This document shows positions 1-64,000 of a DNA stretch of 64,000 nucleotides, piece after piece. The translations under genes and the position numbers were made by a program. The DNA is taken from positions 16,305 through 80,304 of the IMG/VR virus record IMGVR_UViG_3300049491_000716. One strand, written 5' to 3'. The number at the start of each line of letters is the position of its first letter. The stretch's first letter is position 1. Source of the DNA: a virus. Under the pieces are notes generated by a model, which worked only from the letters and a program-made list of their open reading frames with translations, was not told where the DNA came from and did no database searches.

Positions 1-1
1 C

Positions 2-2227
2 AAAGCGCTGGCGCAGATTGCGACGGGCTTTGATCCGCAACGACTCGGCCCCCACCTGTTCGATTTCCAGGCGGCCATCGTCGAGTGGGCTTGCAAGCGA
101 GGCCGCGCTGCGATCTTCGCTGACACCGGCCTGGGCAAGACGGCGATGCAAGCCGAATGGGCCAGACAAGTAGCGGCCCATACTGGTGGCCGCGTGCTGA
201 TCCTGGCCCCTTTGTGCGTGGCACAGCAGACTGTCGAAGAAGAGGCGCGATTCGGCACTGCGATCAAGTATTGCCGCAAAGAGGCACAGACAGAAGGCGA
301 GATCATCATCACGAATTACGAGATGGCGGACCACTTTGACGTAGCCGACTATGCCGGCGTGGTGCTGGATGAGTCTTCGATCCTGAAGAGCCACGACAGC
401 AAGACGCGGGCGCGCATCATAAGCATGTTCGACAAGACGCCGTACCGGTTGAGTTGCACCGCGACCCCAAGCCCGAACGATCACATGGAGCTTGGCAACC
501 AGGCCGAGTTCCTGGGCGTGATGACGGCCGTTGAAACGCTGGCGATGTTCTTTGTTCACGACGGCGGAGACACCGCAAGCTGGCGCCTGAAAGGCCACGG
601 CAAGCAGCGCTTTTGGGAGTGGATGAGGACATGGGCTGTGTGCGTGCGCAACCCGTCGGACCTTGGCTTTGATGGATCGCGCTACATCCTGCCGGGCCTG
701 CAAATGCACGAGCACACAATCGATGTGCAAGAGCCGCTGCCGGGGCAGTTGTTTGCTGGCATTGCGCAGACGCTGACCGAGCGCCGCGACGCAAAGCGGC
801 AGTCGTTGGGCGAACGTGTTTGCATTGCCGCCGATCTGGTCAACAGCCACACGCGGCCAGCCATTGTGTGGTGCCACCTGAACGACGAAAGCAAGGCGTT
901 GGCGCAGGCCATCCCCGATGCCATCGAAGTCACCGGTTCCATGACGGCCGACGAGAAAGAGGCCGCAATCATGGCCTTCACGCATGGCGAGAAGCGAGTG
1001 ATCGTCACAAAGCCAAGTATCGCTGGATTCGGCATGAATTGGCAGCACTGCGCCGATATGGTTTTTGCTGGTCTTGATGACTCGTTCGAGAGCTTTTACC
1101 AGGCGGTGCGGCGCTGCTATCGCTTCGGCCAGAAAGACGTGGTGAACGTGCATCTGGTGTCGTCAAGTGCCGAGGGCGCAGTGAAGGAAAACCTGCAGCG
1201 CAAGCAAGCCCAGGCTACTGACATGGCCGAGAGCATGGTGGCGTACATGCGAGAACTCACGAAACAAACGATCAAGGGTGCGACGATGGAAAAGAGCGAC
1301 TACGTGCGAGAAGTAGCCGAGGGCAAGGGCTGGACGATTCACCTTGGCGATTGCGTCGAAGTGGCAAGCGAACTGCCTGACAACAGCATCGACTTCTCAG
1401 TGTTCAGCCCGCCGTTTGCCAGCCTATACACCTACAGCAACAGCGATCGCGACATGGGTAACTGCAAGAGCTACAGCGAGTTTTACGATCACTTCCGGTT
1501 CCTCGTTGCGCAACTGTACCGCGTCACCAAGCCTGGCCGGCTGCTGAGCTTCCATTGCATGAATCTGCAAACCAGCAAGTTCCGCGACGGCGTGATCGGC
1601 CTGCACGACTTCCGTGGCGAACTCACGCGCATGTTTGTCGCGGCCGGCTGGGTCTTCCATTCCGAGGTTTGCATCTGGAAAGACCCCGTGACCGCGATGC
1701 AGCGCACCAAGGCCCTGGGCCTACTGCACAAGACCATCCGCAAGGATTCGAGCATGAGCCGGCAGGGCATCCCTGATTATCTGGTGACGATGCGCAAGCC
1801 TGGCGAGAATGCCGAGCGCATCAGCCACACTCACGAGAATTTCCCTGTCGAAAAGTGGCAGCGTTACGCCAGCCCGGTCTGGATGGACGTGAACCCGACT
1901 CGCACGCTTCAATTTCGCAACGCCCGCGAGACTGACGATGAGCGCCACATCTGCCCGCTCCAGCTTGACGTGATCGAGCGAGCTATGGAGTTGTGGAGCA
2001 ACCCGGGCGACTTGGTTTTTAGCCCGTTTACGGGCATCGGCAGCGAGGGCTATGTGAGCATCGAAATGGGCCGGCGCTTTGTTGGCGCGGAACTCAAGCG
2101 GAGCTACTTCGACTTGGCAAAACGCAATCTGACTGATGCCCGCAAGACTCAGGTCGAAGGGCTGTTCGCTGACGATTACGAGGATGCATTTGCAGAAGAT
2201 GGCGAGCCACAGGCGGCGGAACTGTGA
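2..2227 (+). CDS. Helicase-DNA methyltransferase fusion (5' partial)
   Basis: The reading frame is open from base 2, so the gene begins before the window; the first internal ATG at 146 lies after the Walker A motif and cannot be the start. The N-terminal half is an SF2/SNF2-type helicase: TGLGKT at 125-142, a DEAD-box variant VLDESS near 360-380, and a C-terminal helicase domain ending in RRCYRFGQK near 1110. From about 1300 a second domain is a DNA methyltransferase, with SPPF near 1405-1420 and the SAM-binding FTGIGSEG near 2028-2050. The order of the motifs and the SPPF signature resemble beta-class N4-cytosine or N6-adenine enzymes. Helicase-methylase fusions are known in phages; likely roles are genome modification against host restriction or replication. 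Target base and site are not known. Confidence 0.9.
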   Translation, partial: KALAQIATGFDPQRLGPHLFDFQAAIVEWACKRGRAAIFADTGLGKTAMQAEWARQVAAHTGGRVLILAPLCVAQQTVEEEARFGTAIKYCRKEAQTEGEIIITNYEMADHFDVADYAGVVLDESSILKSHDSKTRARIISMFDKTPYRLSCTATPSPNDHMELGNQAEFLGVMTAVETLAMFFVHDGGDTASWRLKGHGKQRFWEWMRTWAVCVRNPSDLGFDGSRYILPGLQMHEHTIDVQEPLPGQLFAGIAQTLTERRDAKRQSLGERVCIAADLVNSHTRPAIVWCHLNDESKALAQAIPDAIEVTGSMTADEKEAAIMAFTHGEKRVIVTKPSIAGFGMNWQHCADMVFAGLDDSFESFYQAVRRCYRFGQKDVVNVHLVSSSAEGAVKENLQRKQAQATDMAESMVAYMRELTKQTIKGATMEKSDYVREVAEGKGWTIHLGDCVEVASELPDNSIDFSVFSPPFASLYTYSNSDRDMGNCKSYSEFYDHFRFLVAQLYRVTKPGRLLSFHCMNLQTSKFRDGVIGLHDFRGELTRMFVAAGWVFHSEVCIWKDPVTAMQRTKALGLLHKTIRKDSSMSRQGIPDYLVTMRKPGENAERISHTHENFPVEKWQRYASPVWMDVNPTRTLQFRNARETDDERHICPLQLDVIERAMELWSNPGDLVFSPFTGIGSEGYVSIEMGRRFVGAELKRSYFDLAKRNLTDARKTQVEGLFADDYEDAFAEDGEPQAAEL

Positions 2228-2316
2228 TGCACAACGTTTGAATTCACCTGCCGCCGGAGGCGGTCAGGTGGAATGAAGGGTTATGCGTCTGATTCAACAA
2301 CGAAGGAATTTGAAGC

Positions 2317-2571
2317 ATGAGACAAAGCCTGTTGGTAGCCGCGCTTGAATATGAGGAAGGCGGACAAACTCTGTGGTTTCATGCGCCTGATGGAACGACG
2401 CTGCTGCGCCTAAAAGTCGATGGAGCTATCACGACACAAACATGCGAGACAAGCCCTGTCGCGCATGCCGATGGATGGGTGAAGGGGAACTTGGTTTTTT
2501 GCGTTCCGGAGAACAAGACGCATAACGTCGGCGATGAGCGGACCGCGAAGGCGCCGCCTACCGACGAGTGA
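2317..2571 (+). CDS. Hypothetical protein, 84 aa
   Basis: A short soluble protein with no recognised domain. A good ribosome binding site (GAAGGA) lies 8 bases before the ATG. It follows the helicase-methyltransferase by about 90 bases on the same strand. The N-terminal half looks beta-rich (alternating hydrophobic residues around LWFHAPDGTTLLRLKVDG), and the C-terminal tail is polar. Function unknown; existence is supported by the ribosome site and by codon use like its neighbours. Confidence 0.6.
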   Translation: MRQSLLVAALEYEEGGQTLWFHAPDGTTLLRLKVDGAITTQTCETSPVAHADGWVKGNLVFCVPENKTHNVGDERTAKAPPTDE

Positions 2572-2718
2572 AGAAGCAATGCGGCCCGCCGGAGCGGGTC
2601 CGCTCGATCAACCTGTTCGGCTAGAAGGTGCAAAGCGATGGGAGCTTGCACGTCTTCAATGACTCCGCAACGAGCCAATACGTGAAGGTGTCGGGCTCGG
2701 TCGTGGTTTCTGCTGCGG

Positions 2719-2826
2719 ATGGAGGTGGCCCGGACATGGCAACCTGACTACGCCACCAAGATGGACCGCGATACCTTGCAGCACGCAGAGGACTTCGCGG
2801 ACTGCAAGACGCCCAACGTGTTCTAG
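2719..2826 (+). CDS. Possible small protein, 35 aa
   Basis: Short acidic ORF starting MEVARTWQPDYATK and ending KTPNVF. There is no strong ribosome site. It fills part of the 2572-3028 stretch that otherwise lacks a long gene. Listed only as a candidate; the rest of 2572-2718 shows nothing convincing. Confidence 0.3.
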   Translation: MEVARTWQPDYATKMDRDTLQHAEDFADCKTPNVF

Positions 2827-2866
2827 GCAACTCGTTAGATTGCAACCAGACCCAAGAGATGTGAGG

Positions 2867-2998
2867 ATGTGGCGCGCGTATCGCGATGGCGAGCCATGGA
2901 TCGTTGACGGCCGGCCGATGCGCGGCGGTCTTGAGATGATGTGGCGTGCGATCCAAGCCGAGATCGCAAAGCCACTTGGTCGTCGACACTGGAACTGA
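2867..2998 (+). CDS. Possible small protein, 43 aa
   Basis: A 43-residue ORF starting MWRAYRDGEPWIVDG, just before the RecT gene. GTG at 2861 is an alternative in-frame start. A purine-rich stretch (AAGAGATGTGAGG) lies upstream. The composition looks protein-like, but no family is recognised. It would be co-transcribed with the recombination genes. Confidence 0.4.
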   Translation: MWRAYRDGEPWIVDGRPMRGGLEMMWRAIQAEIAKPLGRRHWN

Positions 2999-3028
2999 TA
3001 ACTTTCAACCAACAGATAGGAGCACCCT

Positions 3029-4087
3029 ATGAGCAACGAACTCGAAGTCACCAAGCAAGCCATCGTCGAACAAGACACCAGTGCGGCGGGCCTGATGTTC
3101 ACGCCTGGCGCCATGCAGCAACTGGTCGCCGTTGCCGACTTCATGGCCAAGGGTCGCGCCACCGTGCCGAAGCATCTGCAGGGCAACCAAGGCGATTGCT
3201 TGGCTGTCGTGATGCAGGCCACCACGTGGCGCATGAACCCGTTCGCCGTGGCTCAGAAGACGCACCTCGTCAACGGCGTTCTCGGATACGAGGCTCAACT
3301 CGTGAACGCTGTCGTCAACACCATGGCGCCGACCAAGGACCGCATCAACTACGAGTGGTTCGGCGAGTGGACCCGCGTGATGGGCAAGTTCGAGGAACGC
3401 GAGTCAAAGAAGAAGGTCGACGAAGACACCGGCAAGCCACTGAAGTACCGCGTGCCGAATTGGAACATCAAGGACGAAGACGGTCTCGGCATCCGTGTGT
3501 GGGCCACCATGAAGGGCGAGGCCGAGCCGCGCGTTCTTGAGTTGCTGCTCGTGCAGTGCCGTGTCCGCAACTCGCCGCTGTGGGCCGACGATCCGCGCCA
3601 GCAGATTGCCTATCTTGCCGTCAAGCGCTGGACCCGCCTGCACTGCCCCGACGTGCTGCTCGGCGTATACACGCCGGATGAACTCGACGACGCGCCGGTT
3701 CCGAAGGACATGGGCGCCGCCGATGTGGTCGGAAAGCCTGTGGATCCGAAGAATCCTCCGGGCCTGAGCGATGCCGAGCTTGCGGCATGGCGCCGGGAAG
3801 CCACTAAGGGGCTGGCAGCCGCCGAGGCGCACTGGAAGGCCATGGGTCGCGAGTTGCGCATGAAGGCCACCATGGACCAGCAGGTTGAGATGCGCAGGCT
3901 TGCCGAGGAAGCCGACAAGAAACGCACGGTGGACAACGGTGCCGCCGAGACCAAGACGGCGCAGCCCGCCACCAATGCCCCGGCTGCTACCGTGGCCGCC
4001 AAGGCCGACCCAGCAACCGGTGAAGTTGATCCCGACTTCGTGGCCGCCATGGATCGCGCCGAGCAGGCGGCTGGCGCGAAGGCCTGA
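3029..4087 (+). CDS. RecT-family single-strand annealing recombinase
   Basis: A 352-residue protein with the RecT-family core over residues 25-230. Visible family hallmarks are the LQGNQGDCLAVVMQA stretch, PFAVAQKTHLVNG and YLAVKRWTRLHCPD. RecT-type proteins coat single-stranded DNA and anneal complementary strands during phage recombination and replication. The C-terminal 110 residues are polar and Ala/Lys-rich, a normal variable tail. Ribosome site AGGAG sits 7 bases before the ATG. The partner exonuclease follows after a 3-base gap, the usual RecE/RecT-like pairing, so the two are probably one translationally coupled unit. Confidence 0.92.
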   Translation: MSNELEVTKQAIVEQDTSAAGLMFTPGAMQQLVAVADFMAKGRATVPKHLQGNQGDCLAVVMQATTWRMNPFAVAQKTHLVNGVLGYEAQLVNAVVNTMAPTKDRINYEWFGEWTRVMGKFEERESKKKVDEDTGKPLKYRVPNWNIKDEDGLGIRVWATMKGEAEPRVLELLLVQCRVRNSPLWADDPRQQIAYLAVKRWTRLHCPDVLLGVYTPDELDDAPVPKDMGAADVVGKPVDPKNPPGLSDAELAAWRREATKGLAAAEAHWKAMGRELRMKATMDQQVEMRRLAEEADKKRTVDNGAAETKTAQPATNAPAATVAAKADPATGEVDPDFVAAMDRAEQAAGAKA

Positions 4088-4090
4088 CCC

Positions 4091-4993
4091 TTGATCTACG
4101 TCCAGTGCGAGCAAGGCGATGCGGACTGGCACCGGGCCCGTTGCGGCCGACCGACCGCTTCGCTTTTCCACATCATGCGGGAGAGCGCCAGGAACAAGCG
4201 CGGCCCCAACGCCGGCGACTGGAGCGACACGCAGAAGAACCTCGCCTTCAAATACGCAATCGAGCGCAAGAGCGGTGAGCCGCTGGACGAAGGCTTCGAG
4301 ACTTTCTTCATGCGCCGCGGCACGGCGCTCGAGCCCGAGGCGCGCCAAGAGTACGAGAAGGAATTCGGCGTTTTCGTGACGCGCGTTGGCTTCGTGATGA
4401 CCGACGACGGCAACTTCGGCGCCAGCTTGGACGGCACGATTGACAACGACGGCAGCCAAGAAATCAAGTGCTACCTGCAGCCCATGAAGTTGCGTGCCAT
4501 TCACACGACCGGCGACATCAGCATGGTCATGGACCAGTGCCAGGGTGGCCTGTGGATCAGCGGCCGCAAGTGGATGGACTTTTGCCTGTACTGCCCGGCC
4601 CTGCGCAGCATCGGCAAGCAGTTGTGGGTGAAGCGCATCTACCGCGATGACAACTACATCGAAGCGCTCGAGGCCGACCTTTGGGCGTTCAAAAGCCTGA
4701 TTGACGAATACGACAGGATCCTGAGTCTTCCCTACGACTCGTCTGCGTTTGAAGTGCAGCCACGGGTGGTGGTCGAGAAGGCCAGCAAGCGGACAGCGAC
4801 ACCCGCGCCGATCGCGCAGCCGCCTGTCGCGCCTGTCTCGCGCTTCGCCGCCCTTTCCGCCCGCATCGCCGCCGCGCCGAGCCGCGCATCCTGCGACCTG
4901 ATCCTTGACGGCGCCAGCGACCTGGATGCCATTGAGTACGCGGCGCTGGTTGGCAAGGCGAATGAGCGGTTTCCGGCAGAACAGGCGGCCTGA
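4091..4993 (+). CDS. YqaJ-type (lambda exonuclease-like) recombinase nuclease
   Basis: A 300-residue protein with the YqaJ viral recombinase fold over residues 1-215. It shows E-rich RGTALEPEARQEYE, the catalytic GASLDG followed by EIKCY (the D...ExK nuclease pattern), and the QCQGGLWISGRKWMDF helix. It would resect double-stranded DNA 5' to 3' and hand single strands to the preceding RecT. The start is a TTG at 4091, three bases after the recT stop; no ATG fits, because residue 2 onward already aligns with the family. The C-terminal 60 residues are an Ala/Pro-rich tail. Confidence 0.9.
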   Translation: MIYVQCEQGDADWHRARCGRPTASLFHIMRESARNKRGPNAGDWSDTQKNLAFKYAIERKSGEPLDEGFETFFMRRGTALEPEARQEYEKEFGVFVTRVGFVMTDDGNFGASLDGTIDNDGSQEIKCYLQPMKLRAIHTTGDISMVMDQCQGGLWISGRKWMDFCLYCPALRSIGKQLWVKRIYRDDNYIEALEADLWAFKSLIDEYDRILSLPYDSSAFEVQPRVVVEKASKRTATPAPIAQPPVAPVSRFAALSARIAAAPSRASCDLILDGASDLDAIEYAALVGKANERFPAEQAA

Positions 4994-4995
4994 GC

Positions 4996-5289
4996 ATGCA
5001 ACGCAAGCCCGCATCCACTGCCGCCGCTAAGCGCCACATGGGCCGCGTGGCCGCGCTCGGCTGCATCTGCTGCTCCATGCTCGGCTACGGCGAGACGCCT
5101 GCGCAGGTTCATCACATCCGCGAAGGTCGCATCGCACGCAGCGACTGGCTCGTGATCCCGTGCTGCGCGAAGCATCACATCGGCGCCGCGATGTCCATCC
5201 ACATGGACAAGGAACCACTGCTGCGCGCGCTTGGCGTTTTCAGCGAGTTCGATCTGCTTGCCATCGTATTGGAAAGGATTGCGAAGTGA
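4996..5289 (+). CDS. Ref-like HNH nuclease (phage P1 Ref family)
   Basis: A 97-residue protein with HMGRVAALGCICC, then VHHIREGR and CCAKHHIG. These are the histidine/cysteine motifs of the P1 Ref / DUF968-like HNH group. P1 Ref cuts DNA in a RecA-dependent way at D-loops. Here it follows the RecT and exonuclease genes by two bases, so a role in recombination is a reasonable inference. It is shorter than P1 Ref and lacks its long N-terminal part, as do many small phage homologues. Confidence 0.8.
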   Translation: MQRKPASTAAAKRHMGRVAALGCICCSMLGYGETPAQVHHIREGRIARSDWLVIPCCAKHHIGAAMSIHMDKEPLLRALGVFSEFDLLAIVLERIAK

Positions 5290-5339
5290 ACCCGATAAAG
5301 CCGGGGCCGCGTCCTCACATCAATCTAAGGAGAAAGCGT

Positions 5340-5531
5340 ATGCTGAAAAACAGAGAGTCAAACTGGTACGGCATTTTTGTCGTTGCCATGACCGTGTGGG
5401 TTTTCGCTGCATGGTTTACCCATGTCTTTGTTTGCCTGAAATCGTCGGCGTGGGGGTTCCTAGTTGCTGGCGCCATATTCTTCCCCGTTGCATGGGTTCA
5501 CGGCACCGGGATCTGGCTCGGGGTCTGGTGA
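5340..5531 (+). CDS. Small membrane protein, 63 aa
   Basis: Two hydrophobic segments (about residues 11-33 and 38-60) predict two transmembrane helices. The ATG at 5340 has a strong ribosome site (TAAGGAG, 7 bases upstream). A GTG at 5286 overlapping the end of the Ref gene is an alternative start. It sits inside the recombination operon, between Ref and NinB. Function unknown; small membrane proteins in phage early operons are often exclusion or host-takeover proteins, but nothing here proves that. Confidence 0.65.
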   Translation: MLKNRESNWYGIFVVAMTVWVFAAWFTHVFVCLKSSAWGFLVAGAIFFPVAWVHGTGIWLGVW

Positions 5532-5534
5532 TTC

Positions 5535-6026
5535 GTGAGCGACCAGTTCGTCACCGTAATCGCTACCGAGGAAGGCGCTCGCGCAGCCTTCATCGCGGCC
5601 ATGAACCATGCCAAGTGCATGTTTCTCAACGGCGAGCGCGTCGAGCTTCGCGTCGGGCCAGCGCTGGACCCGATCCGCGCGAAGCAGCGCAAGTTCCTCA
5701 AGGACATCGTGTTCGGCCAGATCGCTGAACAGGTCTGCGTCGGCGAGAAACGCGAGCGCTTCACCAAGGAAATCTGGGCCGAGTTCTTCCGCAGGCGATT
5801 GCTTGGCGACCGCTTCGAGATGCGTAAGCTGCCGGGCGCCAAGAAGGCGACGCCACACAAGGTACGGAACTCGACTGAAGAACTCGGCGTGCGCAAGTAC
5901 GCGGCCTACACCGACCAGGTGATCGACATTGCCGTTGCCGAACACGGCGTGGAGTTTGTATTCGAGACAGGTGAGCGCGAGGCCGTTCGTCACGTCTCCA
6001 AGAAAGACCGTCAGCCGCAATCGTAA
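5535..6026 (+). CDS. ninB: NinB/Orf-type recombination mediator
   Basis: A 163-residue protein matching the lambda NinB (Orf) family, with PIRAKQRKFLKDIVFGQIAEQV in two parts, FTKEIWAEFFRRR and a basic middle. NinB binds single-stranded DNA and SSB and can replace RecFOR in phage recombination. The start is a GTG at 5535, four bases after the preceding stop. Its place next to RecT, exonuclease and Ref completes a full recombination module. Confidence 0.85.
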   Translation: MSDQFVTVIATEEGARAAFIAAMNHAKCMFLNGERVELRVGPALDPIRAKQRKFLKDIVFGQIAEQVCVGEKRERFTKEIWAEFFRRRLLGDRFEMRKLPGAKKATPHKVRNSTEELGVRKYAAYTDQVIDIAVAEHGVEFVFETGEREAVRHVSKKDRQPQS

Positions 6027-6074
6027 ACCGCACAACTTTATTTTCCGCAACCCCTTGCGGCACAACAAAAAGGT

Positions 6075-6314
6075 ATGCATCATTTGGAAATGGCAACCGC
6101 AGATGGCAGACAAATGACGGACGAAGAGTTGGACCACACACCAGTCACCAAGGGCAAGTACAGCGGCAAGACGATGAGCCAGATCGCTGAGATTGACCCA
6201 GCCTATGTGATCTGGGCATGCGGCGAGTGGAAGCCGATGCCGTGCAGCAAGTTGCTGCTGCGTGACTGCAAGAAGGACATCGCTGACTCGCGCCGGCCGC
6301 GCGGCAGCGCTTGA
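6075..6314 (+). CDS. DUF3820-like small protein, 79 aa
   Basis: It carries the short motif GKYSGKTMSQIAEIDPAYVIWA, typical of DUF3820-like modules and of the C-terminal tail of some exonuclease-X-like proteins, where it probably binds DNA or a partner. A purine run (AAAAAGG) lies before the ATG at 6075; ATG at 6114 is an alternative start. A small hairpin (CCGCAA-cccc-TTGCGG, 6045-6060) lies just upstream and could affect translation. Function otherwise unknown. Confidence 0.6.
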   Translation: MHHLEMATADGRQMTDEELDHTPVTKGKYSGKTMSQIAEIDPAYVIWACGEWKPMPCSKLLLRDCKKDIADSRRPRGSA

Positions 6315-6399
6315 CACGGAAAGGCCGGAGAGGAATCGAAAGACAAGGCACGGCCAGCAAAAGCGTGGCTCGGCAGGAACTGACTTCATTGGAGAACCC

Positions 6400-7896
6400 A
6401 TGAGTGAGCAAGTAGCGGAGAACCCGCAGATTGAAGTGCTGGATGCGGCGCCGAAGATCACCACCGAGGTGGCCGAGTACACCAAGACGGCTGCCGGCCT
6501 GGCCGATCTTCATCGTCGATACGGCAACGTCGCATGGACGGTTGACACGAAAAAAGATGAGGACGCCGCGCGTGCAGTTCGTAGGGAATTGGTGTCGTTG
6601 CGAACCGGACTCGACAAGCTCCGCAAGGACATGAACGCCGACGATCAGGCGCGCATTGCCCTTCGCAACACCGAGGCCAAGCGCATCACAGCCTTGATCG
6701 AAGCGCTCGAGGCGCCGGTGGATGAGGCGATCAAGGCCAAGGAAGATCGCATTGAACGCGAGAAACAAGAGCGCCTACAGGCCGAGGCCGCTCGCATCGC
6801 CGCACTGCGCGCCAGCATTGACGACATTGCGTCGGTCGCGACTCGCGCCTCAAGCCTTTCGTCTCCGGCCGAGTTGGACCGCAAGATCGAAATGCTTGTC
6901 CGCGTGGAGATCACGGAAGCCGCTTTCTCTGAACTGAAGGATCAGGCCTTCGTCGTGAAGGCCGAGGCACTGCGTCGACTCGAGGACTTGAAGGTCTCTG
7001 CTGTGGCCCGCGAAGCCGCCGAAGCCAAGGCCCAGCGCGATGCCGAAGAACTCGAGAAGCTGCGTGCCGAGGCCGCCCAGCGCGAAGCCGATGAAGCCGC
7101 TGAGCGCAGCCGCGTGCTGGCCGAGCGCCACGCCCGAGAAGCCCGGCAGCGCCTGCATGACGACTTCCTTGCCGACCTTCGCCAGCAGATGCGCGGCACC
7201 CTCACCTGCAGCGCCGACCAGGTTTCCCAGAAGATCGAAGCCGTGAAGGCCATGGTGCTGCCGGCCGGGCTGGACGATCTTGCCGCCACGGCAGAGTTGG
7301 CGAAGGCCGACACTCTGGAAGAACTGACCGAGCTGCACGCCGTGGTCGTGCGCCGCGAGGAAGAACAGCACGTGGCTCGCGCCGAAGCCGATCGCGTGCA
7401 GCGCCAGGCCGATGAAGTCGCGGCTGCGCAGAAGCGTATTGATGACGCCGAAGCGCAAAAGGAAGTTTCCAAAAGGGCGGATTTTTTGGATCGCACTCTT
7501 CAAGGTCTTGCGACTGAAGAATTCAAGCAACTGATGAGCGGCGAGACGGCTGCAATCATTGAACCGAAAACCGAAGGCTCACCCGAACTCGCAAAGGCAT
7601 TTGACGATATTGCAGCGCTGGAACCGTCTGCGGCGCAGTTCAATGGCTGGACTGAAGTTCAAGAACCCGATCTTCGCGACACTGTTGACCCGCGGCCCGA
7701 CATCAAGCTTGGCGACATCGCCGCCAGGCTCGGCTTCCCGCTGTCCGAGTCATTCGTCACCGAAGTCCTCAACATCAAGCCGGCTGGCTTCATCAAGCGT
7801 TCCGTGATGTTCCGGGCTGCCGACTTCGACGAGATCTGTTTCGCCTTGACTCAACACATCATCCGCGTGACGACCGCGCATCGGAGGCCGGCATGA
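6400..7896 (+). CDS. Long coiled-coil phage protein (DUF1351-like)
   Basis: A 498-residue protein. The ATG at 6400 is preceded by GGAG and fits better than the upstream frame, which has poor codon use. Residues 20-370 are very rich in Ala, Glu, Arg and Lys with heptad spacing, so a long coiled coil is expected. The beginning (residues 25-130) resembles DUF1351-type phage proteins often found beside RecT. The C-terminal 55 residues (LGDIAARLGFPLSESF through FDEICFALTQHI) form a small module seen at the end of many phage early proteins. A DNA-binding or recombination role is plausible but not shown. Confidence 0.7.
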   Translation: MSEQVAENPQIEVLDAAPKITTEVAEYTKTAAGLADLHRRYGNVAWTVDTKKDEDAARAVRRELVSLRTGLDKLRKDMNADDQARIALRNTEAKRITALIEALEAPVDEAIKAKEDRIEREKQERLQAEAARIAALRASIDDIASVATRASSLSSPAELDRKIEMLVRVEITEAAFSELKDQAFVVKAEALRRLEDLKVSAVAREAAEAKAQRDAEELEKLRAEAAQREADEAAERSRVLAERHAREARQRLHDDFLADLRQQMRGTLTCSADQVSQKIEAVKAMVLPAGLDDLAATAELAKADTLEELTELHAVVVRREEEQHVARAEADRVQRQADEVAAAQKRIDDAEAQKEVSKRADFLDRTLQGLATEEFKQLMSGETAAIIEPKTEGSPELAKAFDDIAALEPSAAQFNGWTEVQEPDLRDTVDPRPDIKLGDIAARLGFPLSESFVTEVLNIKPAGFIKRSVMFRAADFDEICFALTQHIIRVTTAHRRPA

Positions 7897-8138
7897 GCAT
7901 CATGAAGTGGAACAAGGGCGTGCCGCCGAGCATGGGTTGGTGGCCGGCCAGGATCCCGGGTCGCGAAGACGCGCCTTCGTTGCGCTGGTGGAATGGCAAA
8001 GTCTGGAGCTGGCCGGTGATGGTTGGATCAACTCAGATCAAGCACATCGTGGCGTGTGCCGGCATCAAGTCGCTCTGGTCGGATCAAGTAGTGTGGGCCG
8101 ATCGACCGGCTGACTGGCCTGCCCGGAGCCGCACATGA
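7893..8138 (+). CDS. Hypothetical protein, 81 aa, Trp-rich
   Basis: The start overlaps the previous stop by four bases (ATGA), indicating translational coupling. The protein is unusually rich in tryptophan (WWPARIP, WWNGKVWSWP). It is a type of small phage protein without known function. Its stop overlaps the next start in the same way. Confidence 0.65.
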   Translation: MSIMKWNKGVPPSMGWWPARIPGREDAPSLRWWNGKVWSWPVMVGSTQIKHIVACAGIKSLWSDQVVWADRPADWPARSRT

Positions 8139-8461
8139 GCGGCTTTCACACACCCGGGCCGTGGTTGCCGCGTCGCGTTGACTCTCAGTGCTGGGAGATT
8201 GACGCGCCGAACGGCGACCCGCGGATCGGTCACACGACATGGACTGGATTGGCAGTGGTTTACGGCAGCGATGACGTCGGCCGCACCGCTGCGCCTGTCT
8301 GCGAGGCCAATGCTCGCCTGATCGCCGCCGCCCCGAATTTGCTGGCCGCCCTGCAATTGCTGACCACCAAAAGTGAGAAGCAGGCTACCGGTGCCGGCTG
8401 GAACAAGCGGCTGGCAGCGGCGCGCAAGGCAGTCGCGGAAGCCTTGGGAGAGCAGCCATGA
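8135..8461 (+). CDS. Conserved phage protein with FTPGPW/EANARLIAAAP motifs
   Basis: A 108-residue protein. It opens with HTPGPW and later has EANARLIAAAPNLLAAL, the two hallmarks of a very common but uncharacterised phage protein family. ATGA overlaps at both ends place it in the same coupled operon. Function unknown; the family is found in early or accessory regions of proteobacterial phages. Confidence 0.8.
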   Translation: MSGFHTPGPWLPRRVDSQCWEIDAPNGDPRIGHTTWTGLAVVYGSDDVGRTAAPVCEANARLIAAAPNLLAALQLLTTKSEKQATGAGWNKRLAAARKAVAEALGEQP

Positions 8462-8733
8462 GTGCGCCAGACCATGGCAGCCCTGCGCGATGCCATGCTG
8501 AAGGCGAGGCAGTCATGAGCGAACTGAAGTTCTGCAAGGATTGCCGGCACTTCTATGACGATGCTACCGAGCACGTCTACCCACTCTGCTCACACCCGAA
8601 TGCGCGCGGCGAGCCAGACATGGTGACCGGAGGCCGCAATCGCCCAACCTGCGACTTCGCCCGCCGCACCGAGGGCATGTGCGGCCGCGAGGCTCGCTGG
8701 TATCACGAAATTCACACTGAAGGGAAACCATGA
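8458..8733 (+). CDS. Small Cys/His-rich protein, probable zinc binding
   Basis: Contains FCKDCRHF, then CSHPNA, CDFARR and MCG, so a small zinc-binding fold is likely. The start at 8458 overlaps the previous gene (ATGA). An internal ATG at 8515 with GAAGGCGAGG before it starts exactly at MSELKFCKDC and may be the true start of a 72-residue product. Similar phage proteins annotated as zinc-ribbon or hypothetical are common. Confidence 0.65.
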   Translation: MSAPDHGSPARCHAEGEAVMSELKFCKDCRHFYDDATEHVYPLCSHPNARGEPDMVTGGRNRPTCDFARRTEGMCGREARWYHEIHTEGKP

Positions 8734-9071
8734 AACGCATCTTGAAAACAACCGCGCTGCTTGCAGCCTTGGCATCTGTCTCCGCATGCACCGTGATCCA
8801 GCCGTCGTGCTGCGCTCAGGCTTGCGCATGCCAGCAACCGGTGGCGGCGGCTCCGATCGTTGCGCCGCCGAGTCATTCGACGCCGCCCGCGATTCCGGTG
8901 GTGGCAGCCGTGGCCCCCAAACCGCCCGCCGTGAAGCCGCCGCCCGTGGCAGTAACGCCTGCGCCGCCGCCGGCTCACAGCAAGCCGCACCCGAAGCCGC
9001 CGGCACCGCCCCCGCCTCCGCCCGCACCCCCGAAGCATTCGCCTGGCAAGCCATGCGTCAAGAAGTCCTGA
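8730..9071 (+). CDS. Proline-rich lipoprotein
   Basis: A signal peptide ([20 protein letters not shown]) ends in a lipobox with Cys20, so the product is probably a membrane-anchored lipoprotein. The mature part is almost entirely Pro/Ala/Lys with long PPPPP runs after residue 90, a rigid spacer shape. ATGA overlap with the preceding gene. It lies directly before the pilin gene, so both encode envelope-directed products. Function unknown; periplasm-spanning anchor is one inference. Confidence 0.7.
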
Positions 9072-9096
9072 ACCCATTCAACCCAAGGGGGTCACC

Positions 9097-9582
9097 ATGA
9101 AAACCAATCGCAATTTCTCCGGCTTCACGTTGATCGAAGTCCTCATCGTCGTGGCGCTGATCGGCATCCTGGCCGCCATCTCGCTGCCGGTCTACCAAGA
9201 CTACGTCAAGCGCACGAAGCTCACCGAAGTCCTGCTGGCCGCATCAACCTGCCGCACCGCGGTTACCGAGGTCGTGCAGACTGCTGGCGTCCTGCCGGCA
9301 GCCGGTGCGTGGGGATGCGAGAGCGCGACACCGACTTCCAAGTACGTGGCTGCCGTCGAGACCGATGCCTTTGGGGCCATCCACGTGCTGGTGTCCGGCA
9401 TCGGCGACAAAAACATTGACGGCCACTACGTGAGCCTCGTACCCTTGGCTACCGGCGACGTTCCGCCTGTGGCCGGCGACACCATCTTCCGCTGGGTTTG
9501 CGGCAACCAAGCCGTGCTTGGCACCAGCACTTTCGTGACCGACATCCCTGCCAAATTCCTGCCGGGCTCTTGCCGCGGCTGA
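9097..9582 (+). CDS. Type IV prepilin (PilA-like), phage-encoded
   Basis: A complete 161-residue type IVa prepilin. The short leader MKTNRNFSG is followed by [18 protein letters not shown], the class III cleavage site with Gly at -1, Phe at +1 and Glu at +5. The hydrophobic alpha-1 helix runs on to YQDYVKRTK. Four cysteines are present: one in STCRTAV, one in WGCES, and the last pair (WVCGN and GSCRG) in the position of the C-terminal D-region disulfide. The globular domain looks like Comamonadaceae-type major pilins. No pilus assembly gene (pilB, pilC, pilD, pilQ) lies nearby, so host machinery would be needed. A clean ribosome site (AAGGGGG) precedes the ATG. Confidence 0.92.
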
Positions 9583-9610
9583 CCTTCAACTTCTGACTGC
9601 GAGGTAATCT

Positions 9611-10612
9611 ATGAGCCTGCTTCCTGCCGCCATGAAATTGGCCGACGACATCCAACCGCTGGGCCCACCGATTCGGCGCCAGCCCGAGTCTAAGCCTGAT
9701 GGGGCAGTCTGCGATCAGATCATGGCCAGCGTGTTGACGCTGATCAAGATCAACAATGGCTTGGACGGCATGCTCGCGAAGTCGAATCCTTCGAGGCTTC
9801 TCAAGGCGAAAGCAGTCGAAGACTTCCGGAAAGACTACTTGGTGGAGGCTCGTATCACCTACGCGAAGGCTACAGCCGAACGCAGCGTCTTTGCTCAGGT
9901 CTGCGAAGAAACATCGCAATCCATTCTGTCGTCAATTCAAGAAAGCGGCGAGGTCAGCGGTGAAGACTACTCAAGGACGAAGACAGCAGATCCAACAACC
10001 CCGAAAGCCCACATGAAATTCGAACTCACGAACCCTACGACGGTCAAGCTCAAGCACGTCAACGCCCGCAAGGAGAACCACGGCGAGGCCAAGGTTCTAG
10101 CCATGGATCTGCGGCTCTGCTGGACCACGAACAATCGCGCTCTGGATGCGATGTTTCCAGGCTTGCGCCAATCTCTCTTTGCCGCCCTGCCGATCGGCGA
10201 ACTGGAAGACGACGAACTCAGCGGCTATACGCTTCGCATGGAGTTTGGCTTGGGCGGAGAGAAGTCCGACACCGTGGTCAAGGTCTGCGTAGTGAAGGGG
10301 TTTTCAGTTTCGCCCATTGAAGGCGGCAGCGTCGAAATTGAGTTTTCGGTTTCTTCATCGGCTGACATCACTGGTGAGGTTTCGGGTCGATTCAACGACT
10401 TCATCCAGCAAGACATCGTCATCACCCTGCTCGCCCCCACCGTGCTGGCCACCGACCTGATCGACGCCAGCGCCGGCAGCGGGGCTCCCGGCACCGGCCC
10501 GGCCGATGAACCCGAGAAGCCGAAGAAGGCCAAGAGCAAGGCCGTGATTGACGCAACGGAAGCCTTCATCCAGCGCAACACCGATGCCGACGGTGCCGCC
10601 CTGCCTCACTAA
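9611..10612 (+). CDS. Phage protein with possible N-terminal fusion (DUF2815-like place, unassigned)
   Basis: A continuous 333-residue frame. Residues 135-333 begin at MKFELTNPTTVKLKHVNARKE and resemble a stand-alone phage protein that normally starts at that methionine (ATG at 10013). Residues 1-134 look like a separate helical unit. So this is either a two-domain fusion or an upstream gene that lost its stop. The C-terminal 60 residues are Ala/Lys/Pro-rich. Ribosome site GAGG before the ATG at 9611. Function unknown; its place in the early region suggests a DNA-related role. Confidence 0.65.
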   Translation: MSLLPAAMKLADDIQPLGPPIRRQPESKPDGAVCDQIMASVLTLIKINNGLDGMLAKSNPSRLLKAKAVEDFRKDYLVEARITYAKATAERSVFAQVCEETSQSILSSIQESGEVSGEDYSRTKTADPTTPKAHMKFELTNPTTVKLKHVNARKENHGEAKVLAMDLRLCWTTNNRALDAMFPGLRQSLFAALPIGELEDDELSGYTLRMEFGLGGEKSDTVVKVCVVKGFSVSPIEGGSVEIEFSVSSSADITGEVSGRFNDFIQQDIVITLLAPTVLATDLIDASAGSGAPGTGPADEPEKPKKAKSKAVIDATEAFIQRNTDADGAALPH

Positions 10613-10628
10613 ACCCTGCGAGACCATC

Positions 10629-10841
10629 ATGGAAGAACCCGACATCAAGAGCGGCTGGTCCACACACCATGAACTCAGGTTCATCGAGGCGCTGGGGAGC
10701 TACGCAGTCACCGGCTTCACGCCGGTCGAGTTGCTGCGCGGCTATCGCATGGCGCTGATCAACCGGAAGCGCATGGCTGGCATGGATCGCGACAAGTTGC
10801 TGGCCAAGGTGCATGCGCGGATGGATGCGCTGGGCGCCTAA
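10629..10841 (+). CDS. Hypothetical protein, 70 aa
   Basis: Starts at MEEPDIKSGWSTHHELRFIEALG. The frame is open further upstream, but that part overlaps the preceding gene and has poor composition. A small helical protein resembling short phage proteins of unknown role that carry the same HHELRFIEALG type of opening. Three bases separate it from the Lar-like gene. Confidence 0.65.
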   Translation: MEEPDIKSGWSTHHELRFIEALGSYAVTGFTPVELLRGYRMALINRKRMAGMDRDKLLAKVHARMDALGA

Positions 10842-10844
10842 GCC

Positions 10845-11048
10845 GTGAACATCGAACTTCTGCCGTGCCCGTTCTGCGGGAGCTTTCATGTCTCGGTTGC
10901 CGATGTCGGGACTTCGGCTTGCTCCGTCTTGTGCGGCAACTGCGGAGCCGAAGGCCCTTTTGCTGAGGACGTGGATGCCGCAGCCAACGCATGGAATGCC
11001 CGCACGCTCATCGGTGGCAAAACTGTGTCAAGTGATATTCCTGCATAG
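10845..11048 (+). CDS. Lar-family restriction alleviation-like zinc protein
   Basis: A 67-residue protein starting with GTG. It has the Lar signature: LLPCPFCGS at the start, CGNCGAEGP in the middle and ANAWNART at the end. The four cysteines form a zinc ribbon. Rac-prophage Lar modulates type I restriction-modification, so an anti-restriction role is the usual annotation, although most relatives are untested. No ribosome site beyond coupling to the preceding stop is visible. Confidence 0.8.
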   Translation: MNIELLPCPFCGSFHVSVADVGTSACSVLCGNCGAEGPFAEDVDAAANAWNARTLIGGKTVSSDIPA

Positions 11049-11208
11049 CAGAGCGCCGCCACACCCGAAGATTCATGAGCGCTAGTCATCAATGCGCGGG
11101 CGCATCCCAAAAGATGCCCGACACTCTTATTTGGCTTTGCTTTTCAAGCACGCCATCACATCGCCTCAACTCATCGGCGACTCTCTCAAAGAAATCCGGA
11201 GCAGACCA

Positions 11209-11397
11209 ATGATCATTGAACGCACCAAGATCCTCGAAGCCTACAACCGCGTCATCCAGCAGCTCGGCGAGCACAGCCACGAACAGGCATGCGCAGCCGT
11301 GAGCCAGGCGCTGGGCAACCCGCCCGACGTGGTGTCGGATGTCGTGATGCTGGCAACGCAGGAAGAGGCGGCAGCCGCGCAAGGAGTGGCGGCGTGA
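11209..11397 (+). CDS. Hypothetical protein, 62 aa
   Basis: Starts MIIERTKILEAYNRVIQQLGEH with GGAG ten bases upstream. The frame is open back to 11092, but that part looks noncoding. An all-helical small protein; the C-terminus is Ala/Glu-rich. It is coupled to the next frame through a GTGA overlap at 11394. Function unknown. The 160 bases before it (11049-11208) hold no clear gene. Confidence 0.55.
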   Translation: MIIERTKILEAYNRVIQQLGEHSHEQACAAVSQALGNPPDVVSDVVMLATQEEAAAAQGVAA

Positions 11398-11847
11398 GCA
11401 CAGATCACCTGACAACCGAGCGCTTCCTGGCGCTTGACGCCGCGCTTGCCAAAGTCCGTGCCGAAGTGCTGGCCGCCATGCAGCGAAGCCTGGGGGCTTG
11501 AGCAGGAAAGCAAGGCGCTGAACCTGCTGGGATCCTTGGTCACGCATCGCCAGTTCAAGCAGTACGTGCTGACCGGCATGTTCGTCGAGTCCAGCAAGCG
11601 CAGTGGTGTGACCTACGTCTTCCGCAGGCTCAAGCCGACCGTGGCGATGCACATCGTGGCCGGCAAGGTCAAGGTGCTGTGTGCGCTCTGCATGCATGCC
11701 TGCGCTCATTACGCAGGATCGTGGGCTGGCGGCATGGCACCAAGCGACGACGTGGCCAGCCATCTCGTCATGATGCGAGGTGATGAGCGGCTCTACTGGG
11801 CCAGAGCAAACCAACACGCCGCATGGCGCGCGGAGGCAGGACTGTGA
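11394..11847 (+). CDS. Phage protein interrupted by a frameshift at a G5 run
   Basis: Two adjacent frames appear to be one gene. The first starts with GTG at 11394 (STDHLTTERFLALDAAL) and ends at 11501. The second covers residues from GLEQESKALNLLGSLVTH to 11847 but has no good start of its own. They join at GGGGG (11492-11496): dropping one G gives a continuous product of about 150 residues. The second half (QFKQYVLTGMF, SGVTYVFRRLKPT, LCALCMHACAHYAGSWAG) is clearly coding and has the look of a conserved phage protein of unknown role. Cause may be sequencing error, mutation or programmed slip. Confidence 0.6.
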
Positions 11848-12035
11848 AGCGCTACGCCATCCTCATCCTGCTGTGCACGCTCTACGCTTGCTCAGACGAC
11901 TTCGCGGCCAACGGCACCTACTGGCAGTACCAAGCGCTGAAGGATGCCTGCGTGAAGGATTCCATGACGGCCTACCGCACGAAGTCAGCCGAAGGCCAGC
12001 CCATGCTGGTGATCACCTGCCGGGAGAAGAAGTGA
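11844..12035 (+). CDS. Small lipoprotein, 63 aa
   Basis: GTG start overlapping the previous stop by four bases. The signal peptide MKRYAILILLCTLYAC ends with a lipobox cysteine at residue 16. The mature part (47 residues) contains two further cysteines (DACVKD and VITCREKK) that may form a disulfide. It is a second exported product in this early operon. Function unknown. Confidence 0.65.
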   Translation: MKRYAILILLCTLYACSDDFAANGTYWQYQALKDACVKDSMTAYRTKSAEGQPMLVITCREKK

Positions 12036-12682
12036 AGCGCATTGACGTCAGGTGCTGCGGCCAGCCGCTGAAGTTGCTGGGCACGTTGCCCGTGATGGAT
12101 GCCGTGCGCGACGGAGATCCGGTCAGATTCATCTTGATGCAGCCGCGAGTCCGGGACTTCGACGCGGCGCAAGGCGGAACCAACACCGAGATGGTGGCTG
12201 TGAACGAAGCCTGGCAAGTGCTCGGCGACGACAAGACGCGCAAGCACTACGACCAGACGGGAGAGAACAGCCCGCCATCGGTTGAGCTTCGCGCCCACCA
12301 GCAGTTGACGGAGTTCTTCGCGGCAGCACTTTCAAACGACCACGTACCGCTGCTTGTTGCCGTTGGCCAGATGCTTGACATGCAGCAGGCGCAGGCCAAG
12401 CAGGCCATCAGCCAGAACGGCCACAAGGTCGTAAAGCTCACGGCGCGCCGGGACAAGATCAAGACGAAGGCCGGCAAGCAGAACTTGGTGCACCAACTCA
12501 TTGACCACGGCATCTTGGTGCTGAACGCGCAGATCGCGGAAGCCGAGGAAATTCTTGTCGTTAACGCCGCGGCTCGAGTGCTGGCGGCCAACTACGAATC
12601 TGAAGAAGACGCTGGGCTGATCGTGCCGCGTGGCCCAGTGTTTAGGGCGGGCTCGTTCACTGGAGGATTTCACAATGGCTGA
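12032..12682 (+). CDS. J-domain-like protein lacking the HPD motif
   Basis: A 216-residue protein with GTG start, coupled to the lipoprotein by GTGA. Residues 50-80 read AAQGGTNTEMVAVNEAWQVLGD followed by DKTRKHYDQTGE, which closely matches helices III and IV of a DnaJ J-domain. The catalytic HPD before the KGG-like turn is absent (the aligned residues are DAA), and the first 48 residues do not show the usual helix I/II. The remainder is helical and includes KLTARRDKIKTKAGKQNL. It may bind Hsp70 without stimulating it, or only share this fold fragment. Usual phage annotation would be hypothetical. Confidence 0.55.
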   Translation: MKRIDVRCCGQPLKLLGTLPVMDAVRDGDPVRFILMQPRVRDFDAAQGGTNTEMVAVNEAWQVLGDDKTRKHYDQTGENSPPSVELRAHQQLTEFFAAALSNDHVPLLVAVGQMLDMQQAQAKQAISQNGHKVVKLTARRDKIKTKAGKQNLVHQLIDHGILVLNAQIAEAEEILVVNAAARVLAANYESEEDAGLIVPRGPVFRAGSFTGGFHNG

Positions 12683-13292
12683 GACCACCGCAATTTCTTG
12701 GTGCGACAGCACGCTGAATCCGTGGCTAGGATGCACCAAGGTCGGCCCTGGATGCGACAACTGCTATGCCGAGGCGATGATGGACAGGCGCATGCACAAG
12801 GTCAAGTGGGGGGCCGGCCAGCCGCGTGTGCGCACCAATGAGGCCAACTGGCGTCAGCCGATTAAGTGGAATGCATCGCCGTTCTACGAATGCCCGACGT
12901 GCCACTGGCGCGGCGCCGAATCCGATTTGCTGAAGACGCGGCCCGGCTATGCACCGTGGTGCCCGGCCTGCGGGCTCGGCTTGGTCGCCGCGCGGCGACG
13001 CGTGTTCTGCGCCAGCTTGGCAGACGTCTTCGACAACGAAGTTGATCCGCAGTGGCGCGTTGATCTGTTCAAGTTGATTGCCGGCACGCCGAACCTTGAT
13101 TGGCTCCTGCTGACCAAGCGCATCGGCAATGTCGCCAGCATGCCAACTCGACGCATCCATGAAGGAGGTGGAGAGGCTCAGTGGCGCGCTCATAACCGGT
13201 GCCTGACGGAATTCAGGCTCGGGGCATCCGCAGGCCTAATCGGTGTTGCAGTTTACGAACTCATTCCAGAAACACAAAAGCCGAGTGGTTAG
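12675..13292 (+). CDS. Phage Gp37/Gp68 (DUF5131) family protein, C-terminally altered
   Basis: Residues 1-155 match the DUF5131 / Gp37-Gp68 family. The opening ISWCDSTLNPWLGC is followed by GPGCDNCYAE, giving a CxxC-like radical-SAM type cluster, and LDWLLLTKRIGN closes the recognisable part. An inserted CPTCHW...CPACG pair makes a zinc ribbon. After residue 155 the expected WPNVWLG and SMEPLLG sections are missing and 50 unrelated residues follow, so the gene looks shortened. ATG at 12675 has GGAGG upstream and overlaps the preceding stop. Confidence 0.75.
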   Translation: MAETTAISWCDSTLNPWLGCTKVGPGCDNCYAEAMMDRRMHKVKWGAGQPRVRTNEANWRQPIKWNASPFYECPTCHWRGAESDLLKTRPGYAPWCPACGLGLVAARRRVFCASLADVFDNEVDPQWRVDLFKLIAGTPNLDWLLLTKRIGNVASMPTRRIHEGGGEAQWRAHNRCLTEFRLGASAGLIGVAVYELIPETQKPSG

Positions 13293-13299
13293 CTCGGCT
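13279..13299. terminator. Hairpin between convergent early and late genes
   Basis: AGCCGAG (13279-13285) and CTCGGCT (13293-13299) form a 7-bp perfect stem with a 7-base loop at the end of the last plus-strand gene. There is no long T-run, so strength is uncertain. The position between converging transcription units favours a bidirectional terminator. The 130 bases to 13430 hold no gene. Confidence 0.5.
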
Positions 13300-13429
13300 C
13301 TGTGCGGTTCCTGCGTCGCTCGCGTTGCGGCGCCCGGCAGTTTCATCGTTGCCCCGGTGGAACCTATTGCGCAATGCCGCGGATTATGCACTCATTTCAG
13401 GGGAGTGCAAGCGGCCCCGAATTGCTCCA

Positions 13430-13804
13430 TCACAGGGCGTAGCGCCCCGGCTTCTTCTCGTCGGGCTCGGTTTCGTCGGATGCCGGCGCCTTGTCATCGC
13501 TGCACGGGTAAGCATCCCTAAGGATGGACGCCACCAACTTGATAGCCGGCAGGCCAAGCAATGGCGTCAGCCGGGCCATGCGCTCCTGCACGGCGTCTTT
13601 GACATCCCCCGCCGTCAGCGAATCCGGCACGCAGTGCTCGGCGCTTGTCGCGTCATGAGCGGCCAGCACGAAAATCAGGGCTTGCGCCTGGCCCTTCTCG
13701 TTTCCATCGAACAACTCCAACAGGCGCTGCCCAGTGAGGTAGTAGCCGCCGGCGTGAGTCATCCCGCAGACCGAAAGCAATGCTGCCGCAAACATGGACT
13801 TCAT
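13430..13804 (-). CDS. Exported Rap1a/Tai-like immunity domain protein
   Basis: A 124-residue protein with a signal peptide (about residues 1-18, ending MTHA). The mature part matches the Rap1a immunity fold: LTGQRLLELFD, a helix pair, HCVPDSLTAGDVKDAV and LRDAYPC, with two conserved cysteines. Rap1a-type proteins protect Serratia against a type VI secreted toxin in the periplasm, and phages often carry relatives of unknown role. It is the last gene of the late strand, beyond the lysis genes. The C-terminal tail is acidic and variable. Inference: a moron-type gene for envelope protection. Confidence 0.7.
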   Translation of the reverse strand: MKSMFAAALLSVCGMTHAGGYYLTGQRLLELFDGNEKGQAQALIFVLAAHDATSAEHCVPDSLTAGDVKDAVQERMARLTPLLGLPAIKLVASILRDAYPCSDDKAPASDETEPDEKKPGRYAL

Positions 13805-13878
13805 CTGATTTCCTGCTCAAGTTGTGGGTACTTCGGGCCAGCAAGATTGAAGCCAGCGGCGGCGGCTGGCTTCATTCC

Positions 13879-14217
13879 TCACTTGGCTGGCGGCGGGCTC
13901 TTGGTGAGCGGCGTGGACTTCGCTGGCGGAGGGCTCTTGGCCATGGCTGCCTTGGCAAGATCCGTAGCTTCGGCGATGCTGTAGTTGCTCTCCGGCAGCG
14001 GGAAGCCGCGGCGCACCGTCTTCGGCTTCTGGCCGACGGCATGCACCACCATGCGTGCGTAGGGCATGTGCCGGCCGGCCGTCATGAAGGCGCGGCGCGC
14101 GTTCGCCGGTGAGTCAAAGGATTCCTCGGTGCTGATCTTCTTGCCGTTGCTGGCCGTCGTGTTGACGAACCATGCACCCCGGGCGTTCTGTCTGAGGTTG
14201 ATGATCCACATGGTCAC
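13879..14217 (-). CDS. Hypothetical protein, 112 aa
   Basis: Starts MTMWIINLRQNARGAWFVN; an ATG at 14211 is an alternative start. The N-terminal 80 residues resemble a small alpha/beta unit with SPANARRAFMTAG; the last 20 residues repeat KSPPPAKST. The start overlaps the previous stop by four bases. A DUF1508-like fold is possible, but similarity is too thin to name it. Confidence 0.55.
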   Translation of the reverse strand: MTMWIINLRQNARGAWFVNTTASNGKKISTEESFDSPANARRAFMTAGRHMPYARMVVHAVGQKPKTVRRGFPLPESNYSIAEATDLAKAAMAKSPPPAKSTPLTKSPPPAK

Positions 14218-14408
14218 GGCACCCTAGGCAAGGTGGCCTGAGCAGCCAAGGCGTCGGTGGCGGCCACGGCAGCGGCTCGCATGGCGGCAATCTCGGCGTC
14301 GCTGACGTCGCGGCCTTCGGCGGCGGCAGCGTTCAGGATGGCCGAGAGCTTCGCGGCTTCGGTCAGGGATGCCAGCAGGAGCTGGGTCACGAGCAGCGTG
14401 TTGTTCAT
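14214..14408 (-). CDS. Hypothetical helical protein, 64 aa
   Basis: An Ala/Leu-rich small protein (MNNTLLVTQLLLASL opening). It overlaps both neighbours by four bases. No signal peptide cleavage site is evident. It belongs to the terminal cluster of small late genes near the lysis functions. Unknown role. Confidence 0.55.
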   Translation of the reverse strand: MNNTLLVTQLLLASLTEAAKLSAILNAAAAEGRDVSDAEIAAMRAAAVAATDALAAQATLPRVP

Positions 14409-14764
14409 GGCTTCACTCCTTGTTGGCTGGCCAGGTAGGACTCGAGGGCGGTCAAGATCGTCAGGGTGGCCGTCAGCTTGGTCTGCGCGGCACCAAGGTC
14501 GGTCTTGGCTGTGGCGGCGGCGATGTCCAGGCCAGCGATCGCCTGACGGTTGGTCGACACCACGTTCTCAAGATCGGAGTCGCTGAGCTTGCCGGCGGTG
14601 CGCAGGACGCCAGCCGTCTTGGCCACGGTCGTCACCGTCGCGTAGCCGCCGAGCAACTTCTTGTTGAAGGTGTCGGCAGTCGGAACGCCGAGAGCGGCGC
14701 AGGCCACCAAGGCTGTGGCCAGCATCACTGCGATGCCGGTCTTCAGGGTTTGAAGCAGTTTCAT
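14405..14764 (-). CDS. Probable lipoprotein, 119 aa
   Basis: Signal peptide with lipobox (ATALVAC, Cys22). The mature part is helical and rich in Ala/Thr/Lys, probably an alpha-helical bundle. It could be an outer-membrane component of lysis or of envelope modification, but no spanin pairing with an inner-membrane gene was recognised. Ribosome site AAAGG about 6 bases before the ATG. Confidence 0.6.
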   Translation of the reverse strand: MKLLQTLKTGIAVMLATALVACAALGVPTADTFNKKLLGGYATVTTVAKTAGVLRTAGKLSDSDLENVVSTNRQAIAGLDIAAATAKTDLGAAQTKLTATLTILTALESYLASQQGVKP

Positions 14765-14791
14765 GAGTTGCCTTTCAGGCGGTTGGGGTGA

Positions 14792-15511
14792 TCAGTTCAC
14801 GGTGACGGTTGAGATGCCGCCTGCAGGCACGCTGCCATGGCAGTAGAAGCCGATTTCGACGTACTTCTTGACCCACGTTCCGGTGGGAACCATCTTGCGG
14901 GACGGCGCACATGAGATGCCGGCTGGCACGGTGAACAAGTGATGCGAGTAAAGCCATGCCGGGTCGTTGACATAGATCGCTGTGTCTGCCGAAACTCGAG
15001 CCTGGCCGCTGTTGTCGAACACCACGTAGGGCATCTGCCACGTTGCGGTGGCCTGCTTCGCTGGCGTCAAATAACAGGTGATCGGGTTCGGCCACAACTC
15101 TTGGTCGTAGAAGGTTTCGCCGTCGTTCGTCAGCGTCAAATGCAAGTCTTGCAAGATGCCGCCGTCAGCCGGGCACGTGTATCGCTGCACGCTGGTCGTT
15201 TGAAGATGAAACTGACCGGGGCCTGCGCAGGTGAAGCCGATATAGGTGACGCCGTTGAACTTTGGCACGTAGTCGCGCACGCAGTTGCCGCTGATGATCC
15301 ACTGGTAAGACAGGTCAACCGCTAAAGTGTTCCAGCGCACCACGCCGCCATCCGTGACGATGACAACGTCGGTGCCGCGACCCGGCGGTGTCGGCAACGG
15401 AACCAGTTCTCCGCCATAGACATCCTGCTTGAATGCGGCGGCGCCAGCGTAGGCCGGTGATGCGACAAGAAAACTGGCGAACGCCAGCAGGACAAAGAAG
15501 AGTTTCTTCAT
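14792..15511 (-). CDS. Exported protein, 239 aa
   Basis: An N-terminal signal peptide ends at SPAYAGA (residue 22-23). The mature part is beta-rich with six cysteines, probably paired in disulfides. No catalytic motif is recognised. It is preceded by a GAGGTGAACC ribosome site. It sits in the run of exported small proteins after the endolysin. A second secreted protein of similar design is at 48510-49181. Function unknown. Confidence 0.6.
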   Translation of the reverse strand: MKKLFFVLLAFASFLVASPAYAGAAAFKQDVYGGELVPLPTPPGRGTDVVIVTDGGVVRWNTLAVDLSYQWIISGNCVRDYVPKFNGVTYIGFTCAGPGQFHLQTTSVQRYTCPADGGILQDLHLTLTNDGETFYDQELWPNPITCYLTPAKQATATWQMPYVVFDNSGQARVSADTAIYVNDPAWLYSHHLFTVPAGISCAPSRKMVPTGTWVKKYVEIGFYCHGSVPAGGISTVTVN

Positions 15512-15537
15512 GGTTCACCTCTTGGGTGGTTGGGGGG

Positions 15538-15711
15538 TCAATGAGTCGGGGGTAGCGGAATTTCGGTCTGGAACTTGCCGTCGGCATCGACCATCACGCC
15601 TTTGGCTGCGCCTTCGACTTGTCGCAACACGGGCTGCGCCTGCGGCTTTTCGGATCGGATTGGCTTACCGAGAACGAAGTCGTCGGCGTCGTCTTGGTCA
15701 AGGTCTTTCAT
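15538..15711 (-). CDS. Hypothetical acidic protein, 57 aa
   Basis: Starts MKDLDQDDADDFVLGKPIRS with an ATGA overlap on the endolysin stop, so it is probably translated with the endolysin. The rest of the longer open frame upstream is antisense to nothing useful and is not used. No domain known. Confidence 0.5.
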   Translation of the reverse strand: MKDLDQDDADDFVLGKPIRSEKPQAQPVLRQVEGAAKGVMVDADGKFQTEIPLPPTH

Positions 15712-16253
15712 GGAACTCCCAGTGCAAGTTTGGCGGCGCCCCAAAGGGCGATGCGTTGGTCTAGGTGGGTGAGCCCGCCGTTGATGCGGCGGGTGAGTCC
15801 GGTGAAGTCGCCGTTGTCGGCGTAGGCGTTCAGGTGGTTGGATGCCCAGAACCAGGCCGCGCTGCGAGACGCGAGGCCGGGCTCGGCCAGTAGTTGCGGG
15901 AATGCTTCGAGGTCGACGCCGAGGGCGGCGCCGCAGCGCCTGTAGTTGGCGCGGCCCGTCACCTGCAGAAGGCCGCGGCCAAGGAAGCGGATGCCATCGC
16001 CGGGCTGCGTGTTCCCGAGATCGGCGGCTTTCTTGCCGGGCGGCTCGTATCGCCGCTGAGCAATCGTTGGGCCCCACAACTCGGTCAACCAATGAAGGCC
16101 GCCGCTTTCGTGGCCAATCTGAGCCAGCCAAGCCGCCTGACGCCGCGGGGTGTCAATGCCGAACTCCGTCATGGCTGCCGTGATGAACGGCAAGAATCTG
16201 GACGCCCGGTCAATCCGGGCGCCGGTGCAGGCCACGAGCGTCTGCGGCGTCAT
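15708..16253 (-). CDS. Endolysin, glycoside hydrolase family 19 (chitinase-like muramidase)
   Basis: A 181-residue enzyme. GH19 hallmarks are AAWLAQIGHESGGLHWLTE with catalytic Glu near residue 49, the second acid in the segment around GKKAADLGN, and FLGRGLLQVTGRANY. It would cleave host peptidoglycan at the end of infection. It has no signal peptide, so it should need the holin encoded just upstream. ATG at 16253 follows the holin stop with one base between; the frame further upstream is noncoding. Confidence 0.88.
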   Translation of the reverse strand: MTPQTLVACTGARIDRASRFLPFITAAMTEFGIDTPRRQAAWLAQIGHESGGLHWLTELWGPTIAQRRYEPPGKKAADLGNTQPGDGIRFLGRGLLQVTGRANYRRCGAALGVDLEAFPQLLAEPGLASRSAAWFWASNHLNAYADNGDFTGLTRRINGGLTHLDQRIALWGAAKLALGVP

Positions 16254-16254
16254 C

Positions 16255-16533
16255 TCACTTCGTCGGCGGCGTAGCCTTGGCTGCCGGGATGCTGCCGGAC
16301 ACTTCAGCCGGCGCATCGGGGCTCGGCTCGATCGGCTCTGATTCCTCCAAGGCGACGCCATCGAAGAAGTAGGCCAGCGGCACCTTGGCGTTGGCGATGA
16401 TGGCGCCGATCAGCGTACCGACCATCGTCATCTGTGTCGGCGTCATGTTGGCGAAGGTCACCAGCAGCACGCAGGCGAACAGCATGGCGGTCATGCCATA
16501 CGCCAGGACGGCGCGAACAGTCTGTGAGTTCAT
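16255..16533 (-). CDS. Holin candidate, 92 aa, two transmembrane segments
   Basis: Two hydrophobic helices (about residues 8-28 and 34-56) and a polar Pro/Glu-rich C-terminal tail, the usual shape of a class II-type holin. It lies directly before the GH19 endolysin. Ribosome site GGAGAACCC before the ATG. Function rests on position and topology, not on a family signature. Confidence 0.65.
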   Translation of the reverse strand: MNSQTVRAVLAYGMTAMLFACVLLVTFANMTPTQMTMVGTLIGAIIANAKVPLAYFFDGVALEESEPIEPSPDAPAEVSGSIPAAKATPPTK

Positions 16534-16559
16534 TCGGGTTCTCCTTGGGTTGAACTGTA

Positions 16560-17003
16560 TTACGGCAGCGTGGTTGACGCCATCACTTCAAAGGATCCGC
16601 TGTACCACGTGATCAGTTCGGTGCGCACGGTTCCCTGAACCTCGGCGCTGCCCTCAACATGGTAGATGCCGGGCGCCGTCTTGGGTGGCACCACGTTGAT
16701 CGCGCTGGTCGCAGTTGTGCAACCCGGCACGATTGAAGCCTGAGTGACGGGCAGCAGGATGGTTGGCAAGCCTTCGCCGACAAGCTGGTGGGCGATGGAA
16801 TAGACGCGCGGCCGGTGGTCGGAGTTGCATCGCCTCACCTCGAGCAGAACGGCTTGGCCGGGTTGGACTTGCGGTGTCAGCACCTTGAACGGGAGATCCG
16901 GATAGCTCAGGTAGGGTGCCTCGATCATGCCGTAGTAGGCGCCGACAACCAGCACCAAGATCAGCGATCCCGTGTTGAAGGCGCGGTACAGGGTCTTCAT
17001 CAT
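16560..17003 (-). CDS. Membrane-anchored periplasmic protein, 147 aa
   Basis: Starts MMKTLYRAFNTG with a single hydrophobic segment near residues 14-32. The remaining residues look like a small beta-sandwich. The start overlaps the stop of the preceding gene (ATGA). With a hydrophobic N-terminal anchor beside holin and endolysin it could take part in lysis, for example as an inner-membrane spanin-like factor, but no coiled coil is seen. Unassigned. Confidence 0.55.
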   Translation of the reverse strand: MMKTLYRAFNTGSLILVLVVGAYYGMIEAPYLSYPDLPFKVLTPQVQPGQAVLLEVRRCNSDHRPRVYSIAHQLVGEGLPTILLPVTQASIVPGCTTATSAINVVPPKTAPGIYHVEGSAEVQGTVRTELITWYSGSFEVMASTTLP

Positions 17004-17359
17004 GGTGGCGTTCTCCCGCCGTGGGTGATTGCGTAGATGGCCGACCAGATGGCGACACCGGCGCCGGCTACGATGCCGGCCCATCGCACGAGCTTCATGA
17101 TGCCGCGGCCGACCATTGCCAGCCCGCGGCCAAACTTCGCGATGGCCGACATGCCGGCGCGCCAGGCGAGCAGCATCTCGTGCACGTCTCGCGTCATGTC
17201 GGTGTTCTCTTTGACCTCGCCTTCAATGCGGTCCATGCGGCGGGCGCCGAGGGCCAAGCGTTTTTCGATGGAGTCGAAGCGGCTCTGATCATTCAGGGTG
17301 TCAAAGTCGGTATCGATGTCGCCTGGGCTTGTCTCTTTGAATTCTTGTTCGTTGGTCAT
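17000..17359 (-). CDS. Coiled-coil/transmembrane protein near lysis genes
   Basis: A 119-residue protein. The first 65 residues are charged and helical (RFDSIEKRLALGARRMDRIEGEV), followed by a hydrophobic C-terminal segment (about 90-112). Such a layout resembles XhlA-type lysis accessory proteins or phage membrane anchors. It is placed between the last tail gene and the holin. Function inferred only from layout. Confidence 0.55.
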   Translation of the reverse strand: MTNEQEFKETSPGDIDTDFDTLNDQSRFDSIEKRLALGARRMDRIEGEVKENTDMTRDVHEMLLAWRAGMSAIAKFGRGLAMVGRGIMKLVRWAGIVAGAGVAIWSAIYAITHGGRTPP

Positions 17360-17376
17360 GTCTTGTCTCAGTTATT

Positions 17377-18243
17377 TCAGGCAAGGGTGATGGCCAACGA
17401 GTCGGCGGCGTGCGATTGCGGGCTGGAACCCGAGGCGATGGTTCGTGATGCGATGGCGCCCCAGAACATCAGGTTGCCGGCGGTGCTTGCGTCTTTGAGG
17501 CCTTCAAACCCAACGGTTCCCCATGATGCGGTGGCTGTCGGGTAGGTCAGTGCCGAGTTGTTGCTGATGCGGCCGCTGGTGCCCGTGCTCGCCGTGGTGC
17601 TGCCAGCCGACTGCGTGCCACTCCACGCGGCAAGGCTTGACGCGATGGCCGGCCGCGCGTAGCTGCCACCCGACACTTCGGTGCCGCCGCCGGCGTTGCT
17701 TGGCGTCGCCGTGTACAGGGCGCCGTAGAGGTTGCTTGGCCACGAGTAGGCCTGAGCGCGGAAGATCAGGTCAATCAACTTGTTGGCGCAGTAGTCGGTC
17801 ATGCCGCCACTGAGGCCAAGCGTCACAGCGACGCTGCCGATGGCAATGCTGACCGGGATGCCGCCGGCGCCGATCGCAATGGGAACCGGCAGGCTGAACC
17901 ACATCCAGCAGTTACCGCCGCTGCCGGCGTCGAAGAGTCCCAGATGGCTTGCCGTTCCCCATGCGCCACCCGATGTGCCGAAGTCCCACAGCGTGTTGTT
18001 GCTGGTGGCGTGGCTTGTGCCTGTGCTGGCCAGCGTGGAACCAGCGCTCTGCGTTCCGGCGAAGTTGGCCAGGCTGCGTGCTACGCCGAACCGCGAGTAA
18101 CCGGTTCCGCTGAGTTCAGTGAATGCGCTGTCGGATGCCGCACTCCCAAGCGCGACAGACCAGTTGGTTGGCAAGCCCGCCAAGCCTTGACCCCGAAAGT
18201 AATCGGCAATCTTGTTCTCGCCGTAGTCCGTGAATTGGCTCAT
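17377..18243 (-). CDS. Tail-associated protein made of two tandem copies of one domain
   Basis: A 288-residue protein. Residues 1-144 and 145-288 are related: both open with a D-Y-ANK/ENKI-D segment, both contain FAGTQSAGST / WSGTQSAGST and TGTS, then NN-W-G and a final VTLG/AITLA. So the gene arose by internal duplication. It lies straight after the tail tip gene, so a distal tail or receptor-contact role is likely. It is not a known enzyme. Confidence 0.65.
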   Translation of the reverse strand: MSQFTDYGENKIADYFRGQGLAGLPTNWSVALGSAASDSAFTELSGTGYSRFGVARSLANFAGTQSAGSTLASTGTSHATSNNTLWDFGTSGGAWGTASHLGLFDAGSGGNCWMWFSLPVPIAIGAGGIPVSIAIGSVAVTLGLSGGMTDYCANKLIDLIFRAQAYSWPSNLYGALYTATPSNAGGGTEVSGGSYARPAIASSLAAWSGTQSAGSTTASTGTSGRISNNSALTYPTATASWGTVGFEGLKDASTAGNLMFWGAIASRTIASGSSPQSHAADSLAITLA

Positions 18244-18255
18244 GAGTTTTCCTTT

Positions 18256-21003
18256 TTATACCGTGCCAGCCAACATGCTGATCGTTGCCGAAGCAAGGAT
18301 TGTTGTCTCACCAACCTTGCGGATATCCAGTCGGAAGTAGGCCGTTCCATAGCGAGCCTGAGATCCGTTCGGCGCGGCTTGCGTGATGGACCAAGTTCTG
18401 TTCGTCCCAAGGTTCAACCAAACCCCAATGTTGCCGGGATTCGTGGTGACAGCGATTGGGTTGCCGCCATAGCCAGGCATGCCACCAAGGAATGTTGCGT
18501 AGACCTCGTAGAGCGCGGCGACCGTTGGCTCAACAATGCCGTACAGCATCCACTCGGTCGGGTAGGCGTGCGACCCGCTGTCGTCGCCGCGAATCGCATT
18601 TCCGTCGTTGCGCAACGAGAAGCTGTTGGCGCCCGAGTAGTAGGTGCGGATGTAGTGGCTGCTGAGATTGGCGATGTACAGGACACCAGAGCCAGGATCA
18701 ATCACATCGGATCCAATGACGATCGGATCTTGAATGTCGCCGGGGCCTGGCAGATAGGCATTGTCAGCGGTGTGGACGCGCTCGTCGTCAATCACGCCGT
18801 CAACGTCGTAGAGTTGCTCGCCCTCTTGTCCACGGCCGCCGTCTCGGATGGCCAGCACCTTCACGAGTTCGTCACCACCGACCTGCGGGCCAAGCAGGTA
18901 CTTCGGGCGCTCACGGGTGCCATCGTCAATCACGAGATCAAAGTCCGGAGCCGCGGGAAGCGTGATGTCGTAGTTCGTCGGTCCCGGCGTCACCGCCACC
19001 GGAGTCGTGAGCGTGCCATCGTCCTTCTGCATCGTCAGGTAGAGCGACGCCGCGCCAAACACAGGTGGCTCTGTCAGGCCGAGAACGAGATTCGCAGGAT
19101 CCCAGTAGGCAACGTCGCCGCTCTGCCCGTAGCCGTAGATCTCAGGCATCCAGCGCACGGCGCTCATGAAAGCCGGCAGCACGCCCTGCATCTCGGTCTT
19201 GCAGGTCGTGGTGCGAGGCCGATACGTGAGGTTCGCTGCTTCGTACATGCCCTCGCGTCGGGCCTGCGTGGCGCCGGTGACGCCTTCAATGAACTTGCGC
19301 ACGGGGTTGGTCATCACCGTGACGCCGGGACACGGGCATTCGATCGGCGTCTTCAGCCATGTGCGGTTGTCTTCGTACTCAATGACATAGCCGTCGGGCG
19401 TGTCGTTCGTTGGCAGTTTCTCGCTGATCACCATGCTGCCCGGCATGCAGTTGCGGTGCGTGAAGGCAGTCACGGGAAGCGTAGCGAGTTCGTCTCTGGC
19501 AATCGTGTAGACGCCATTGCGGCGGAACACTCTGGAGCGGCATGATCTGGCGATCAATTGCGCAGCATCCCACAACGGCATGGCGGTGTCGAACACCCAG
19601 TCGAAGCGGTCTTGCCTCAGATTGGCCGTGAGGGAGATGTCGTAGAAGGACTGCAAGTCAATTCTGTCATCCGCATAGCCGCCACCCCATGTGGACTTGC
19701 TCAGCAGATCCATGAGCCACAGCATGCCGTTGCGTGTCGCGACCTCGGAACCCCAGCCACCGCCGGGCGTCCATGTCCGGCACTTGCCGGTGACGATCAA
19801 CGCGATGTCGCGCTGCGACAGTTGGCTGAGTTGATCACTGGCGCGCAGCACGACTTCATAGTGCGCAGTGTTGGCGTTCAGTGGTGCCGGCTCATTGGTG
19901 TAGGCGCGCAATCCGGCCCATGTGATTTCATGGGCGGCCGTGGAGTCTGGATCTTTCGGGTCGGTGCGGACAACTCTGACTTCAATGCGCGCCGGCGTTG
20001 AAAGCACAAACTTCTGGCTCCAACGTTGCGGGGTATTCGTGGCGCCCGTCTTGGTGCCGCTGCCAAGCGTTGACCACACGCTTGTCGCAACACCGAAGTC
20101 ATCAATGGTCCTACTCTCGACGCGCCAAGAAACCGTGAGCGGGCTGGTGCCCTTGCCAAGGCCTCGAGTTGCCACGATGTCAATGCCGATGGCGGCACAC
20201 GTGCGCTTTGGCTTGCAGGCCGCAAAGCCACCGACATAGCGGCCACTGTCAAGCAGGCTCCCGCTCACCGCGGGGCAGTTGCTGACGTTGGCGAGCACTT
20301 GACTCGGCGGCGTGCCTGGTGGCAAATACTGACTGACGATGACGTCGTCATAGTGACCGATCGGGGTGCCACCGATCAGCGCCTGCTCAAGATCATGGTT
20401 TCCCTCGCCAACAGCGAACAGGGCGTAGTAGAACTGATCGCAGTCAAAGCCTGTATCGGTTTCGGCGAACTCAAGATACGGCTCGCATGCAAACGGGGGC
20501 GTGATCTTGCGGCGACCGCATACCTTCCAGATCGGCTGATCCAGCTTCGCTTGGTTGCCGCTGAGCGATGTGCTGAAGACGGCATTGGCTGCCTGCTGGT
20601 TCTGGGACTCGGGAAGCGTTGGCGGCAGCAGGAGGTTGCTGACTGTGAGGCCAACACCCACGGCAACCACCGCGCCACCAAACGTGAGCGCGCCGAAACC
20701 GCTGGTAGCAGCGATGTATGCGGCGGCCACCACCACGGCCAAAACACCGCGTACCGTGCCATCACTTTCTGGCGGGTCAATGGTGAAGACGACGATGTCC
20801 TGCGGCTGCAGTTTGTAGCCCCACTGCTCCCGCGGGATGTAGCCAGGGATCCCGGAGACTTGGCATACCACCGGCTTGTCGGTAATCGGCGCCACCTCGG
20901 CAATCGTGCGACCCGCTGGCTCGGCCCGCATGTCCTGCGGGCGCAGGCCCAACAGCGGGTTGTCGACGACCCCAACGGTCGCGTCGAAACTCAGCATGAA
21001 CAT
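18256..21003 (-). CDS. Tail tip / host specificity J-like protein
   Basis: A 915-residue protein. A hydrophobic Ala/Val/Gly stretch at residues 84-125 is typical for this family of J-like hub proteins. The central part (residues 260-560) matches the tail-hub core. The position right after an NlpC-like gene and a DUF1833-type gene is the usual order in such phages. It would form the tail tip and contact the host receptor. The start overlaps the NlpC stop by 13 bases; a second ATG at 20997 is possible. Confidence 0.85.
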   Translation of the reverse strand: MFMLSFDATVGVVDNPLLGLRPQDMRAEPAGRTIAEVAPITDKPVVCQVSGIPGYIPREQWGYKLQPQDIVVFTIDPPESDGTVRGVLAVVVAAAYIAATSGFGALTFGGAVVAVGVGLTVSNLLLPPTLPESQNQQAANAVFSTSLSGNQAKLDQPIWKVCGRRKITPPFACEPYLEFAETDTGFDCDQFYYALFAVGEGNHDLEQALIGGTPIGHYDDVIVSQYLPPGTPPSQVLANVSNCPAVSGSLLDSGRYVGGFAACKPKRTCAAIGIDIVATRGLGKGTSPLTVSWRVESRTIDDFGVATSVWSTLGSGTKTGATNTPQRWSQKFVLSTPARIEVRVVRTDPKDPDSTAAHEITWAGLRAYTNEPAPLNANTAHYEVVLRASDQLSQLSQRDIALIVTGKCRTWTPGGGWGSEVATRNGMLWLMDLLSKSTWGGGYADDRIDLQSFYDISLTANLRQDRFDWVFDTAMPLWDAAQLIARSCRSRVFRRNGVYTIARDELATLPVTAFTHRNCMPGSMVISEKLPTNDTPDGYVIEYEDNRTWLKTPIECPCPGVTVMTNPVRKFIEGVTGATQARREGMYEAANLTYRPRTTTCKTEMQGVLPAFMSAVRWMPEIYGYGQSGDVAYWDPANLVLGLTEPPVFGAASLYLTMQKDDGTLTTPVAVTPGPTNYDITLPAAPDFDLVIDDGTRERPKYLLGPQVGGDELVKVLAIRDGGRGQEGEQLYDVDGVIDDERVHTADNAYLPGPGDIQDPIVIGSDVIDPGSGVLYIANLSSHYIRTYYSGANSFSLRNDGNAIRGDDSGSHAYPTEWMLYGIVEPTVAALYEVYATFLGGMPGYGGNPIAVTTNPGNIGVWLNLGTNRTWSITQAAPNGSQARYGTAYFRLDIRKVGETTILASATISMLAGTV

Positions 21004-21410
21004 CTCCAGATTTCAACGGGGCCAGCAACGTGGCGCAGTGCTTCGTCTATCGGCGGCGCCACTACACAACCAACGGCGCCGCGCTCACCAAGGTGGCCGT
21101 CGCTGTGCAGCAGGCGCAGCGCACGATCCGCGTAGATCACGACGCCGACGTGCCTGCGATGGAATGGGCTTGTCATCACGAGAACGTCATCGACTTGCGG
21201 CTCGCCTTCGATGCGACGCCAGCCTGACAGCGATGCCGTGTGCTTGATGGCGGCCACGTTCTCGGCGGCATGGTCTTCGGTGTCGCCGACCACGACCTGC
21301 GGCATGTCCAGTCCGCAGCGCAGCGCGAAGAACTGGCGCACCAGCCACCAGCAGTTTCTGGCTGGCGTCCAAGGCTCACCGATCAGGTGAGCCGCCCAGT
21401 GCGCCGCCAT
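20991..21410 (-). CDS. NlpC/P60-type tail peptidoglycan hydrolase
   Basis: A 139-residue protein with the NlpC/P60 pattern. The catalytic cysteine is C20 in PARNCWWLVRQFF and the histidine is H87 in RRHVGVVIY. Tail-borne NlpC enzymes open peptidoglycan during DNA entry. It overlaps the tail tip gene at its end and starts at the stop of the preceding gene, so translation is coupled. Lambda K-type position. Confidence 0.8.
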   Translation of the reverse strand: MAAHWAAHLIGEPWTPARNCWWLVRQFFALRCGLDMPQVVVGDTEDHAAENVAAIKHTASLSGWRRIEGEPQVDDVLVMTSPFHRRHVGVVIYADRALRLLHSDGHLGERGAVGCVVAPPIDEALRHVAGPVEIWRCSC

Positions 21411-21955
21411 CAGGCCAGCCCTGAGTATTCGGCGCGGCGGAACGTGAGGCGCGGAATGCTCACGTTGGCTGGATCTGCAAAGCTGGCGCGGATGCTGGCG
21501 CCGTTGCCGCTCATGTCGGCCTGGCTGATCATGTAGGTCAGCACCGGCAACTTGGCTGGCCCCGTCGTGTCGTCGCTGGCATACAGCCGCTCAATCAGGA
21601 TCCACGGTACCAGTGACCCGCGGGCCGCGTCGAAGGCTTGTTTCAGCAAGCCACTGATGCCTTCCCGGCTGAGTGTCACTTCTGGCGTGGCTGCTGTATC
21701 GCTTTCCTCGGGACGCTCAACGGAGAGCGGAACCGAGATGAAGGTCTGCGATGTGCCGGCGTTGCGATCGGCTCCGGCTTCAATCTTTGCCGTGAGGTCG
21801 GCCTTGTCGTCCACGAAGTAGATCGGGGTCGCGAGGCTTGGGTGCCAGAGTTCATAGGCCCACAGCATGGCTCTGCCAAGCGGGGCGATGGCTGCCGCCT
21901 CTTGGTAGGCAACGCTGTATGAGACGCCGCGAAGTGGTGTGCTGTATGAGGGCAT
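21410..21955 (-). CDS. DUF1833-like minor tail protein
   Basis: A 181-residue protein starting MPSYSTPLRGVSY. Features are IYFVDDKADLTAKIE, LERP-E, and LTYMISQADMSG with a C-terminal FADPANVSIPRLTFRRAEYSGL segment. This matches the DUF1833 tail proteins found before NlpC in similar phages. It probably links tail tube and tip. The ATG at 21955 follows the previous stop by one base. Confidence 0.75.
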   Translation of the reverse strand: MPSYSTPLRGVSYSVAYQEAAAIAPLGRAMLWAYELWHPSLATPIYFVDDKADLTAKIEAGADRNAGTSQTFISVPLSVERPEESDTAATPEVTLSREGISGLLKQAFDAARGSLVPWILIERLYASDDTTGPAKLPVLTYMISQADMSGNGASIRASFADPANVSIPRLTFRRAEYSGLA

Positions 21956-21956
21956 G

Positions 21957-22886
21957 TCAGCAGACGTCCAAGTCAGAGATCGTGCTCGGCGACGGCGATG
22001 AACTGACGTCGGCGTTGAACTCAATCGAGTCGTAGGTGATCGGCGGATGCGCCAAACTGAAGTTCGTGGAGTCAATCACGACGTTGTCGCTCAAGCGCTT
22101 GATCGTGCAGTTCGTGGCGCCGGCGACCGCAGAGAACGTGAATGTGAACTCGTACCAAGTGCCAAGCGTCAATGCTGCCGTGGACACGAAGTTCGACTCC
22201 GATGGTGTGGCGACGAGCGCGCGGCGCGTTGCATCGCCAGAACTAGCACGCCTTGCGATGATCGCAATCACCTGCGTGGCACCGTTGTTCAGAACAACCG
22301 GAATGGAGTCATCGGATGCCGATGAAACGACCAGCGACTTGAATGTGATGCTGCTCACGCGACGCGGGGTCACCGTCTTTCTAAGGTAGGTCTGCGCAGT
22401 GGTGTTCAAGCCGACAAGGTGAACGCCATACCCATAGGGGGTGGTGACAACAGTGAATTGGCCAGCATCCCCGCTGATCAAGGAATAGGACGAAAGGCTC
22501 CTGAACTTTTCATGGATGCAGGTTGTCGGCAAGACGCCGACGCCACGCACCTCAAGCACGCCGCTGACCTTCCATCCGATGGCCGCCATGTACTCCCAGC
22601 GTGGCGGCTGCACGAAGCGCCCAACGAATGGCGACACCGGGTTCGGCACAAGCCAGCCCGCATAGAACCAGCAGGCGCCGTAGACGAGATCAGTCTTCCA
22701 CCACGCCCTGAACACCGATGCGTGAGCAAAGGTGAAGGCAAACGAGACCTCGCACTTGGAAAGTCTGTCGCGCTGAAGAGGCCGCGTCTCGCGCGGATCC
22801 ATCTGAGCAATGGCGCGCAGTTCCTCCAGTTCGAATGGCGATGCCGTTGGACCCGGCAGGCTCTCTGGATAGATGACTTCAAACAT
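21957..22886 (-). CDS. Distal tail protein with LamG/concanavalin-like C-terminus
   Basis: A 309-residue protein. ATG at 22886 is used; a TTG at 22916 would overlap the previous gene. Residues 1-125 form a tail-adaptor domain (FAHASVFRAWWKTDLVYGACWFYAGW, then PPRWEYMAAIGWKVSGVLEVRG). Residues 150-309 look like a concanavalin/LamG-type beta sandwich (GTWYEFTFTFSAVAG). The same two-part layout occurs in the next gene upstream, so the pair probably share an origin. A carbohydrate-binding role is possible. Confidence 0.6.
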   Translation of the reverse strand: MFEVIYPESLPGPTASPFELEELRAIAQMDPRETRPLQRDRLSKCEVSFAFTFAHASVFRAWWKTDLVYGACWFYAGWLVPNPVSPFVGRFVQPPRWEYMAAIGWKVSGVLEVRGVGVLPTTCIHEKFRSLSSYSLISGDAGQFTVVTTPYGYGVHLVGLNTTAQTYLRKTVTPRRVSSITFKSLVVSSASDDSIPVVLNNGATQVIAIIARRASSGDATRRALVATPSESNFVSTAALTLGTWYEFTFTFSAVAGATNCTIKRLSDNVVIDSTNFSLAHPPITYDSIEFNADVSSSPSPSTISDLDVC

Positions 22887-22893
22887 GAGTGCC

Positions 22894-24183
22894 TTACTGC
22901 AACGTAAAGTCGTCAACCATCAAGCCTGCAATACCAACGCCTGGGCCAAACTCTGGCTTTCCGATGCGCCACTTCAGCCCAGATCCAGATGGCAATGTAA
23001 TGCCAGTCATGTCATATGTTGCTGCTGTGTTGTTGCCAACCTGAAGACTCAGTGTGTTGCCGACCATCTTCACCTTGTAAACAGCAACATTGTTTGATGG
23101 ATTCATTCCGCTTGTTCTGCTCAAAACTTGTGACCGCGTTGTGCCATCGCTTATATAAAGCAAAATATTTCCAGCCGACTCAAACAAGGCAAAAACAGTT
23201 CCAGAAGCAGATGCTGATGAATCTTGAGCCGACAGGATATAGCCAGATGGATTGACTGTTGCGCATTTGAATGAGCAAATCATTTCAAAGTCACCGTGAC
23301 CTGGCAGGCCATTTGTTGATTGAACGTAGTTGGCCTCGATGTAATCGCTGTCTGCTGTAAGAAGCAATGAACTTGATCCAGATATCGGACTGCCTGTAGT
23401 CAGCGCAGCGCCTCCAGTACCTGACCAAGATGACCCACCGGATCCGTTATCGGTATACGTTGTTGAGCCATTAGAGCCTTCAAAGTACATCTTGATTTTG
23501 TAAGAATCAAGCGGAAGTCCGGTGAACGAAAGCGAGCCTGATCCAGGAAAGGCAAACATCCCAGTGCTTCGGAATGCCGTTGGCGTCAACGTGCTGAGCG
23601 CCATGGACCCAACGCTTGGCGCCACGTATACCGCGAACGACAACTGCACAAGCGCCGCCGAGAACGAAAGCGACCCGACTGCCGCGATGCTTTGAAGGGC
23701 GACGCTGATCTCAAGAGCCAGCGGTTGCGGCGCCGAGAGTGCCGCCGTGCCAAGCAGAGGCACCGAGATAGACATGGCCAGCGCCGACGACACCGGCGCT
23801 ACGCTGCTGCCCTCTCCGAACAGGATGATGACGCCAGTCACGCGCCAGCGATTGCTGGTCAGCGGTGTCGCCTTGAACGGAGCCGCCCACTTGGCCTTCC
23901 ACCACAGCAGGCCGCGCGAGTCTTGGTCCTTCACGCGGATGCTGAAGTAGTTGGAGCCGACGTCCAGCGCGTTGTGAAACCAGTCTTCGAAGACCGCCAT
24001 CTCGGCGGCGTCAAGCGACCAGTTCACGGGGATCTGACGGTCGGGCACCGTGTAGCGGCGGCGCATGCGGCCGTGGCCGGTAGCCGGCTTGACGGCGGCG
24101 AACACCGACGACTCTTCAATGGCATGGCCCTCACCCAGCAGGATGGGGATGCCGTCGGGAACGGTGATGCCTGGAAGTGCCAT
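22894..24183 (-). CDS. Minor tail protein with a Laminin G-like domain of different composition
   Basis: A 429-residue protein. Residues 1-130 form a tail adaptor (WSLDAAEMAVFEDWFHNALD, NRWRVTGVIIL). Residues 135-215 are hydrophobic beta-repeat-like (LGTAALSAPQPLALEIS). Residues 225-429 form a LamG/concanavalin-like sandwich with SDYIEANY and NVAVYKVKMVGNTLSLQV. The DNA of this last part (22894-23560) is visibly more AT-rich than its surroundings, suggesting recent acquisition. It would bind glycans or host surface; this is inference. Confidence 0.65.
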   Translation of the reverse strand: MALPGITVPDGIPILLGEGHAIEESSVFAAVKPATGHGRMRRRYTVPDRQIPVNWSLDAAEMAVFEDWFHNALDVGSNYFSIRVKDQDSRGLLWWKAKWAAPFKATPLTSNRWRVTGVIILFGEGSSVAPVSSALAMSISVPLLGTAALSAPQPLALEISVALQSIAAVGSLSFSAALVQLSFAVYVAPSVGSMALSTLTPTAFRSTGMFAFPGSGSLSFTGLPLDSYKIKMYFEGSNGSTTYTDNGSGGSSWSGTGGAALTTGSPISGSSSLLLTADSDYIEANYVQSTNGLPGHGDFEMICSFKCATVNPSGYILSAQDSSASASGTVFALFESAGNILLYISDGTTRSQVLSRTSGMNPSNNVAVYKVKMVGNTLSLQVGNNTAATYDMTGITLPSGSGLKWRIGKPEFGPGVGIAGLMVDDFTLQ

Positions 24184-24185
24184 GT

Positions 24186-27100
24186 TCAGGTGCGACGCGG
24201 AATGTTGCCGCCTGTGGGGATGCCGATCGCCTTCATGGCGACGCCGGCTGGGCCCGTGCGGCTTGCGATGTCGGCAGCCACGGCGTGCCGCGACTGCTCA
24301 ACGGCTTGACGGATGATCAGGCGAACCTGCTCGCGGCCATCGGGGCCAGTCTCCTGCGTCTTCTGAATGTCGGCGCCGTGGTTCTCGATGACGATGTTGG
24401 TGCCGCCGCCAGCCGCGCGGCCGCTGACCTGGGGAGTCTTGGCCGGTGAGGTTTCGGCCGATGGTGGATCCGCGTAGAACGACCCGCCGGTAGCAAAGGC
24501 GCGCACACCCGCCGTGCCGCTTGCAAATGCCCCGCCTTTGGCGAATGCCTGCACACCAAGAGAACCACCGGGGCCGCGGGTCAACGCAAGCACGGGGCCC
24601 GGCCGACCATTGGCGCGATAGGACTGAACGCCCTGCACGCCGCCGCCACGCTTGAGCGGCACCACGGCTTCCGGACCGGCTTCGCCCATCAGGCCGAGGC
24701 GCGACTTGCCGCCATCTTTGAAACGGAAGTAAGTCGGCTGCGAAACCACGCGGTTCGTGAACTGGCCGCCCGCCGCGAACTTCTGGGCGCGCGGCTCGGC
24801 GTCGCGCTCAAAGGCGCCTCCCTTGGCAAACGGGAAGATGCCGTCGGCGGCGAAGCGGTTTCCTTCGGCGAAGGCCATGACAGAGCCACCGGAGAATGCA
24901 TCGCCCTTGGCTTTCGCAAACACACTGACCGCGCTTCCGCCTGCCGCTTTAGCCGCGGCCGCCGTGACCGCAGATGCGAACAACTCAACGGCTGCCAGCG
25001 CGTTGATGATGCCGTCACCAAAACCCGAGATGAAGATTGCCGAGGCAGCCGACTCCGAGCCGATCGCGTTGACGCCGAGTGATGCCGTCGTGGCTTCGCT
25101 GGTCAGCGCGCTGATCACGGGCGCCGCGGCGCTCGCCGCCGTGCCGACTGACGTCAGGCCGGTGGATGCCGTCGTGGCAGCAGTTGCGGCGGCCGCATCT
25201 GCGGAGGCTCCGCTGACGGAAGACGCGGCGCCGACCAAGCCCGTGTCCTTGGCTGCCGAGAACCCGGCGCCAGTGGCGTTGATGCCGGCGTCGTTCTTCG
25301 GGTTGCCGCGGCTGCCGAACTTCAGGAACTCTGCGAAGCCGCTGCCGCCGTCAATGAAGGTGCGGATCTGGCCTTGAATGGCGGTCTCAAGCGGCTTTTC
25401 GTAGAACTCTTTGACGAGGATCTGGACGGCCTTGTCCTTGATGGACTCCAGCAGATCCTTGAAGCTCTTGGCATGCAGGGCGGCATCGCTGAAGATCTGA
25501 GCGAGCCCGGTTCCGAGGTCTTCGCCGGCGCCACGCAGGCGCGTGATGTACGGGTTGACGGAGTCCAAGGCCTGCGCGTACTTCAGGGAGGCATCTGCGG
25601 CTTCCCCGATGATCTTCGGGTTGTAGGCGCGTCCCGCGGCATCGGCGGCGTCACGTTCGCGCTGGGCCAGTTTCTCGGTCTCGTCCGCATAAACCTTGAG
25701 TTGGTCGACAAGCGTTCCGCGGATCGCGAAGACTTGCTTTTCTTGCGCCTCCAGCGACAAACCGTCCTGAGTGGCGCGCAGCAGGAAGGCAGTCTCGGCG
25801 CGAGCCGCATCGAAGGCAGCGATGCCAACCTTGCGTTGTGCTTCGGCCAGATCGTTGGTGATGGCCAGGGCTGTTTGCAGACCCGACACGTCAACCGGTG
25901 GCGCCGACTCGAAGCGGCGCACGCCGCCCGGCGTCTTGATGTCGGGACGCGCCTGATTCGCGAGTTGGCGCGCCGCCGCGACTTGCTGCTGGGCACGCAG
26001 GTCGGCGGCCGTCTTCTCGTCGCCCACGAGTTGCGCCAGGCTGGCGCGGTAGTCGTTGACCTGTTGACCGAGAGCCTTGAAGGCGGCGACCTGTTCAAGG
26101 TTCGACAGCGTGATGTCGTTGGCCGCCTTGATCTGGATGGCCGCGCTCTTGTCGGCGCTGGCGTTGATCTCGGTCTGAGTCTTCTCTTTGTCGGAGCCCG
26201 ACGTCGTCTTGAGGTCGCGGTACTCAGCGAGTTTCTTGCGTTCGGCGGCAAGCGTCGCTAGTTCGTCGGCCACACCCTTGGCGGTGTTGGCGTTGCGCTC
26301 TGCGTAGAAGTCGATCAGAGACTTGCCGCCAGCCGCGTAGATAGCCTGCAACTCTTGGTTGTGGAACTGCACGGCCACACGTTCGGCGGCGAGTTCGTCT
26401 TCGAGCGCCTTCAGTGCGCTGGCGAGGCGGGCCTTGCGCAGGCGCTCGGCTTCGCTTTCACTTTTGCTGACGGCGCCTGTGTCGGTAAAGTCCTTCTTGA
26501 GTTGAGCGAGCGCTGCCTTCTGATCAGTTTCGCTGACGGGGTCACCTAGAGATGCGCTCTTGCGGAAGTCTTCTTGAATTTTATTCAGCGCCTTCTGGTA
26601 TTCAGCGCCAGACTTCGCTTTGACCAAGAGACCCTTGAGACGCTCTTGGAATGCTGCGACATCCTTGGTGTCAGATGCACGCTCGGCATCCGCGAAAGCG
26701 TTGTCGTCTTGGCGCAGTTTCTTGCGCGACAAGGACAGCACGTCGGCTGCAGCCTTTGCTTTTGCAGCCTCTGTGCCTTGTCTCAGGTTCGCCGCATCGC
26801 CAGTGTTTTCGGGTGCGATCGGGCCGTTGGCTGGTGCCTCGGTGACGATCTTGGTTTTGGCGAGTGTGGCCTGCAAAGCAATGGCACGCTTCAGGTTCTC
26901 TTCGACTGTCTGCGCGCGGCCGGTGCCAGTCGCGGCATCCCAAAACTTGTCCCAGAGGTTCGCGGTTCCACGCAGCAGTTTGTCAAGGCCCGTGAGGTTA
27001 TCCTCCAACCCACGGAAGCGCAAATTCAGGGCGTCATAGACGATGCCCTGCGCCTCGGCGGCGCGCCCCTGCTCTTGAAGAGTGCGGATCTGGCGGAACT

Positions 27101-29870
27101 GCGCGACGCTCAGGAAGTTGAGCGAGCGGTTGTGCTCCGTCGCCCATGCTACGACATCGCGCGACATGCTGGCGAAGTCGCCCGCCACTTCTTGCGCCGT
27201 CTTGCCGGTTGCCGCACCGTAGCGCGCCGCGGCTTCCGTAGCTGAGCCAAGAACACGCGGGCCAACTTCGCCGGTGCTGATAAGTGCTTGGCCGAACTTG
27301 CGGGCCGTGCTGGCGCTAATCTCGCCAGTCGCCGCAACGCTCTTGGCGAGTGCGTTGAACTGGCCTTCCGTGACACCAGCGTAGCCGCCGGTGAGCACCA
27401 AGCTGTCTGCAAAGGCTTTGCTCTGCTTGCTGCCTTCATAAAAGGCAAAGGCTGTAGCAGTAGCCGCAGCAGCAACACCACCAAGCGCAAGGCGAAGCGG
27501 CGTTACAAAGCTCAGCAAGCCTTTGAAGAATGCCCCGACACCGCCGCCTTGTGCGCCCGGCCCGGTGAAGGCGTCAATGACCTGCCCACCCTGTTGCAGC
27601 AGGATGGTGAGCGGAGAGATGCCGCTGGCCGCGGACGCCGCGATGTCGCCGATCGTGTACTGCAGGGTCAGCAGTTGATTGCGTGACGCGAAGGCCGACT
27701 TGCCGAGTTGGCCGGTGCGCGCATCGAAGGCGGCGATCTTGGCGATCGCGGCTTCGGCTTCCTTGCTGAGGCCACGTTCGGCGGCTTGCAGTTGAAGGAT
27801 TTCAACGCGGGTCTTGCCGGCGGCGACGGCTTCGCGCTCAAGTTGCGCCAAGAAGGCCGTGTTGCCGCTGGTGACGGCGTCCTGTCTGGCCTTCGCTGCC
27901 GCCAACTCTTGATTGGCCGTCGTCAGACGTTGCAGTTCAGCGATGGCAGCGGCCGTCTCTGTCGTCAGCCCCTTCTCGGCGGCACGCAGCGCCAGCACTT
28001 CGGTTGCCGTCTTGCCGAATTCCTCGGACAGCCGACGCTGCGTCAGGATCTGCGCTTCGATGCTGGCGACGAACTCGGTGTTGCCGGTTGCCTTGATTTC
28101 GGCAGCAGCGACACCGGCATTCACGCCGGCGCGGGCGGCGCGCAGCGTCAGCAGTTCCTCGCGGGTCTTGCCAATCTCTTCGCGTTCACGGACCAGGTCG
28201 CGGATGAACTGATCGGCCGGCGTGGTCGGTGCCTGCACGCCTCCGAGTGATGCGTTGGCCTCCTTCAGCGCCTTGAGTTGCGCAATGGCCGGCGCCAGCG
28301 ACTCGCCGAGCCCGCGCTGCGCGGCTTCGAGTTGCAGGATCTCGATTTCGGTCTTGCCGAACTCGGCGGCGAGTTTCTGCTGGGCGGCAATCTCGGCCTG
28401 CACGCGAGCCACGAAGCCATCGGAAGCCGCCTTGGCTTCGTCGGCGCGACGTGCGGCTGCCGCCACGTCTTCGTAGGCTTTCTGTTCGCGTTGCAGCGCC
28501 GCAATGGCCGCCGCGTTCTCGGCGCCGGTGCCCTGTTGGGCGGCGCGAAGTTGCAGGATCTCGGCGGCTGTCTTGCCGAACTCTTCGCGGAGTGCGCGGA
28601 CCTTCAGAGTCTGCGCAGCAATGTCCGCCGTGAGTTCGGCCTTGCCGAGCCCGGTGATCAGTGGCTCGGCTTGTTGCGAGCGACCGACGGCAGCGGCTTC
28701 GAGACGCAGTTTCTCTTCGCGCGTCTTGCCGATGGCGAAGACCTGCGCGTTCAGGTTCTGGATGAAGCGGTTGCCGGCCTCGATCTCGGCATCGTTCTGC
28801 GTGGCTTGGCGAGCCGTGTCGCCGAGCTTCACGTAGCCGGTAGTCAGGACTTCGATGCGTGCCTGCATCGCCTGGAATGCGTTGGCGCGCAGCCGCGTGC
28901 CTTCCACAACCGCGGCGGCGGCGGCCTTCTCTTCGGCGATCTGCTTTTGTTGGCTGACGAAGGCCGGTTGCTGCTCGACCAACTTCGTCTTGGCCTGCAG
29001 GAACTCGGGGCCCGTCAACTTGTCTTTGGCGAGCAGCGCCTCGAGGTCTTTGAGTTGCTGGCGGTACGAGGCCGAGATTCCGTTGTTGGCGTCGATGACC
29101 TTTTGGGCGGCGGCGACTTCAGCTTGGCGCTGCTGGACAACTGGCTGTGCACTGACTAGCTTGGCGCCCTCTTCGCGGAACTTGGCCGGCGTGATGTCTC
29201 CGGCATCCCGCAGAGCGCGCAGCGATTGCAACTGCGTGCGGTAACTGGCGCTCAACCCATTCTGGGCATCGGTGAGTTTCTGGATCGCCGCAGCGCGCCT
29301 GATGGCACCTTGCTCGGCAACCGAGGAAATTTCAAGTTCTGCGGCCTTCTGATCGCGTGCCGCACGGAAGCCCGTAATGGCGTCGTCGCGCTGCTGGCGC
29401 GCGTTCGCCAAATCGGCCTTGAGTTTGTCGCTTGTGATAGCGCCAGATGTGCCTTGTTCGCGAATGGCATCGCGCTTCTGGCGATACAGCGCGTTGATCT
29501 CGAGCAGGCCCTGGCGCTCCTGCGCATTCAGGGCGGCCAGTTGCTGTTCGTAGGACTGCGCTGCAACGCTCGCCGCCGTGTAGCCCTCGGCGGCGGCCTT
29601 GCTTGCGCGTGCCGTGCCTTCCTGTTCGCTGAGCTTCGCCAGTTTCTCGCTGGTGTCGATCAGGCCGGCCTGCGCGGCCTGCACGGCCAAGGCTTCGGTG
29701 GACGTGCGCTTGAACTGATCCTGCTGCTTCTGAAACGCCGCCTCAACGGCGCGAGCCGCCCGCGACATCTTCTCGCTGTCGCGAGTGATGATTTGGGCTG
29801 CCTTGCCGCTGTCGCCCTCGAATTTCGCGAGCGCAAGTGTCAGGTCAACTGAAAGACTGGCCAAGGCCAT
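24186..29870 (-). CDS. Tail tape measure protein
   Basis: A 1894-residue protein, by far the longest in the window. It follows the gpG/gpGT chaperone genes as expected. It is helical with Ala/Gln/Glu/Lys-rich coiled coils. A hydrophobic segment lies near residues 795-820 (LRLALGGVAAAATATAFAF). The C-terminus has a Gly/Phe/Ala-rich FAKGG.F repeat section and a lambda gpH-like end with NIVIENHGAD. It sets tail length and probably assists DNA entry. ATG start with several upstream purines. Confidence 0.92.
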   Translation of the reverse strand: MALASLSVDLTLALAKFEGDSGKAAQIITRDSEKMSRAARAVEAAFQKQQDQFKRTSTEALAVQAAQAGLIDTSEKLAKLSEQEGTARASKAAAEGYTAASVAAQSYEQQLAALNAQERQGLLEINALYRQKRDAIREQGTSGAITSDKLKADLANARQQRDDAITGFRAARDQKAAELEISSVAEQGAIRRAAAIQKLTDAQNGLSASYRTQLQSLRALRDAGDITPAKFREEGAKLVSAQPVVQQRQAEVAAAQKVIDANNGISASYRQQLKDLEALLAKDKLTGPEFLQAKTKLVEQQPAFVSQQKQIAEEKAAAAAVVEGTRLRANAFQAMQARIEVLTTGYVKLGDTARQATQNDAEIEAGNRFIQNLNAQVFAIGKTREEKLRLEAAAVGRSQQAEPLITGLGKAELTADIAAQTLKVRALREEFGKTAAEILQLRAAQQGTGAENAAAIAALQREQKAYEDVAAAARRADEAKAASDGFVARVQAEIAAQQKLAAEFGKTEIEILQLEAAQRGLGESLAPAIAQLKALKEANASLGGVQAPTTPADQFIRDLVREREEIGKTREELLTLRAARAGVNAGVAAAEIKATGNTEFVASIEAQILTQRRLSEEFGKTATEVLALRAAEKGLTTETAAAIAELQRLTTANQELAAAKARQDAVTSGNTAFLAQLEREAVAAGKTRVEILQLQAAERGLSKEAEAAIAKIAAFDARTGQLGKSAFASRNQLLTLQYTIGDIAASAASGISPLTILLQQGGQVIDAFTGPGAQGGGVGAFFKGLLSFVTPLRLALGGVAAAATATAFAFYEGSKQSKAFADSLVLTGGYAGVTEGQFNALAKSVAATGEISASTARKFGQALISTGEVGPRVLGSATEAAARYGAATGKTAQEVAGDFASMSRDVVAWATEHNRSLNFLSVAQFRQIRTLQEQGRAAEAQGIVYDALNLRFRGLEDNLTGLDKLLRGTANLWDKFWDAATGTGRAQTVEENLKRAIALQATLAKTKIVTEAPANGPIAPENTGDAANLRQGTEAAKAKAAADVLSLSRKKLRQDDNAFADAERASDTKDVAAFQERLKGLLVKAKSGAEYQKALNKIQEDFRKSASLGDPVSETDQKAALAQLKKDFTDTGAVSKSESEAERLRKARLASALKALEDELAAERVAVQFHNQELQAIYAAGGKSLIDFYAERNANTAKGVADELATLAAERKKLAEYRDLKTTSGSDKEKTQTEINASADKSAAIQIKAANDITLSNLEQVAAFKALGQQVNDYRASLAQLVGDEKTAADLRAQQQVAAARQLANQARPDIKTPGGVRRFESAPPVDVSGLQTALAITNDLAEAQRKVGIAAFDAARAETAFLLRATQDGLSLEAQEKQVFAIRGTLVDQLKVYADETEKLAQRERDAADAAGRAYNPKIIGEAADASLKYAQALDSVNPYITRLRGAGEDLGTGLAQIFSDAALHAKSFKDLLESIKDKAVQILVKEFYEKPLETAIQGQIRTFIDGGSGFAEFLKFGSRGNPKNDAGINATGAGFSAAKDTGLVGAASSVSGASADAAAATAATTASTGLTSVGTAASAAAPVISALTSEATTASLGVNAIGSESAASAIFISGFGDGIINALAAVELFASAVTAAAAKAAGGSAVSVFAKAKGDAFSGGSVMAFAEGNRFAADGIFPFAKGGAFERDAEPRAQKFAAGGQFTNRVVSQPTYFRFKDGGKSRLGLMGEAGPEAVVPLKRGGGVQGVQSYRANGRPGPVLALTRGPGGSLGVQAFAKGGAFASGTAGVRAFATGGSFYADPPSAETSPAKTPQVSGRAAGGGTNIVIENHGADIQKTQETGPDGREQVRLIIRQAVEQSRHAVAADIASRTGPAGVAMKAIGIPTGGNIPRRT
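27770..28745 (-). repeat. Six degenerate repeats inside the tape measure protein
   Basis: The unit is about 55-80 residues and centres on GKTREEKLRLEAAAVG, GKTAAEILQLRAA, GKTEIEILQLEAAQRGL, GKTREELLTLRAA, GKTATEVLALRAAEKGL and GKTRVEILQLQAAERGL. The copies differ, so this is an old internal duplication and not an assembly artefact. Such repeats change tail length in steps. Confidence 0.75.
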
Positions 29871-29885
29871 GGTTAGACCCTCACT

Positions 29886-30523
29886 TCAATTGATTGGCAG
29901 CGAATCTTCATCTGGTGTCCTGTGCGTCTTGATCGTGATCAGGCGATCCGTGAGGCCGTCAATGTCTTCAACGCCGTATTTGGCCGCCATCAACTCAATG
30001 CCAGACCAGTCAACGCCGCCCATCCCATTGCTCAGTGCATTGAAGATGAGCAGGCTAACGTCGTCGTCGTGCGTGAACTCGGGACCGACTCCCTCAAACC
30101 TAGCGCCCGGCTGAGCCGCAAGACGAGCTTGCAGCGTCAACCGGGCGGTCAGTTTTTTGCAGCCTTGTCGCGCTCCGTGATGTGGTCCACCACCGAATCC
30201 AAGATGGCTTGGCCAACCTTCTGCTGCCAATCGAATCGGTCACCGACGACCTCAGCCCAAAGGGCCGGGTCGAAGGGTTCTTCATCGCTGCTGCCAATGG
30301 CGGAGCCGATCATGTCGGCCTCGGTGATACCTTTCCACCCGGTCACGTACTTGCGCACGTGTTCCAAGGTGATGTTCCACACGCCCTTGCCGTCCGTGAA
30401 GGACAGCAGGGATGGGAAGTCGGCCTCGAGCGGCCGTTCGAATTGAACGGTCTTGCCCTCGGCGACTTCCACGCTCTTTTCGCGGCGAGCCTTGAGCTTC
30501 GCCAGCAACTCCTTCGCGGCCAT
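29886..30523 (-). CDS. Tail assembly chaperone gpGT (frameshift product)
   Basis: The gpG frame (30523 to 30149, 124 residues) ends in GCA AAA AAC TGA. A -1 slip on AAAAAAC continues in the overlapping frame as LTARLTLQARLAAQPG and ends at 29886, adding 88 residues for a total of about 212. This is the conserved lambda-type gpG/gpGT arrangement directly before the tape measure gene. The T part is expected to bind the tape measure and the G part the tail tube protein during assembly. Confidence 0.85.
30149..30523 (-). CDS. Tail assembly chaperone gpG
   Basis: A 124-residue protein beginning MAAKELLAKLKARREKSVEV. Visible features are FERPLEADFPSLLSF and an acidic-helical C-terminus. It is the unshifted product of the two-frame chaperone gene and should be the more abundant form. 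It lies between the tail tube gene and the tape measure gene, four bases after the tail tube stop. Confidence 0.85.
   Translation of the reverse strand: MAAKELLAKLKARREKSVEVAEGKTVQFERPLEADFPSLLSFTDGKGVWNITLEHVRKYVTGWKGITEADMIGSAIGSSDEEPFDPALWAEVVGDRFDWQQKVGQAILDSVVDHITERDKAAKN
30152..30158 (-). promoter_or_regulatory. Programmed -1 frameshift slippery site (A AAA AAC)
   Basis: On the minus strand the heptamer A-AAA-AAC is in the correct phase (GCA AAA AAC TGA) and the gpG stop follows immediately. The -1 frame is open for another 88 codons. This is a classical high-efficiency slippery sequence. No obvious pseudoknot was worked out downstream. Confidence 0.85.
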
Positions 30524-30526
30524 GGT

Positions 30527-31192
30527 TTAGGCCGTTTCGCCAAGGTACAGGATCTGGCCGCGGATCGTCACCGACAACTGGCCGGTGCCCGTGGCGCCCT
30601 GCTGCACCGACTCGCCCGGGATGGACGGTTGGCCGCGGAACAGACGCTGTGCGCCGCCCGGCATCGTGATGCGGAACACCATGAAGCCGAGGTTGCGCGC
30701 CACCGAGCGGATCTTGGCGAGCGCCTGGTTGTCGACCTTCAGCGAGCGGATGTCGATCGTCACCGTCTCGGCCGCGTTCTTGATGGTCAGCAGCTTTTCA
30801 CGGGTGTCGATCAGCGTGCCCACGTCTTCGGTCTTGCCGGCGCCGCCGCCCAGTTGGTACTGGGTGGATTGCGACAGCGTGGACCAGGCCGTGACGGGCA
30901 CGAAGCTGCCGGCGGTGAAAGCCGGGAACGACGTGGTGTCCAAGTCTTCCAGACCGAAGTTGTCGGCGGACGGCGAGCCAGCCGAACCCACGCGGGCGGC
31001 TTGGCCGTCCAGCGGGTCCATGCCGGTCACGTCGGTGAAGTAGCCAGCGCTGCCGACCGCCAGACCGTGAGCGGCTTTCGACGCCACGGCGGGAGAAGCC
31101 AAGCTCACAGCAGAGATCGTGACGGCCGCACCTTCGGTGTAGCCGATTTCGACCTTGACGCCGCTGCCCAGGATGATTTCGTTCGATGCCAT
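30527..31192 (-). CDS. Major tail tube protein
   Basis: A 221-residue protein (MASNEIILGSGVKVEIGYTEG), in the position and size of siphovirus tail tube proteins, beta-rich. It contains the family-typical PGGAQRLFRGQPSIPGES and ends in VTIRGQILYLGETA. Ribosome site GAAAGG precedes the ATG. A strong terminator lies upstream (31302-31326), so this highly expressed gene probably has its own transcription start or depends on read-through. Confidence 0.85.
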   Translation of the reverse strand: MASNEIILGSGVKVEIGYTEGAAVTISAVSLASPAVASKAAHGLAVGSAGYFTDVTGMDPLDGQAARVGSAGSPSADNFGLEDLDTTSFPAFTAGSFVPVTAWSTLSQSTQYQLGGGAGKTEDVGTLIDTREKLLTIKNAAETVTIDIRSLKVDNQALAKIRSVARNLGFMVFRITMPGGAQRLFRGQPSIPGESVQQGATGTGQLSVTIRGQILYLGETA

Positions 31193-31301
31193 TTCAATGA
31201 CCTTTCAGGGGGGAGAAACCCGGAATCCCGGGCGGGGTTGGGGGAAACAGAATGGCTCGCCAGAGACGGGCCGGTGAGGTGGTTGATCGGAGTGCAGAAA
31301 C

Positions 31302-31326
31302 AAAAAAGGCCACCCGAAGGCAGCCT
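31302..31326 (-). terminator. Intrinsic terminator inside the late strand
   Basis: Read on the minus strand: AGGCTGCC, a TTCG tetraloop, GGTGGCCT and then TTTTT. The 8-bp stem contains two wobble pairs. The UUCG loop and T-run make it a textbook Rho-independent terminator. It separates the head-tail connector genes from the tail tube gene. The rest of 31193-31301 holds no gene. Confidence 0.85.
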
Positions 31327-31341
31327 GTGAAGATGTGCTGG

Positions 31342-31578
31342 TTACGACTCCAGCGGCATGTCGCCCGGGTTGTTGCGCTTGCCAGTGCGCTTGTCTAGGC
31401 AGTAGGTGGTGACGTGTGGGCTGGGAGTTGCGCTTCCGGTACGCGCGGCGCCCGAGTTGCCGGTCTTGCAGTTCGTTGAGACCCCCGTCGCCGCAAGTCG
31501 CTTCGGGTGAATTTGGTGATCAGATGACCTCGGGTGTGATCCAGGTCGGCACGAACACGTCGGCGCAGCGCACGTCAA
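31342..31578 (-). CDS. Possible small protein before the terminator
   Basis: The frame overlaps the end of the tail completion gene. Its only starts are non-ATG (TTG at 31578). The last 60 residues (RLAATGVSTNCKTGNSGAARTGSATPSPHVTTYC and so on, in two parts) look protein-like and end just before the terminator. True start unclear; listed with low confidence. Confidence 0.35.
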   Translation of the reverse strand: MTCAAPTCSCRPGSHPRSSDHQIHPKRLAATGVSTNCKTGNSGAARTGSATPSPHVTTYCLDKRTGKRNNPGDMPLES

Positions 31579-31894
31579 CTGTCGGGTCCATGCCGTCAGG
31601 GCCGTTGGCGTCCGGAATCAGGCCGGCGGCGATCAGCGCCGTCACGACCTCTTCTTCCAACTGGTTCGCCTGTTCGCGAGTCTCGCCCCAGCACTCAAGG
31701 TGATAGGTCTGCTTCTTGGCCATCAGCGTGTTGTCAAGGCCGAAGATGCGCTCAACCGCCACACTGTGGCCGACGATGAAGGGGTAGGCGTCGGTGTCGA
31801 TAGCGGCATCCACGCGGATCTTCTCGCCGGCCGACGTGGGTGTAGGGCTGCCCGTGGTCAGGGCCGCCACGACTTGTTCCCAACCGGTTGCCAT
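31520..31894 (-). CDS. Tail terminator/completion protein (DUF3168-like)
   Basis: A 124-residue protein in the standard place between the HK97 gp10-like gene and the tail tube gene. Segments FIVGHSVAVERIFG, LMAKKQTYHLECWGE and ANQLEEEVVTALIAAG match the alpha/beta fold of tail terminators (lambda U-like). It would cap the tail tube at its head end. The start is one base after the previous stop. Confidence 0.65.
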   Translation of the reverse strand: MATGWEQVVAALTTGSPTPTSAGEKIRVDAAIDTDAYPFIVGHSVAVERIFGLDNTLMAKKQTYHLECWGETREQANQLEEEVVTALIAAGLIPDANGPDGMDPTVDVRCADVFVPTWITPEVI

Positions 31895-31895
31895 G

Positions 31896-32387
31896 TCAGA
31901 AGAGTTTCAGTTGGTTCATGGACTGGATGTCGACGCCGAGCGAGTTCTTGATCTCGGTGAGGGCTTGGCCTTCAAGCTGTGCGGCACCAACCAGAAGGAA
32001 CGGGCGCGGCGTGTTGTTGCGCTTGGTCTTAAAGTGAATCCAGCGCCAGTAGTAGTTATCGTTCGGGTTGTTCTTGCCGCGATCGGCGCCGCGCGCCGGC
32101 GCCACGTTCACGAACACGCCGACGTCGCCGGTCTTCGCCGTGTCCTTGCTGGTCCGCGTCTTGATGGCGTCACGCACCGCGCCTGGCTTGCGGATCAGCA
32201 CGCCGCGGCGATAGATCGGATTGCCGAGCACGGGCACGACACCCGGCGACGCCGCCACCTTGCGCACGACCTCGGCGCCCTTCAGCAGCGCCTTGCGGGC
32301 GAAGCGGCGGCGAATGGTCGGCGTCATCTCGGCGAGACGCGCATTCAGGCGCTCAATGCCTTCAATGCTCAGTTGAAAGATGCTCAT
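31896..32387 (-). CDS. HK97 gp10-like head-tail/tail completion protein
   Basis: A 163-residue protein starting MSIFQLSIEGIERLNARLAEM. RKALLKGAEVVRKVAA and the C-terminal RPFLLVGAAQ motif are typical of the HK97 gp10 family. ATG at 32387 overlaps the previous stop (ATGA). Part of the connector block 33330-31520. Confidence 0.85.
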   Translation of the reverse strand: MSIFQLSIEGIERLNARLAEMTPTIRRRFARKALLKGAEVVRKVAASPGVVPVLGNPIYRRGVLIRKPGAVRDAIKTRTSKDTAKTGDVGVFVNVAPARGADRGKNNPNDNYYWRWIHFKTKRNNTPRPFLLVGAAQLEGQALTEIKNSLGVDIQSMNQLKLF

Positions 32388-32728
32388 GTCAGCCGTCCGT
32401 CGCCGATGCCGGCGTTGCACATCAAGTCCACCCACTCGTTCGCTGCCTGAACCGGGTTCACGGCGGCGATGTCGTAGGGCTGGTCGCGCCACAGCAGGCG
32501 CATCTTCGTCGTCACATCGGTGCGGTGGCGGATGCGGAACACGATCGTGCTCTGCGCCTGCTCTTGGCCGGCGGCGAAGAACTCCTTGCCGCGCGGCGTG
32601 TAGACCTTGGCCCAGATGCCGGCCGGCGTGTACATGATCCAGGCCTTCGACTGCTCGCGCAGGGCACCCAGCGTAGGGTCGCGGCGCTGCAGGTAGATGC
32701 GCTGGTTCAGGTCACCGGCGACTGTCAC
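32384..32728 (-). CDS. Head closure protein (Phage_H_T_join type)
   Basis: A 114-residue protein beginning AGDLNQRIYLQRRD, which is the hallmark of the SPP1 gp16-like head-closure family. It continues with WAKVYTPRGKEFFAAGQEQAQ and ends with RDQPYDIAAVNP. It would seal the filled head. It overlaps both neighbours by four bases. Confidence 0.88.
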   Translation of the reverse strand: MTVAGDLNQRIYLQRRDPTLGALREQSKAWIMYTPAGIWAKVYTPRGKEFFAAGQEQAQSTIVFRIRHRTDVTTKMRLLWRDQPYDIAAVNPVQAANEWVDLMCNAGIGDGRLT

Positions 32729-33330
32729 GCGAAACCTCGGCGGATCTTCACGGTGTCCAAGAAACAGGTGGCGCCCATCGGAATGGTGGTCAACGCGGCC
32801 TGACTTGAAGCCTCGCGATTCTTGTACAGGTGGCCGATCGTCAGCAGCAGCGCCACCTTGATGGACCGCGGCATCGGGTTGTCTTGCGGACTCTCGCCGG
32901 GCGCCGAGTAGCCGACGGCATAGAACACGCGGATGCCGTTGGTCTGCGTGCCGACGTCATCCGGCCACGTGGCATCCGGCGCCAGGATCACGCGCGCCGG
33001 CGTGCTGAAGGTGTCGAGTTGGTAGTCGGCGGCCGGCACCACGAGTTCAAGGCCGTCCTTGTCCAGGTAGGTGATGTAGGCAATGCCGATCACCGGGCCG
33101 TAGGGGAAGGTGATCTCGGCAGGGAAGGCGGTCAGCGCCATCTCGAGCGTGCGGCCGCCGAGCGCGAGCCCGGTGTACTGCTCTGCCCACTCTCGGGCGG
33201 CTGAGATGAACAGCTCCAGTAGCAAGTCGTCGGGGTGCGACGGCGGGCTGCCGAAGGCGTCGATCTTGCACTGCAGCCGCGCTTCTTCGAGCGATACAGG
33301 CTCGTAAGTCGGGGCGGGCAGATTGCTCAC
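32725..33330 (-). CDS. Head-tail connector (HK97 gp6-like)
   Basis: A 201-residue protein. The opening PVSLEEARLQCKID and the following DDLLLELFISAAREWAEQYTG are typical of gp6-like connector proteins. It would form the ring under the portal. It lies immediately after a glycosyltransferase gene (33327-34013) and about 19 kb away from the portal gene, an unusual separation. Confidence 0.88.
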   Translation of the reverse strand: MSNLPAPTYEPVSLEEARLQCKIDAFGSPPSHPDDLLLELFISAAREWAEQYTGLALGGRTLEMALTAFPAEITFPYGPVIGIAYITYLDKDGLELVVPAADYQLDTFSTPARVILAPDATWPDDVGTQTNGIRVFYAVGYSAPGESPQDNPMPRSIKVALLLTIGHLYKNREASSQAALTTIPMGATCFLDTVKIRRGFA

Positions 33331-34013
33331 AGGGTTTCCTTCAGCCAGATGTCATCGAACTCGTGTGGCGCCCAGTCCGGGAGGAACGGGCCGCCTTCTG
33401 TGAAGTGCGCGATTTGCGGAACCGCTGGCTTCGGCATCACGCCGACCAGCCAATTCCATTCGTAGGGCAACTCGCCGATTTCGCTGTCGTGTAGCCAGCA
33501 GAACTGGTGCAGGTCGATGCCGCGCGTGTGGTTGATGGCATCCAACGTCAGGCGGCGGTTGCCCGGGTGGCCCACGTTGAACAGCATCACGCTTGACCAA
33601 CCCTTGCGCTCGTAGGGCACCTGAGCCTGGCCATCCATCTTCTCGCCGGCGCGGAAGTCGGCGTAGTGCTTCACAACCTGCACGGCCTTCGTGTAGTCGG
33701 CCAGCGCGAAGAGTTTGGTCACGTCTCCGAGAAAGACGACGTCGCTGTCAACGAACAGCGCGAGGCCGTTCTGCGCGAGGATCGGCGTCAGAAATCGGCT
33801 GATCGCGAAGCCAGTTGAGCATGGCGCGTTGCTTGTCAGGTCGTACATGCTGCCGCGCAGATCGGTCGGGCGGCGCAGCAGGCCGCAGCGCTCCAGGTTG
33901 TCGCGGTTCAGCGGCGTGATGCTCACCGGGGCCTTCGTGCGGCGCAGCATGGACTTCACGGCCACGTCGTAGGCGCGCTGCTCGCGCGGCTCGTGGCCGA
34001 TGTAGACGCGCAT
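33327..34013 (-). CDS. Glycosyltransferase, GT8-like (GT-A fold)
   Basis: A 228-residue protein from ATG 34013 (MRVYIGHEPREQRAYDVAVKS). It shows ALFVDSDVVFLGDV, with the metal-binding DSD, GWSSVMLFNVGHP and NHTRGIDLHQFCWL. These match GT8-like sugar transferases using nucleotide sugars. It is the last gene of the accessory glycan cluster and overlaps the head-tail connector start by four bases. Acceptor unknown; a virion protein is the inference. Confidence 0.75.
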   Translation of the reverse strand: MRVYIGHEPREQRAYDVAVKSMLRRTKAPVSITPLNRDNLERCGLLRRPTDLRGSMYDLTSNAPCSTGFAISRFLTPILAQNGLALFVDSDVVFLGDVTKLFALADYTKAVQVVKHYADFRAGEKMDGQAQVPYERKGWSSVMLFNVGHPGNRRLTLDAINHTRGIDLHQFCWLHDSEIGELPYEWNWLVGVMPKPAVPQIAHFTEGGPFLPDWAPHEFDDIWLKETL

Positions 34014-34015
34014 GG

Positions 34016-34222
34016 TCAAGACACCTTGCCGTATCGCCATTTCATTTCTTCAAAGGCAGCCTCTGGGTCGCCTCCGCTGTTCAGCCAGACTTCATTGATT
34101 TCTACAGCAGGTGCACCGAACGCCTCGCGGCACTTTGTGTAGAAGGATTTCGCGACCTTAATATTTTCATAGCCGCGGTCCGGCCGGCGAGCAAAGGCCA
34201 ATCCAATTTCAGTCAGGCTCAT
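34016..34222 (-). CDS. Hypothetical protein, 68 aa
   Basis: Small, charged protein (MSLTEIGLAFARRPDRGYEN). No family recognised. It sits between two glycan-modification genes with short gaps and may act with them. ATG start, with TGAG purines upstream; ends two bases before the next ATG. Confidence 0.55.
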   Translation of the reverse strand: MSLTEIGLAFARRPDRGYENIKVAKSFYTKCREAFGAPAVEINEVWLNSGGDPEAAFEEMKWRYGKVS

Positions 34223-34237
34223 GGCGCCCCCTATTGA

Positions 34238-34888
34238 TCAATCGCAGGTCATCAGGTAGTCGCCGCTCATCTCCTTGCGCACCTTGTAGCCCAAGGATTG
34301 AAGATAGGGAACGGCGTCGGTGTCGCCGATGCCGTAGCGCACGGCGTGGCCCTTCTTCTGTTCGACGCAGATCACCGGCTTGCAGCGTGCGATGGTTTCC
34401 TCGGCGCCGCGGAGCACGAACAGTTCATGGCCTTCGGTGTCGATCTTGATCAGGTCCACTCGGCTCAGCGCGAAGCTGTCCAGCGTGTGCATCGGGATGT
34501 CGCCGTCGCCGTCCACGCGGCTGTCGCCTGAACTGGTCGGTTCGGTGCGGATGGCAACCATGCCTTCGTGATCACCCAGCGCGCAGGCGTGAAGCGTGAT
34601 GTTGTCGCAGGCAAGCGTGTTGGCCAAAAAGCACTCGCGATGCGCAGCCACCGGCTCGAAGGCGTGGACTTCGTCGAACTCGTGCGACAGGTTGAATGAC
34701 CACAGACCCACGTGGCCACCAACGTCGATCGCGACGCGCTTCTGTTTGCAGAGGCCCATCGCAGCCACCTGCTTCTGGCCTTGGTAACTCGCGCGACCGT
34801 TCAAGTGCATACGCACCTTCGGGTTGGCCATCCAGATGGGGAGGTGGGCTTCGCGATCGGGGAAATACCAGCCGTCAGTCTTCAGCAC
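34238..34888 (-). CDS. FkbM-type SAM methyltransferase
   Basis: A 216-residue enzyme. VAIDVGGHVGLWSF is the SAM-binding motif I, VHAFEPV the motif II acid and DLIKIDTEGHELFVLRGAEE the diagnostic FkbM motif. FkbM enzymes O-methylate sugars or polyketides. The GTG at 34888 has GGAG eight bases upstream and overlaps the stop of the GT9-like gene; the longer open frame upstream is noncoding. Inference: methylates a sugar added by the neighbouring transferases. Confidence 0.85.
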   Translation of the reverse strand: MLKTDGWYFPDREAHLPIWMANPKVRMHLNGRASYQGQKQVAAMGLCKQKRVAIDVGGHVGLWSFNLSHEFDEVHAFEPVAAHRECFLANTLACDNITLHACALGDHEGMVAIRTEPTSSGDSRVDGDGDIPMHTLDSFALSRVDLIKIDTEGHELFVLRGAEETIARCKPVICVEQKKGHAVRYGIGDTDAVPYLQSLGYKVRKEMSGDYLMTCD

Positions 34889-35619
34889 AGAATCTGCTCC
34901 AGGTTTGTTTGAACTTCGTCGACCGTAATGGCCAGCATGGATGCGCGGCAACCAGCGCAGGGAACTCGAGAGCCGCAGGCGCCGCCGGCGTGCCGCAGGT
35001 TGCGGTGCTGCGGATAGCCGGTGTAGTCGGGGTGGATGAACTCCGAAAAGAGCACAACCGCTGGGATGTTCAATGCGGCCGCCGCGTGACCGAGGCCGCC
35101 CTCGGCGCCAACGAATGCCCGGCTGACCGCCAGCACCGCCATGGCATGCCGGAAGGTCGGCGTCTCGACGAACTGCACGCCATTCAAGCGCTCGGTGGCT
35201 GGCTTGCCGATCTGAATGCACTGGCCGGCGTTGCGGTCCGCGAGTTCCTGCCAGCGCTCCCAGATCCAGGCCTTGTTGGAGCCCGGAACCTTGGTGCATG
35301 GTTCGATCAGGATGTGGCCGGCGTGCGGCGCCGCCCACGTTCGCTCGCCATGGCTCAGGTAGACCTCGCCGGGCTCGATCTGCCATCGCTTCCAAGTCCA
35401 CGCCGTGGCTGACTTCGCCGCGATGTAGGGCCGCACGCCGCCACCGTTGATCAACTTCACGGCGCCGCGGTCGCCGGCTCGGGCGATGCGCGGGTTGTTC
35501 TCGAAGACCTCAGACCACTGGTGCCGTCCGTCCCTGCCGAGCACCATCACCTTGCGTTTCGTCTCGACATTGAGTTGCCGAACCTGTGCAGTGCACATCA
35601 GCCAATCGCCGACGCCCAT
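34882..35619 (-). CDS. Glycosyltransferase, GT9 (heptosyltransferase)-like
   Basis: A 245-residue protein starting MGVGDWLMCTAQVRQL. The C-terminal half carries the GT-B nucleotide-sugar site: FVGAEGGLGHAAAALNIPAVVLFS, typical of ADP-heptose:LPS heptosyltransferases. It is shorter than the bacterial enzymes (about 330-350 aa), as many phage versions are. ATG eight bases after the previous stop. A phage glycan or a host LPS change could be the product. Confidence 0.8.
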   Translation of the reverse strand: MGVGDWLMCTAQVRQLNVETKRKVMVLGRDGRHQWSEVFENNPRIARAGDRGAVKLINGGGVRPYIAAKSATAWTWKRWQIEPGEVYLSHGERTWAAPHAGHILIEPCTKVPGSNKAWIWERWQELADRNAGQCIQIGKPATERLNGVQFVETPTFRHAMAVLAVSRAFVGAEGGLGHAAAALNIPAVVLFSEFIHPDYTGYPQHRNLRHAGGACGSRVPCAGCRASMLAITVDEVQTNLEQILC

Positions 35620-35626
35620 GACAGCC

Positions 35627-36430
35627 TCAGGCGCCGCGGCGGGTGTACTTGCGCTTCGGGCGCTCCTGCTCTTGGCTTGTGGCGTCAGGCAGCAGGTCTT
35701 GCTGGGGTTCGGTGACTTCGGGTTGCAGGGTCACCGGTTCGGCATCATGCATCGTCGTCACGTCCAGCGCCACCGGTTCCGCGGCGGCATCCTGAAGCAT
35801 GGCGTTGAAGCCCGGCATCGTGTCGAAAACTTCGGTTTCCGTAGACACGTCGGCTTCGACGTGTACAGTTTTCGGAGTTTCCTGAACACGTCGGCGGAAG
35901 TAGCCCTGCCATTCGCCGCGCGGGCCCTCGCCTTCGGTTTCCAGGTCGAAGCCTTCGCTGGCCATGACAGCCAGGATGTCGTGCGGCACGTTCTCGCTGC
36001 GCAGGTCGCGGATCACGGGGCCGTAGGGCGGCAGGCGGATGACCACAAGGTCATCACAAGCCGCGGCCAACATGGAGCACACAGCGCTCGGGTTCTTGAG
36101 TTTGTGAAGCGACGCGAGCATCACGATGATGTCGTATCGCTCGTCTTCCGGGTGAGCATAGTGGTTCAGATTCGCCTGTTGAAATTCGCAAGGCAAGTCG
36201 CCGGCCAACGTTTTTGCAACCGGTATGTACCAATCCACGATCTCCAAGCCCTTGCAGAACTTGGCCCCAGCTTTCGCCAACTCCATGGAGATCAGGCCCT
36301 CTCCGGCGCCAACGTCAAGAACGGTTTTCCCGGGAACTTCTTTGAGCAACTGACCCAAGCCGGTCATCTGCTCATCAATCGTCCTGTCTCCGTCTTGCAC
36401 GCCTTCGATCTTGAACCAGCCTTTTTTCAT
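35627..36430 (-). CDS. Class I SAM methyltransferase with acidic C-terminal tail
   Basis: A 267-residue protein. ATG at 36430 has GGAG upstream; the longer frame upstream runs into the oppositely oriented HNH gene. Motif I is TVLDVGAGEGLISMELAKAG. The methylase domain ends near residue 185; the last 80 residues are Pro/Glu/Thr-rich and end with KRKYTRRGA, a tail that also occurs in short form at the end of the 54542-54778 protein. Target unknown. Confidence 0.75.
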   Translation of the reverse strand: MKKGWFKIEGVQDGDRTIDEQMTGLGQLLKEVPGKTVLDVGAGEGLISMELAKAGAKFCKGLEIVDWYIPVAKTLAGDLPCEFQQANLNHYAHPEDERYDIIVMLASLHKLKNPSAVCSMLAAACDDLVVIRLPPYGPVIRDLRSENVPHDILAVMASEGFDLETEGEGPRGEWQGYFRRRVQETPKTVHVEADVSTETEVFDTMPGFNAMLQDAAAEPVALDVTTMHDAEPVTLQPEVTEPQQDLLPDATSQEQERPKRKYTRRGA

Positions 36431-36520
36431 TGTTTGCTCCACTAAAATAGGCGAGCCCCTGAAGCGTGGCAACGCGACAGGGGCCCTGATCACACCTTGA
36501 CCTGCTTCATAGGCCACAGC

Positions 36521-37039
36521 ATGACTGTTGAAAATTCTCTCACAGCGGAACGTCTCCGCGAACTTCTTCACTACGACCCGGCCATCGGCGTCTTCAAGCG
36601 CATTCTTGAACTAAGTCGAAGGCGTCGCGACAAGGTCGGCAGCCTAACTTGGAACAAGTACCTGCTGATCTGTGTTGATGGTAAGCAGTACCGTGCTCAT
36701 CGATTGGCTTGGCTCTACATGACTGGATCTTGGCCAACCAGCGACATTGACCACAAGAATCGGATCAAGACGGACAACCGATGGACGAATCTTCGTCAGG
36801 CCACCAGAAAGCAAAACATGGAGAACACTGGCCTGCAGAAAAATAACAAATCAGGCATTTGTGGCGTGTATTGGGATACCAACCGAGAGCGATGGCACGC
36901 GATGATTCAACACAACAAAAGGATGATCCACATCGGACGGTTCGTGGCGTTTGAGGATGCAGTGAAGGCTCGCAAGGACGCTGAAAACCTCTACTTCACT
37001 CATCACTTGAAAGAGCCGACCACGCAAAACCAGATCTGA
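36521..37039 (+). CDS. HNH homing endonuclease with AP2 domain
   Basis: A 172-residue protein on the strand opposite to its neighbours. The HNH core is RAHRLAWLYMTGSWP then DIDHKNRIKTDNRWTNLRQAT, followed by the AP2 DNA-binding unit GVYWDTNRERWHAMI and GRFVAFEDAVKAR. ATG 36521 is the third possible start and begins at the conserved N-terminus. Its end overlaps the 3' end of the neighbouring transferase gene by 44 bases. It probably arrived as a free-standing homing gene and is more AT-rich than its neighbours. Confidence 0.88.
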   Translation: MTVENSLTAERLRELLHYDPAIGVFKRILELSRRRRDKVGSLTWNKYLLICVDGKQYRAHRLAWLYMTGSWPTSDIDHKNRIKTDNRWTNLRQATRKQNMENTGLQKNNKSGICGVYWDTNRERWHAMIQHNKRMIHIGRFVAFEDAVKARKDAENLYFTHHLKEPTTQNQI

Positions 37040-37754
37040 ACTCGTCAAGGCTCCACTGCTGGTCGGCCAGTTGGTTCGCCCACTCGTGGCGGCCATCAGG
37101 CGTCGGCAGGTTTTCGATCTGCTCAAGCGTGCCGCTCATGGGTCGCGCTGAGCAATCATCCGATTCAACAACGACTGGTATGCCCGCCAGCAGCGCAGTG
37201 ACGGCTGCGGCTGACGACCAAGTGACCAGCGCATGTGCGCCGACCAAGTCTGCAGCCAGCGTTGCAGAGGACTTGCTCTTGTTTGCCGACCACGGCCGGA
37301 CACGGATCTCGCGGTCAGTGACCGTCTTGAGTCGCTGCAGCGTCTGTTCAGTCCAGTCAAATTCGACTCCAGCCAAGGTCTTCATGAAGTGGGCCGACTG
37401 GGGGCACACGACGATGTGGCTGCCGCTGCTGCGCCACGGCTTGATCTCAATGCCGAGCGCGGCAAAGCGCGTGCCGTCACTGGCGCCCTCGGCGATCGGC
37501 TGCAACATGTTCTTGGCGACGCGGAAGTAGGCTTCGCGAGCCGAGTCGAACAGGCTGCCGTCCGAGTAGAAGATGGTGCGTCCGTCTTGCGATCCCTGCC
37601 ACGCCTCCAGGTTGCCGGCCGTCACGCCGTAGAAGAACGATCCGCCTTCGCTGCGCAGCTTGTAGGCAATCTGGCCATTGCAACCACGGGCAAAGGCCAA
37701 GCAGATGTCGGCACTCTTCTGCTTGTGCGGAACCGGGTAGGCGGTCACGATCAC
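36996..37754 (-). CDS. Glycosyltransferase-like protein, paralogue B
   Basis: A 252-residue protein with GTG start (GTGA overlap). Shared features with the next gene upstream are LGIEIKPWRSSGSHIVVCPQS and LVTWSSAAAVTALLAGIPVVVES, followed by a C-terminal QWSLDEFRSG. The pattern SSAAAVTALLAGIPVV is typical of the sugar-nucleotide site in GT-B capsule- or LPS-type transferases. The last residues overlap the inverted HNH gene, so its original 3' end may have been changed by that insertion. Confidence 0.65.
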   Translation of the reverse strand: MIVTAYPVPHKQKSADICLAFARGCNGQIAYKLRSEGGSFFYGVTAGNLEAWQGSQDGRTIFYSDGSLFDSAREAYFRVAKNMLQPIAEGASDGTRFAALGIEIKPWRSSGSHIVVCPQSAHFMKTLAGVEFDWTEQTLQRLKTVTDREIRVRPWSANKSKSSATLAADLVGAHALVTWSSAAAVTALLAGIPVVVESDDCSARPMSGTLEQIENLPTPDGRHEWANQLADQQWSLDEFRSGFAWSALSSDE

Positions 37755-38530
37755 GATGCCAACTTTCTCAGGATCCTGGCGAAAGGCTCGCCGCTCTCAA
37801 TGTCGGCCACGCTCCATTGTGCGTGGGCCATGCGCGAGAAGGCATCAAGCCGTGACTGATCGTCACGCTTCAACTCGGCCAGCCCGTCAGACCAGCGCGT
37901 CGCGGCGCCACCGCAGATCCAGTGCGGCGCCGAGTAGACCACCGGCACACCCTCGATCAGTGCCTTTACCCCGCTGGCGCTGCTCCACACGAAGCACGCC
38001 TCGCAGCCTGCCAGTTCGGTGTCAAGCGTCATCTTTGGCGGGAAGCGGCCCGGGTGGCGGCGAATGCGAACCTGAAGGCCCATTCCCCGCAGTTGCACCG
38101 TAGTGCGGTCTTCCCATCCGTGCGGGCTGGCCATCTCGGTGGAGCCGACGCCGCGCTGACCACATACCAAGACGTGCTTTCCCTTCTGCCAAGGCTTGAA
38201 GTTGATACCGAGAAGCGAGAGGCGGTCATCTTGTTCCACGGGGAACCAGCCGCTTCCGTTGTGGCCGCCGACGGCGATGGCATAGTTCGGCCGGCCTTCG
38301 CTGTCTTGGCCGTAGTAGCCGTTCTCGCACACCACCACGGTGCCGCCCTTCAGTTCCCAGTTGCGGGCCAACTCCTGTTCGGCACCCTGCCGATTCCAGA
38401 GGATGAGCATGTCGCGCTCGTCCTTCGGGTCACCGGCAACAGTGACGGCGTAGCCGAGGCGGCGGAGCCCGGCTTCGAATGCGTCGCGTCGGTATTCCGG
38501 CTTGAACCGGATATTGCAGAGAGCGATCAA
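37751..38530 (-). CDS. Glycosyltransferase-like protein, paralogue A
   Basis: A 259-residue protein. I use the TTG at 38530, which forms a TTGA overlap with the previous stop and has GAAGGA nine bases before it; a GTG at 38566 is the alternative. LGINFKPWQKGKHVLVCGQRG and CFVWSSASGVKALIEGVPVVYS match the companion gene downstream, so the two are tandem paralogues. Probable GT-B fold acting on a surface glycan. Confidence 0.65.
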   Translation of the reverse strand: MIALCNIRFKPEYRRDAFEAGLRRLGYAVTVAGDPKDERDMLILWNRQGAEQELARNWELKGGTVVVCENGYYGQDSEGRPNYAIAVGGHNGSGWFPVEQDDRLSLLGINFKPWQKGKHVLVCGQRGVGSTEMASPHGWEDRTTVQLRGMGLQVRIRRHPGRFPPKMTLDTELAGCEACFVWSSASGVKALIEGVPVVYSAPHWICGGAATRWSDGLAELKRDDQSRLDAFSRMAHAQWSVADIESGEPFARILRKLAS

Positions 38531-39270
38531 GCCAGGGCTTCCTTCAAGTCGGCGAGTCGGAAGCACGTCAGGCGCGTTGACCGCGTGCAGTTCACCACCT
38601 CCACGCCGGCCTTCTTGATGTCGTGCGCCAGCGGGTCAAATGCCTGAATCCAGAGTTCGAAGAGGTAGTTCGGGATGCCTGTCAGCGGCTTCGGGTGATC
38701 GCTGTGCCAGTGCTTGCCGTGCATGTCGAAGCCCAGCAGGATGATCTTCTTGGCGCCGGCCTGATACGCGAGGTTGATCGCCTGGTAACCGCCGTTGCGG
38801 CCTTGGTTGATCACGCCGGGCGTCTTGTTCAGGCCTGAACCCGGCCGGCTTTCGATGTGCTTGACGCCTTCGTGGGCGACATTCTTGTCTTGTGTCCAGA
38901 ACTCGGATTTGCTGACGCGGCGCGCTTCGCCGATGTACTGGTTCCACCACGGCGCATCGCATGCGTAGAGGACGTCCGCCCACGGCGCCAGCATGAAGGT
39001 GGTGTTGATCGCGATGACCCGGCGGCCGCCCGCGGCTTCTCGCCACTCGCGCACCAGCTCGCAGTCGGCCAATTTCAGGCTCTGCCCGCTGGCCAGAATC
39101 ACGACTGTGTCGCCGGCCCACTCGAGGCCGCGCCACGCGAAGCCGCCAAACGGGCGGGCTTCACCCGTCGCGATCATGGCTTCTGCCGTGGTCTGATCAG
39201 CCTCAAAGGTGGACCCTTCAAAGATGGTGCCGACGGCATGGCCGATCGGCTTCAGCGCGATCATCTTCAT
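38527..39270 (-). CDS. DUF115/MptE-like protein
   Basis: A 247-residue protein. TVVILASGQSLKLADCELVREW, INQGRNGGYQAINLAYQAGAKKIILLGFDMHG match the DUF115 / MptE-like Rossmann fold, which is also found as a module in flagellin- and surface-glycosylation loci. A related domain makes up the C-terminal half of the 50864-52306 protein. ATG overlaps the stop of the collagen-like gene. Role: probably sugar handling for the same cassette; not proven. Confidence 0.7.
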   Translation of the reverse strand: MKMIALKPIGHAVGTIFEGSTFEADQTTAEAMIATGEARPFGGFAWRGLEWAGDTVVILASGQSLKLADCELVREWREAAGGRRVIAINTTFMLAPWADVLYACDAPWWNQYIGEARRVSKSEFWTQDKNVAHEGVKHIESRPGSGLNKTPGVINQGRNGGYQAINLAYQAGAKKIILLGFDMHGKHWHSDHPKPLTGIPNYLFELWIQAFDPLAHDIKKAGVEVVNCTRSTRLTCFRLADLKEALA

Positions 39271-40940
39271 GTGTATCGGCGGTCTTGCCCGGGCAGGCCG
39301 CGCTCTCCCTTTTCGCCACGATCACCGTCTTTGCCGTCGCGGCCGTCGCTGCCCTTCTTCACGATCAACTGCCAATCGGCGGTCAGCGGCTTCTCACGTG
39401 TTCGGGTCTTGCAGTGATGCATCGAACCAGCCCATGTGACCTGATCACCAGGCAGGTATTCCTCGCCTTCGCGGAACACGCCCTTGTAAAGCGGCACCGG
39501 GATGTTGAAGGACTCGGCGGCGGCCGTCTTCCCGAATGCGGTGATGCTCTTGAACTCAAAGGATCTCGGGTCGGTTTCGCTTTGCACGAACACAGTCTTC
39601 ACAACCGGGTCAAGGATGATGTCCCAACCGGATTCCTCAACGCCGGCCGTGATCGGGTCCGTTGTGCGGATGGCGGTCATCAAGCCGCCGCGGTGCTTGG
39701 CAAAGGTGCCGCGGGCGTAGCTTCGGGTTTCGTCAATCGCCGGCAGGATGGTGATGTGCAGAGCATCGCGGCCCGGCGCGCCATCCTTGCCGTCGCGCGG
39801 CGCTGGCATGTCCTGAGCTGCCCGAGCCACCATCAAGCGAATCACGGCCGGGTCGGCATCGGCTCCTTTTTCGCCGTCCTTCCCGTCTCGGCCGTCCTTC
39901 GGCGTCGGGATCTCGGCAACCGCCTTTGCCACGAGTTCGGCGACGACAGCCGGGTCGACATCTTTGCCGGGGGCGCCAGGTTCTGCCGGCGGCAGCGACT
40001 TGACGTGTGCAGCCACGATCTCGGCAACCATCTGGACGCTGACATCCTTGCCGTCGGCACCGTTCGCCCCGTCTTTGCCGTCAACACCATCACGAGGCCG
40101 CGGGATCTGGTCAACCGCCTTCGCCACCAAGTCAATGATGACAGCCGGGTCAACGCTCTCGCCATCGCGGCCGTCTTTAGGAACCGGGATCTCATCCAAG
40201 AATTTGCTGACTTCAGCCAAAACATCCTTGGCGATTTCGGCGGGGTCTGCGTCTTTCCCGTTCGCGCCGTCCTTCGGCTTCGGCATGGCAGCCACGGCCT
40301 CAGCCACGCTGGCCTGCACCATGGCTGCCAGTTCTTCAGGATCCGGGCCTTCACCGTCACAGCCGTCGGCGCCGGGCGGGCCGACCAGCGAGTCCAGCCA
40401 TTCTGGCTCTGTGCCGACGAAGCCATTGGCCACAGCCAGTTCGTAGGCTGACTTGCCGTCGGCGCCGTTGATGCCATCCTTCGGGATCGGGATTTCATCC
40501 AAGAACTTGCTGACCTCAATCAGAACGTCCTTGGCAATCTCGGCGGCGTCGGCATCTTTGCCGTCCACCGCCTTCGGGAGAAGCGCGACGGCGCGCTGCA
40601 CGGCGGCATCGATGACGGCCGGGTCGGCGTCGCGACCATCGCTGCCGTCTTTGCCGTCCATGCCTTTCTCGCCGGGTTCGCCCTTGACCGACTCGCCGCG
40701 AAGAGACTTCAGCCATGCGGCCTGGTCGCCATCGAAACCGCAGGCCTTGGCAACCTCAAAGGCGCCGAGACCGTTCAAGCCGTCGGCGCCGTCCTTGCCG
40801 TCCTTGCCCGCCGGGATCTCGGCAAAGCGAGCCAGCAACGGCTCGATCGCCGTCTTGAGGCGACGATCGAACTCGACACCAACATAGCCTTTGACGGCCA
40901 GGAAGATGGAGTCCGAGAGTGCTTTGATGTCGCCCTTCAT
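39267..40940 (-). CDS. Collagen-like virion fibre protein, 557 aa
   Basis: Contains many short GKDG/GRDG/GADG collagen-type triplet blocks separated by conserved helical insertions such as DPAEIAKDVLAEVSKFLDEIP, repeated at least five times (PAVI/AEIA variants). The C-terminus (residues 400-557) is a beta-rich head domain, followed by a final GDRGEKGERGLPGQ collagen run. Such proteins form trimeric fibres on phage surfaces. Collagen-like Lys/Thr-rich fibres can be glycosylated, and glycosyltransferase genes follow directly. The protein overlaps the next gene by four bases. Confidence 0.85.
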   Translation of the reverse strand: MKGDIKALSDSIFLAVKGYVGVEFDRRLKTAIEPLLARFAEIPAGKDGKDGADGLNGLGAFEVAKACGFDGDQAAWLKSLRGESVKGEPGEKGMDGKDGSDGRDADPAVIDAAVQRAVALLPKAVDGKDADAAEIAKDVLIEVSKFLDEIPIPKDGINGADGKSAYELAVANGFVGTEPEWLDSLVGPPGADGCDGEGPDPEELAAMVQASVAEAVAAMPKPKDGANGKDADPAEIAKDVLAEVSKFLDEIPVPKDGRDGESVDPAVIIDLVAKAVDQIPRPRDGVDGKDGANGADGKDVSVQMVAEIVAAHVKSLPPAEPGAPGKDVDPAVVAELVAKAVAEIPTPKDGRDGKDGEKGADADPAVIRLMVARAAQDMPAPRDGKDGAPGRDALHITILPAIDETRSYARGTFAKHRGGLMTAIRTTDPITAGVEESGWDIILDPVVKTVFVQSETDPRSFEFKSITAFGKTAAAESFNIPVPLYKGVFREGEEYLPGDQVTWAGSMHHCKTRTREKPLTADWQLIVKKGSDGRDGKDGDRGEKGERGLPGQDRRYT

Positions 40941-40953
40941 GCTGTGCCCTTGT

Positions 40954-41265
40954 TCATGGTGTCACGACAACGACAGTTCGTTCGCAATCGGTCATGTCTG
41001 CTGCCACTCGCGTGGCCGCTCCGTCAACCGAATCGAATTCAACATGTTCGTGTCCAGTACCTTGGTTCGTGATTCGTGTCTTGCCGGCCGCCACTGCCGC
41101 CAGCAGGCGGAACAGTTGCGCCGCCGTGTACGGTGTTTCGATCACGGCATCCAAGTCGCTCGGGCTGAGCAACAGTGCTTCTGAGTTGGCTTGGGCTTCA
41201 ATGAGCCCTGCTTGGCTTGGGTAGCCGTTGTCGAGCGTGAAGCTCCAGATGCTTGATGCCGACAT
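40954..41265 (-). CDS. Small protein related to the end of the 31-repeat protein
   Basis: A 103-residue protein. YTAAQLFRLLAAVAAGKTRITNQGTGHEHVEFDSVDG and ERTVVVVTP correspond residue by residue to the last 60 residues of the preceding gene (YTAGEMLKIITAVAAGRTSV, GHAHVEFNAIDD, ERTNVVITP). So it is a stand-alone copy of that C-terminal domain, probably a virion attachment module. Lies between the repeat protein and the collagen fibre gene. Confidence 0.7.
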   Translation of the reverse strand: MSASSIWSFTLDNGYPSQAGLIEAQANSEALLLSPSDLDAVIETPYTAAQLFRLLAAVAAGKTRITNQGTGHEHVEFDSVDGAATRVAADMTDCERTVVVVTP

Positions 41266-41273
41266 GTCTTTGC

Positions 41274-43820
41274 CTACGGTGTGATGACGACGTTCGTGCG
41301 TTCGCTGCCTGTCATTTCGGCGGCCACCACCACGTGGGTGTCGTCAATCGCGTTGAACTCAACGTGTGCGTGGCCGTTGCCCTGCGCTGCCACCGAAGTG
41401 CGGCCAGCCGCCACGGCGGTGATGATTTTCAGCATCTCGCCGGCCGTGTAGGCGCCCTCGATCACGGTGTCCCATGTCGCCGGGCGATCCAGCAGGGTCT
41501 GCAAGTTCGTCTGGATCTCAATCAGCGTGGCCTGCGCGGTCATGCCGTTCGTGAGAACGTAGTTCCAGACCTGTGCGGCGCTTGCCCCGCCTTGGCTGTC
41601 TTCTTGAGCGAACGGCGTGTAGCCAGCGAAGGCGATGCCGCCGGCGCCCGGCGCGCACACGATGTTGTTTGTGACAACGATCTGCGGGCCATAACCTGTG
41701 ACCTGAAGATCAGCGGCGCCGGGTCGCGCAATCTGCTGAACCAGCGCCGTCGGCGCCTGGCCGGCAATGATCAGTTGACCCTGCGCCGGTTGGGCAATGA
41801 CGCCCTGAACCGCCGCCGGCGCCAGCCCTGTGATGGCCAGACTCGCCGCTGCCGGCTGGCTCAGCGTGCCATCGGTCTGGATGCCGATCGGCGCGGCGCC
41901 CGTCAGGATCAGCGCGGCTGCCCCGACTTCGGCAATCGTGCTGTGTGTTTCGACTATCGTGGGCGTGCGGCCCGTAACGACAATCTGTCCGGCTGCAGGT
42001 TGCGCTGTCGTGCCGGTGCTGCTGACCGCGGTCGGTTGTTGACCTGTCAGCGTCAGCCCGCCGGCGCTAGGCTGTGCTGTCGTGCCATCGGTCTGCGCAA
42101 CAGCAGGTTGTTGACCCGTCAGCGTCAGCGCACCGGCCGCGGGTTGCGCTGTCGTGCTGTGAGTCTCTGCCGCTGTCGGCGTGAGCCCCGTGATCGCCAA
42201 GGCCGCGGCGCCAGGCTGCGCGACGGTGCCAGCCGAAGACACGGCTTGCGGAGCGGCTCCGGTGAGCACCAGCGCCGCGGCAGCCGGCTGCGCGATGACG
42301 CCATTCGTCTGCACCGCCGTCGGCGCCAGACCGGTCGTCGTGATCTGGCCGGCACCCGGCTGAGAGATCGTGCTCAGCGTGACAACCGCCGTCGGCGCCA
42401 ACGCAGTCAGCGTCAGCGCGCCGGCGGGCGGCTGAGCGTAGATGTTGTTGCCAGTGAAGGCGACGGGTTGCGCGCCGGCGAAGGCAAGGGCGCCAGAAGC
42501 CGGCTGAGCCACGGTGTTCGCCGTGGTAACCAGTGCCGGCGTCAGGCCGGTGATGACAAGCGCCGCGGCTCCGGGTTGCGCCGTGGTGCCGTTCGTTTGA
42601 ACTGCGGTCGGCGCGAGGCCTGTGATCTGCAGGGCTCCGGCGGAAGGCGCCGAGAACACGTTTGCCGTGGTCGACGCCGTGGGCGCCAGCCCCGTGAAGT
42701 TCAGCGTGCCCTGCGCCGGCGCAGAGATTCGGTTGTCAGAAAGTGCCGCAGTCGGCGCGGCGCCGGTCAAGATCAGCGAGCCAACACCCGGCGCCGGGAT
42801 GTAAGCTAGCAGCAATGAAGGCGCGAGCCCGCTGAGAGCCAGTGCCCGCACAGGCACAGAGACGACCGCGCCGGCAACGGCTACGGGCGCGAGGCCCGTG
42901 AGAGAAAGGACACCAACTGCAGGAGAAGCAACGGTGCCCGCAACCGCTACCGGCGCGGCGCCTGAAATCGTCAGCGTGCCCTGTGCCGGGCTGGCCACAA
43001 TGCCGGCACCCGTGCTCGGCGGCAGGCCGGTGAATGTGATGGCGCCGACACCCGGGCTGGCCACGACACCCGACAGCGCGCTCGGCGCCAAGCCAGTCAG
43101 GCTGAGTGAGCCGGCGCCCATCTGCGCGACGGCGCCCGCGATGGCGGTTGGCGTGAGGCCGGCAAGCGTCAGCGTTCCGGCGGCCGGCAGGTAGGCCGTT
43201 CCGTAGGCGGCAACTGGTGCCTGACCCGTGAAGGCCAGAGTGCCGGCGCTAGGCGAAACCACGGTGCCGGCAATCAGCGCCGGCGTCAGGCCGGTCAGCG
43301 TCAGCGTGCCCTGCGCGGGTTGCGCGGTAATGCCGGTGGTGACCACCAGCGTCGGCGTCAAACCGGTCAGGGCCAGACTGCCTTGCGCAGGCGTCGCCGT
43401 GCGATTGTCAGTCCAGACCGTCGTCGGCTGTTGGCCGGTCAGGCTCAGGGTGCCGACACCGGGCAGCGCGAAGTCCGCACGAACCGTTGTCGGCGCCAAA
43501 CCGGTCAAGGCAAGCGTGCCTTGCGCCGGATACACGATCGTGCCGGCAACGGCGACAGGCGTCAGGCCCGTGATCGCCAGAGTTCCCTGCGCCGGCGAGA
43601 TGACGGTGCCGGCAACAGCAACCGGTGTTTGCCCAGTGAGAGCCAGTGTGCCGGCGGCCGGCGAGATGTAGGCTGCGACCAGCGCAACCGGCGCCAGCCC
43701 CGTCAGTGCAAGTGATCCAGCGCCCGGCGTCGCATTGGTATTCGATCCGCCGCCTGTATTTCCACCGGGGATCTGAAACCCGTCGCTCTGGAATGCGCCG
43801 GGTTGAAACGCTGCGGTCAC
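41274..43820 (-). CDS. Virion protein with 31 tandem 22/24-residue repeats
   Basis: An 848-residue protein with GTG start. After a 31-residue N-terminus it consists of 31 units of the form P-A-x-G-x-L-x-L-T-G-x-x-P-x-x-V followed by a variable 6-8 residues. The final 100 residues form a separate domain shared with the next gene. Very low charge, rich in Ala, Gly, Thr, Val and Pro: probably a beta-solenoid or beta-sandwich chain, a long fibre or decoration. Many Thr/Ser could be glycan acceptors for the nearby transferases (inference). Confidence 0.75.
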   Translation of the reverse strand: MTAAFQPGAFQSDGFQIPGGNTGGGSNTNATPGAGSLALTGLAPVALVAAYISPAAGTLALTGQTPVAVAGTVISPAQGTLAITGLTPVAVAGTIVYPAQGTLALTGLAPTTVRADFALPGVGTLSLTGQQPTTVWTDNRTATPAQGSLALTGLTPTLVVTTGITAQPAQGTLTLTGLTPALIAGTVVSPSAGTLAFTGQAPVAAYGTAYLPAAGTLTLAGLTPTAIAGAVAQMGAGSLSLTGLAPSALSGVVASPGVGAITFTGLPPSTGAGIVASPAQGTLTISGAAPVAVAGTVASPAVGVLSLTGLAPVAVAGAVVSVPVRALALSGLAPSLLLAYIPAPGVGSLILTGAAPTAALSDNRISAPAQGTLNFTGLAPTASTTANVFSAPSAGALQITGLAPTAVQTNGTTAQPGAAALVITGLTPALVTTANTVAQPASGALAFAGAQPVAFTGNNIYAQPPAGALTLTALAPTAVVTLSTISQPGAGQITTTGLAPTAVQTNGVIAQPAAAALVLTGAAPQAVSSAGTVAQPGAAALAITGLTPTAAETHSTTAQPAAGALTLTGQQPAVAQTDGTTAQPSAGGLTLTGQQPTAVSSTGTTAQPAAGQIVVTGRTPTIVETHSTIAEVGAAALILTGAAPIGIQTDGTLSQPAAASLAITGLAPAAVQGVIAQPAQGQLIIAGQAPTALVQQIARPGAADLQVTGYGPQIVVTNNIVCAPGAGGIAFAGYTPFAQEDSQGGASAAQVWNYVLTNGMTAQATLIEIQTNLQTLLDRPATWDTVIEGAYTAGEMLKIITAVAAGRTSVAAQGNGHAHVEFNAIDDTHVVVAAEMTGSERTNVVITP
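41600..43727 (-). repeat. Array of 31 coding repeats of 66 or 72 bases
   Basis: Repeat lengths in residues: 22 in units 1-4, 7-14, 28 and 29; 24 in units 5, 6, 15-27 and 30; unit 31 is incomplete. The consensus is PAxGxLxLTGLxPxxV. The two length classes are grouped, which suggests block duplication. Individual DNA copies are well diverged. Confidence 0.8.
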
Positions 43821-43829
43821 GTCACTCCG

Positions 43830-44405
43830 TTACGGACGCTTGGAGAGCGTGACGATGAGGTCGCGCCATGCGTTGGTGTAGTGGTTCATGGCGAATTGTT
43901 TGTACTCGGCGTTGCGGACTTCAAGGGACTGATCCCAAGACGCTGCGATCGTGTGGTCGAAGTCGCACGTGAAGCCGGTGTGCGGCGCATTCGCGGCGCG
44001 CCATTCCTTGTGCAGGTAGAGCGGATACCACTGCGACATCGGCGGCCATTGGTGGGTCGGATCGCCGTAGGCGCAGGCATGCGACCAGTTCGGCGTGATG
44101 ATCAGGGCCTGCGTGCCGGGCTTCATGACGCGGTACAACTCGTTGAAGAACGACACGCGCTCGGCACCAGTCAGGTGTTCAACGAAGTGGCAACTTCGGG
44201 CTTCGTCGACCGAGTTGTCTTCCAGCCAAGTCAGGCCGTTTCGCACGTCGCGCACATGCTTCTGGCCGAAGTCGATGCTGTCGACGCCTTCCCAGCCTTC
44301 GGGAGTCGTCTTGCCGCAGCCGATGTCAATTCGGACGGCCGCCGCGGGTTCCGGAAGGGTCGGGTCGCTGAGTTCGACCGCGCGCATTACGCTGCCCTTT
44401 GCCAT
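43830..44405 (-). CDS. SAM-dependent methyltransferase (class I)
   Basis: A 191-residue protein. VRIDIGCGKTTPEGWEGVDS is motif I, HFVEHLTGAERVSFFNELYRVMKPG the MTase helix segment. This type is frequent in sugar- and LPS-modifying loci. A strong GGAGA ribosome site precedes the ATG. Stop lies nine bases before the repeat-protein start. Likely part of the glycan cassette. Confidence 0.8.
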   Translation of the reverse strand: MAKGSVMRAVELSDPTLPEPAAAVRIDIGCGKTTPEGWEGVDSIDFGQKHVRDVRNGLTWLEDNSVDEARSCHFVEHLTGAERVSFFNELYRVMKPGTQALIITPNWSHACAYGDPTHQWPPMSQWYPLYLHKEWRAANAPHTGFTCDFDHTIAASWDQSLEVRNAEYKQFAMNHYTNAWRDLIVTLSKRP

Positions 44406-44448
44406 CTTTCTCTCCTTGGTTCATACACGTTTTTCGTGACCATCGAAC

Positions 44449-44454
44449 TATAAT
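44449..44454 (+). promoter_or_regulatory. Possible -10 element before the plus-strand HNH gene
   Basis: A perfect TATAAT lies seven bases before the ATG of the inverted HNH gene, in the 55-base gap between divergent genes. No good -35 was found (CACGTT at 44426 is weak). If used, the transcript would be nearly leaderless. A separate promoter would make sense for a gene opposed to the late strand. Confidence 0.35.
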
Positions 44455-44460
44455 GTTGCG

Positions 44461-44943
44461 ATGGAATGGGGAAGGCATTACAGACACTCAATCGAAAGCG
44501 CCCGCGCTCGATTCATGTCCCGCATTGAAGTTGAACCGTCGGGTTGCTGGCGCTGGATGGGCGCGATCGGAAGCCATAAACGCTATGGGTCTGTTCACAT
44601 CGCCGGCAAGAGCTGGCTTGCGCATCGCGGCGCATGGTTCTTGTTCAAGGGAGATCCTGGCGCCTTGAATGTTTGCCATACCTGCGACAACGGGATGTGC
44701 GTCAATCCAGATCATCTGTTCCTTGGAACGCAATTGGACAATGTCCATGACATGGAAGCCAAGCAGCGGTCCAAGCATCCTTCTGGCGCGGCTCACGGCA
44801 GGTCAAAGTTAACTGCGACCGATGTCGAAGACATCCGCCGCTGCTGCACGACAGAGTCCATTCTGTCTATGGCTACCAGATTCAAGGTATCAAAACCAAC
44901 CATAGCCAGAATCGTGAAGGGTGTTGGCTGGGTCACCAAGTAG
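44461..44943 (+). CDS. HNH homing endonuclease, plus strand
   Basis: A 160-residue protein. The zinc/HNH core is VCHTCDNGMCVNPDHLFLGTQLDNVHDM; a C-terminal helix-turn-helix (SMATRFKVSKPTIARIVKG) gives DNA binding. These HNH-HTH proteins are common free-standing homing enzymes in phages. The gene faces against the late genes and lies in the gap between a methyltransferase and a glycosyltransferase gene; its end overlaps the next gene by 11 bases. Confidence 0.85.
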   Translation: MEWGRHYRHSIESARARFMSRIEVEPSGCWRWMGAIGSHKRYGSVHIAGKSWLAHRGAWFLFKGDPGALNVCHTCDNGMCVNPDHLFLGTQLDNVHDMEAKQRSKHPSGAAHGRSKLTATDVEDIRRCCTTESILSMATRFKVSKPTIARIVKGVGWVTK

Positions 44944-45658
44944 TGTCCGGGGGGCCAAATTTCCCTTCGAGATCAAAGTGTCCAATTTGCACGCCGCAGT
45001 CGATCGCGCAACGATAGCCATGCCGCTGAGCATCGGACCAGAAGTAGAGGTCTTGCGTGGCAATGCCTCCCTCGGTCTGAGTCTTAAACCATGGTCTTCG
45101 TAGGTCGCCATCTTTGAACATGTCAAGGCGCCACAGGTTGAATCCCATGCCGGTTCCCCAGCATTCGACCAACTGGCCGGCAATCGGCGGCTGCGGACGG
45201 AAATTCATCACGGGGTCGCGACGGTCCCCCCAAATTTGGGCTTGGCCGCCCTCGCCCTTCGTAAAATAAATTCCGCCGATGCAGTCGTATTCTGGGTGAG
45301 CCTCCATCTGCGCAAGCAGTTTGATGAGCCCATCCGGGGGAACGATCGAATCGTGCTCGATCGTCAAGATGTACTTGAACTTCGACAACTCTGGATGCGC
45401 GAGGATGGCTTCGATGGCGAGAGAGTATGCCTCTCCCACCTCGACGCCAATGGCCCACATGCGATGCAGCGCATTGTTCGGCGGCGAGTAGAGATTCATC
45501 CAACTGGCGACTGCCTTGGTAGGCACCGTGCCGCCGGCTGGGATGATGATGATCGTGTCCAGCTTCTTCCACGCCGACGTCTCTTTGACGCGAGCGATGG
45601 ATGCTTCGAGGTCTGCGTTGTGCTTGCCGTAGTCGACGGCGACGAACTGGGGACGCAT
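44933..45658 (-). CDS. Glycosyltransferase, GT-A fold (GT2-like)
   Basis: A 241-residue protein. YILTIEHDSIVPPDGLIKLLAQM contains the metal-binding acid group (EHD), and CIGGIYFTKGEGGQAQIWG and the C-terminal GGIATQDLYFWSDAQRHGYR complete the GT-A pattern. The GT2-like type uses nucleotide sugars. ATG preceded by AGGAG. First transferase of the cassette in transcription order after the structural genes at 46-50 kb. Confidence 0.75.
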   Translation of the reverse strand: MRPQFVAVDYGKHNADLEASIARVKETSAWKKLDTIIIIPAGGTVPTKAVASWMNLYSPPNNALHRMWAIGVEVGEAYSLAIEAILAHPELSKFKYILTIEHDSIVPPDGLIKLLAQMEAHPEYDCIGGIYFTKGEGGQAQIWGDRRDPVMNFRPQPPIAGQLVECWGTGMGFNLWRLDMFKDGDLRRPWFKTQTEGGIATQDLYFWSDAQRHGYRCAIDCGVQIGHFDLEGKFGPPDTTW

Positions 45659-45707
45659 GCTTAGGGATCTCCTAATTTGCTGGCAACAGGTAGTCTAGCG
45701 AAGCCCG

Positions 45708-46628
45708 TCAGGCGCGGGCCCAACCAAGAATCGCGCTTGGCAAGACGGTCAACAGCGCGCTTCCTGAAGACGTTGTTCCGACATCATCGGAGACATCGCA
45801 TGTGATCAAAGAGCCGTTGTCGCCAAACACCGTTGTTGGCGCATAGGTGCTGCTATCTGTTCCGACATTGCTGCCATCGTCTTTCCATTGATAGTGCAGG
45901 GCGCCAGTGCCGGTTGCAGAGACTGTGAATGTTGCAACCTGCCCGGCATATACAACCTGAGGGCTTGGATTGCCAGTTATCACCGGGCCAGCGGCCGGCA
46001 GTGAAACCACAAATCCACCGAAGCCAGCCGCCCCCGTACCTGTGAGCCTTGTAGCGGTGGCAGTCAGCGTGCCTGTTGCACCAGCCGATATGTTGTCTTG
46101 CGTCCAGCCGGTCAGGTTGGACCAGATGCCATCGGCAACGTCTTGGCGGCTCGTAAACCCAGAGAGCCCACTGAATCCCCAAGTGTCCGCGTTGGTGTTC
46201 TGGTCAAGGCCGCAGCCGTAGAACAGATCCGAACCTCCCGATGCAGTGACGCCTGTCAGCGCGCATGAAATGGGCGTTGCATTGGCGCTGATGTTGGTGG
46301 TGACTGCCACCACTGCTGTCGCTGCGTTATCTCGACCGGAAAAAGCAAATAGTTGCAAGATGCCTGAATTGGCCGCGACCGAAACAAATGCATAGGAATC
46401 TGAACCTGTGGCATCCTTCAGTTCGAACAGTTGAACCGTGTGCCCATCGGGGCCAGAAAGATCAGCGTTCCCGATCTGCGCCCATCCCGATGGCGGCGTA
46501 ATAACGCGGATCGTGTCTTGAACCAGAACCGCAAGCAATCGATCATGCGCGACAACGCCAGCCGGAGCCGTGCCAGTAAAAGCCGTCGTTCCGTTGAACG
46601 ATGTTGACGATGACGAGCGAAACGCCAT
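45708..46628 (-). CDS. Virion protein with C-terminal Ig-like domain
   Basis: A 306-residue protein. Residues 1-210 are beta-rich (SSTSFNGTTAFTGTAPAG). Residues 215-300 form an Ig-like domain: GNPSPQVVYAGQVATFTVSA, LHYQWKDDGSNVG and SGSALLTVLP. Phage Ig-like domains are surface decorations that bind carbohydrates weakly. Start coincides with the stop of the preceding gene. Confidence 0.75.
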   Translation of the reverse strand: MAFRSSSSTSFNGTTAFTGTAPAGVVAHDRLLAVLVQDTIRVITPPSGWAQIGNADLSGPDGHTVQLFELKDATGSDSYAFVSVAANSGILQLFAFSGRDNAATAVVAVTTNISANATPISCALTGVTASGGSDLFYGCGLDQNTNADTWGFSGLSGFTSRQDVADGIWSNLTGWTQDNISAGATGTLTATATRLTGTGAAGFGGFVVSLPAAGPVITGNPSPQVVYAGQVATFTVSATGTGALHYQWKDDGSNVGTDSSTYAPTTVFGDNGSLITCDVSDDVGTTSSGSALLTVLPSAILGWARA

Positions 46629-47002
46629 TACGTCGTCTCCACCACGATGCTTGCCGCCGTGAAGTTCTGCAAGGTCTGCGCGTCACACTTGATGTGAGTA
46701 GGCACGATCAAGGCGCCCGCCGCGGTGCGCTGCCATGGGGACTCGACGGTCGTGAACGGGACCGGCGTTGTCCCATCCTTTTCAAGAAAGACGCCGCCGA
46801 CCAGTGACACGCTGAACTGCCGAACCCACGTCGCTTGGTTGTCAAAACTGAACCATGGCGTTGCGTTGAGCAGAGCCCCTGAGGGAAGACTGCTGCGGCT
46901 GATTCGAACGCGCAGCCCATTTCCGGCTGGTGTAGCCCATGGGCCAAGCGTTTGGTTGCCGACGACAAGCGCCTGAGCCGTCAGCGTCACGAGAACGGTC
47001 AT
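46628..47002 (-). CDS. Virion-associated hypothetical protein, 124 aa
   Basis: A beta-rich small protein starting with MTVLVTLTAQALVVGNQ. It lies between two structural candidates, with its stop joined to the next start. No known domain. Probably a structural or fibre-linked protein based on context only. Confidence 0.55.
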   Translation of the reverse strand: MTVLVTLTAQALVVGNQTLGPWATPAGNGLRVRISRSSLPSGALLNATPWFSFDNQATWVRQFSVSLVGGVFLEKDGTTPVPFTTVESPWQRTAAGALIVPTHIKCDAQTLQNFTAASIVVETT

Positions 47003-47006
47003 AGCA

Positions 47007-48116
47007 TCAGGCGTTGTTGATCATCTGCACGTAGGGCGCGACATGCGACGCCGACGAGCTGATCTGCGACAGCGCGATGCTTGCCGTGGTGGCGCCGGCA
47101 TTGCTGTACGAGCCCAAGCCCTGCTGCCACTGATTCGATGCGCTGTTGGCGATGCCGAACAAGCCGATCGTGTTGTTCGGCTGGCTCATGCCGATGTGGC
47201 TGTGCACGATGCGGGCCGCGCTCAAGTTCGCAGTGCCCTGCGTGGTCTGCGTCGTTGAAACGCCGTAGGCCATGAACATCAAGCCTGCCTGTCGCGAAGC
47301 CGCGAACTTCGTATCCCACATCTTCATGCCGCTCAGCGCCGTCATGTGAGTTGTGCTCACCTGCATCGTGCTGTTCGTGGCGGCGTAGCTGAAGCTCAGC
47401 GATGACGTGCCGTTGCTGACCGGGTAGGTCAGGCCGTGCGTCACGCTGATGTTGTTCGTCGTGTTCTGGCTGACGTTGATTGAGAAGCGGAAGCTCACCG
47501 AACTTGACGAGAAAGACTGCAGGCTCATCGAACTCGCGCCTGTTCCCAGACTGTACAAGACGATGTTGTGGGTTTCCTGCTGGTTGTAGCTGTACGCGCT
47601 GTTGCCGGTGGATGCGAACGACGTCGAGGCCAAGCTCACGGTGTGCGCCATGCGCATGAAGCCGGCCGAGAACTGCTCCCTGACCTGCATCGGGAACACC
47701 ACCGACGTACTCTGCTGAACGGTCTGCGATTGGCTGTTCAGCAGATACGGGACAGCGTTTGCAAAGTAGCTCAGCAGCGGTTGGTAGATGCTGATCGTGT
47801 TGCCGGCCGTGCTGACGGCAATGCCGGATGCGCCGACCAGCGATGAGCTGGCAAGTGCCGACACAATCATGGTTTGATCGGTGGCCGACAACGTGACGTT
47901 GTTGCCGGCTTGGTAGACGAGGTTCGTGCCGCTCAGCGTGCTGGCACCAGCGGTGTTGCCGCTGATCGTCATGAACTGGTTGTGCGCGCTGTTCCAGTCA
48001 CTCGGACGGACCAGCGCGGTAGCCAACGTGGTCGTGGTGGCGCCGAGACTGTTGAAGACCGTGACGGTTCCCGTGAAGTCGGCAACTGAGTTGGACTTGA
48101 CGTGGGAGACTGCCAT
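47007..48116 (-). CDS. Structural (fibre or decoration) protein, 369 aa
   Basis: Rich in Ser, Thr, Ala and Asn, with SDWNSAHNQFMTISGNTAG and LVYQAGNNVTLSATDQTMIVSA near the start. These segments occur in large phage virion proteins without enzymatic motifs. The C-terminal part (LGSYSNAGATTASIALSQIS) is again beta-rich. No charge clusters. Likely a virion surface protein; exact place unknown. Confidence 0.6.
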   Translation of the reverse strand: MAVSHVKSNSVADFTGTVTVFNSLGATTTTLATALVRPSDWNSAHNQFMTISGNTAGASTLSGTNLVYQAGNNVTLSATDQTMIVSALASSSLVGASGIAVSTAGNTISIYQPLLSYFANAVPYLLNSQSQTVQQSTSVVFPMQVREQFSAGFMRMAHTVSLASTSFASTGNSAYSYNQQETHNIVLYSLGTGASSMSLQSFSSSSVSFRFSINVSQNTTNNISVTHGLTYPVSNGTSSLSFSYAATNSTMQVSTTHMTALSGMKMWDTKFAASRQAGLMFMAYGVSTTQTTQGTANLSAARIVHSHIGMSQPNNTIGLFGIANSASNQWQQGLGSYSNAGATTASIALSQISSSASHVAPYVQMINNA

Positions 48117-48159
48117 GTGTTTCTCGGTTCCGGGGTTCGACGACTACGTTGGCCTTGGC

Positions 48160-48513
48160 TCAGGGAGCCGGGGTCGCGTCGGGCACCAGTGCGTCGACGG
48201 TGCCGGCGGCGGCCGCGACGGAAGCCGATGCGGCCTTGGCGGCATCGAAGGCTGCCTGCATGGCCGGCGAGACATCGTTCAGACTGGCGATCACGACTTC
48301 GAGGTCAGCGATCTTCTGGATCAGACCTGCGGTTTCGGTGCCGACCTTGGTGATCTGCGTGGTTGCAGCGGTCAGTTGAGCGGTGACTTCCGTCAGGCCT
48401 TGGGCGAGAGCGTCTTGGGACATGGTGATTTCCTTGAGTAGTTGAAGAACGGGCTCGAGACCCGCGATGGAGAACGTGATGCGGTGCTCAACGATGAAGT
48501 TGGGTTCGGTCAT
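48160..48513 (-). CDS. Coiled-coil virion protein, 117 aa
   Basis: Starts MTEPNFIVEHRITFSIAG with an ATGA overlap; a second ATG at 48423 (MSQDALAQGLTEV) could give a shorter product. From residue 35 the sequence is helical with TAATTQITKVGTETAGLIQKIADLE heptads in two parts, ending in an Ala-rich tail. Resembles trimerisation segments of phage fibre proteins. Function unknown. Confidence 0.55.
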   Translation of the reverse strand: MTEPNFIVEHRITFSIAGLEPVLQLLKEITMSQDALAQGLTEVTAQLTAATTQITKVGTETAGLIQKIADLEVVIASLNDVSPAMQAAFDAAKAASASVAAAAGTVDALVPDATPAP

Positions 48514-49181
48514 TGTTTCACGCAAGCCGTGACTTCGGTTTTCACGGCTCCGGCGATTGCGCAGTACGTGGTAGTGCCGACAACGGCTTTCGCCGAGGCG
48601 CAGTCACAGATGGCGCCCTTGACAGCCTTGCGGCCCGTGACGCCGGTGAGCTTGCCTCCAGCGTAGGTGAAGATGGTTCCCGCCGTCGGCGTGACCCACG
48701 TTCCGGCCGGCGGAGTGATCGGCGTCGGTTTGTAGACTTCGCACCTGGCGGCCGGCTTCACGACGTGCGGCACCATGTTCGACGGCGGGTTGCCGGCAGA
48801 CAGGCATGCCGCGTAGATGAGCGACTTCCAGTCGTACTCGTCTTGTGACCCGGCGGCCGGGGTGATGGTGGCGCTGGTAACCACCGAGTTCAGCGCCAAC
48901 AACTTGTCCGGCGCAGACAGCACACCAGCCATCACGGCCAGCGGGTCGCTGATCGTATTCTGATACTTCTTGAGAACGGCGAACGACTGCCAACGCCACA
49001 TGTTTGTGGTGTTGGGCTCGGGGCACCAGAAGTACACCCAGCGCCCAAGTGGCGTGGCTTCGCTGACCTGAATCGTGCCGGCTTCATTCGGCGACGACTC
49101 GGTCTTTGGCGCGCACATGAACTGCGCGTGGGCTGCTGCCGCCGAGGCAAACAGCACCAGGGCGGTGAGCAGGTTTCGCAT
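48510..49181 (-). CDS. Exported Cys-containing protein, 223 aa
   Basis: ATG at 49181 starts a signal peptide (MRNLLTALVLFASAAAAHAQ). The mature protein has about eight cysteines (FMCAPK, FWCPEP, AACLSAG, CEVYK, CDCAS, TYCAIAG, TACVKQ), so disulfides are expected. Overall design resembles the exported protein at 14792-15511. Position among virion genes is odd for a secreted protein. Function unknown. Confidence 0.6.
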   Translation of the reverse strand: MRNLLTALVLFASAAAAHAQFMCAPKTESSPNEAGTIQVSEATPLGRWVYFWCPEPNTTNMWRWQSFAVLKKYQNTISDPLAVMAGVLSAPDKLLALNSVVTSATITPAAGSQDEYDWKSLIYAACLSAGNPPSNMVPHVVKPAARCEVYKPTPITPPAGTWVTPTAGTIFTYAGGKLTGVTGRKAVKGAICDCASAKAVVGTTTYCAIAGAVKTEVTACVKQ

Positions 49182-49183
49182 TT

Positions 49184-49741
49184 TCAGTCCTGACTGGAAT
49201 ACTGGTTTGGCAGATGCCTGAAGCAAGTGCACGAGATGCAATGCTGTTGCTCTTGGACGCGGGCGCCGCAGGGCTGCGCTTTCTTCCAAAGCTCAAGATT
49301 TTCAGGCCGGTTGTCGGTTTTGATGCCGTTTTTGTGATGGACGTTCTCGCTGCGCAGAAGGGGCCTGCCAAGCAACCGTTCCATCACGAGGCGGTGTTCT
49401 AGCACGTAGCGACGGGTCGTGCCCGCAAGAGATGGGTGGTCTGGCGCATTGGTCATGATGTAACCGCTGCGGTTCATGAGCGTGCCGCCCTTCCACCTAC
49501 CACCCTTCTCACCTTTGGTCTTGCCGGGATTTTCGGCGTACATCTTCAGCAGCGCACAACTACGTGTGCAGTGAATCGCACGCTGAGTTCTTGACCTGTA
49601 TGGGGGCAAGAATTCCTCTTTGCACCACACACATATTTGTGGTGCTATACGCGTGCGGAGACCCGCGTGCTTTTGGCCGTAGTGATACCACCACTGACCA
49701 TCAGCATCCTGCTTGAATCTCTCTGTGTCGAACGGCTTCAT
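49184..49741 (-). CDS. HNH homing endonuclease
   Basis: A 185-residue protein. ATG at 49741 follows AAGGAG, so the upstream in-frame ATG at 49765 is not used. A zinc finger-like ICVWCKEEF and IHCTRSC pair precedes YVLEHRLVMERLLGRPL and the HNH core ENVHHKNGIKTDNRPENLELWKK. Free-standing homing gene between structural genes, on the late strand. Confidence 0.88.
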   Translation of the reverse strand: MKPFDTERFKQDADGQWWYHYGQKHAGLRTRIAPQICVWCKEEFLPPYRSRTQRAIHCTRSCALLKMYAENPGKTKGEKGGRWKGGTLMNRSGYIMTNAPDHPSLAGTTRRYVLEHRLVMERLLGRPLLRSENVHHKNGIKTDNRPENLELWKKAQPCGARVQEQQHCISCTCFRHLPNQYSSQD

Positions 49742-49783
49742 TGGCACTCCTTGTGGGAGCGCCAATTATGCCAGCGTGAATCA

Positions 49784-50218
49784 TCACGAAAGGGTAAACA
49801 CCCCCAAAGAATTCATTTGCACAGTCAGCGTGTTGCCGTTGGTGACCGTGAACTGCGCGGTCGACAGTTTCGACCAGCACAGGCACTTGGCGCCCGACGT
49901 GCCGATCACGGCGAACTTGACGTTGTTCAACGCCGAGCCGCTGGCCGTGAAGACCAGGTCGGTGGAGTCGAACTTGTAGGACTTGGCCGAAGCGCCGACC
50001 GTCCAGGCCAAGCCGCCGAGAGCACGGCCGCCGGCGACGTAGCCACCACGCGCGCTGATTTCATTGGTGATGGAAGCGAACGTCGAGAGCGTGAACGTGG
50101 ATGCGTTGCTCGCGCTCGTCGTGAGTTTCATCTTCAAGGCGGTCGTGCCGAGAACGATGGTGCCGTTTCCGATGTACTTTTTGCTTTTGTTGTAGATTTG
50201 CCACGCTGATGCTGCCAT
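49784..50218 (-). CDS. Virion structural protein, 144 aa
   Basis: Starts MAASAWQIYNKSKKYIGNGTIVLG, a conserved opening of a family of small phage structural proteins. The rest is beta-rich (LSTFASITNEISARGGYVAGG, YKFDSTDLVFTASG). Same strand and region as the other virion proteins. Role not known; a decoration or stabilisation protein is possible. Confidence 0.65.
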   Translation of the reverse strand: MAASAWQIYNKSKKYIGNGTIVLGTTALKMKLTTSASNASTFTLSTFASITNEISARGGYVAGGRALGGLAWTVGASAKSYKFDSTDLVFTASGSALNNVKFAVIGTSGAKCLCWSKLSTAQFTVTNGNTLTVQMNSLGVFTLS

Positions 50219-50219
50219 T

Positions 50220-50864
50220 TTAGAACCTCATGAGTTTGAGTAAAGGTTGGGTCGCAACCACCAACGTTTTGTCGGGGTGCAGTTCTCGGAAAAGTCGATG
50301 CTTGTTCTGGCTTGCTTCGTTGAGCCAACCTTTGACTTCCCAATAAGCATCAATCTCGGGAAGGTAGAAATCTGGCAAGTAGGTGCACACGCCGAGGTCG
50401 AATCGGTGCCGCTCGTATTCCCACTTGATGCCGTCACGATCAAAGACTTGCGCAAGGCGCGCTTCCCATGACGATCTGAACGTGACTCCGGCGTATTGAA
50501 CGCGAGGCGTGTGCTGCGGCGATCGGCCCCAATGTGGGCTGTTGCGGCCGGTGAGCTTTTCGCGTTGAGCCTGCGTCCAAGATGTGCCACGCATACGCGA
50601 TGCAGTGGCTGCCCGCTCAGCCTCGGATTGCCGATGACTGAATTTGCCTTTCTTGGCTGCGCTCATCGCGGCGCGAGCGGCATCAGACTTCGGCTTTCCC
50701 AGCGCTGCAGCACTCATCTTGGCCTTTGTAGCCTCGGATGTGATCTTCCCGCGATGCGCAGCACCGATCTTTGCCTTCGTCTCTTCGGAGAGTTTCTTGC
50801 CACGATTCGCCGCGGCCAATTTGGCGCGGTGCTCGGCGGACTTTGGCACGCCAGCGAGCGCCAT
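50220..50864 (-). CDS. Homing endonuclease: NUMOD3 repeats plus PD-(D/E)XK nuclease
   Basis: A 214-residue protein. Residues 8-75 are four NUMOD3-type repeats (SAEHRAKLAAANRGKKL, SEETKAKIGAAHRGK and similar), which bind DNA. The nuclease domain starts at VTFRSSWEARLAQVFDRDGI and has TYLPDFYLPE then WEVKGW, a D...ExK active site. Such NUMOD3-PD-(D/E)XK proteins are homing endonucleases. Start is joined to the stop of the methyltransferase gene. Confidence 0.85.
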   Translation of the reverse strand: MALAGVPKSAEHRAKLAAANRGKKLSEETKAKIGAAHRGKITSEATKAKMSAAALGKPKSDAARAAMSAAKKGKFSHRQSEAERAATASRMRGTSWTQAQREKLTGRNSPHWGRSPQHTPRVQYAGVTFRSSWEARLAQVFDRDGIKWEYERHRFDLGVCTYLPDFYLPEIDAYWEVKGWLNEASQNKHRLFRELHPDKTLVVATQPLLKLMRF

Positions 50865-52306
50865 TATTTGGACTCCGCGATGTCGGAGAGATCCGCCCCG
50901 GTCTTCAAGATGTGCGAGATGAGGCCGTCGCCATGGACTTGCAGTTCCACCTCATCACCGAGAAACTTCACGAGATCCATGAACTCGGTGGCCTGCGAAA
51001 GCATCCACGGCGTGCACGTGAAAGTGCGGCCGCCGCAAGTCACGGGCATCGTGAACTCGCTGTCGTTCTCGGTCTGCTGATAGGCGTGGTGATTTCCGGT
51101 TTCGCTCATGCACGAGTCGAAGCCGAAGACATGCATGCGACGGAAGCCCAACATCATCAGCAGCGGGATGGCGCGAAGCACCACCGTGCTGCCGCCAGGG
51201 ATCGGGTAGAAAGCGCCGGCTGCCTCGCGGATCAGCGCTTCGGCCTCTTCGTTCACGCCGGAGTGCCAGAGCAGCGTGCGGTCGCGCGGCAGGCCGGCCA
51301 GCGTGCTCGGGTGAACCTGCGAGGCGATCAGGTACTTGCAGTCGGCCTGCACGTTGCGCGTGAAGCGCGCGTTGAACTCGCGGGCGTCAAGCACGATCTG
51401 CGCGCTGACCTTGATCCAATTTTCGAGCGCCCAGTCGTAGGCGCCGTTGACCGTGACAATCGCGCACCCGGCTTCGCGCAGCGCCTTAATGTCTTCGACG
51501 TGGGCCGCCATGCTCGGACCGCCAGCGAGCAGCGCGATCTCGCGGTCTTGCCGGTCGTGCGGCAGCGCGTGACCCCAGCCCGCCAAGATGTTGGACTTGA
51601 CCTGCGCGTCAACCACGGCTTCGTCCGTGTTGATGCGGCCGATTTTGACGATGTCCTTGGCGTTTTTCCACGACGTGCAGTAGATCGCGCAGGCGCCTTC
51701 GAAGTCCTGCGACCAATGCACGACGGCGCCGAGCGCCTTCAGTTGATCCACCCACCAGGCCAGCGGCTGCACGGTCAGGTGCAGTTGCTCGCCGATGCGC
51801 TCGCCCATGACGTCGGGCTCGGTCGCGATGCCGAAGAAGACGTGGTTGGCTGAGTCGAGGATGTTGGCCAGCACCGTCGCCACGTCTTGCGGCGGGATGT
51901 GTTCCATGACGTCGCAGCAGTAGCCGTAGGCGGCCTTGGCGGCGATCGGCTTGGTGAGGTCGCCGACCTCGAAGCTGATGCGGCTGGCCTGAGTGATGCA
52001 GGATTCCGCGACTTCGTGGTCCAAGCAGTTGGCCGCGAAGTCAATCATCTTGACGCGCATGTTGCCGAACAGGCAGAGCATCCATGCGCCGCGGCCGGTG
52101 CCGCAGCCGAAGTCGATGGCCTCGCTGTCGCGCGGCGGCTTGGCCTGCTGCAGGAACAACTGCGCCCAGTGCTCGCCGGGCGAGACCGTGCGGTAGTCGG
52201 GGATGTCCCACATCCGCTGGTACTTGCTGAGTTCGGGGTTCACGGCCTCAATCGGCTTGATGAGAACGTTCGGCGCGTGGCCGACTGCGCCTGCTTGAGT
52301 GATCAT
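50864..52306 (-). CDS. Bifunctional SAM methyltransferase-DUF115 protein
   Basis: A 480-residue protein. Residues 55-190 form a class I methyltransferase (AIDFGCGTGRGAWMLCLFG; YCCDVMEHIPPQD). Residues 245-430 are a DUF115/MptE-like domain (EIALLAGGPSMAAHVEDI, VTVNGAYDWAL, MMLGFRRMHVFGFDSCM). The fusion of sugar-related DUF115 and methylation again points to glycan modification. It begins after a collagen-like gene and overlaps the homing gene at its end. Confidence 0.75.
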   Translation of the reverse strand: MITQAGAVGHAPNVLIKPIEAVNPELSKYQRMWDIPDYRTVSPGEHWAQLFLQQAKPPRDSEAIDFGCGTGRGAWMLCLFGNMRVKMIDFAANCLDHEVAESCITQASRISFEVGDLTKPIAAKAAYGYCCDVMEHIPPQDVATVLANILDSANHVFFGIATEPDVMGERIGEQLHLTVQPLAWWVDQLKALGAVVHWSQDFEGACAIYCTSWKNAKDIVKIGRINTDEAVVDAQVKSNILAGWGHALPHDRQDREIALLAGGPSMAAHVEDIKALREAGCAIVTVNGAYDWALENWIKVSAQIVLDAREFNARFTRNVQADCKYLIASQVHPSTLAGLPRDRTLLWHSGVNEEAEALIREAAGAFYPIPGGSTVVLRAIPLLMMLGFRRMHVFGFDSCMSETGNHHAYQQTENDSEFTMPVTCGGRTFTCTPWMLSQATEFMDLVKFLGDEVELQVHGDGLISHILKTGADLSDIAESK

Positions 52307-52341
52307 CTGGGTGCTCCAGGTGGTTTGAAGATTGGCTGGCG

Positions 52342-52917
52342 CTATGCCCAGCCGCCGGGGAAATACGAGTTGCAGGATCCGCTGCCGGATCCACCGCCAC
52401 CGCCACCACCGCCGGCGCCGGCGCGACCGCGGGGACCGGCGGGACCGCGAAGGTCAACCCACTCGCCCCATTCGCCGCCCGGCAGTTCGAAGCGCAACTT
52501 CGTGCCGTCCCATTCGTGCAGCGGGATGGCGCCGGTGTCGCCCTTAATGCCGTCGGGCCCCATGAAGCCGCGCTCGCCGCGCGGGCCACGTTTGCCTTCG
52601 ATGCCATCGGCGCCGTTGCGGCCATTGATGCCAGCGTCGCCCCTCTCGCCGCGGGCGCCGCGCAGGAAGGCAAGCCATTCCGCCTCGGTGCCTTCAAATC
52701 CAGCGGTCTGCGCAATCTCAAAGGCAGACTTTCCGTTCAGGCCGTCAATGCCGCGGTCGCCGCGGATGCCGGCGCCATCCTTGCCGTTGATGCCGTCGAG
52801 GCCATCTCTGCCGTCAACGCCATCGCGGCCATCTCTGCCATCTCGACCGGGACGAGCTTTAGCGATGATCTCTTCGATCAGCGCCGCCGTTTCAGGCGCC
52901 AGAGCACTCACGGGCAA
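52342..52917 (-). CDS. Collagen-like protein, 191 aa
   Basis: After a helix (residues 5-22) it has a GRDGRDGRDGVDGRDGLDG collagen block, a conserved helical insert (SAFEIAQTAGFEGTEAEWLAFLRG), and more triplets (GARGERGDAGINGRNG). It ends with a poly-Gly/Ser section and a Cys. The helix insert also occurs in the large collagen-like fibre (SAYELAVANGFVGTEPEWLDSL), so they are paralogues. Its start lies inside the end of the portal gene. Likely a virion fibre or decoration. Confidence 0.8.
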   Translation of the reverse strand: MPVSALAPETAALIEEIIAKARPGRDGRDGRDGVDGRDGLDGINGKDGAGIRGDRGIDGLNGKSAFEIAQTAGFEGTEAEWLAFLRGARGERGDAGINGRNGADGIEGKRGPRGERGFMGPDGIKGDTGAIPLHEWDGTKLRFELPGGEWGEWVDLRGPAGPRGRAGAGGGGGGGGSGSGSCNSYFPGGWA

Positions 52918-54331
52918 ATCGCGCGATCAGGTCAACAGCCAAGTCGCGCACCTCATCGCTGACTTCGTCATCAGCGCTGGCTTCAATTGACTTGACCGGG
53001 GCCGGAGTTGGCTCGGCCGGCAGCGCGGCGGGGGCCGGAGACGGAGGCGGCACACTGCCAGGGATCGGCTGCTTGGCCAGCGCGGCGATCGGGAATTTCT
53101 GCTGCTGCATGTACGGCGTCTTGCCGCCTTCGACGGGCGGCAGATTAACGCTGCGGCGGGCTTCGTCGGGAGCCAAGTAGCCGGCGTCCAATTCGATCTG
53201 GTTCTTCTGTGCAATCTGGAGTGGATCCATGCGCAGCAGGCCGTCCAGGTCCAACTCGATGCCGAGTGTCTGGGGGCCGCCAGTGAGTCCGAGGCCTTCG
53301 TCCAGCAGCAACTCGATGTTCTCGATCAGGACTTGCAGCGTTTGGCTGTAGTAGTCCTGGTTCATCTGCGCCATATTGGCGTACTTGATGCCGGAGTCGC
53401 TGGCGATCTTGTGCAGCGGCACATGGAAGCAACGCGCGACGTCCTCGACGGTCCAGCGCAGTTGCTCGATGAGTTGCGCCTGTTGGGCGGGGATTGTCAT
53501 CGGCTCGTACTTCAGGCCGTCGCCGGTCACCAACAGGCGGCCAAGATTGCCGCCGCTGAAGTTGCTCTCAAAATGGGCCTTGAGACGCGCTGACGTTTCA
53601 TCGCTGATCGTTCCGGCGGCCGTGAGGTGCCCGCTGGGTCGGCTCATGTTGTCGAAAAACTTGGCCGAGTTGGTCTGGATACGGCCACCCTGCGTAGCCG
53701 AGATCGCGCAGGCATAGATCGGGCCGACACCGATCAGCGGATGGAAAAAGCAGATGGCGCGGTCGTGGATGACCTCGCTTGCCGGGACCGTGATGCTGTT
53801 TTGCGTGCCAGTCAGGCGGTTCATACCGCACTCGTAGAACACGCTGCCGTCGTCTGCCACCAGCGCCTTCACGAGACGCGGGTCCAAGATGAACATCTGG
53901 ACCACGATGCCACGGTTGTCGCGAACCTTCAGCACGTAGGTATTGCCGTACAGCAGTTTCGACTGAACCCACTGGTTGATGAACTGGATGCGCGTCTGGT
54001 ACTGATTCGGCTTGCGCAGCACCGGGCTGAATGCGGCGTTCGTGGTTTCCTGCCAAACGCCTTCCGAGAAAGCGACGAGCTTCAACCGCAGTTTGGAGAT
54101 GTCGTCGGCGATGAGCGTGACGCAGGCGTAGACGGCACTGAAGGCGAGCAGGCTGTGCTGCGGGTCGGCGATGACGTTGGACTGCCAGGCGCCGGCATAG
54201 GATTCACGGATCGGGCCAAGCCACGAACTGCCGTTGACGGCGTAGGCCGGCACGTTGGTCACCGGCACCGAGGCCTTCTGCAGCGCTCCGATCGCGCTGG
54301 AAACAGTTGACAGCAGACTGAACTTAGCCAC
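52892..54331 (-). CDS. Portal protein (HK97 family)
   Basis: A 479-residue protein. The HK97 portal signature is seen in LLAFSAVYACVTLIADDISKLRLKL, the GNTYVLKVRDNRG stretch, LIGVGPI, and the FHVPLHKIASD...YANMAQMNQDYY region. The C-terminal 70 residues are Pro/Ala-rich. It forms the 12-subunit ring for DNA passage. Here it follows the capsid gene; in most HK97-like phages the portal precedes protease and capsid. Confidence 0.92.
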   Translation of the reverse strand: MAKFSLLSTVSSAIGALQKASVPVTNVPAYAVNGSSWLGPIRESYAGAWQSNVIADPQHSLLAFSAVYACVTLIADDISKLRLKLVAFSEGVWQETTNAAFSPVLRKPNQYQTRIQFINQWVQSKLLYGNTYVLKVRDNRGIVVQMFILDPRLVKALVADDGSVFYECGMNRLTGTQNSITVPASEVIHDRAICFFHPLIGVGPIYACAISATQGGRIQTNSAKFFDNMSRPSGHLTAAGTISDETSARLKAHFESNFSGGNLGRLLVTGDGLKYEPMTIPAQQAQLIEQLRWTVEDVARCFHVPLHKIASDSGIKYANMAQMNQDYYSQTLQVLIENIELLLDEGLGLTGGPQTLGIELDLDGLLRMDPLQIAQKNQIELDAGYLAPDEARRSVNLPPVEGGKTPYMQQQKFPIAALAKQPIPGSVPPPSPAPAALPAEPTPAPVKSIEASADDEVSDEVRDLAVDLIARFARECSGA

Positions 54332-54545
54332 GTGTCATTCCCCGCCAAAGAGTGATGCCGAAGATCAGCGGCAACGGCGCCGCCGAGATGAGCGACCAGC
54401 CAAGGCCGAAGACGATGTAGATGCCAGCAGACAGTGAGGCGGCTCCGGCGAGCACGCAGATCAGGGCGGTCGCAAAAACGACGGTTTGACCATCGTTCGC
54501 GGCGGCCGGCTGCGGGCCCAGCATCACGGTTTGCGTTTCGTTCAC
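54324..54545 (-). CDS. Small membrane protein, 73 aa
   Basis: Two hydrophobic segments (residues 24-46 and 49-66) predict two transmembrane helices. GTG start overlaps the preceding stop (GTGA), and its end overlaps the portal start by eight bases. A membrane protein between capsid and portal genes is unusual. Function unknown. Confidence 0.6.
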   Translation of the reverse strand: MNETQTVMLGPQPAAANDGQTVVFATALICVLAGAASLSAGIYIVFGLGWSLISAAPLPLIFGITLWRGMTRG

Positions 54546-54778
54546 GGCTGCGCGGTCAGGTCGCGGCGGGTGTACGTGCGCTTGGCGCGCTGCGGTTCGA
54601 CGGCTCCGATGTCGGGCGTCAATTCGCGGACTTGGTAGAAATCGGCGCGGCGCGCAAAGCCGATGGCGCGCAACTCGTCGGCGTCACGTTCGCAGTCGGT
54701 TTCGAACGGGTCGCCGTTCTTCAACCATACGCCGTTGTAGCAATGGCTGCCGGTGGCAATCATCTTGACTTTGGTCAT
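54542..54778 (-). CDS. Hypothetical protein, 78 aa
   Basis: Starts MTKVKMIATGSHCYNGVWLKNGD and contains a DADELRAIGFARR helix; the C-terminus KRTYTRRDL resembles the end of the 35627-36430 methyltransferase. Similar short proteins beside capsid genes in other phages have no known role. It overlaps both neighbours by four bases. Confidence 0.6.
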   Translation of the reverse strand: MTKVKMIATGSHCYNGVWLKNGDPFETDCERDADELRAIGFARRADFYQVRELTPDIGAVEPQRAKRTYTRRDLTAQP

Positions 54779-55569
54779 GGGAGTGTTTCCTCAATTGGGG
54801 CAGAAGCGGCTGCCTTCCTGCGCGCCCATCCGATGCGTTTTGCTTCGGAGATGGCGGCGCTGCGTTTGGCCGCGGCGATTGGGTCTGCCCATGCGGCTTT
54901 GGTCGCAGCGGCCTTTTTCTCAGCCATGCCAGGGCGAGACCAGACTTCTTTCCAGTGAACGCTTGATGCAGCCTTTGCCTCATCGCAGGCATAGAAGGCA
55001 CGAAGTGCTTCAGACTTTTTGGCTTTGGTGGTTGGCCTGTTGGCAACCTCGCGTTTTTTCTGCAAGCCTTCTGGACTTGCGTGCGCTTGACGCAGAGCGG
55101 CTACGCGACGCTGGCGTACCTCAGGATCAGCCCAGGCCTTCACCGCCCTGTCTTTGGCCGACAGGGTTTGTTCTGGCGTCTGAATTTGGTCGTTCCCACC
55201 ACCGTCGCTTGCGTTTGTAAGATCGAAACCGAACGACTTCGCCGATGCGATGAAGAACCTCTCGGCGTCTTGCCATGCCATCTCTCGTGGCACACGAAAG
55301 AAAATCAGCAGTTGCGGAGCAAGCCCTGATGAAAGCAGGCTGCGCACCCACTGGCATTGATGGCGGTCGCTACGACCCGATGCAGCGATGCTGATGTGTT
55401 GCATCAACCGCTTCTTCGGCCTGTTCGATTTCCCGATGTACCGAACCTCATTTGTCTTTGGGCAGCACAAACAGTAGATGAATGAAGGATCTAGTTCAGC
55501 TACTGTTTGTGGGCTTGAAGATGCCCCGGATGCTTTGATCTTTTGGATCTTGCTTCCGGGGCCGCTCAC
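54775..55569 (-). CDS. GIY-YIG homing endonuclease
   Basis: A 264-residue protein with GTG start. The GIY-YIG module is FIYCLCCPKTNEVRYIGKS (residues 30-48) with catalytic Arg in RPKKRLMQH and Glu in DAERFFIAS. The C-terminal half is composed of repeated helical, Lys/Ala-rich units (KKSEALRAFY, KKAAATKAAWADP), similar to NUMOD-type DNA-binding repeats. It lies right after the capsid gene, so it likely homes to the capsid-portal interval. Confidence 0.88.
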   Translation of the reverse strand: MSGPGSKIQKIKASGASSSPQTVAELDPSFIYCLCCPKTNEVRYIGKSNRPKKRLMQHISIAASGRSDRHQCQWVRSLLSSGLAPQLLIFFRVPREMAWQDAERFFIASAKSFGFDLTNASDGGGNDQIQTPEQTLSAKDRAVKAWADPEVRQRRVAALRQAHASPEGLQKKREVANRPTTKAKKSEALRAFYACDEAKAASSVHWKEVWSRPGMAEKKAAATKAAWADPIAAAKRSAAISEAKRIGWARRKAAASAPIEETLP

Positions 55570-55587
55570 ACTTGCTACCTGCTCAGG

Positions 55588-57588
55588 TCAGATGTACGAC
55601 ACGCCGTCCAGGTAGACCACGCCCGTTGAGCGACGACGCTGCCAGTTCATCTCGCGCACGGCACGCAGACCGACCAAGTCGTTCTGGAACAGCGACACGA
55701 GCGACTGCGCGCCGGTGGACGGGTTCGTCAGCATCTGCACGCTGGCTTCCGTGGTGTAGTCCATTGTGATGCCGCCGTCGTCGGCGAAGTACACCTCGTC
55801 GGCCTTCACCAATGCGATGATCGAACCACCGGACACCGAGCCCGGCACCGAGTTCGACGTCACGACCGGCAGGCCAAACCAGGTGCCGCCGTCCATGGTG
55901 ATGTCCGGGAAGATCGCGATGTCTTGCGACGTGCGCTTCATGGACAGGTCCAGCGCGGTCGCCGGCTTCATCACCCACACGCAGCCGGCCATGTCCAGTT
56001 CGGCTGCGATGAACAGCTTCTTCAGGGCGGAGACGTCGGTGTAGATCGCGGCTACCGTACTGCCACTCGATGCGATCGACGCGGCACCGTTGGTGATCGA
56101 AGCCGGGCTGACGTTGGCCGAGGCCGCGATCGCCGGATCGATGAACTGTTGGTCGGCGAACTTGGTCATCGTCGACAGGATGTCGTCACGCACGACCATT
56201 TCGGCCTGCGGGTTCGACATGGTGGCCAGTTCGCGGGTCATCACGACCAGGCTGGCGGCCTTCGAGTGACCGAGAGTAACCGAAGTGAAGGCCATGGCGC
56301 TCGCCGCGATCGGCGTGCCTTCACCAACCCACGCGGAGCTGGTGCCCGACGACGTGCCGCCGATGCGGACGTTGAACGGGATGCGGCGCAGGCCGGGGAT
56401 GCGACCGATGATGGTCTTCGGGTACAGCAGGCCGTAGAACTCCGACGCCAAGTCGTTGTAGTAGACCAGTTGGCTCGCCCAGCCCGACGTGTTGCTGTCG
56501 CCGACGGCAACGGCAGCCTTCAGGTTGGTGTTGCCGACGTTGGCCATGGCGCCCATGACCGTGGCCAGACGGGGGTCGTCGGTCCAACGCTTGGCGATGT
56601 CGGCGGCTTGGCCGAGGTTGCCCTTGGCGGTGATCATGGCTTGAGCCAGTCGCGCAAAGCCGATGCCCTTGGGCAGGTTCGACTTGACGGCGATCACGGA
56701 GCCCGGCACGTTTACGGTGGTGCCGCGCGACGCCGGGGCGCCCTTTTCTTCGACAGCCGGCTTGGCCGACTTCGCCATCAGCGCTTCGTGCTCGGTGAGC
56801 ATGGTGATGTGCTCATCGATCTCGGCGTTCTCGGTGGTCAGCGACTTGCGCAGATCCTTGGCCTCGGCATCCAGCGTCTCGCCGGTTTCCAGGGACTTGT
56901 TGACCATTTCGGTCAGCTTGGCTTCGTTCTCGGCCTTCTTCGCCTTGAAGTCGGCAATGCGTTCAGCGATCGTCTTCATTTCGGTACCTTTCGGGTTTGC
57001 AGAAACAGGAAGCCCACGTTGGGCGGGCATGGCTTTGGTTCCCGAAACGCCGGGAGGGGGTGCACCGAGTCGCACCACAGAGCGCTGCGTGAGGCCTAGC
57101 GCGGCCCGTTGCTCTCTGTCAATGGACTTGATGGCTGTGATTCCGCAGTCGGCATTCGCCGGCACGGTGACAGTTGAAAGCTCGATCACCTCGGCCGCCA
57201 AATAGCGAACACCGTAGGTTCCTTCAATGCGCGCGGTTTCGAGTGCGTTGAAGCCAATGCTGAGACCTTGCACGAGCTTCGCCTTCAGCATTTGCCAAGC
57301 CATCGTGAGGCGGTCCTGCAGCGGGCCCGGCTCGTCAACGCTTGCAACCTCGCAGTCGACTTCCACGCCTTTGTCGGTGACTCGGGCTGCCACCACCCAC
57401 CCGATCGGATCGCGGGCGTTGTGCTGCCATAGCAGAGGAAACGGCAACTTCATCTTCAAACCCTTGGGCTCGACGATGTCGTCCATGCGGTCAACAGTTG
57501 GTGTCGAAGCGATGCCAGTGAAGGTTCGCTTCTTCCCGGGCGCGTCAACTAGCGCCTTGATCTCAAAGGTGGTGTAGGCGCGTTCCAT
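55588..57588 (-). CDS. Prohead protease-major capsid protein fusion (HK97 type)
   Basis: A 666-residue protein. Residues 1-155 are an HK97 U35-type protease with H56 (LLWQHNARD), S110 (VQGLSIGF) and E136. Residues 204-300 are a coiled delta/scaffold-like region. Residues 310-660 are the HK97 capsid fold (TTNLKA-like NTNLKAAVAVGDSN; WVGEGTPIAASAMAFTSVTLGHSKAASLVVMT in parts). An internal ATG at 56979 with GAAAGG upstream could give the capsid part (463 aa) alone, which would solve the copy-number need. The precursor must cut itself or be matured. Confidence 0.92.
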   Translation of the reverse strand: MERAYTTFEIKALVDAPGKKRTFTGIASTPTVDRMDDIVEPKGLKMKLPFPLLWQHNARDPIGWVVAARVTDKGVEVDCEVASVDEPGPLQDRLTMAWQMLKAKLVQGLSIGFNALETARIEGTYGVRYLAAEVIELSTVTVPANADCGITAIKSIDREQRAALGLTQRSVVRLGAPPPGVSGTKAMPAQRGLPVSANPKGTEMKTIAERIADFKAKKAENEAKLTEMVNKSLETGETLDAEAKDLRKSLTTENAEIDEHITMLTEHEALMAKSAKPAVEEKGAPASRGTTVNVPGSVIAVKSNLPKGIGFARLAQAMITAKGNLGQAADIAKRWTDDPRLATVMGAMANVGNTNLKAAVAVGDSNTSGWASQLVYYNDLASEFYGLLYPKTIIGRIPGLRRIPFNVRIGGTSSGTSSAWVGEGTPIAASAMAFTSVTLGHSKAASLVVMTRELATMSNPQAEMVVRDDILSTMTKFADQQFIDPAIAASANVSPASITNGAASIASSGSTVAAIYTDVSALKKLFIAAELDMAGCVWVMKPATALDLSMKRTSQDIAIFPDITMDGGTWFGLPVVTSNSVPGSVSGGSIIALVKADEVYFADDGGITMDYTTEASVQMLTNPSTGAQSLVSLFQNDLVGLRAVREMNWQRRRSTGVVYLDGVSYI

Positions 57589-57603
57589 GGCTTCTCCAAA
57601 TGC

Positions 57604-57635
57604 AAAAAGCCGCCGTGATTTCTCATGGCGGCTTT
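57604..57635 (-). terminator. Intrinsic terminator between homing-gene remnant and capsid operon
   Basis: On the minus strand: AAAGCCGCC, a 12-base loop, GGCGGCTTT and a T-run. The 9-bp stem is perfect. It lies 16 bases upstream of the protease-capsid start. It stops transcription coming from the terminase side, so capsid genes need their own promoter or antitermination. Confidence 0.8.
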
Positions 57636-57652
57636 AGTAGAGGTGGTTGCTG

Positions 57653-57992
57653 CTATTCGTCTGGGCTTGCGGCTTTTCGTTTGTACGGGCCGCGCTTGAC
57701 GCCAAGTTGTGCAGCGATTTGATTCGCGCGATGTTCTGCGCTCGCTTTTCGACCCCGAAGTGACTCAGCGATCTTTCGGCGGTGGTCTTGCGACTTTGGA
57801 CGCTTGACCCCAATGTTCCTGGCCAAGTTGGCGGCCTTCCATTCTTCAGTGTGCTGTGATCCAGCCGCGTGCTTGTTGCCGAAAAGATGAGCGACTTGTT
57901 CCGGCGACCTTTTTATGCCTCGAATCTTCTCGGCGCGCTTCTCTACGACTTCTGGCGAATACTTGCGCCCGATAGCCTTCTGGGAGATCTTT
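57653..57992 (-). pseudogene. C-terminal NUMOD3 half of a split GIY-YIG homing endonuclease
   Basis: Encodes NUMOD3-type units such as GRKYSPEVVEKRAEKIRG and RRKIAESLRGRK, with no nuclease domain. The frame continues to 58018 with only a GTG start inside the mobile element, so it is a fragment. At position 57985-57992 it meets the IS1595-family element; the missing N-terminal half lies at 60961-61305. Joining the two across one copy of AGATCTTT reads KSKISQKAIGRKY in frame. No product of its own is expected. Confidence 0.8.
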
Positions 57993-58017
57993 CGGAAGTA
58001 TGTAGTTGACAACCGCA
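57985..58017. repeat. Left target duplication and inverted repeat of the IS1595-family element
   Basis: AGATCTTT (57985-57992) is the left target duplication. The inverted repeat runs 57993-58017, beginning CGGAAGTATGTAGTTGA. It matches the reverse complement of 60936-60960 at 21 of 25 positions (mismatches at positions 8, 14, 18 and 21). Confidence 0.9.
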
Positions 58018-58057
58018 CTTCTGGGGCGGAAAATTGCTCTATCGAAGGGGCAATTCA

Positions 58058-58333
58058 ATGAAACAAAAGCCAGTTCAACGCCCGATGATTTGGGAAAAGA
58101 CGGACATCAACGTTGTTGAGTTGAACTTTGGCGGCGGTCCGCATCGTTCGCTTGAGGTGCGACTCCAGATTGCAGAAATTCACTCCACGCCTGGGCATAG
58201 GCGGCCGAACGTGGTGACTCAAACGCCTTGGTACGTCCTACCACTCGACGCAGCAGAGAGCCTTGCTCAACAGCTAGCCGAAGTTGTTCGGCAAGCGAAG
58301 GCAATGCAGGCCTCGGCCGGTCCTCAACAATAG
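58058..58333 (+). CDS. Passenger gene 1, hypothetical protein, 91 aa
   Basis: Starts MKQKPVQRPMIWEKTDINVV with GAAGGGG upstream. Beta-rich first half and a helical end (PLDAAESLAQQLAEVVRQA). The gene near the other end of the element (60424-60825) has a similar overall shape. Proteins of this kind are not characterised. It is the first gene inside the left inverted repeat. Confidence 0.6.
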   Translation: MKQKPVQRPMIWEKTDINVVELNFGGGPHRSLEVRLQIAEIHSTPGHRRPNVVTQTPWYVLPLDAAESLAQQLAEVVRQAKAMQASAGPQQ

Positions 58334-58374
58334 ACGTATCTGGACTTGGCTGGTAGCTCATTCGGAATCCAATC

Positions 58375-59292
58375 ATGTCAACAGCAACTCACACAGAACC
58401 TCAATTCAACGATGACGACGCGGCACGCGAGCACCTGGAAGCCATCCGCTGGCCCAATGGACCCGTCTGCCCGCATTGCGGTGGCACAGAGCGCAATAGT
58501 CGCCTGAATGGCGCCTCGCATCGCCCCGGCCTGCTGTTCTGTGGCGACTGCCGCGAACAGTTCACCGTGACTGTCGGCGCTGTGTTTGAGCGCTCGAAGG
58601 TGCCGCTTCACAAGTGGGTCTATGCGTCGCACCTGATGGCCGCCAGCAAGAAAGGCGTCAGTTCCAAGCAATTGGAGCGTGTGCTCGGCGTGACCTACAA
58701 AACAGCTTGGTTCATGTCGCACCGTCTGCGCGAAGCCATGAACATCGAACCCAGCGGCATGCTGGGCGGTGGCGGCGGCCCCGTGGAGGTCGATGAAACC
58801 TTCTGGGGCAACAAGGGCAAGCAGAAGCCCGGCGCGCGTTCCTACCACCACACCATGAAAGTTGTGTCGCTGGTCGAACGCGGCGGTGAGAAGCGTTCGT
58901 TCCATGTTCCGAACGTGAGCCCGACTACCTTGCGCCCGATCCTCAATGCGCAGATCGCCAAGAAGGCGCGCCTGATGACGGACGAGGCCGGTGTCTACAC
59001 CAAGATCGGCCGTGACTTCGACTCGCACGAAGTCGTGAACCACAGCGCGAAGGAATACTCGCGCGGCGACGTGACCACGAATAGCGCCGAATCCAGCTTC
59101 GCGCTTCTCAAGCGTGGCCTTGTCGGCACCTTCCACAGCGTGAGCGAGCAGCACTTGCAGCGCTACGCCACTGAGTTTGATTTCCGCTGGAATACCCGCC
59201 AGTCGCTCGGCTTCAACGACGCCGACCGTGCCGCGCTGGTGCTCAAGAACATCGGCGGCAAGCGCTTGACCTATCGGCGGATTGACGCATAG
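58375..59292 (+). CDS. IS1595-family (ISXO2-like) transposase
   Basis: A 305-residue DDE-type transposase. N-terminal zinc ribbon: VCPHCGGTER and CGDCREQF. Catalytic domain: EVDETFWGNK (first Asp), LMTDEAGVY (second Asp) and SAESSFALLKRG (Asn/Glu site), followed by YATEFDFRWNTR, all ISXO2-like. Length is normal for the family and the frame is intact, so the element may still move. It catalyses cut-and-paste or copy-paste movement with 8-bp target duplication. Confidence 0.95.
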   Translation: MSTATHTEPQFNDDDAAREHLEAIRWPNGPVCPHCGGTERNSRLNGASHRPGLLFCGDCREQFTVTVGAVFERSKVPLHKWVYASHLMAASKKGVSSKQLERVLGVTYKTAWFMSHRLREAMNIEPSGMLGGGGGPVEVDETFWGNKGKQKPGARSYHHTMKVVSLVERGGEKRSFHVPNVSPTTLRPILNAQIAKKARLMTDEAGVYTKIGRDFDSHEVVNHSAKEYSRGDVTTNSAESSFALLKRGLVGTFHSVSEQHLQRYATEFDFRWNTRQSLGFNDADRAALVLKNIGGKRLTYRRIDA

Positions 59293-59353
59293 GGCGTCTT
59301 CCAACAATCACACCGCCACGCCGCGAACCACGAAGCTAAAGAAGGTAGCGGCG

Positions 59354-59533
59354 ATGCGAGCCAAGACAACGAAGCAGGCGGCGACGTATTCACCAGTGGT
59401 CGGCGCTGAGCACTGTCCTGTGTGCTGGGTTCAGCACGATTTCATGAACCGACTCAGAACCGAGAAACATGCAAATGGCGATGCTGTCGCAGTCGTCGTC
59501 TGCGATGTGTGCGGACTGTATCTGCCACTTTGA
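59354..59533 (+). CDS. Passenger gene 2, small zinc-ribbon protein, 59 aa
   Basis: Starts MRAKTTKQAATYSPVVG with GAAGGT upstream. HCPVCWV and CDVCGLYLPL provide four cysteines of a zinc ribbon. Follows the transposase by 61 bases. Could bind DNA or RNA; no specific role known. Confidence 0.6.
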   Translation: MRAKTTKQAATYSPVVGAEHCPVCWVQHDFMNRLRTEKHANGDAVAVVVCDVCGLYLPL

Positions 59534-59540
59534 CCAAGCC

Positions 59541-60212
59541 ATGACCAAACAATCACGGGATGAGGTATTCAAGGCCGTTCAGACTGAACATGAAAATTTC
59601 AAGCTGGCGCTCGGAAACTTGATGCTGTCATGGGCTGATGCCGAATCAGCCCTCTACTGCGTACTCCGTCACTATGCTGGCGTCTCCGATGACGTCGCTC
59701 GCGCAGTCTTCTCTGGTACTCGCGCGAAGGGCATGATCGAGTTCATCAACAACATCGGCCACAACACCAACATGGATTCGGCGAGACGAAATGACCTAGC
59801 GATCGTCTTTTCTCATATGAGCGCGATCAACACGATGCGGGATCGCCTTGTTCACAACTCAAGCGCAGGTGAGATTCGGTTTGAAATGGACGATCCGGGG
59901 TCGCGGTAGTTGACCAACGAAGGCCGCGTAAGTCGTCGAGGAAACGCGTTCAGGTATTCGATAGGTTCCTCGCTCATTAACGACATGAGCACTGACCTCC
60001 TATCTATTTGCTGGCACCTTCTTGCCCACCGTGACAGTGTTCCATTTCAGCCGTGGGCTGGTGTGTCTGGTCGAGAGCGGCCATACGCATGGCTTTATAG
60101 ACCTCCACAACCAGCAAGTGCTTCGGGTAGGTCTGATAAAGCGCCTCGTAAACTGAAAGGCCAGCCTCTTCCATCTCGGAAGAAACCTGCGCGCGACAAG
60201 GATCAGACATGA
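59541..60212 (+). pseudogene. Passenger gene 3, HEPN-like protein with in-frame amber stop
   Basis: The frame from ATG 59541 runs to TAG at 59907 (122 residues) and continues open without frame change to 60212, with clearly protein-like sequence (NAFRYSIGSSLINDMSTDLLSICWHLLAH). So one gene of 223 codons plus the stop appears broken by a nonsense codon. Residues near 105 read MRDRLVHN, an R-x4-H motif with an acidic residue after Arg, the signature of HEPN RNase domains; the surrounding helices also fit. Coupled (ATGA) to passenger gene 4. Confidence 0.6.
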
Positions 60213-60355
60213 AGACACCTCAACAAAATGAGCCTTCCCCACTCACTGGGGACGAAATCCTTCGGCGCATGCTCAATACGCCGCCTAAGCCGCACGAACC
60301 GAAGTCAGCGGCTACTCCGGCGCCAGCAAGAAAGCGAGCTAAGAAGCCGACCTGA
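60209..60355 (+). CDS. Passenger gene 4, small protein coupled to the HEPN-like gene
   Basis: A 48-residue protein, MKTPQQNEPSPLTGDEILRR opening then MLNTPPKPH and a Lys/Arg-rich tail. Its ATG overlaps the end of the HEPN-like frame by four bases. Such gene pairs suggest toxin-antitoxin partners, but no antitoxin family is recognised. Alternatively it is part of a conserved pair of unknown function. Confidence 0.6.
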   Translation: MKTPQQNEPSPLTGDEILRRMLNTPPKPHEPKSAATPAPARKRAKKPT

Positions 60356-60423
60356 AATGGCGGGCGCCCGCTCCCGTGGTGCAATTGGCTTCTCACAAGC
60401 AATCACCCACGAAAGGGGCTCCC

Positions 60424-60825
60424 ATGAAATCGTTCTTCGTAAAAGGGATCACAAGTCAGGGGCTCGACGAGGACGGCGCTACTGGCTACGTGACGCTGGA
60501 CATTGAGGGCGACGAGCCATTCGAGTTGCGCATTCCGATGGGCGCGCCTGTGGCGCAACTCATTGAGGTTCTGCTTGACCAATCGAACGCCGCCGGCCCC
60601 AAGCAACGCGCGCACCAAGGCGCATCAACGCTCCACCAAGCCATACCCGTGCCGATGCGACCCTCAGATATAGGAGTCGCGGCAGCCGGGAATGAGGTTG
60701 CGCTCTCGTTTCACTTTGGATCGTTGCGTCTTCTGCTTCCAGTTCCCAGCGCGCAAGTTCGATCCATTGCCGAGAGTCTGGTGACGGCAGCGGGATTGAA
60801 ATCCGGCCCTGGATCAGTTCACTAG
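60424..60825 (+). CDS. Passenger gene 5, hypothetical protein, 133 aa
   Basis: Starts MKSFFVKGITSQGLDEDG, with GAAAGGGG upstream. Beta-rich with a helical end (SAQVRSIAESLVTAAG). No family recognised. It is the last passenger; a hairpin terminator follows at 60869-60891 before the right inverted repeat. Confidence 0.6.
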   Translation: MKSFFVKGITSQGLDEDGATGYVTLDIEGDEPFELRIPMGAPVAQLIEVLLDQSNAAGPKQRAHQGASTLHQAIPVPMRPSDIGVAAAGNEVALSFHFGSLRLLLPVPSAQVRSIAESLVTAAGLKSGPGSVH

Positions 60826-60868
60826 CGCTGCGCCCCGCATCAAAGTCGTTCATGGAAGCCCCAATGAA

Positions 60869-60891
60869 AAGGCCCGCTCAGCGCGAGCCTT
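60869..60891. terminator. Bidirectional hairpin at the right end of the element
   Basis: AAGGCCCGC (60869-60877) and GCGAGCCTT (60883-60891) form a 9-bp stem (one wobble) with a 5-base loop. On the minus strand it is followed by TTC, with AAAA in front on the plus strand. It could end the passenger transcript and block late transcription entering the element. Confidence 0.6.
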
Positions 60892-60935
60892 GACACGAAT
60901 TCTGGCCTGTCATCCATATTGGACCTCTCCCGGCT

Positions 60936-60968
60936 TGCGTTTCTCACCTACACACTTCCGAGATCTTT
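60936..60968. repeat. Right inverted repeat and target duplication of the IS1595-family element
   Basis: The inverted repeat occupies 60936-60960 and ends ...CACACTTCCG on the plus strand. AGATCTTT (60961-60968) repeats the left flank 57985-57992 exactly. Confidence 0.9.
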
Positions 60969-61305
60969 GACTTTGTTTCTCGTGTCGCTTTCCGACCCAG
61001 CGAGTTTCCCGCGACCTTCAGCACGTTGTACTCAGGAGACAGCGCGTCAAGCGCGATCTGCTCGTACAGCAACAGGCTGGGCTTGTCGCACAGGATCAAG
61101 ACTTGAAACTGGAAGGCACCCTGTCCGTACTTGTTCCAAGCGGGCTGAAGGTGCCGGCTGTGTGGCTCCCGGCACGCAAACCTGCGCGATGACAGTTCCA
61201 TCGCTTCGTAAATGACAGCGCGCTTCCGACGTATCTGGCGCCGTTGACCGTATTAACGATCTCATAGATGCCCGTGTTGTGCGGGCGTACACTCTTCTCA
61301 GCCAT
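60944..61305 (-). pseudogene. N-terminal GIY-YIG half of the split homing endonuclease, frameshifted
   Basis: Starts at 61305 with HNTGIYEIVNTVNGARYVGSA, the GIY-YIG motif, then RWNCHRAGLRAGSH. There the frame is lost. The overlapping frame continues SRHLQPAWNKYGQGAFQF and EQIALDALSPEYNVLKVAGN, the expected next parts of the domain. The switch lies at a CACACA tract (61159-61164); removing one CA restores it. After ETKSKIS the sequence runs into the transposon inverted repeat and stops at 60944. So the gene carries two defects: insertion and slippage. Confidence 0.8.
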
Positions 61306-61333
61306 CGCTGATACCCTAGATCAGTGGTGGTCA

Positions 61334-61367
61334 GAAGCCCGCTGATGTTTCCGCACCTTCGGGCTTC
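61334..61367. terminator. Hairpin between large terminase and homing-gene remnant
   Basis: GAAGCCCG (61334-61341) and CGGGCTTC (61360-61367) form an 8-bp perfect stem with an 18-base loop. It lies 33 bases after the large terminase stop on the minus strand. There is no T-run, so termination is uncertain. Confidence 0.4.
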
Positions 61368-61399
61368 GCTATTTCATGCGCCTATTCTCGCCTTTTCCA

Positions 61400-63070
61400 T
61401 CAAGCGCCGATCGAGAACATCTGAAATTGCGGCGGCTTTGGTGCCACCGGGTTCAGCGAGAGCAGCGTGACGGCATCCATCAGGGCCATCAGCGGGTCAA
61501 TCTTGGCGGTGCCGCTTGCCTGCTTCGTGATCAGCACGGCGTTGCCGGTGAGCACGATGCGGGCGTTTCCGCAGCACCAGTTCATCATGCGTTGGCCGCC
61601 GTGGATTAGCGCGCCTTCGGCCAACTTGCGTTCGGCTGTCTTGATGGCGCCGGCCATCTTCCAGCCCTGCGAGACCCCGATGATCTTGTCTTCGGGGATC
61701 TTCAAGGCAATCAGGGCATCAAGGATGCCGCCGAGACCGTGAGGGTCAACGCCGATCTTGTCAAGTTTCTTGCTGGCTTCGACGCGGGCGCAGATTTCAG
61801 CCAACTCGGTGACGTCTTCGCCGATCATCTCCACGAAGGTCAGGTCGCCGTCGTCGCGGAAACCGTTCATCTGTGTGACTTCGCTTTTGCGCAACTCAAG
61901 CACGGACGGATGGGCCCATGCGTGAGTCCATGCCAACCACTTGCCGGTTTCGGCTTCGCGGCCGGCGACGGCCAGGCCAAGCAAGTCATCCAGCCCGCCG
62001 CCGTCAATCCCGATGTCCAGCACTTCGCAGCGGCGGATCAGTTCGTCCAGCGTCAGGCCGGGGCGTGCTTGGCGCTCCCAGAAATTTGCACCGGCCCATC
62101 GGTCGCTTCGGAGATGCAGGCCAACTTCGACGTTCGCGAACTTGGCCAAGAATCCGCGGATCGTCTCTTCGCCGCCATCCTGCGCCTCTTGATACTTGCG
62201 CGCGTGGAAGGCTTCGTCAACGCTGGCGCCGAGATTTGGGTTGGTGACGTAGAAGTTCTTGATGTCGCGGCATGCGCCAGACTTGATCATCGCCGGTGGA
62301 AACTCGTAGAGGACTGGCAAGAAAGCGTTGTCGCTCACCTTCCCATCACGCACGCGCCTGGCGTATTCCAACTTCTGCTTGAACACGCCGGCCGGCGCCT
62401 CGTTGGAGTGCGTGCTGGCGTAGATCACGAAGCCTTCGGGGCGCGATGCCATGCCGCCGGTTGCCTCCAGCAGCATGTCGGCGGCGCCCGGCTTCTTGCC
62501 GAAGGCCCAAAGTTCGTCGACGAATGTGCCAATCCACTTCTTGCCGGTCACGGTGTCGCTGTCGGCGGCCACGACCTGCAAGGTGCCCCCATTCTGGCGG
62601 TGCGTGATCGTGCGGATGTGGTCCTGCACGTGCAGCAGGTCGCTCAACTCTTCGTCGCGCCGAATCATGTCGCGCGCCGGGCGGAAGGCGTTGTTCGCTG
62701 CCTCCATGGTTGGGGCCAAGATGCCGAACTCACCGCTCTCACGCCAATTGCGAATCAGCGCAGTCAGCATGATTCCAGCCGCCGTGGTGCTCTTGGCGTT
62801 CTTCTTCGAGATCAGCAAGAAGTATTCGGCGATCAGGCGGCGGCCGACTTCCGAGTCATACGACCCGAAGATCGCCTTCGCGAAATCCCTGACCCACGGC
62901 CTGGCCGCATCGCCCATCCGCGGGCTTCCGGGAGCATCAACGATCAAGAGGTCGTCGAAGACGAGCATTGCTGCGTCGGCTTCTTCTGGGAACAGTGGGT
63001 CAAACGAAATCAGCGACTTGCCGGCGACGATCCGACTTTCCCAGTCAAGGCAGGCGGTTGACCATTCCAC
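61400..63070 (-). CDS. terL: Terminase large subunit
   Basis: A 556-residue packaging motor. Walker A-like LLISKKNAKST (residues 86-95), Walker B TFVDELWAF (182-190), coupling motif YASTHSNEAPAG (218-229). The nuclease domain has DIGIDGGGLDDLLGL (352-366) and the last Asp in DPLMALMDA near 530. Family is the HK97/phiC31-like Terminase_1 group. It cuts and packages concatemeric DNA with the portal. Start four bases after the HNH stop. Confidence 0.95.
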   Translation of the reverse strand: MEWSTACLDWESRIVAGKSLISFDPLFPEEADAAMLVFDDLLIVDAPGSPRMGDAARPWVRDFAKAIFGSYDSEVGRRLIAEYFLLISKKNAKSTTAAGIMLTALIRNWRESGEFGILAPTMEAANNAFRPARDMIRRDEELSDLLHVQDHIRTITHRQNGGTLQVVAADSDTVTGKKWIGTFVDELWAFGKKPGAADMLLEATGGMASRPEGFVIYASTHSNEAPAGVFKQKLEYARRVRDGKVSDNAFLPVLYEFPPAMIKSGACRDIKNFYVTNPNLGASVDEAFHARKYQEAQDGGEETIRGFLAKFANVEVGLHLRSDRWAGANFWERQARPGLTLDELIRRCEVLDIGIDGGGLDDLLGLAVAGREAETGKWLAWTHAWAHPSVLELRKSEVTQMNGFRDDGDLTFVEMIGEDVTELAEICARVEASKKLDKIGVDPHGLGGILDALIALKIPEDKIIGVSQGWKMAGAIKTAERKLAEGALIHGGQRMMNWCCGNARIVLTGNAVLITKQASGTAKIDPLMALMDAVTLLSLNPVAPKPPQFQMFSIGA

Positions 63071-63073
63071 AGG

Positions 63074-63415
63074 TCAGCGGCCGATGGCCAGAAGTGCAGC
63101 AGCCTCTTCGCGCTGTTTTGCCCCCGAATGGCATGGGCCACACAAACTTTGCCAATTTTCCTCGGACCAAAAGAGAACCTGGTCTCCGCGGTGCGGGATC
63201 TTGTGGTCGACGACGTTTGCTGCTTCAATCAGGCCTGCGGTCTCGCACTTCACGCACAGCGGATTGCGCGCCAGGAACCGCTCGCGCGCCTTACGCCATG
63301 CGTAGGTATAGCCGCGCGAGTTGGAGTTGGCGCCGGTCGGGAACCAAGTTCCCACCGACACCGACGACTTCAAGCCGGTCTGCACATTGGCAAGACGCGG
63401 CTGCACGGTCTTCAT
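63074..63415 (-). CDS. HNH endonuclease next to terminase
   Basis: A 113-residue HNH protein: RKARERFLARNPLCVKCETAG, VVDHKIPHRGDQVLFWSEENWQSLCGPCHSGAK. In HK97-like phages this type lies beside the terminase genes and stimulates cos cleavage by the large terminase, so it is probably a packaging partner and not a homing enzyme. Overlaps the small terminase gene by four bases. Confidence 0.9.
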   Translation of the reverse strand: MKTVQPRLANVQTGLKSSVSVGTWFPTGANSNSRGYTYAWRKARERFLARNPLCVKCETAGLIEAANVVDHKIPHRGDQVLFWSEENWQSLCGPCHSGAKQREEAAALLAIGR

Positions 63416-63930
63416 GGTCGGTTGCTGACCAAGCGCGGCGGCGCAGAGGCCGCGAACTTGCCAGCCCCCGCAGTCTTGGCGGCCACCTGCTGAATCAGTT
63501 TCTTGCCACTCTCACCCTGCTTCTTGTGCAGGTAGACGGCTGCCGCAACCGCCATGCGATCCCGCCTGCCGGCATCGGCAAGGGGGTTGTTCATGACGGC
63601 GAGCATGTACTCAAGGGGGCTTCTCTTGTCACCGTCCAGGTTGCCTTCGTCTTCACCCTGATGGGCCGTGACGGCGGCGTCTGCATCGGTCGTTTTGACC
63701 TGTTCTGCGGTAACCGTAGGCTCAGCCTGCGCCTTGGCGTTCGGCGCGCGTGGCACCCCGAACTTCTTGGCCTTCGGCTTTGTCGCCGCCTTGGCGGCCG
63801 GGGCCAACACCTTTTTCGGCGCAACCACGCCGGCAGCCTTTGCCGCAGCGCGTGCCGCTCGAGCCGCCAACTTCTGCGCCTCGGTCATCTTCGGGCGCCC
63901 TGCGCCAACTCGTGGACCACCTCTCGACAT
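63412..63930 (-). CDS. Terminase small subunit (putative)
   Basis: A 172-residue protein. The opening MSRGGPRVGAGRPKMTEAQK is typical of phage small terminases, followed by an Ala/Lys-rich linker. The conserved part is SPLEYMLAVMNNPLADAGRRDRMAVAAAVYLHKK (in two segments). Binds the packaging start site in DNA. Ribosome site GAAGGACG before the ATG. First late gene visible. Confidence 0.8.
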   Translation of the reverse strand: MSRGGPRVGAGRPKMTEAQKLAARAARAAAKAAGVVAPKKVLAPAAKAATKPKAKKFGVPRAPNAKAQAEPTVTAEQVKTTDADAAVTAHQGEDEGNLDGDKRSPLEYMLAVMNNPLADAGRRDRMAVAAAVYLHKKQGESGKKLIQQVAAKTAGAGKFAASAPPRLVSNRP

Positions 63931-63962
63931 TTCAAACGTCCTTCACCTTTGGTTTTCAAAGG

Positions 63963-63985
63963 GGCGCACCGTTTTGTTGTGCGCC
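63963..63985. other. Hairpin upstream of the small terminase gene
   Basis: GGCGCAC (63963-63969) and GTGCGCC (63979-63985) form a 7-bp stem with a 9-base loop, 33 bases before the small terminase start. It could be the end of the preceding gene beyond the window or part of a packaging site. No T-run. Confidence 0.35.
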
Positions 63986-64000
63986 GGCTATTCATACGAC

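Follow-up and report, generated by a model that had tools for sequence, protein, structure and literature searches.

Transporter insertion sequences (tIS) of the IS1595 family, an idea that a passage in PMC3129680 credits to Siguier, Gagnevin and Chandler (2009), are among the closest described systems to the element analysed here, with which they share an IS1595 transposase, inverted ends, 8-bp target duplications and passenger genes downstream of the transposase. Tn3-family transposons offer a second parallel, as they carry toxin-antitoxin passengers in which RNase toxins (PIN, HEPN) are recurrent, repeatedly acquired and held at a fixed site (PMC7157771), a pattern that the predicted RNases described below resemble. 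The Tn3-family toxins sit with recognised antitoxins, HEPN being paired with MNT in one case, TnSod9 (PMC7157771), whereas the present HEPN gene stands without a recognised antitoxin in an IS1595-type transposon, where a constant small gene adjoins the cargo. A HEPN RNase (here predicted) with a small neighbour likewise recalls the HEPN/MNT type II toxin-antitoxin systems; however, the small neighbour is unrelated to MNT and is not HEPN-specific, and a search for MNT among the ORFs of the window's element returned no match. At the level of the protein, the RiboL-PSP HEPN family (PF18735) has the same R-N/D-x3-H motif at the end of helix 3, an upstream E in register with the conserved one here and a 94-column profile match to the present family, which nevertheless falls below every curated cut-off, is free-standing and transposon-borne, and differs from RiboL-PSP HEPN in a short beta insert after the motif, where a beta-hairpin has been reported for Csx1 (PMC3710099).

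IS1595-family transporter ISs and RNase toxins as transposon passengers are accordingly known kinds of system. The dominant HEPN cargo, the small protein (termed here the RML-TPP protein) and the head-to-head CATG start of the two genes were not found described in the open literature searched, outside the scope of which the 2009 tIS paper falls. The window, meaning the whole 64,000-nucleotide stretch analysed, covers positions 16305-80304 of a virus record that is an 80,304-bp contig. The reading preferred here, at a probability of roughly 0.6, is that its gene at 59541-60212 is interchangeable cargo of a transporter IS, a predicted and presumably toxic RNase that has been inactivated in this copy by a nonsense codon.

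The transposon and its insertion site

The gene lies inside a complete IS1595-family element whose limits are set by inverted ends and an exact target duplication. The principal features, in window coordinates, are as follows.

57653..57992, - strand: interrupted GIY-YIG endonuclease gene, 3' part, in a continuous frame across the empty site
57985..57992, no strand: target-site duplication, left copy (AGATCTTT), one of the exact 8-bp repeats flanking both ends
57993-60960: complete IS1595-family element, 2,968 bp, with inverted ends and exact 8-bp target duplication
57993..58017, + strand: left terminal inverted repeat CGGAAGTATGTAGTTGACAACCGCA, matching the right end at 20/24 positions
58058..58333, + strand: 91-aa passenger ORF between the left end and the transposase, weak DUF6907 match
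58375..59292, + strand: IS1595-family transposase, 305 aa, with Pfam and NCBIfam matches
59354..59533, + strand: 59-aa ORF with two CxxC motifs (zinc-ribbon-like), directly upstream of the HEPN gene
59541..60212, + strand: cargo gene assigned to the HEPN family by homology, alignment, model and profile match, 223 codons, TAG-interrupted
60209..60355, + strand: 48-aa conserved transposon accessory gene (RML-TPP protein), its core present in 57/93 complete elements
60424..60825, + strand: 133-aa ORF between the 48-aa gene and the right end
60936..60960, - strand: right terminal inverted repeat, pairing with the left end
60961..60968, no strand: target-site duplication, right copy (AGATCTTT), exact 8-bp repeat
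60961..61305, - strand: interrupted GIY-YIG endonuclease gene, 5' part, containing a frame change

All of the hallmarks of an IS1595-family transporter IS (transposase domain, inverted ends, 8-bp target duplication and internal passengers) are present. The transposase matches Pfam DDE_Tnp_IS1595 (6e-35), Zn_ribbon_IS1595 (1e-13) and NCBIfam NF033547 (195 bits), the left-end type is shared with about 93 relatives (consensus ..ATTATATACTTGACAAA..), and both transposase and ends look intact. The element has a GC content of 57.5% against 61.3% for the whole record. As to the lesser passengers, the stretch that holds the 91-aa ORF is absent from the closest relative, L002, the transposase of which starts about 65 bp from the end; the 59-aa ORF has homologues in L011 (46%) and L016 (38%), both of them elements with HEPN cargo; and the 133-aa ORF showed neither a family match nor a homologue in related elements. 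It was also observed that the ends of most relatives carry an inward TTGACA (..TATATACTTGACAAA..), so that each end has a sequence similar to a -35 promoter box.

The surrounding genes are those of a tailed phage and include a terminase, an HK97-type protease-capsid fusion, a portal and a tape measure. When the flanks are rejoined with one copy of the target duplication, a single frame runs across a GIY-YIG gene, the N-terminal part of which (61099-61305) matches Pfam GIY-YIG at 1.3e-6, and it is this gene that the element is inserted in. The GIY-YIG gene (61305-60961 and 57992-57653, - strand) is in fact broken twice, by the transposon and by the frame change, which separates the N-terminal from the central part. 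Just outside the element, at about 61300-61370 (+ strand), a match to the SymR antitoxin RNA scores 33.4 bits against a gathering threshold of 61 and is probably due to chance.

The probable HEPN-family gene and its stop codon

A preliminary description of this DNA had proposed a HEPN-like passenger gene, a 223-codon frame with a lone TAG at 59907, an RDRLVH motif and a 48-aa gene coupled by ATGA; the sequence agrees on every one of these elements of structure, and the gene has turned out to be the cargo of an IS1595-family transposon. The frame runs from an ATG at 59541 to a TGA at 60210-60212, has a GC content of 53% and contains two features on which the argument turns.

59838..59855, + strand: R-x4-H motif RDRLVH, codons 100-105, with R and H invariant in 57 homologues, at the end of predicted helix 80-105
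59907..59909, + strand: in-frame TAG, codon 123, the sole interruption of the frame, falling in the beta insert that joins R-x4-H to the last helix (143-164)

A direct search of plasmids, phages, genome contigs and viral contigs for close relatives of the window protein returned none, and its homologues were reached only via the transposase. Relatives collected by transposase search comprised 80 genome loci and 74 viral loci (154 in all), of which 99 had recognisable ends with 8-bp duplications; six poor calls were discarded by hand, leaving 93 elements, the window's included. An iterative HMM search, started from the window protein together with four cargo proteins linked by blastp, settled at 62 entries, which stand for about 60 distinct loci among the 154. 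High-scoring HEPN matches found independently in alphaproteobacterial genomes sit in such elements as well, while weaker ones mostly do not.

Mean column identity across 57 aligned homologues is only 12%, and R100 and H105 are the sole invariant columns, so the R-x4-H motif is not a chance occurrence. The HEPN superfamily is characterised by Rx4-6H, usually with a polar residue (N, D, H) after the R, and by a motif that closes helix 3 of an all-helical bundle, ahead of the loop leading to helix 4 (PMC3710099). The present family agrees on both counts, the residue after the motif R being D or N in most members and the motif falling at the end of helix 3 of a helical bundle in two AlphaFold2 models, one for the window protein and one for L050, each of which is predicted to consist of a long helix, a short helix, a helix, a motif-ending helix, the beta insert and a last helix (in the window protein, helix 80-105 ends at H105). 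Comparison by hhalign with the RiboL-PSP HEPN profile placed the motifs in register at P = 1.6e-4, the corresponding values being 0.84 with the sequences reversed and 0.18 with Hpt as a four-helix control; Swt1 HEPN (0.004) and DUF4145 (0.03) matched over the motif only, and the AbiU2 HEPN profile gave no match. Residue E35 is invariant in alignment A2, at least 90% conserved in A4 and in register with the RiboL-PSP E, although its position is in the first long helix, not in helix 2, and it is without a clear Ex3[KR].

Database comparisons were less telling. No member reaches the cut-off of a curated HEPN family in Pfam, PADLOC, NCBIfam or PHROGs, where sub-threshold matches are scattered over one or two members each, and a search of PDB sequences with the family profile returned nothing. 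Foldseek comparison of the models of the window protein and L050 with the PDB retrieved no HEPN and no significant match, in a setting where helical bundles score poorly and which ran without a positive control; the structural comparison yielded one match to a viral model (E 3e-3). A match of the window protein to Arabinose_bd (E 1.6e-4, below the cut-off) occurs in 1/57 members and was set aside as chance. Taken with the invariant R-N/D-x3-H, the predicted topology and the in-register RiboL-PSP match, HEPN is very probably the right assignment, as had been proposed from motif and helix pattern. The fold prediction suggested as a check came out half in its favour, as AlphaFold places R-x4-H at the end of helix 3 of a helical bundle and the PDB comparison with Foldseek yielded no HEPN structure. 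On present comparisons and models, the cargo is a probable new, previously undescribed and hypervariable HEPN family.

That the frame stays open beyond the TAG is in itself weak evidence, since at least 100 open codons follow 9% of all stop codons in the virus record; it acquires meaning because homologues extend beyond this position. Six relatives in A2 run through and past it, and most of them share the later segments 'DL..I' and 'Y.PPQP', so the TAG appears as a lesion in a longer ancestral gene and a natural protein end at this point was ruled out. The comparison with homologues that had been suggested thus yielded none ending at the TAG, and the alignment identifies the window copy as a truncated form of a longer ancestral protein.

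The product of this copy is most likely inactive, because a protein ended by the TAG lacks the final helix as well as the closing part of the beta insert. It is improbable, to a marked degree, that the HEPN cargo is still made, either with the TAG read through or as a 122-residue protein that functions: the frame is open to its natural end with family features kept after the TAG, and R-x4-H precedes the stop, but the truncated protein would be without the last helix of the bundle. A further consideration is a tRNA gene with anticodon UUA encoded by the same record at 2154-2239 (- strand, L266; Rfam 52.1 bits), outside the window, which is of ochre-suppressor type, has a long variable arm like that of leucine tRNAs and could read UAG by wobble. 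Against this, TAA or TAG ends 24 of the record's 93 ORFs (the HEPN frame counted among the 24), no excess of long extensions follows these stops, and the transposase itself ends in TAG; since TAA and TAG serve as ordinary stops, an alternative code was ruled out and general recoding does not apply, and limited read-through by the phage-encoded tRNA is possible. An error of sequencing or assembly in a naturally intact gene is very unlikely. The record is of metagenome type and a frame change is seen in the GIY-YIG gene close by as well, but a single-base substitution to TAG is not a typical assembly artefact and the element's remaining genes keep their frames.

Cargo exchange and the RML-TPP gene

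HEPN is present in 42/93 complete elements and, judged by profile search, no other recognisable gene type occupies the interchangeable cargo slot of these transposons as often as HEPN. On the transposase tree its presence requires 24 changes, at least 18 of which are forced by supported branches. The sister element L002, with a transposase 81% identical to that of the window, carries unrelated cargo, itself related to a pair in L015 that includes a PIN protein. Other elements with the small gene hold SocA/Panacea (L025), HTH_66-DUF433 (L026) or DUF1828 (L021), and methyltransferases occur in L085 (alongside HEPN) and L063. A second cargo family (IGDAIHNLR.ALD ... L.N.DKH), possibly HEPN-like, was observed opposite the small gene at CATG in L014, L042, L046 and L067.

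The 48-aa ORF begins with an ATG that overlaps the TGA of the HEPN frame as ATGA, and encodes a conserved core.

60248..60295, + strand: conserved core GDEILRRMLNTPPKPH (LRRMLxTPPxPH), from comparison of 28 diverse members

Residues L18, M21, L22, P25 and P26 are invariant in these 28 members, and the core [LVI]-[RK]-R-M-L-x-T-P-P-x-P-H/K recurs on either strand in the 57 complete elements that have it. No Pfam or NCBIfam family matched the small protein. Variation in the gene is concentrated at wobble positions, so it encodes a protein, and a role as a DNA signal was ruled out. Searches with the small protein alone were positive in 4/300 and 17/385 genomes, where most matches adjoin the same transposase or its remnant and a minority have none on the stretch read. 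Four loci (L181, L182, L183 and L184) hold the small gene, with or without HEPN, and no transposase on the stretch read, being degenerate or non-autonomous copies, and in L023 (2573-3145) the core and an additional domain of about 80 residues form one in-frame fusion.

The starts of the two genes are closely entwined. In the divergent layout, the ATG of the small gene and that of the HEPN gene overlap as CATG in 26/30 loci (two copies of one element are among the 26, and starts were assigned by position and open frame), compared with 3/170 other divergent ORF pairs with an in-frame CATG in the same loci. CATG also occurs in several elements with other cargo (the four with the second cargo family) and at 10/25 small-gene loci from the genome search, a few of the 25 repeating the first set and none of the ten being among the 26. 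Shine-Dalgarno-like sequences precede 14/30 cargo starts and 10/30 small-gene starts, relative to 12% at random positions, and owing to the overlap the ribosome-binding region of each gene lies within the other. The window represents the co-directional layout with its ATGA link; in five other co-directional elements the gaps are 38-108 nt.

Such coupling invites the view that HEPN and the 48-aa protein form a dedicated toxin-antitoxin pair, in which a knock-out of the toxin by TAG is tolerated since the antitoxin remains; the preliminary description had suggested a possible toxin or defence pair. Linkage is tight in both layouts, small basic proteins are common as antitoxins and CATG would permit mutual antisense control. 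Nevertheless, the two genes occur independently: the small gene is found in 27/42 HEPN-positive and 30/51 HEPN-negative complete elements (15 with HEPN only, 21 with neither as detected here; Fisher p = 0.67). The small protein is also found beside PIN, Panacea and DUF433-type cargo, and conservation is much higher in its core than in HEPN, contrary to what a co-evolving pair would show. A dedicated pair is therefore unlikely and the suggested partnership did not hold up; its independence of HEPN makes the small gene a transposon component, and by its distribution the RML-TPP protein is a conserved, undescribed part of the transposon backbone and no antitoxin specific to HEPN.

Proposed function and significance

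A toxin would normally need an antitoxin partner, and none was identified for HEPN. This, together with the stable residence of the gene in the interval that separates the transposase from the right end of many elements, could be taken to mean that HEPN is neither toxin nor defence factor but a regulator in the service of the element, which binds or cuts RNA and so limits how much transposase is expressed. However, 49/91 elements of the transposase tree have no detectable HEPN and yet look complete, and hypervariable sequence and replacement by toxin-antitoxin- or defence-type genes fit conflict cargo better, which makes a regulator quite improbable.

Interchangeable RNase cargo remains the preferred explanation. 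The sequences show a complete transporter IS of the IS1595 family, with a cargo slot whose content is exchanged between elements and to which a constant micro-gene is attached. Intact HEPN members would most likely be metal-independent RNases of toxin or abortive-infection type and, by analogy with described systems (PMC3710099; PMC7157771), may act as conditional RNases that stabilise the element or protect the host or host replicon. In the window copy, the TAG would have killed the cargo and left transposase and ends intact-looking. A more tentative proposal, doubtful at present, is that of plug-in cargo transposons, wherein the first codons of RML-TPP form, on the other strand, the start region of whichever conflict gene is docked at CATG, and the RML-TPP protein or the overlapping transcript serves as a general brake, restraining RNase or toxin cargo of diverse kinds.

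These results connect a single transposon group, widespread in Proteobacteria and their phages, with a large number of probable RNases that evolve fast and have gone unannotated. They also reveal a conserved micro-protein family without annotation, and show that the coupled small gene, for all its look of an antitoxin, belongs to the transposon and not to HEPN. The overlapping CATG starts offer a concrete arrangement through which dangerous cargo might be both expressed and replaced and, if it exists, a general brake would allow repeated cargo swaps without killing the host.
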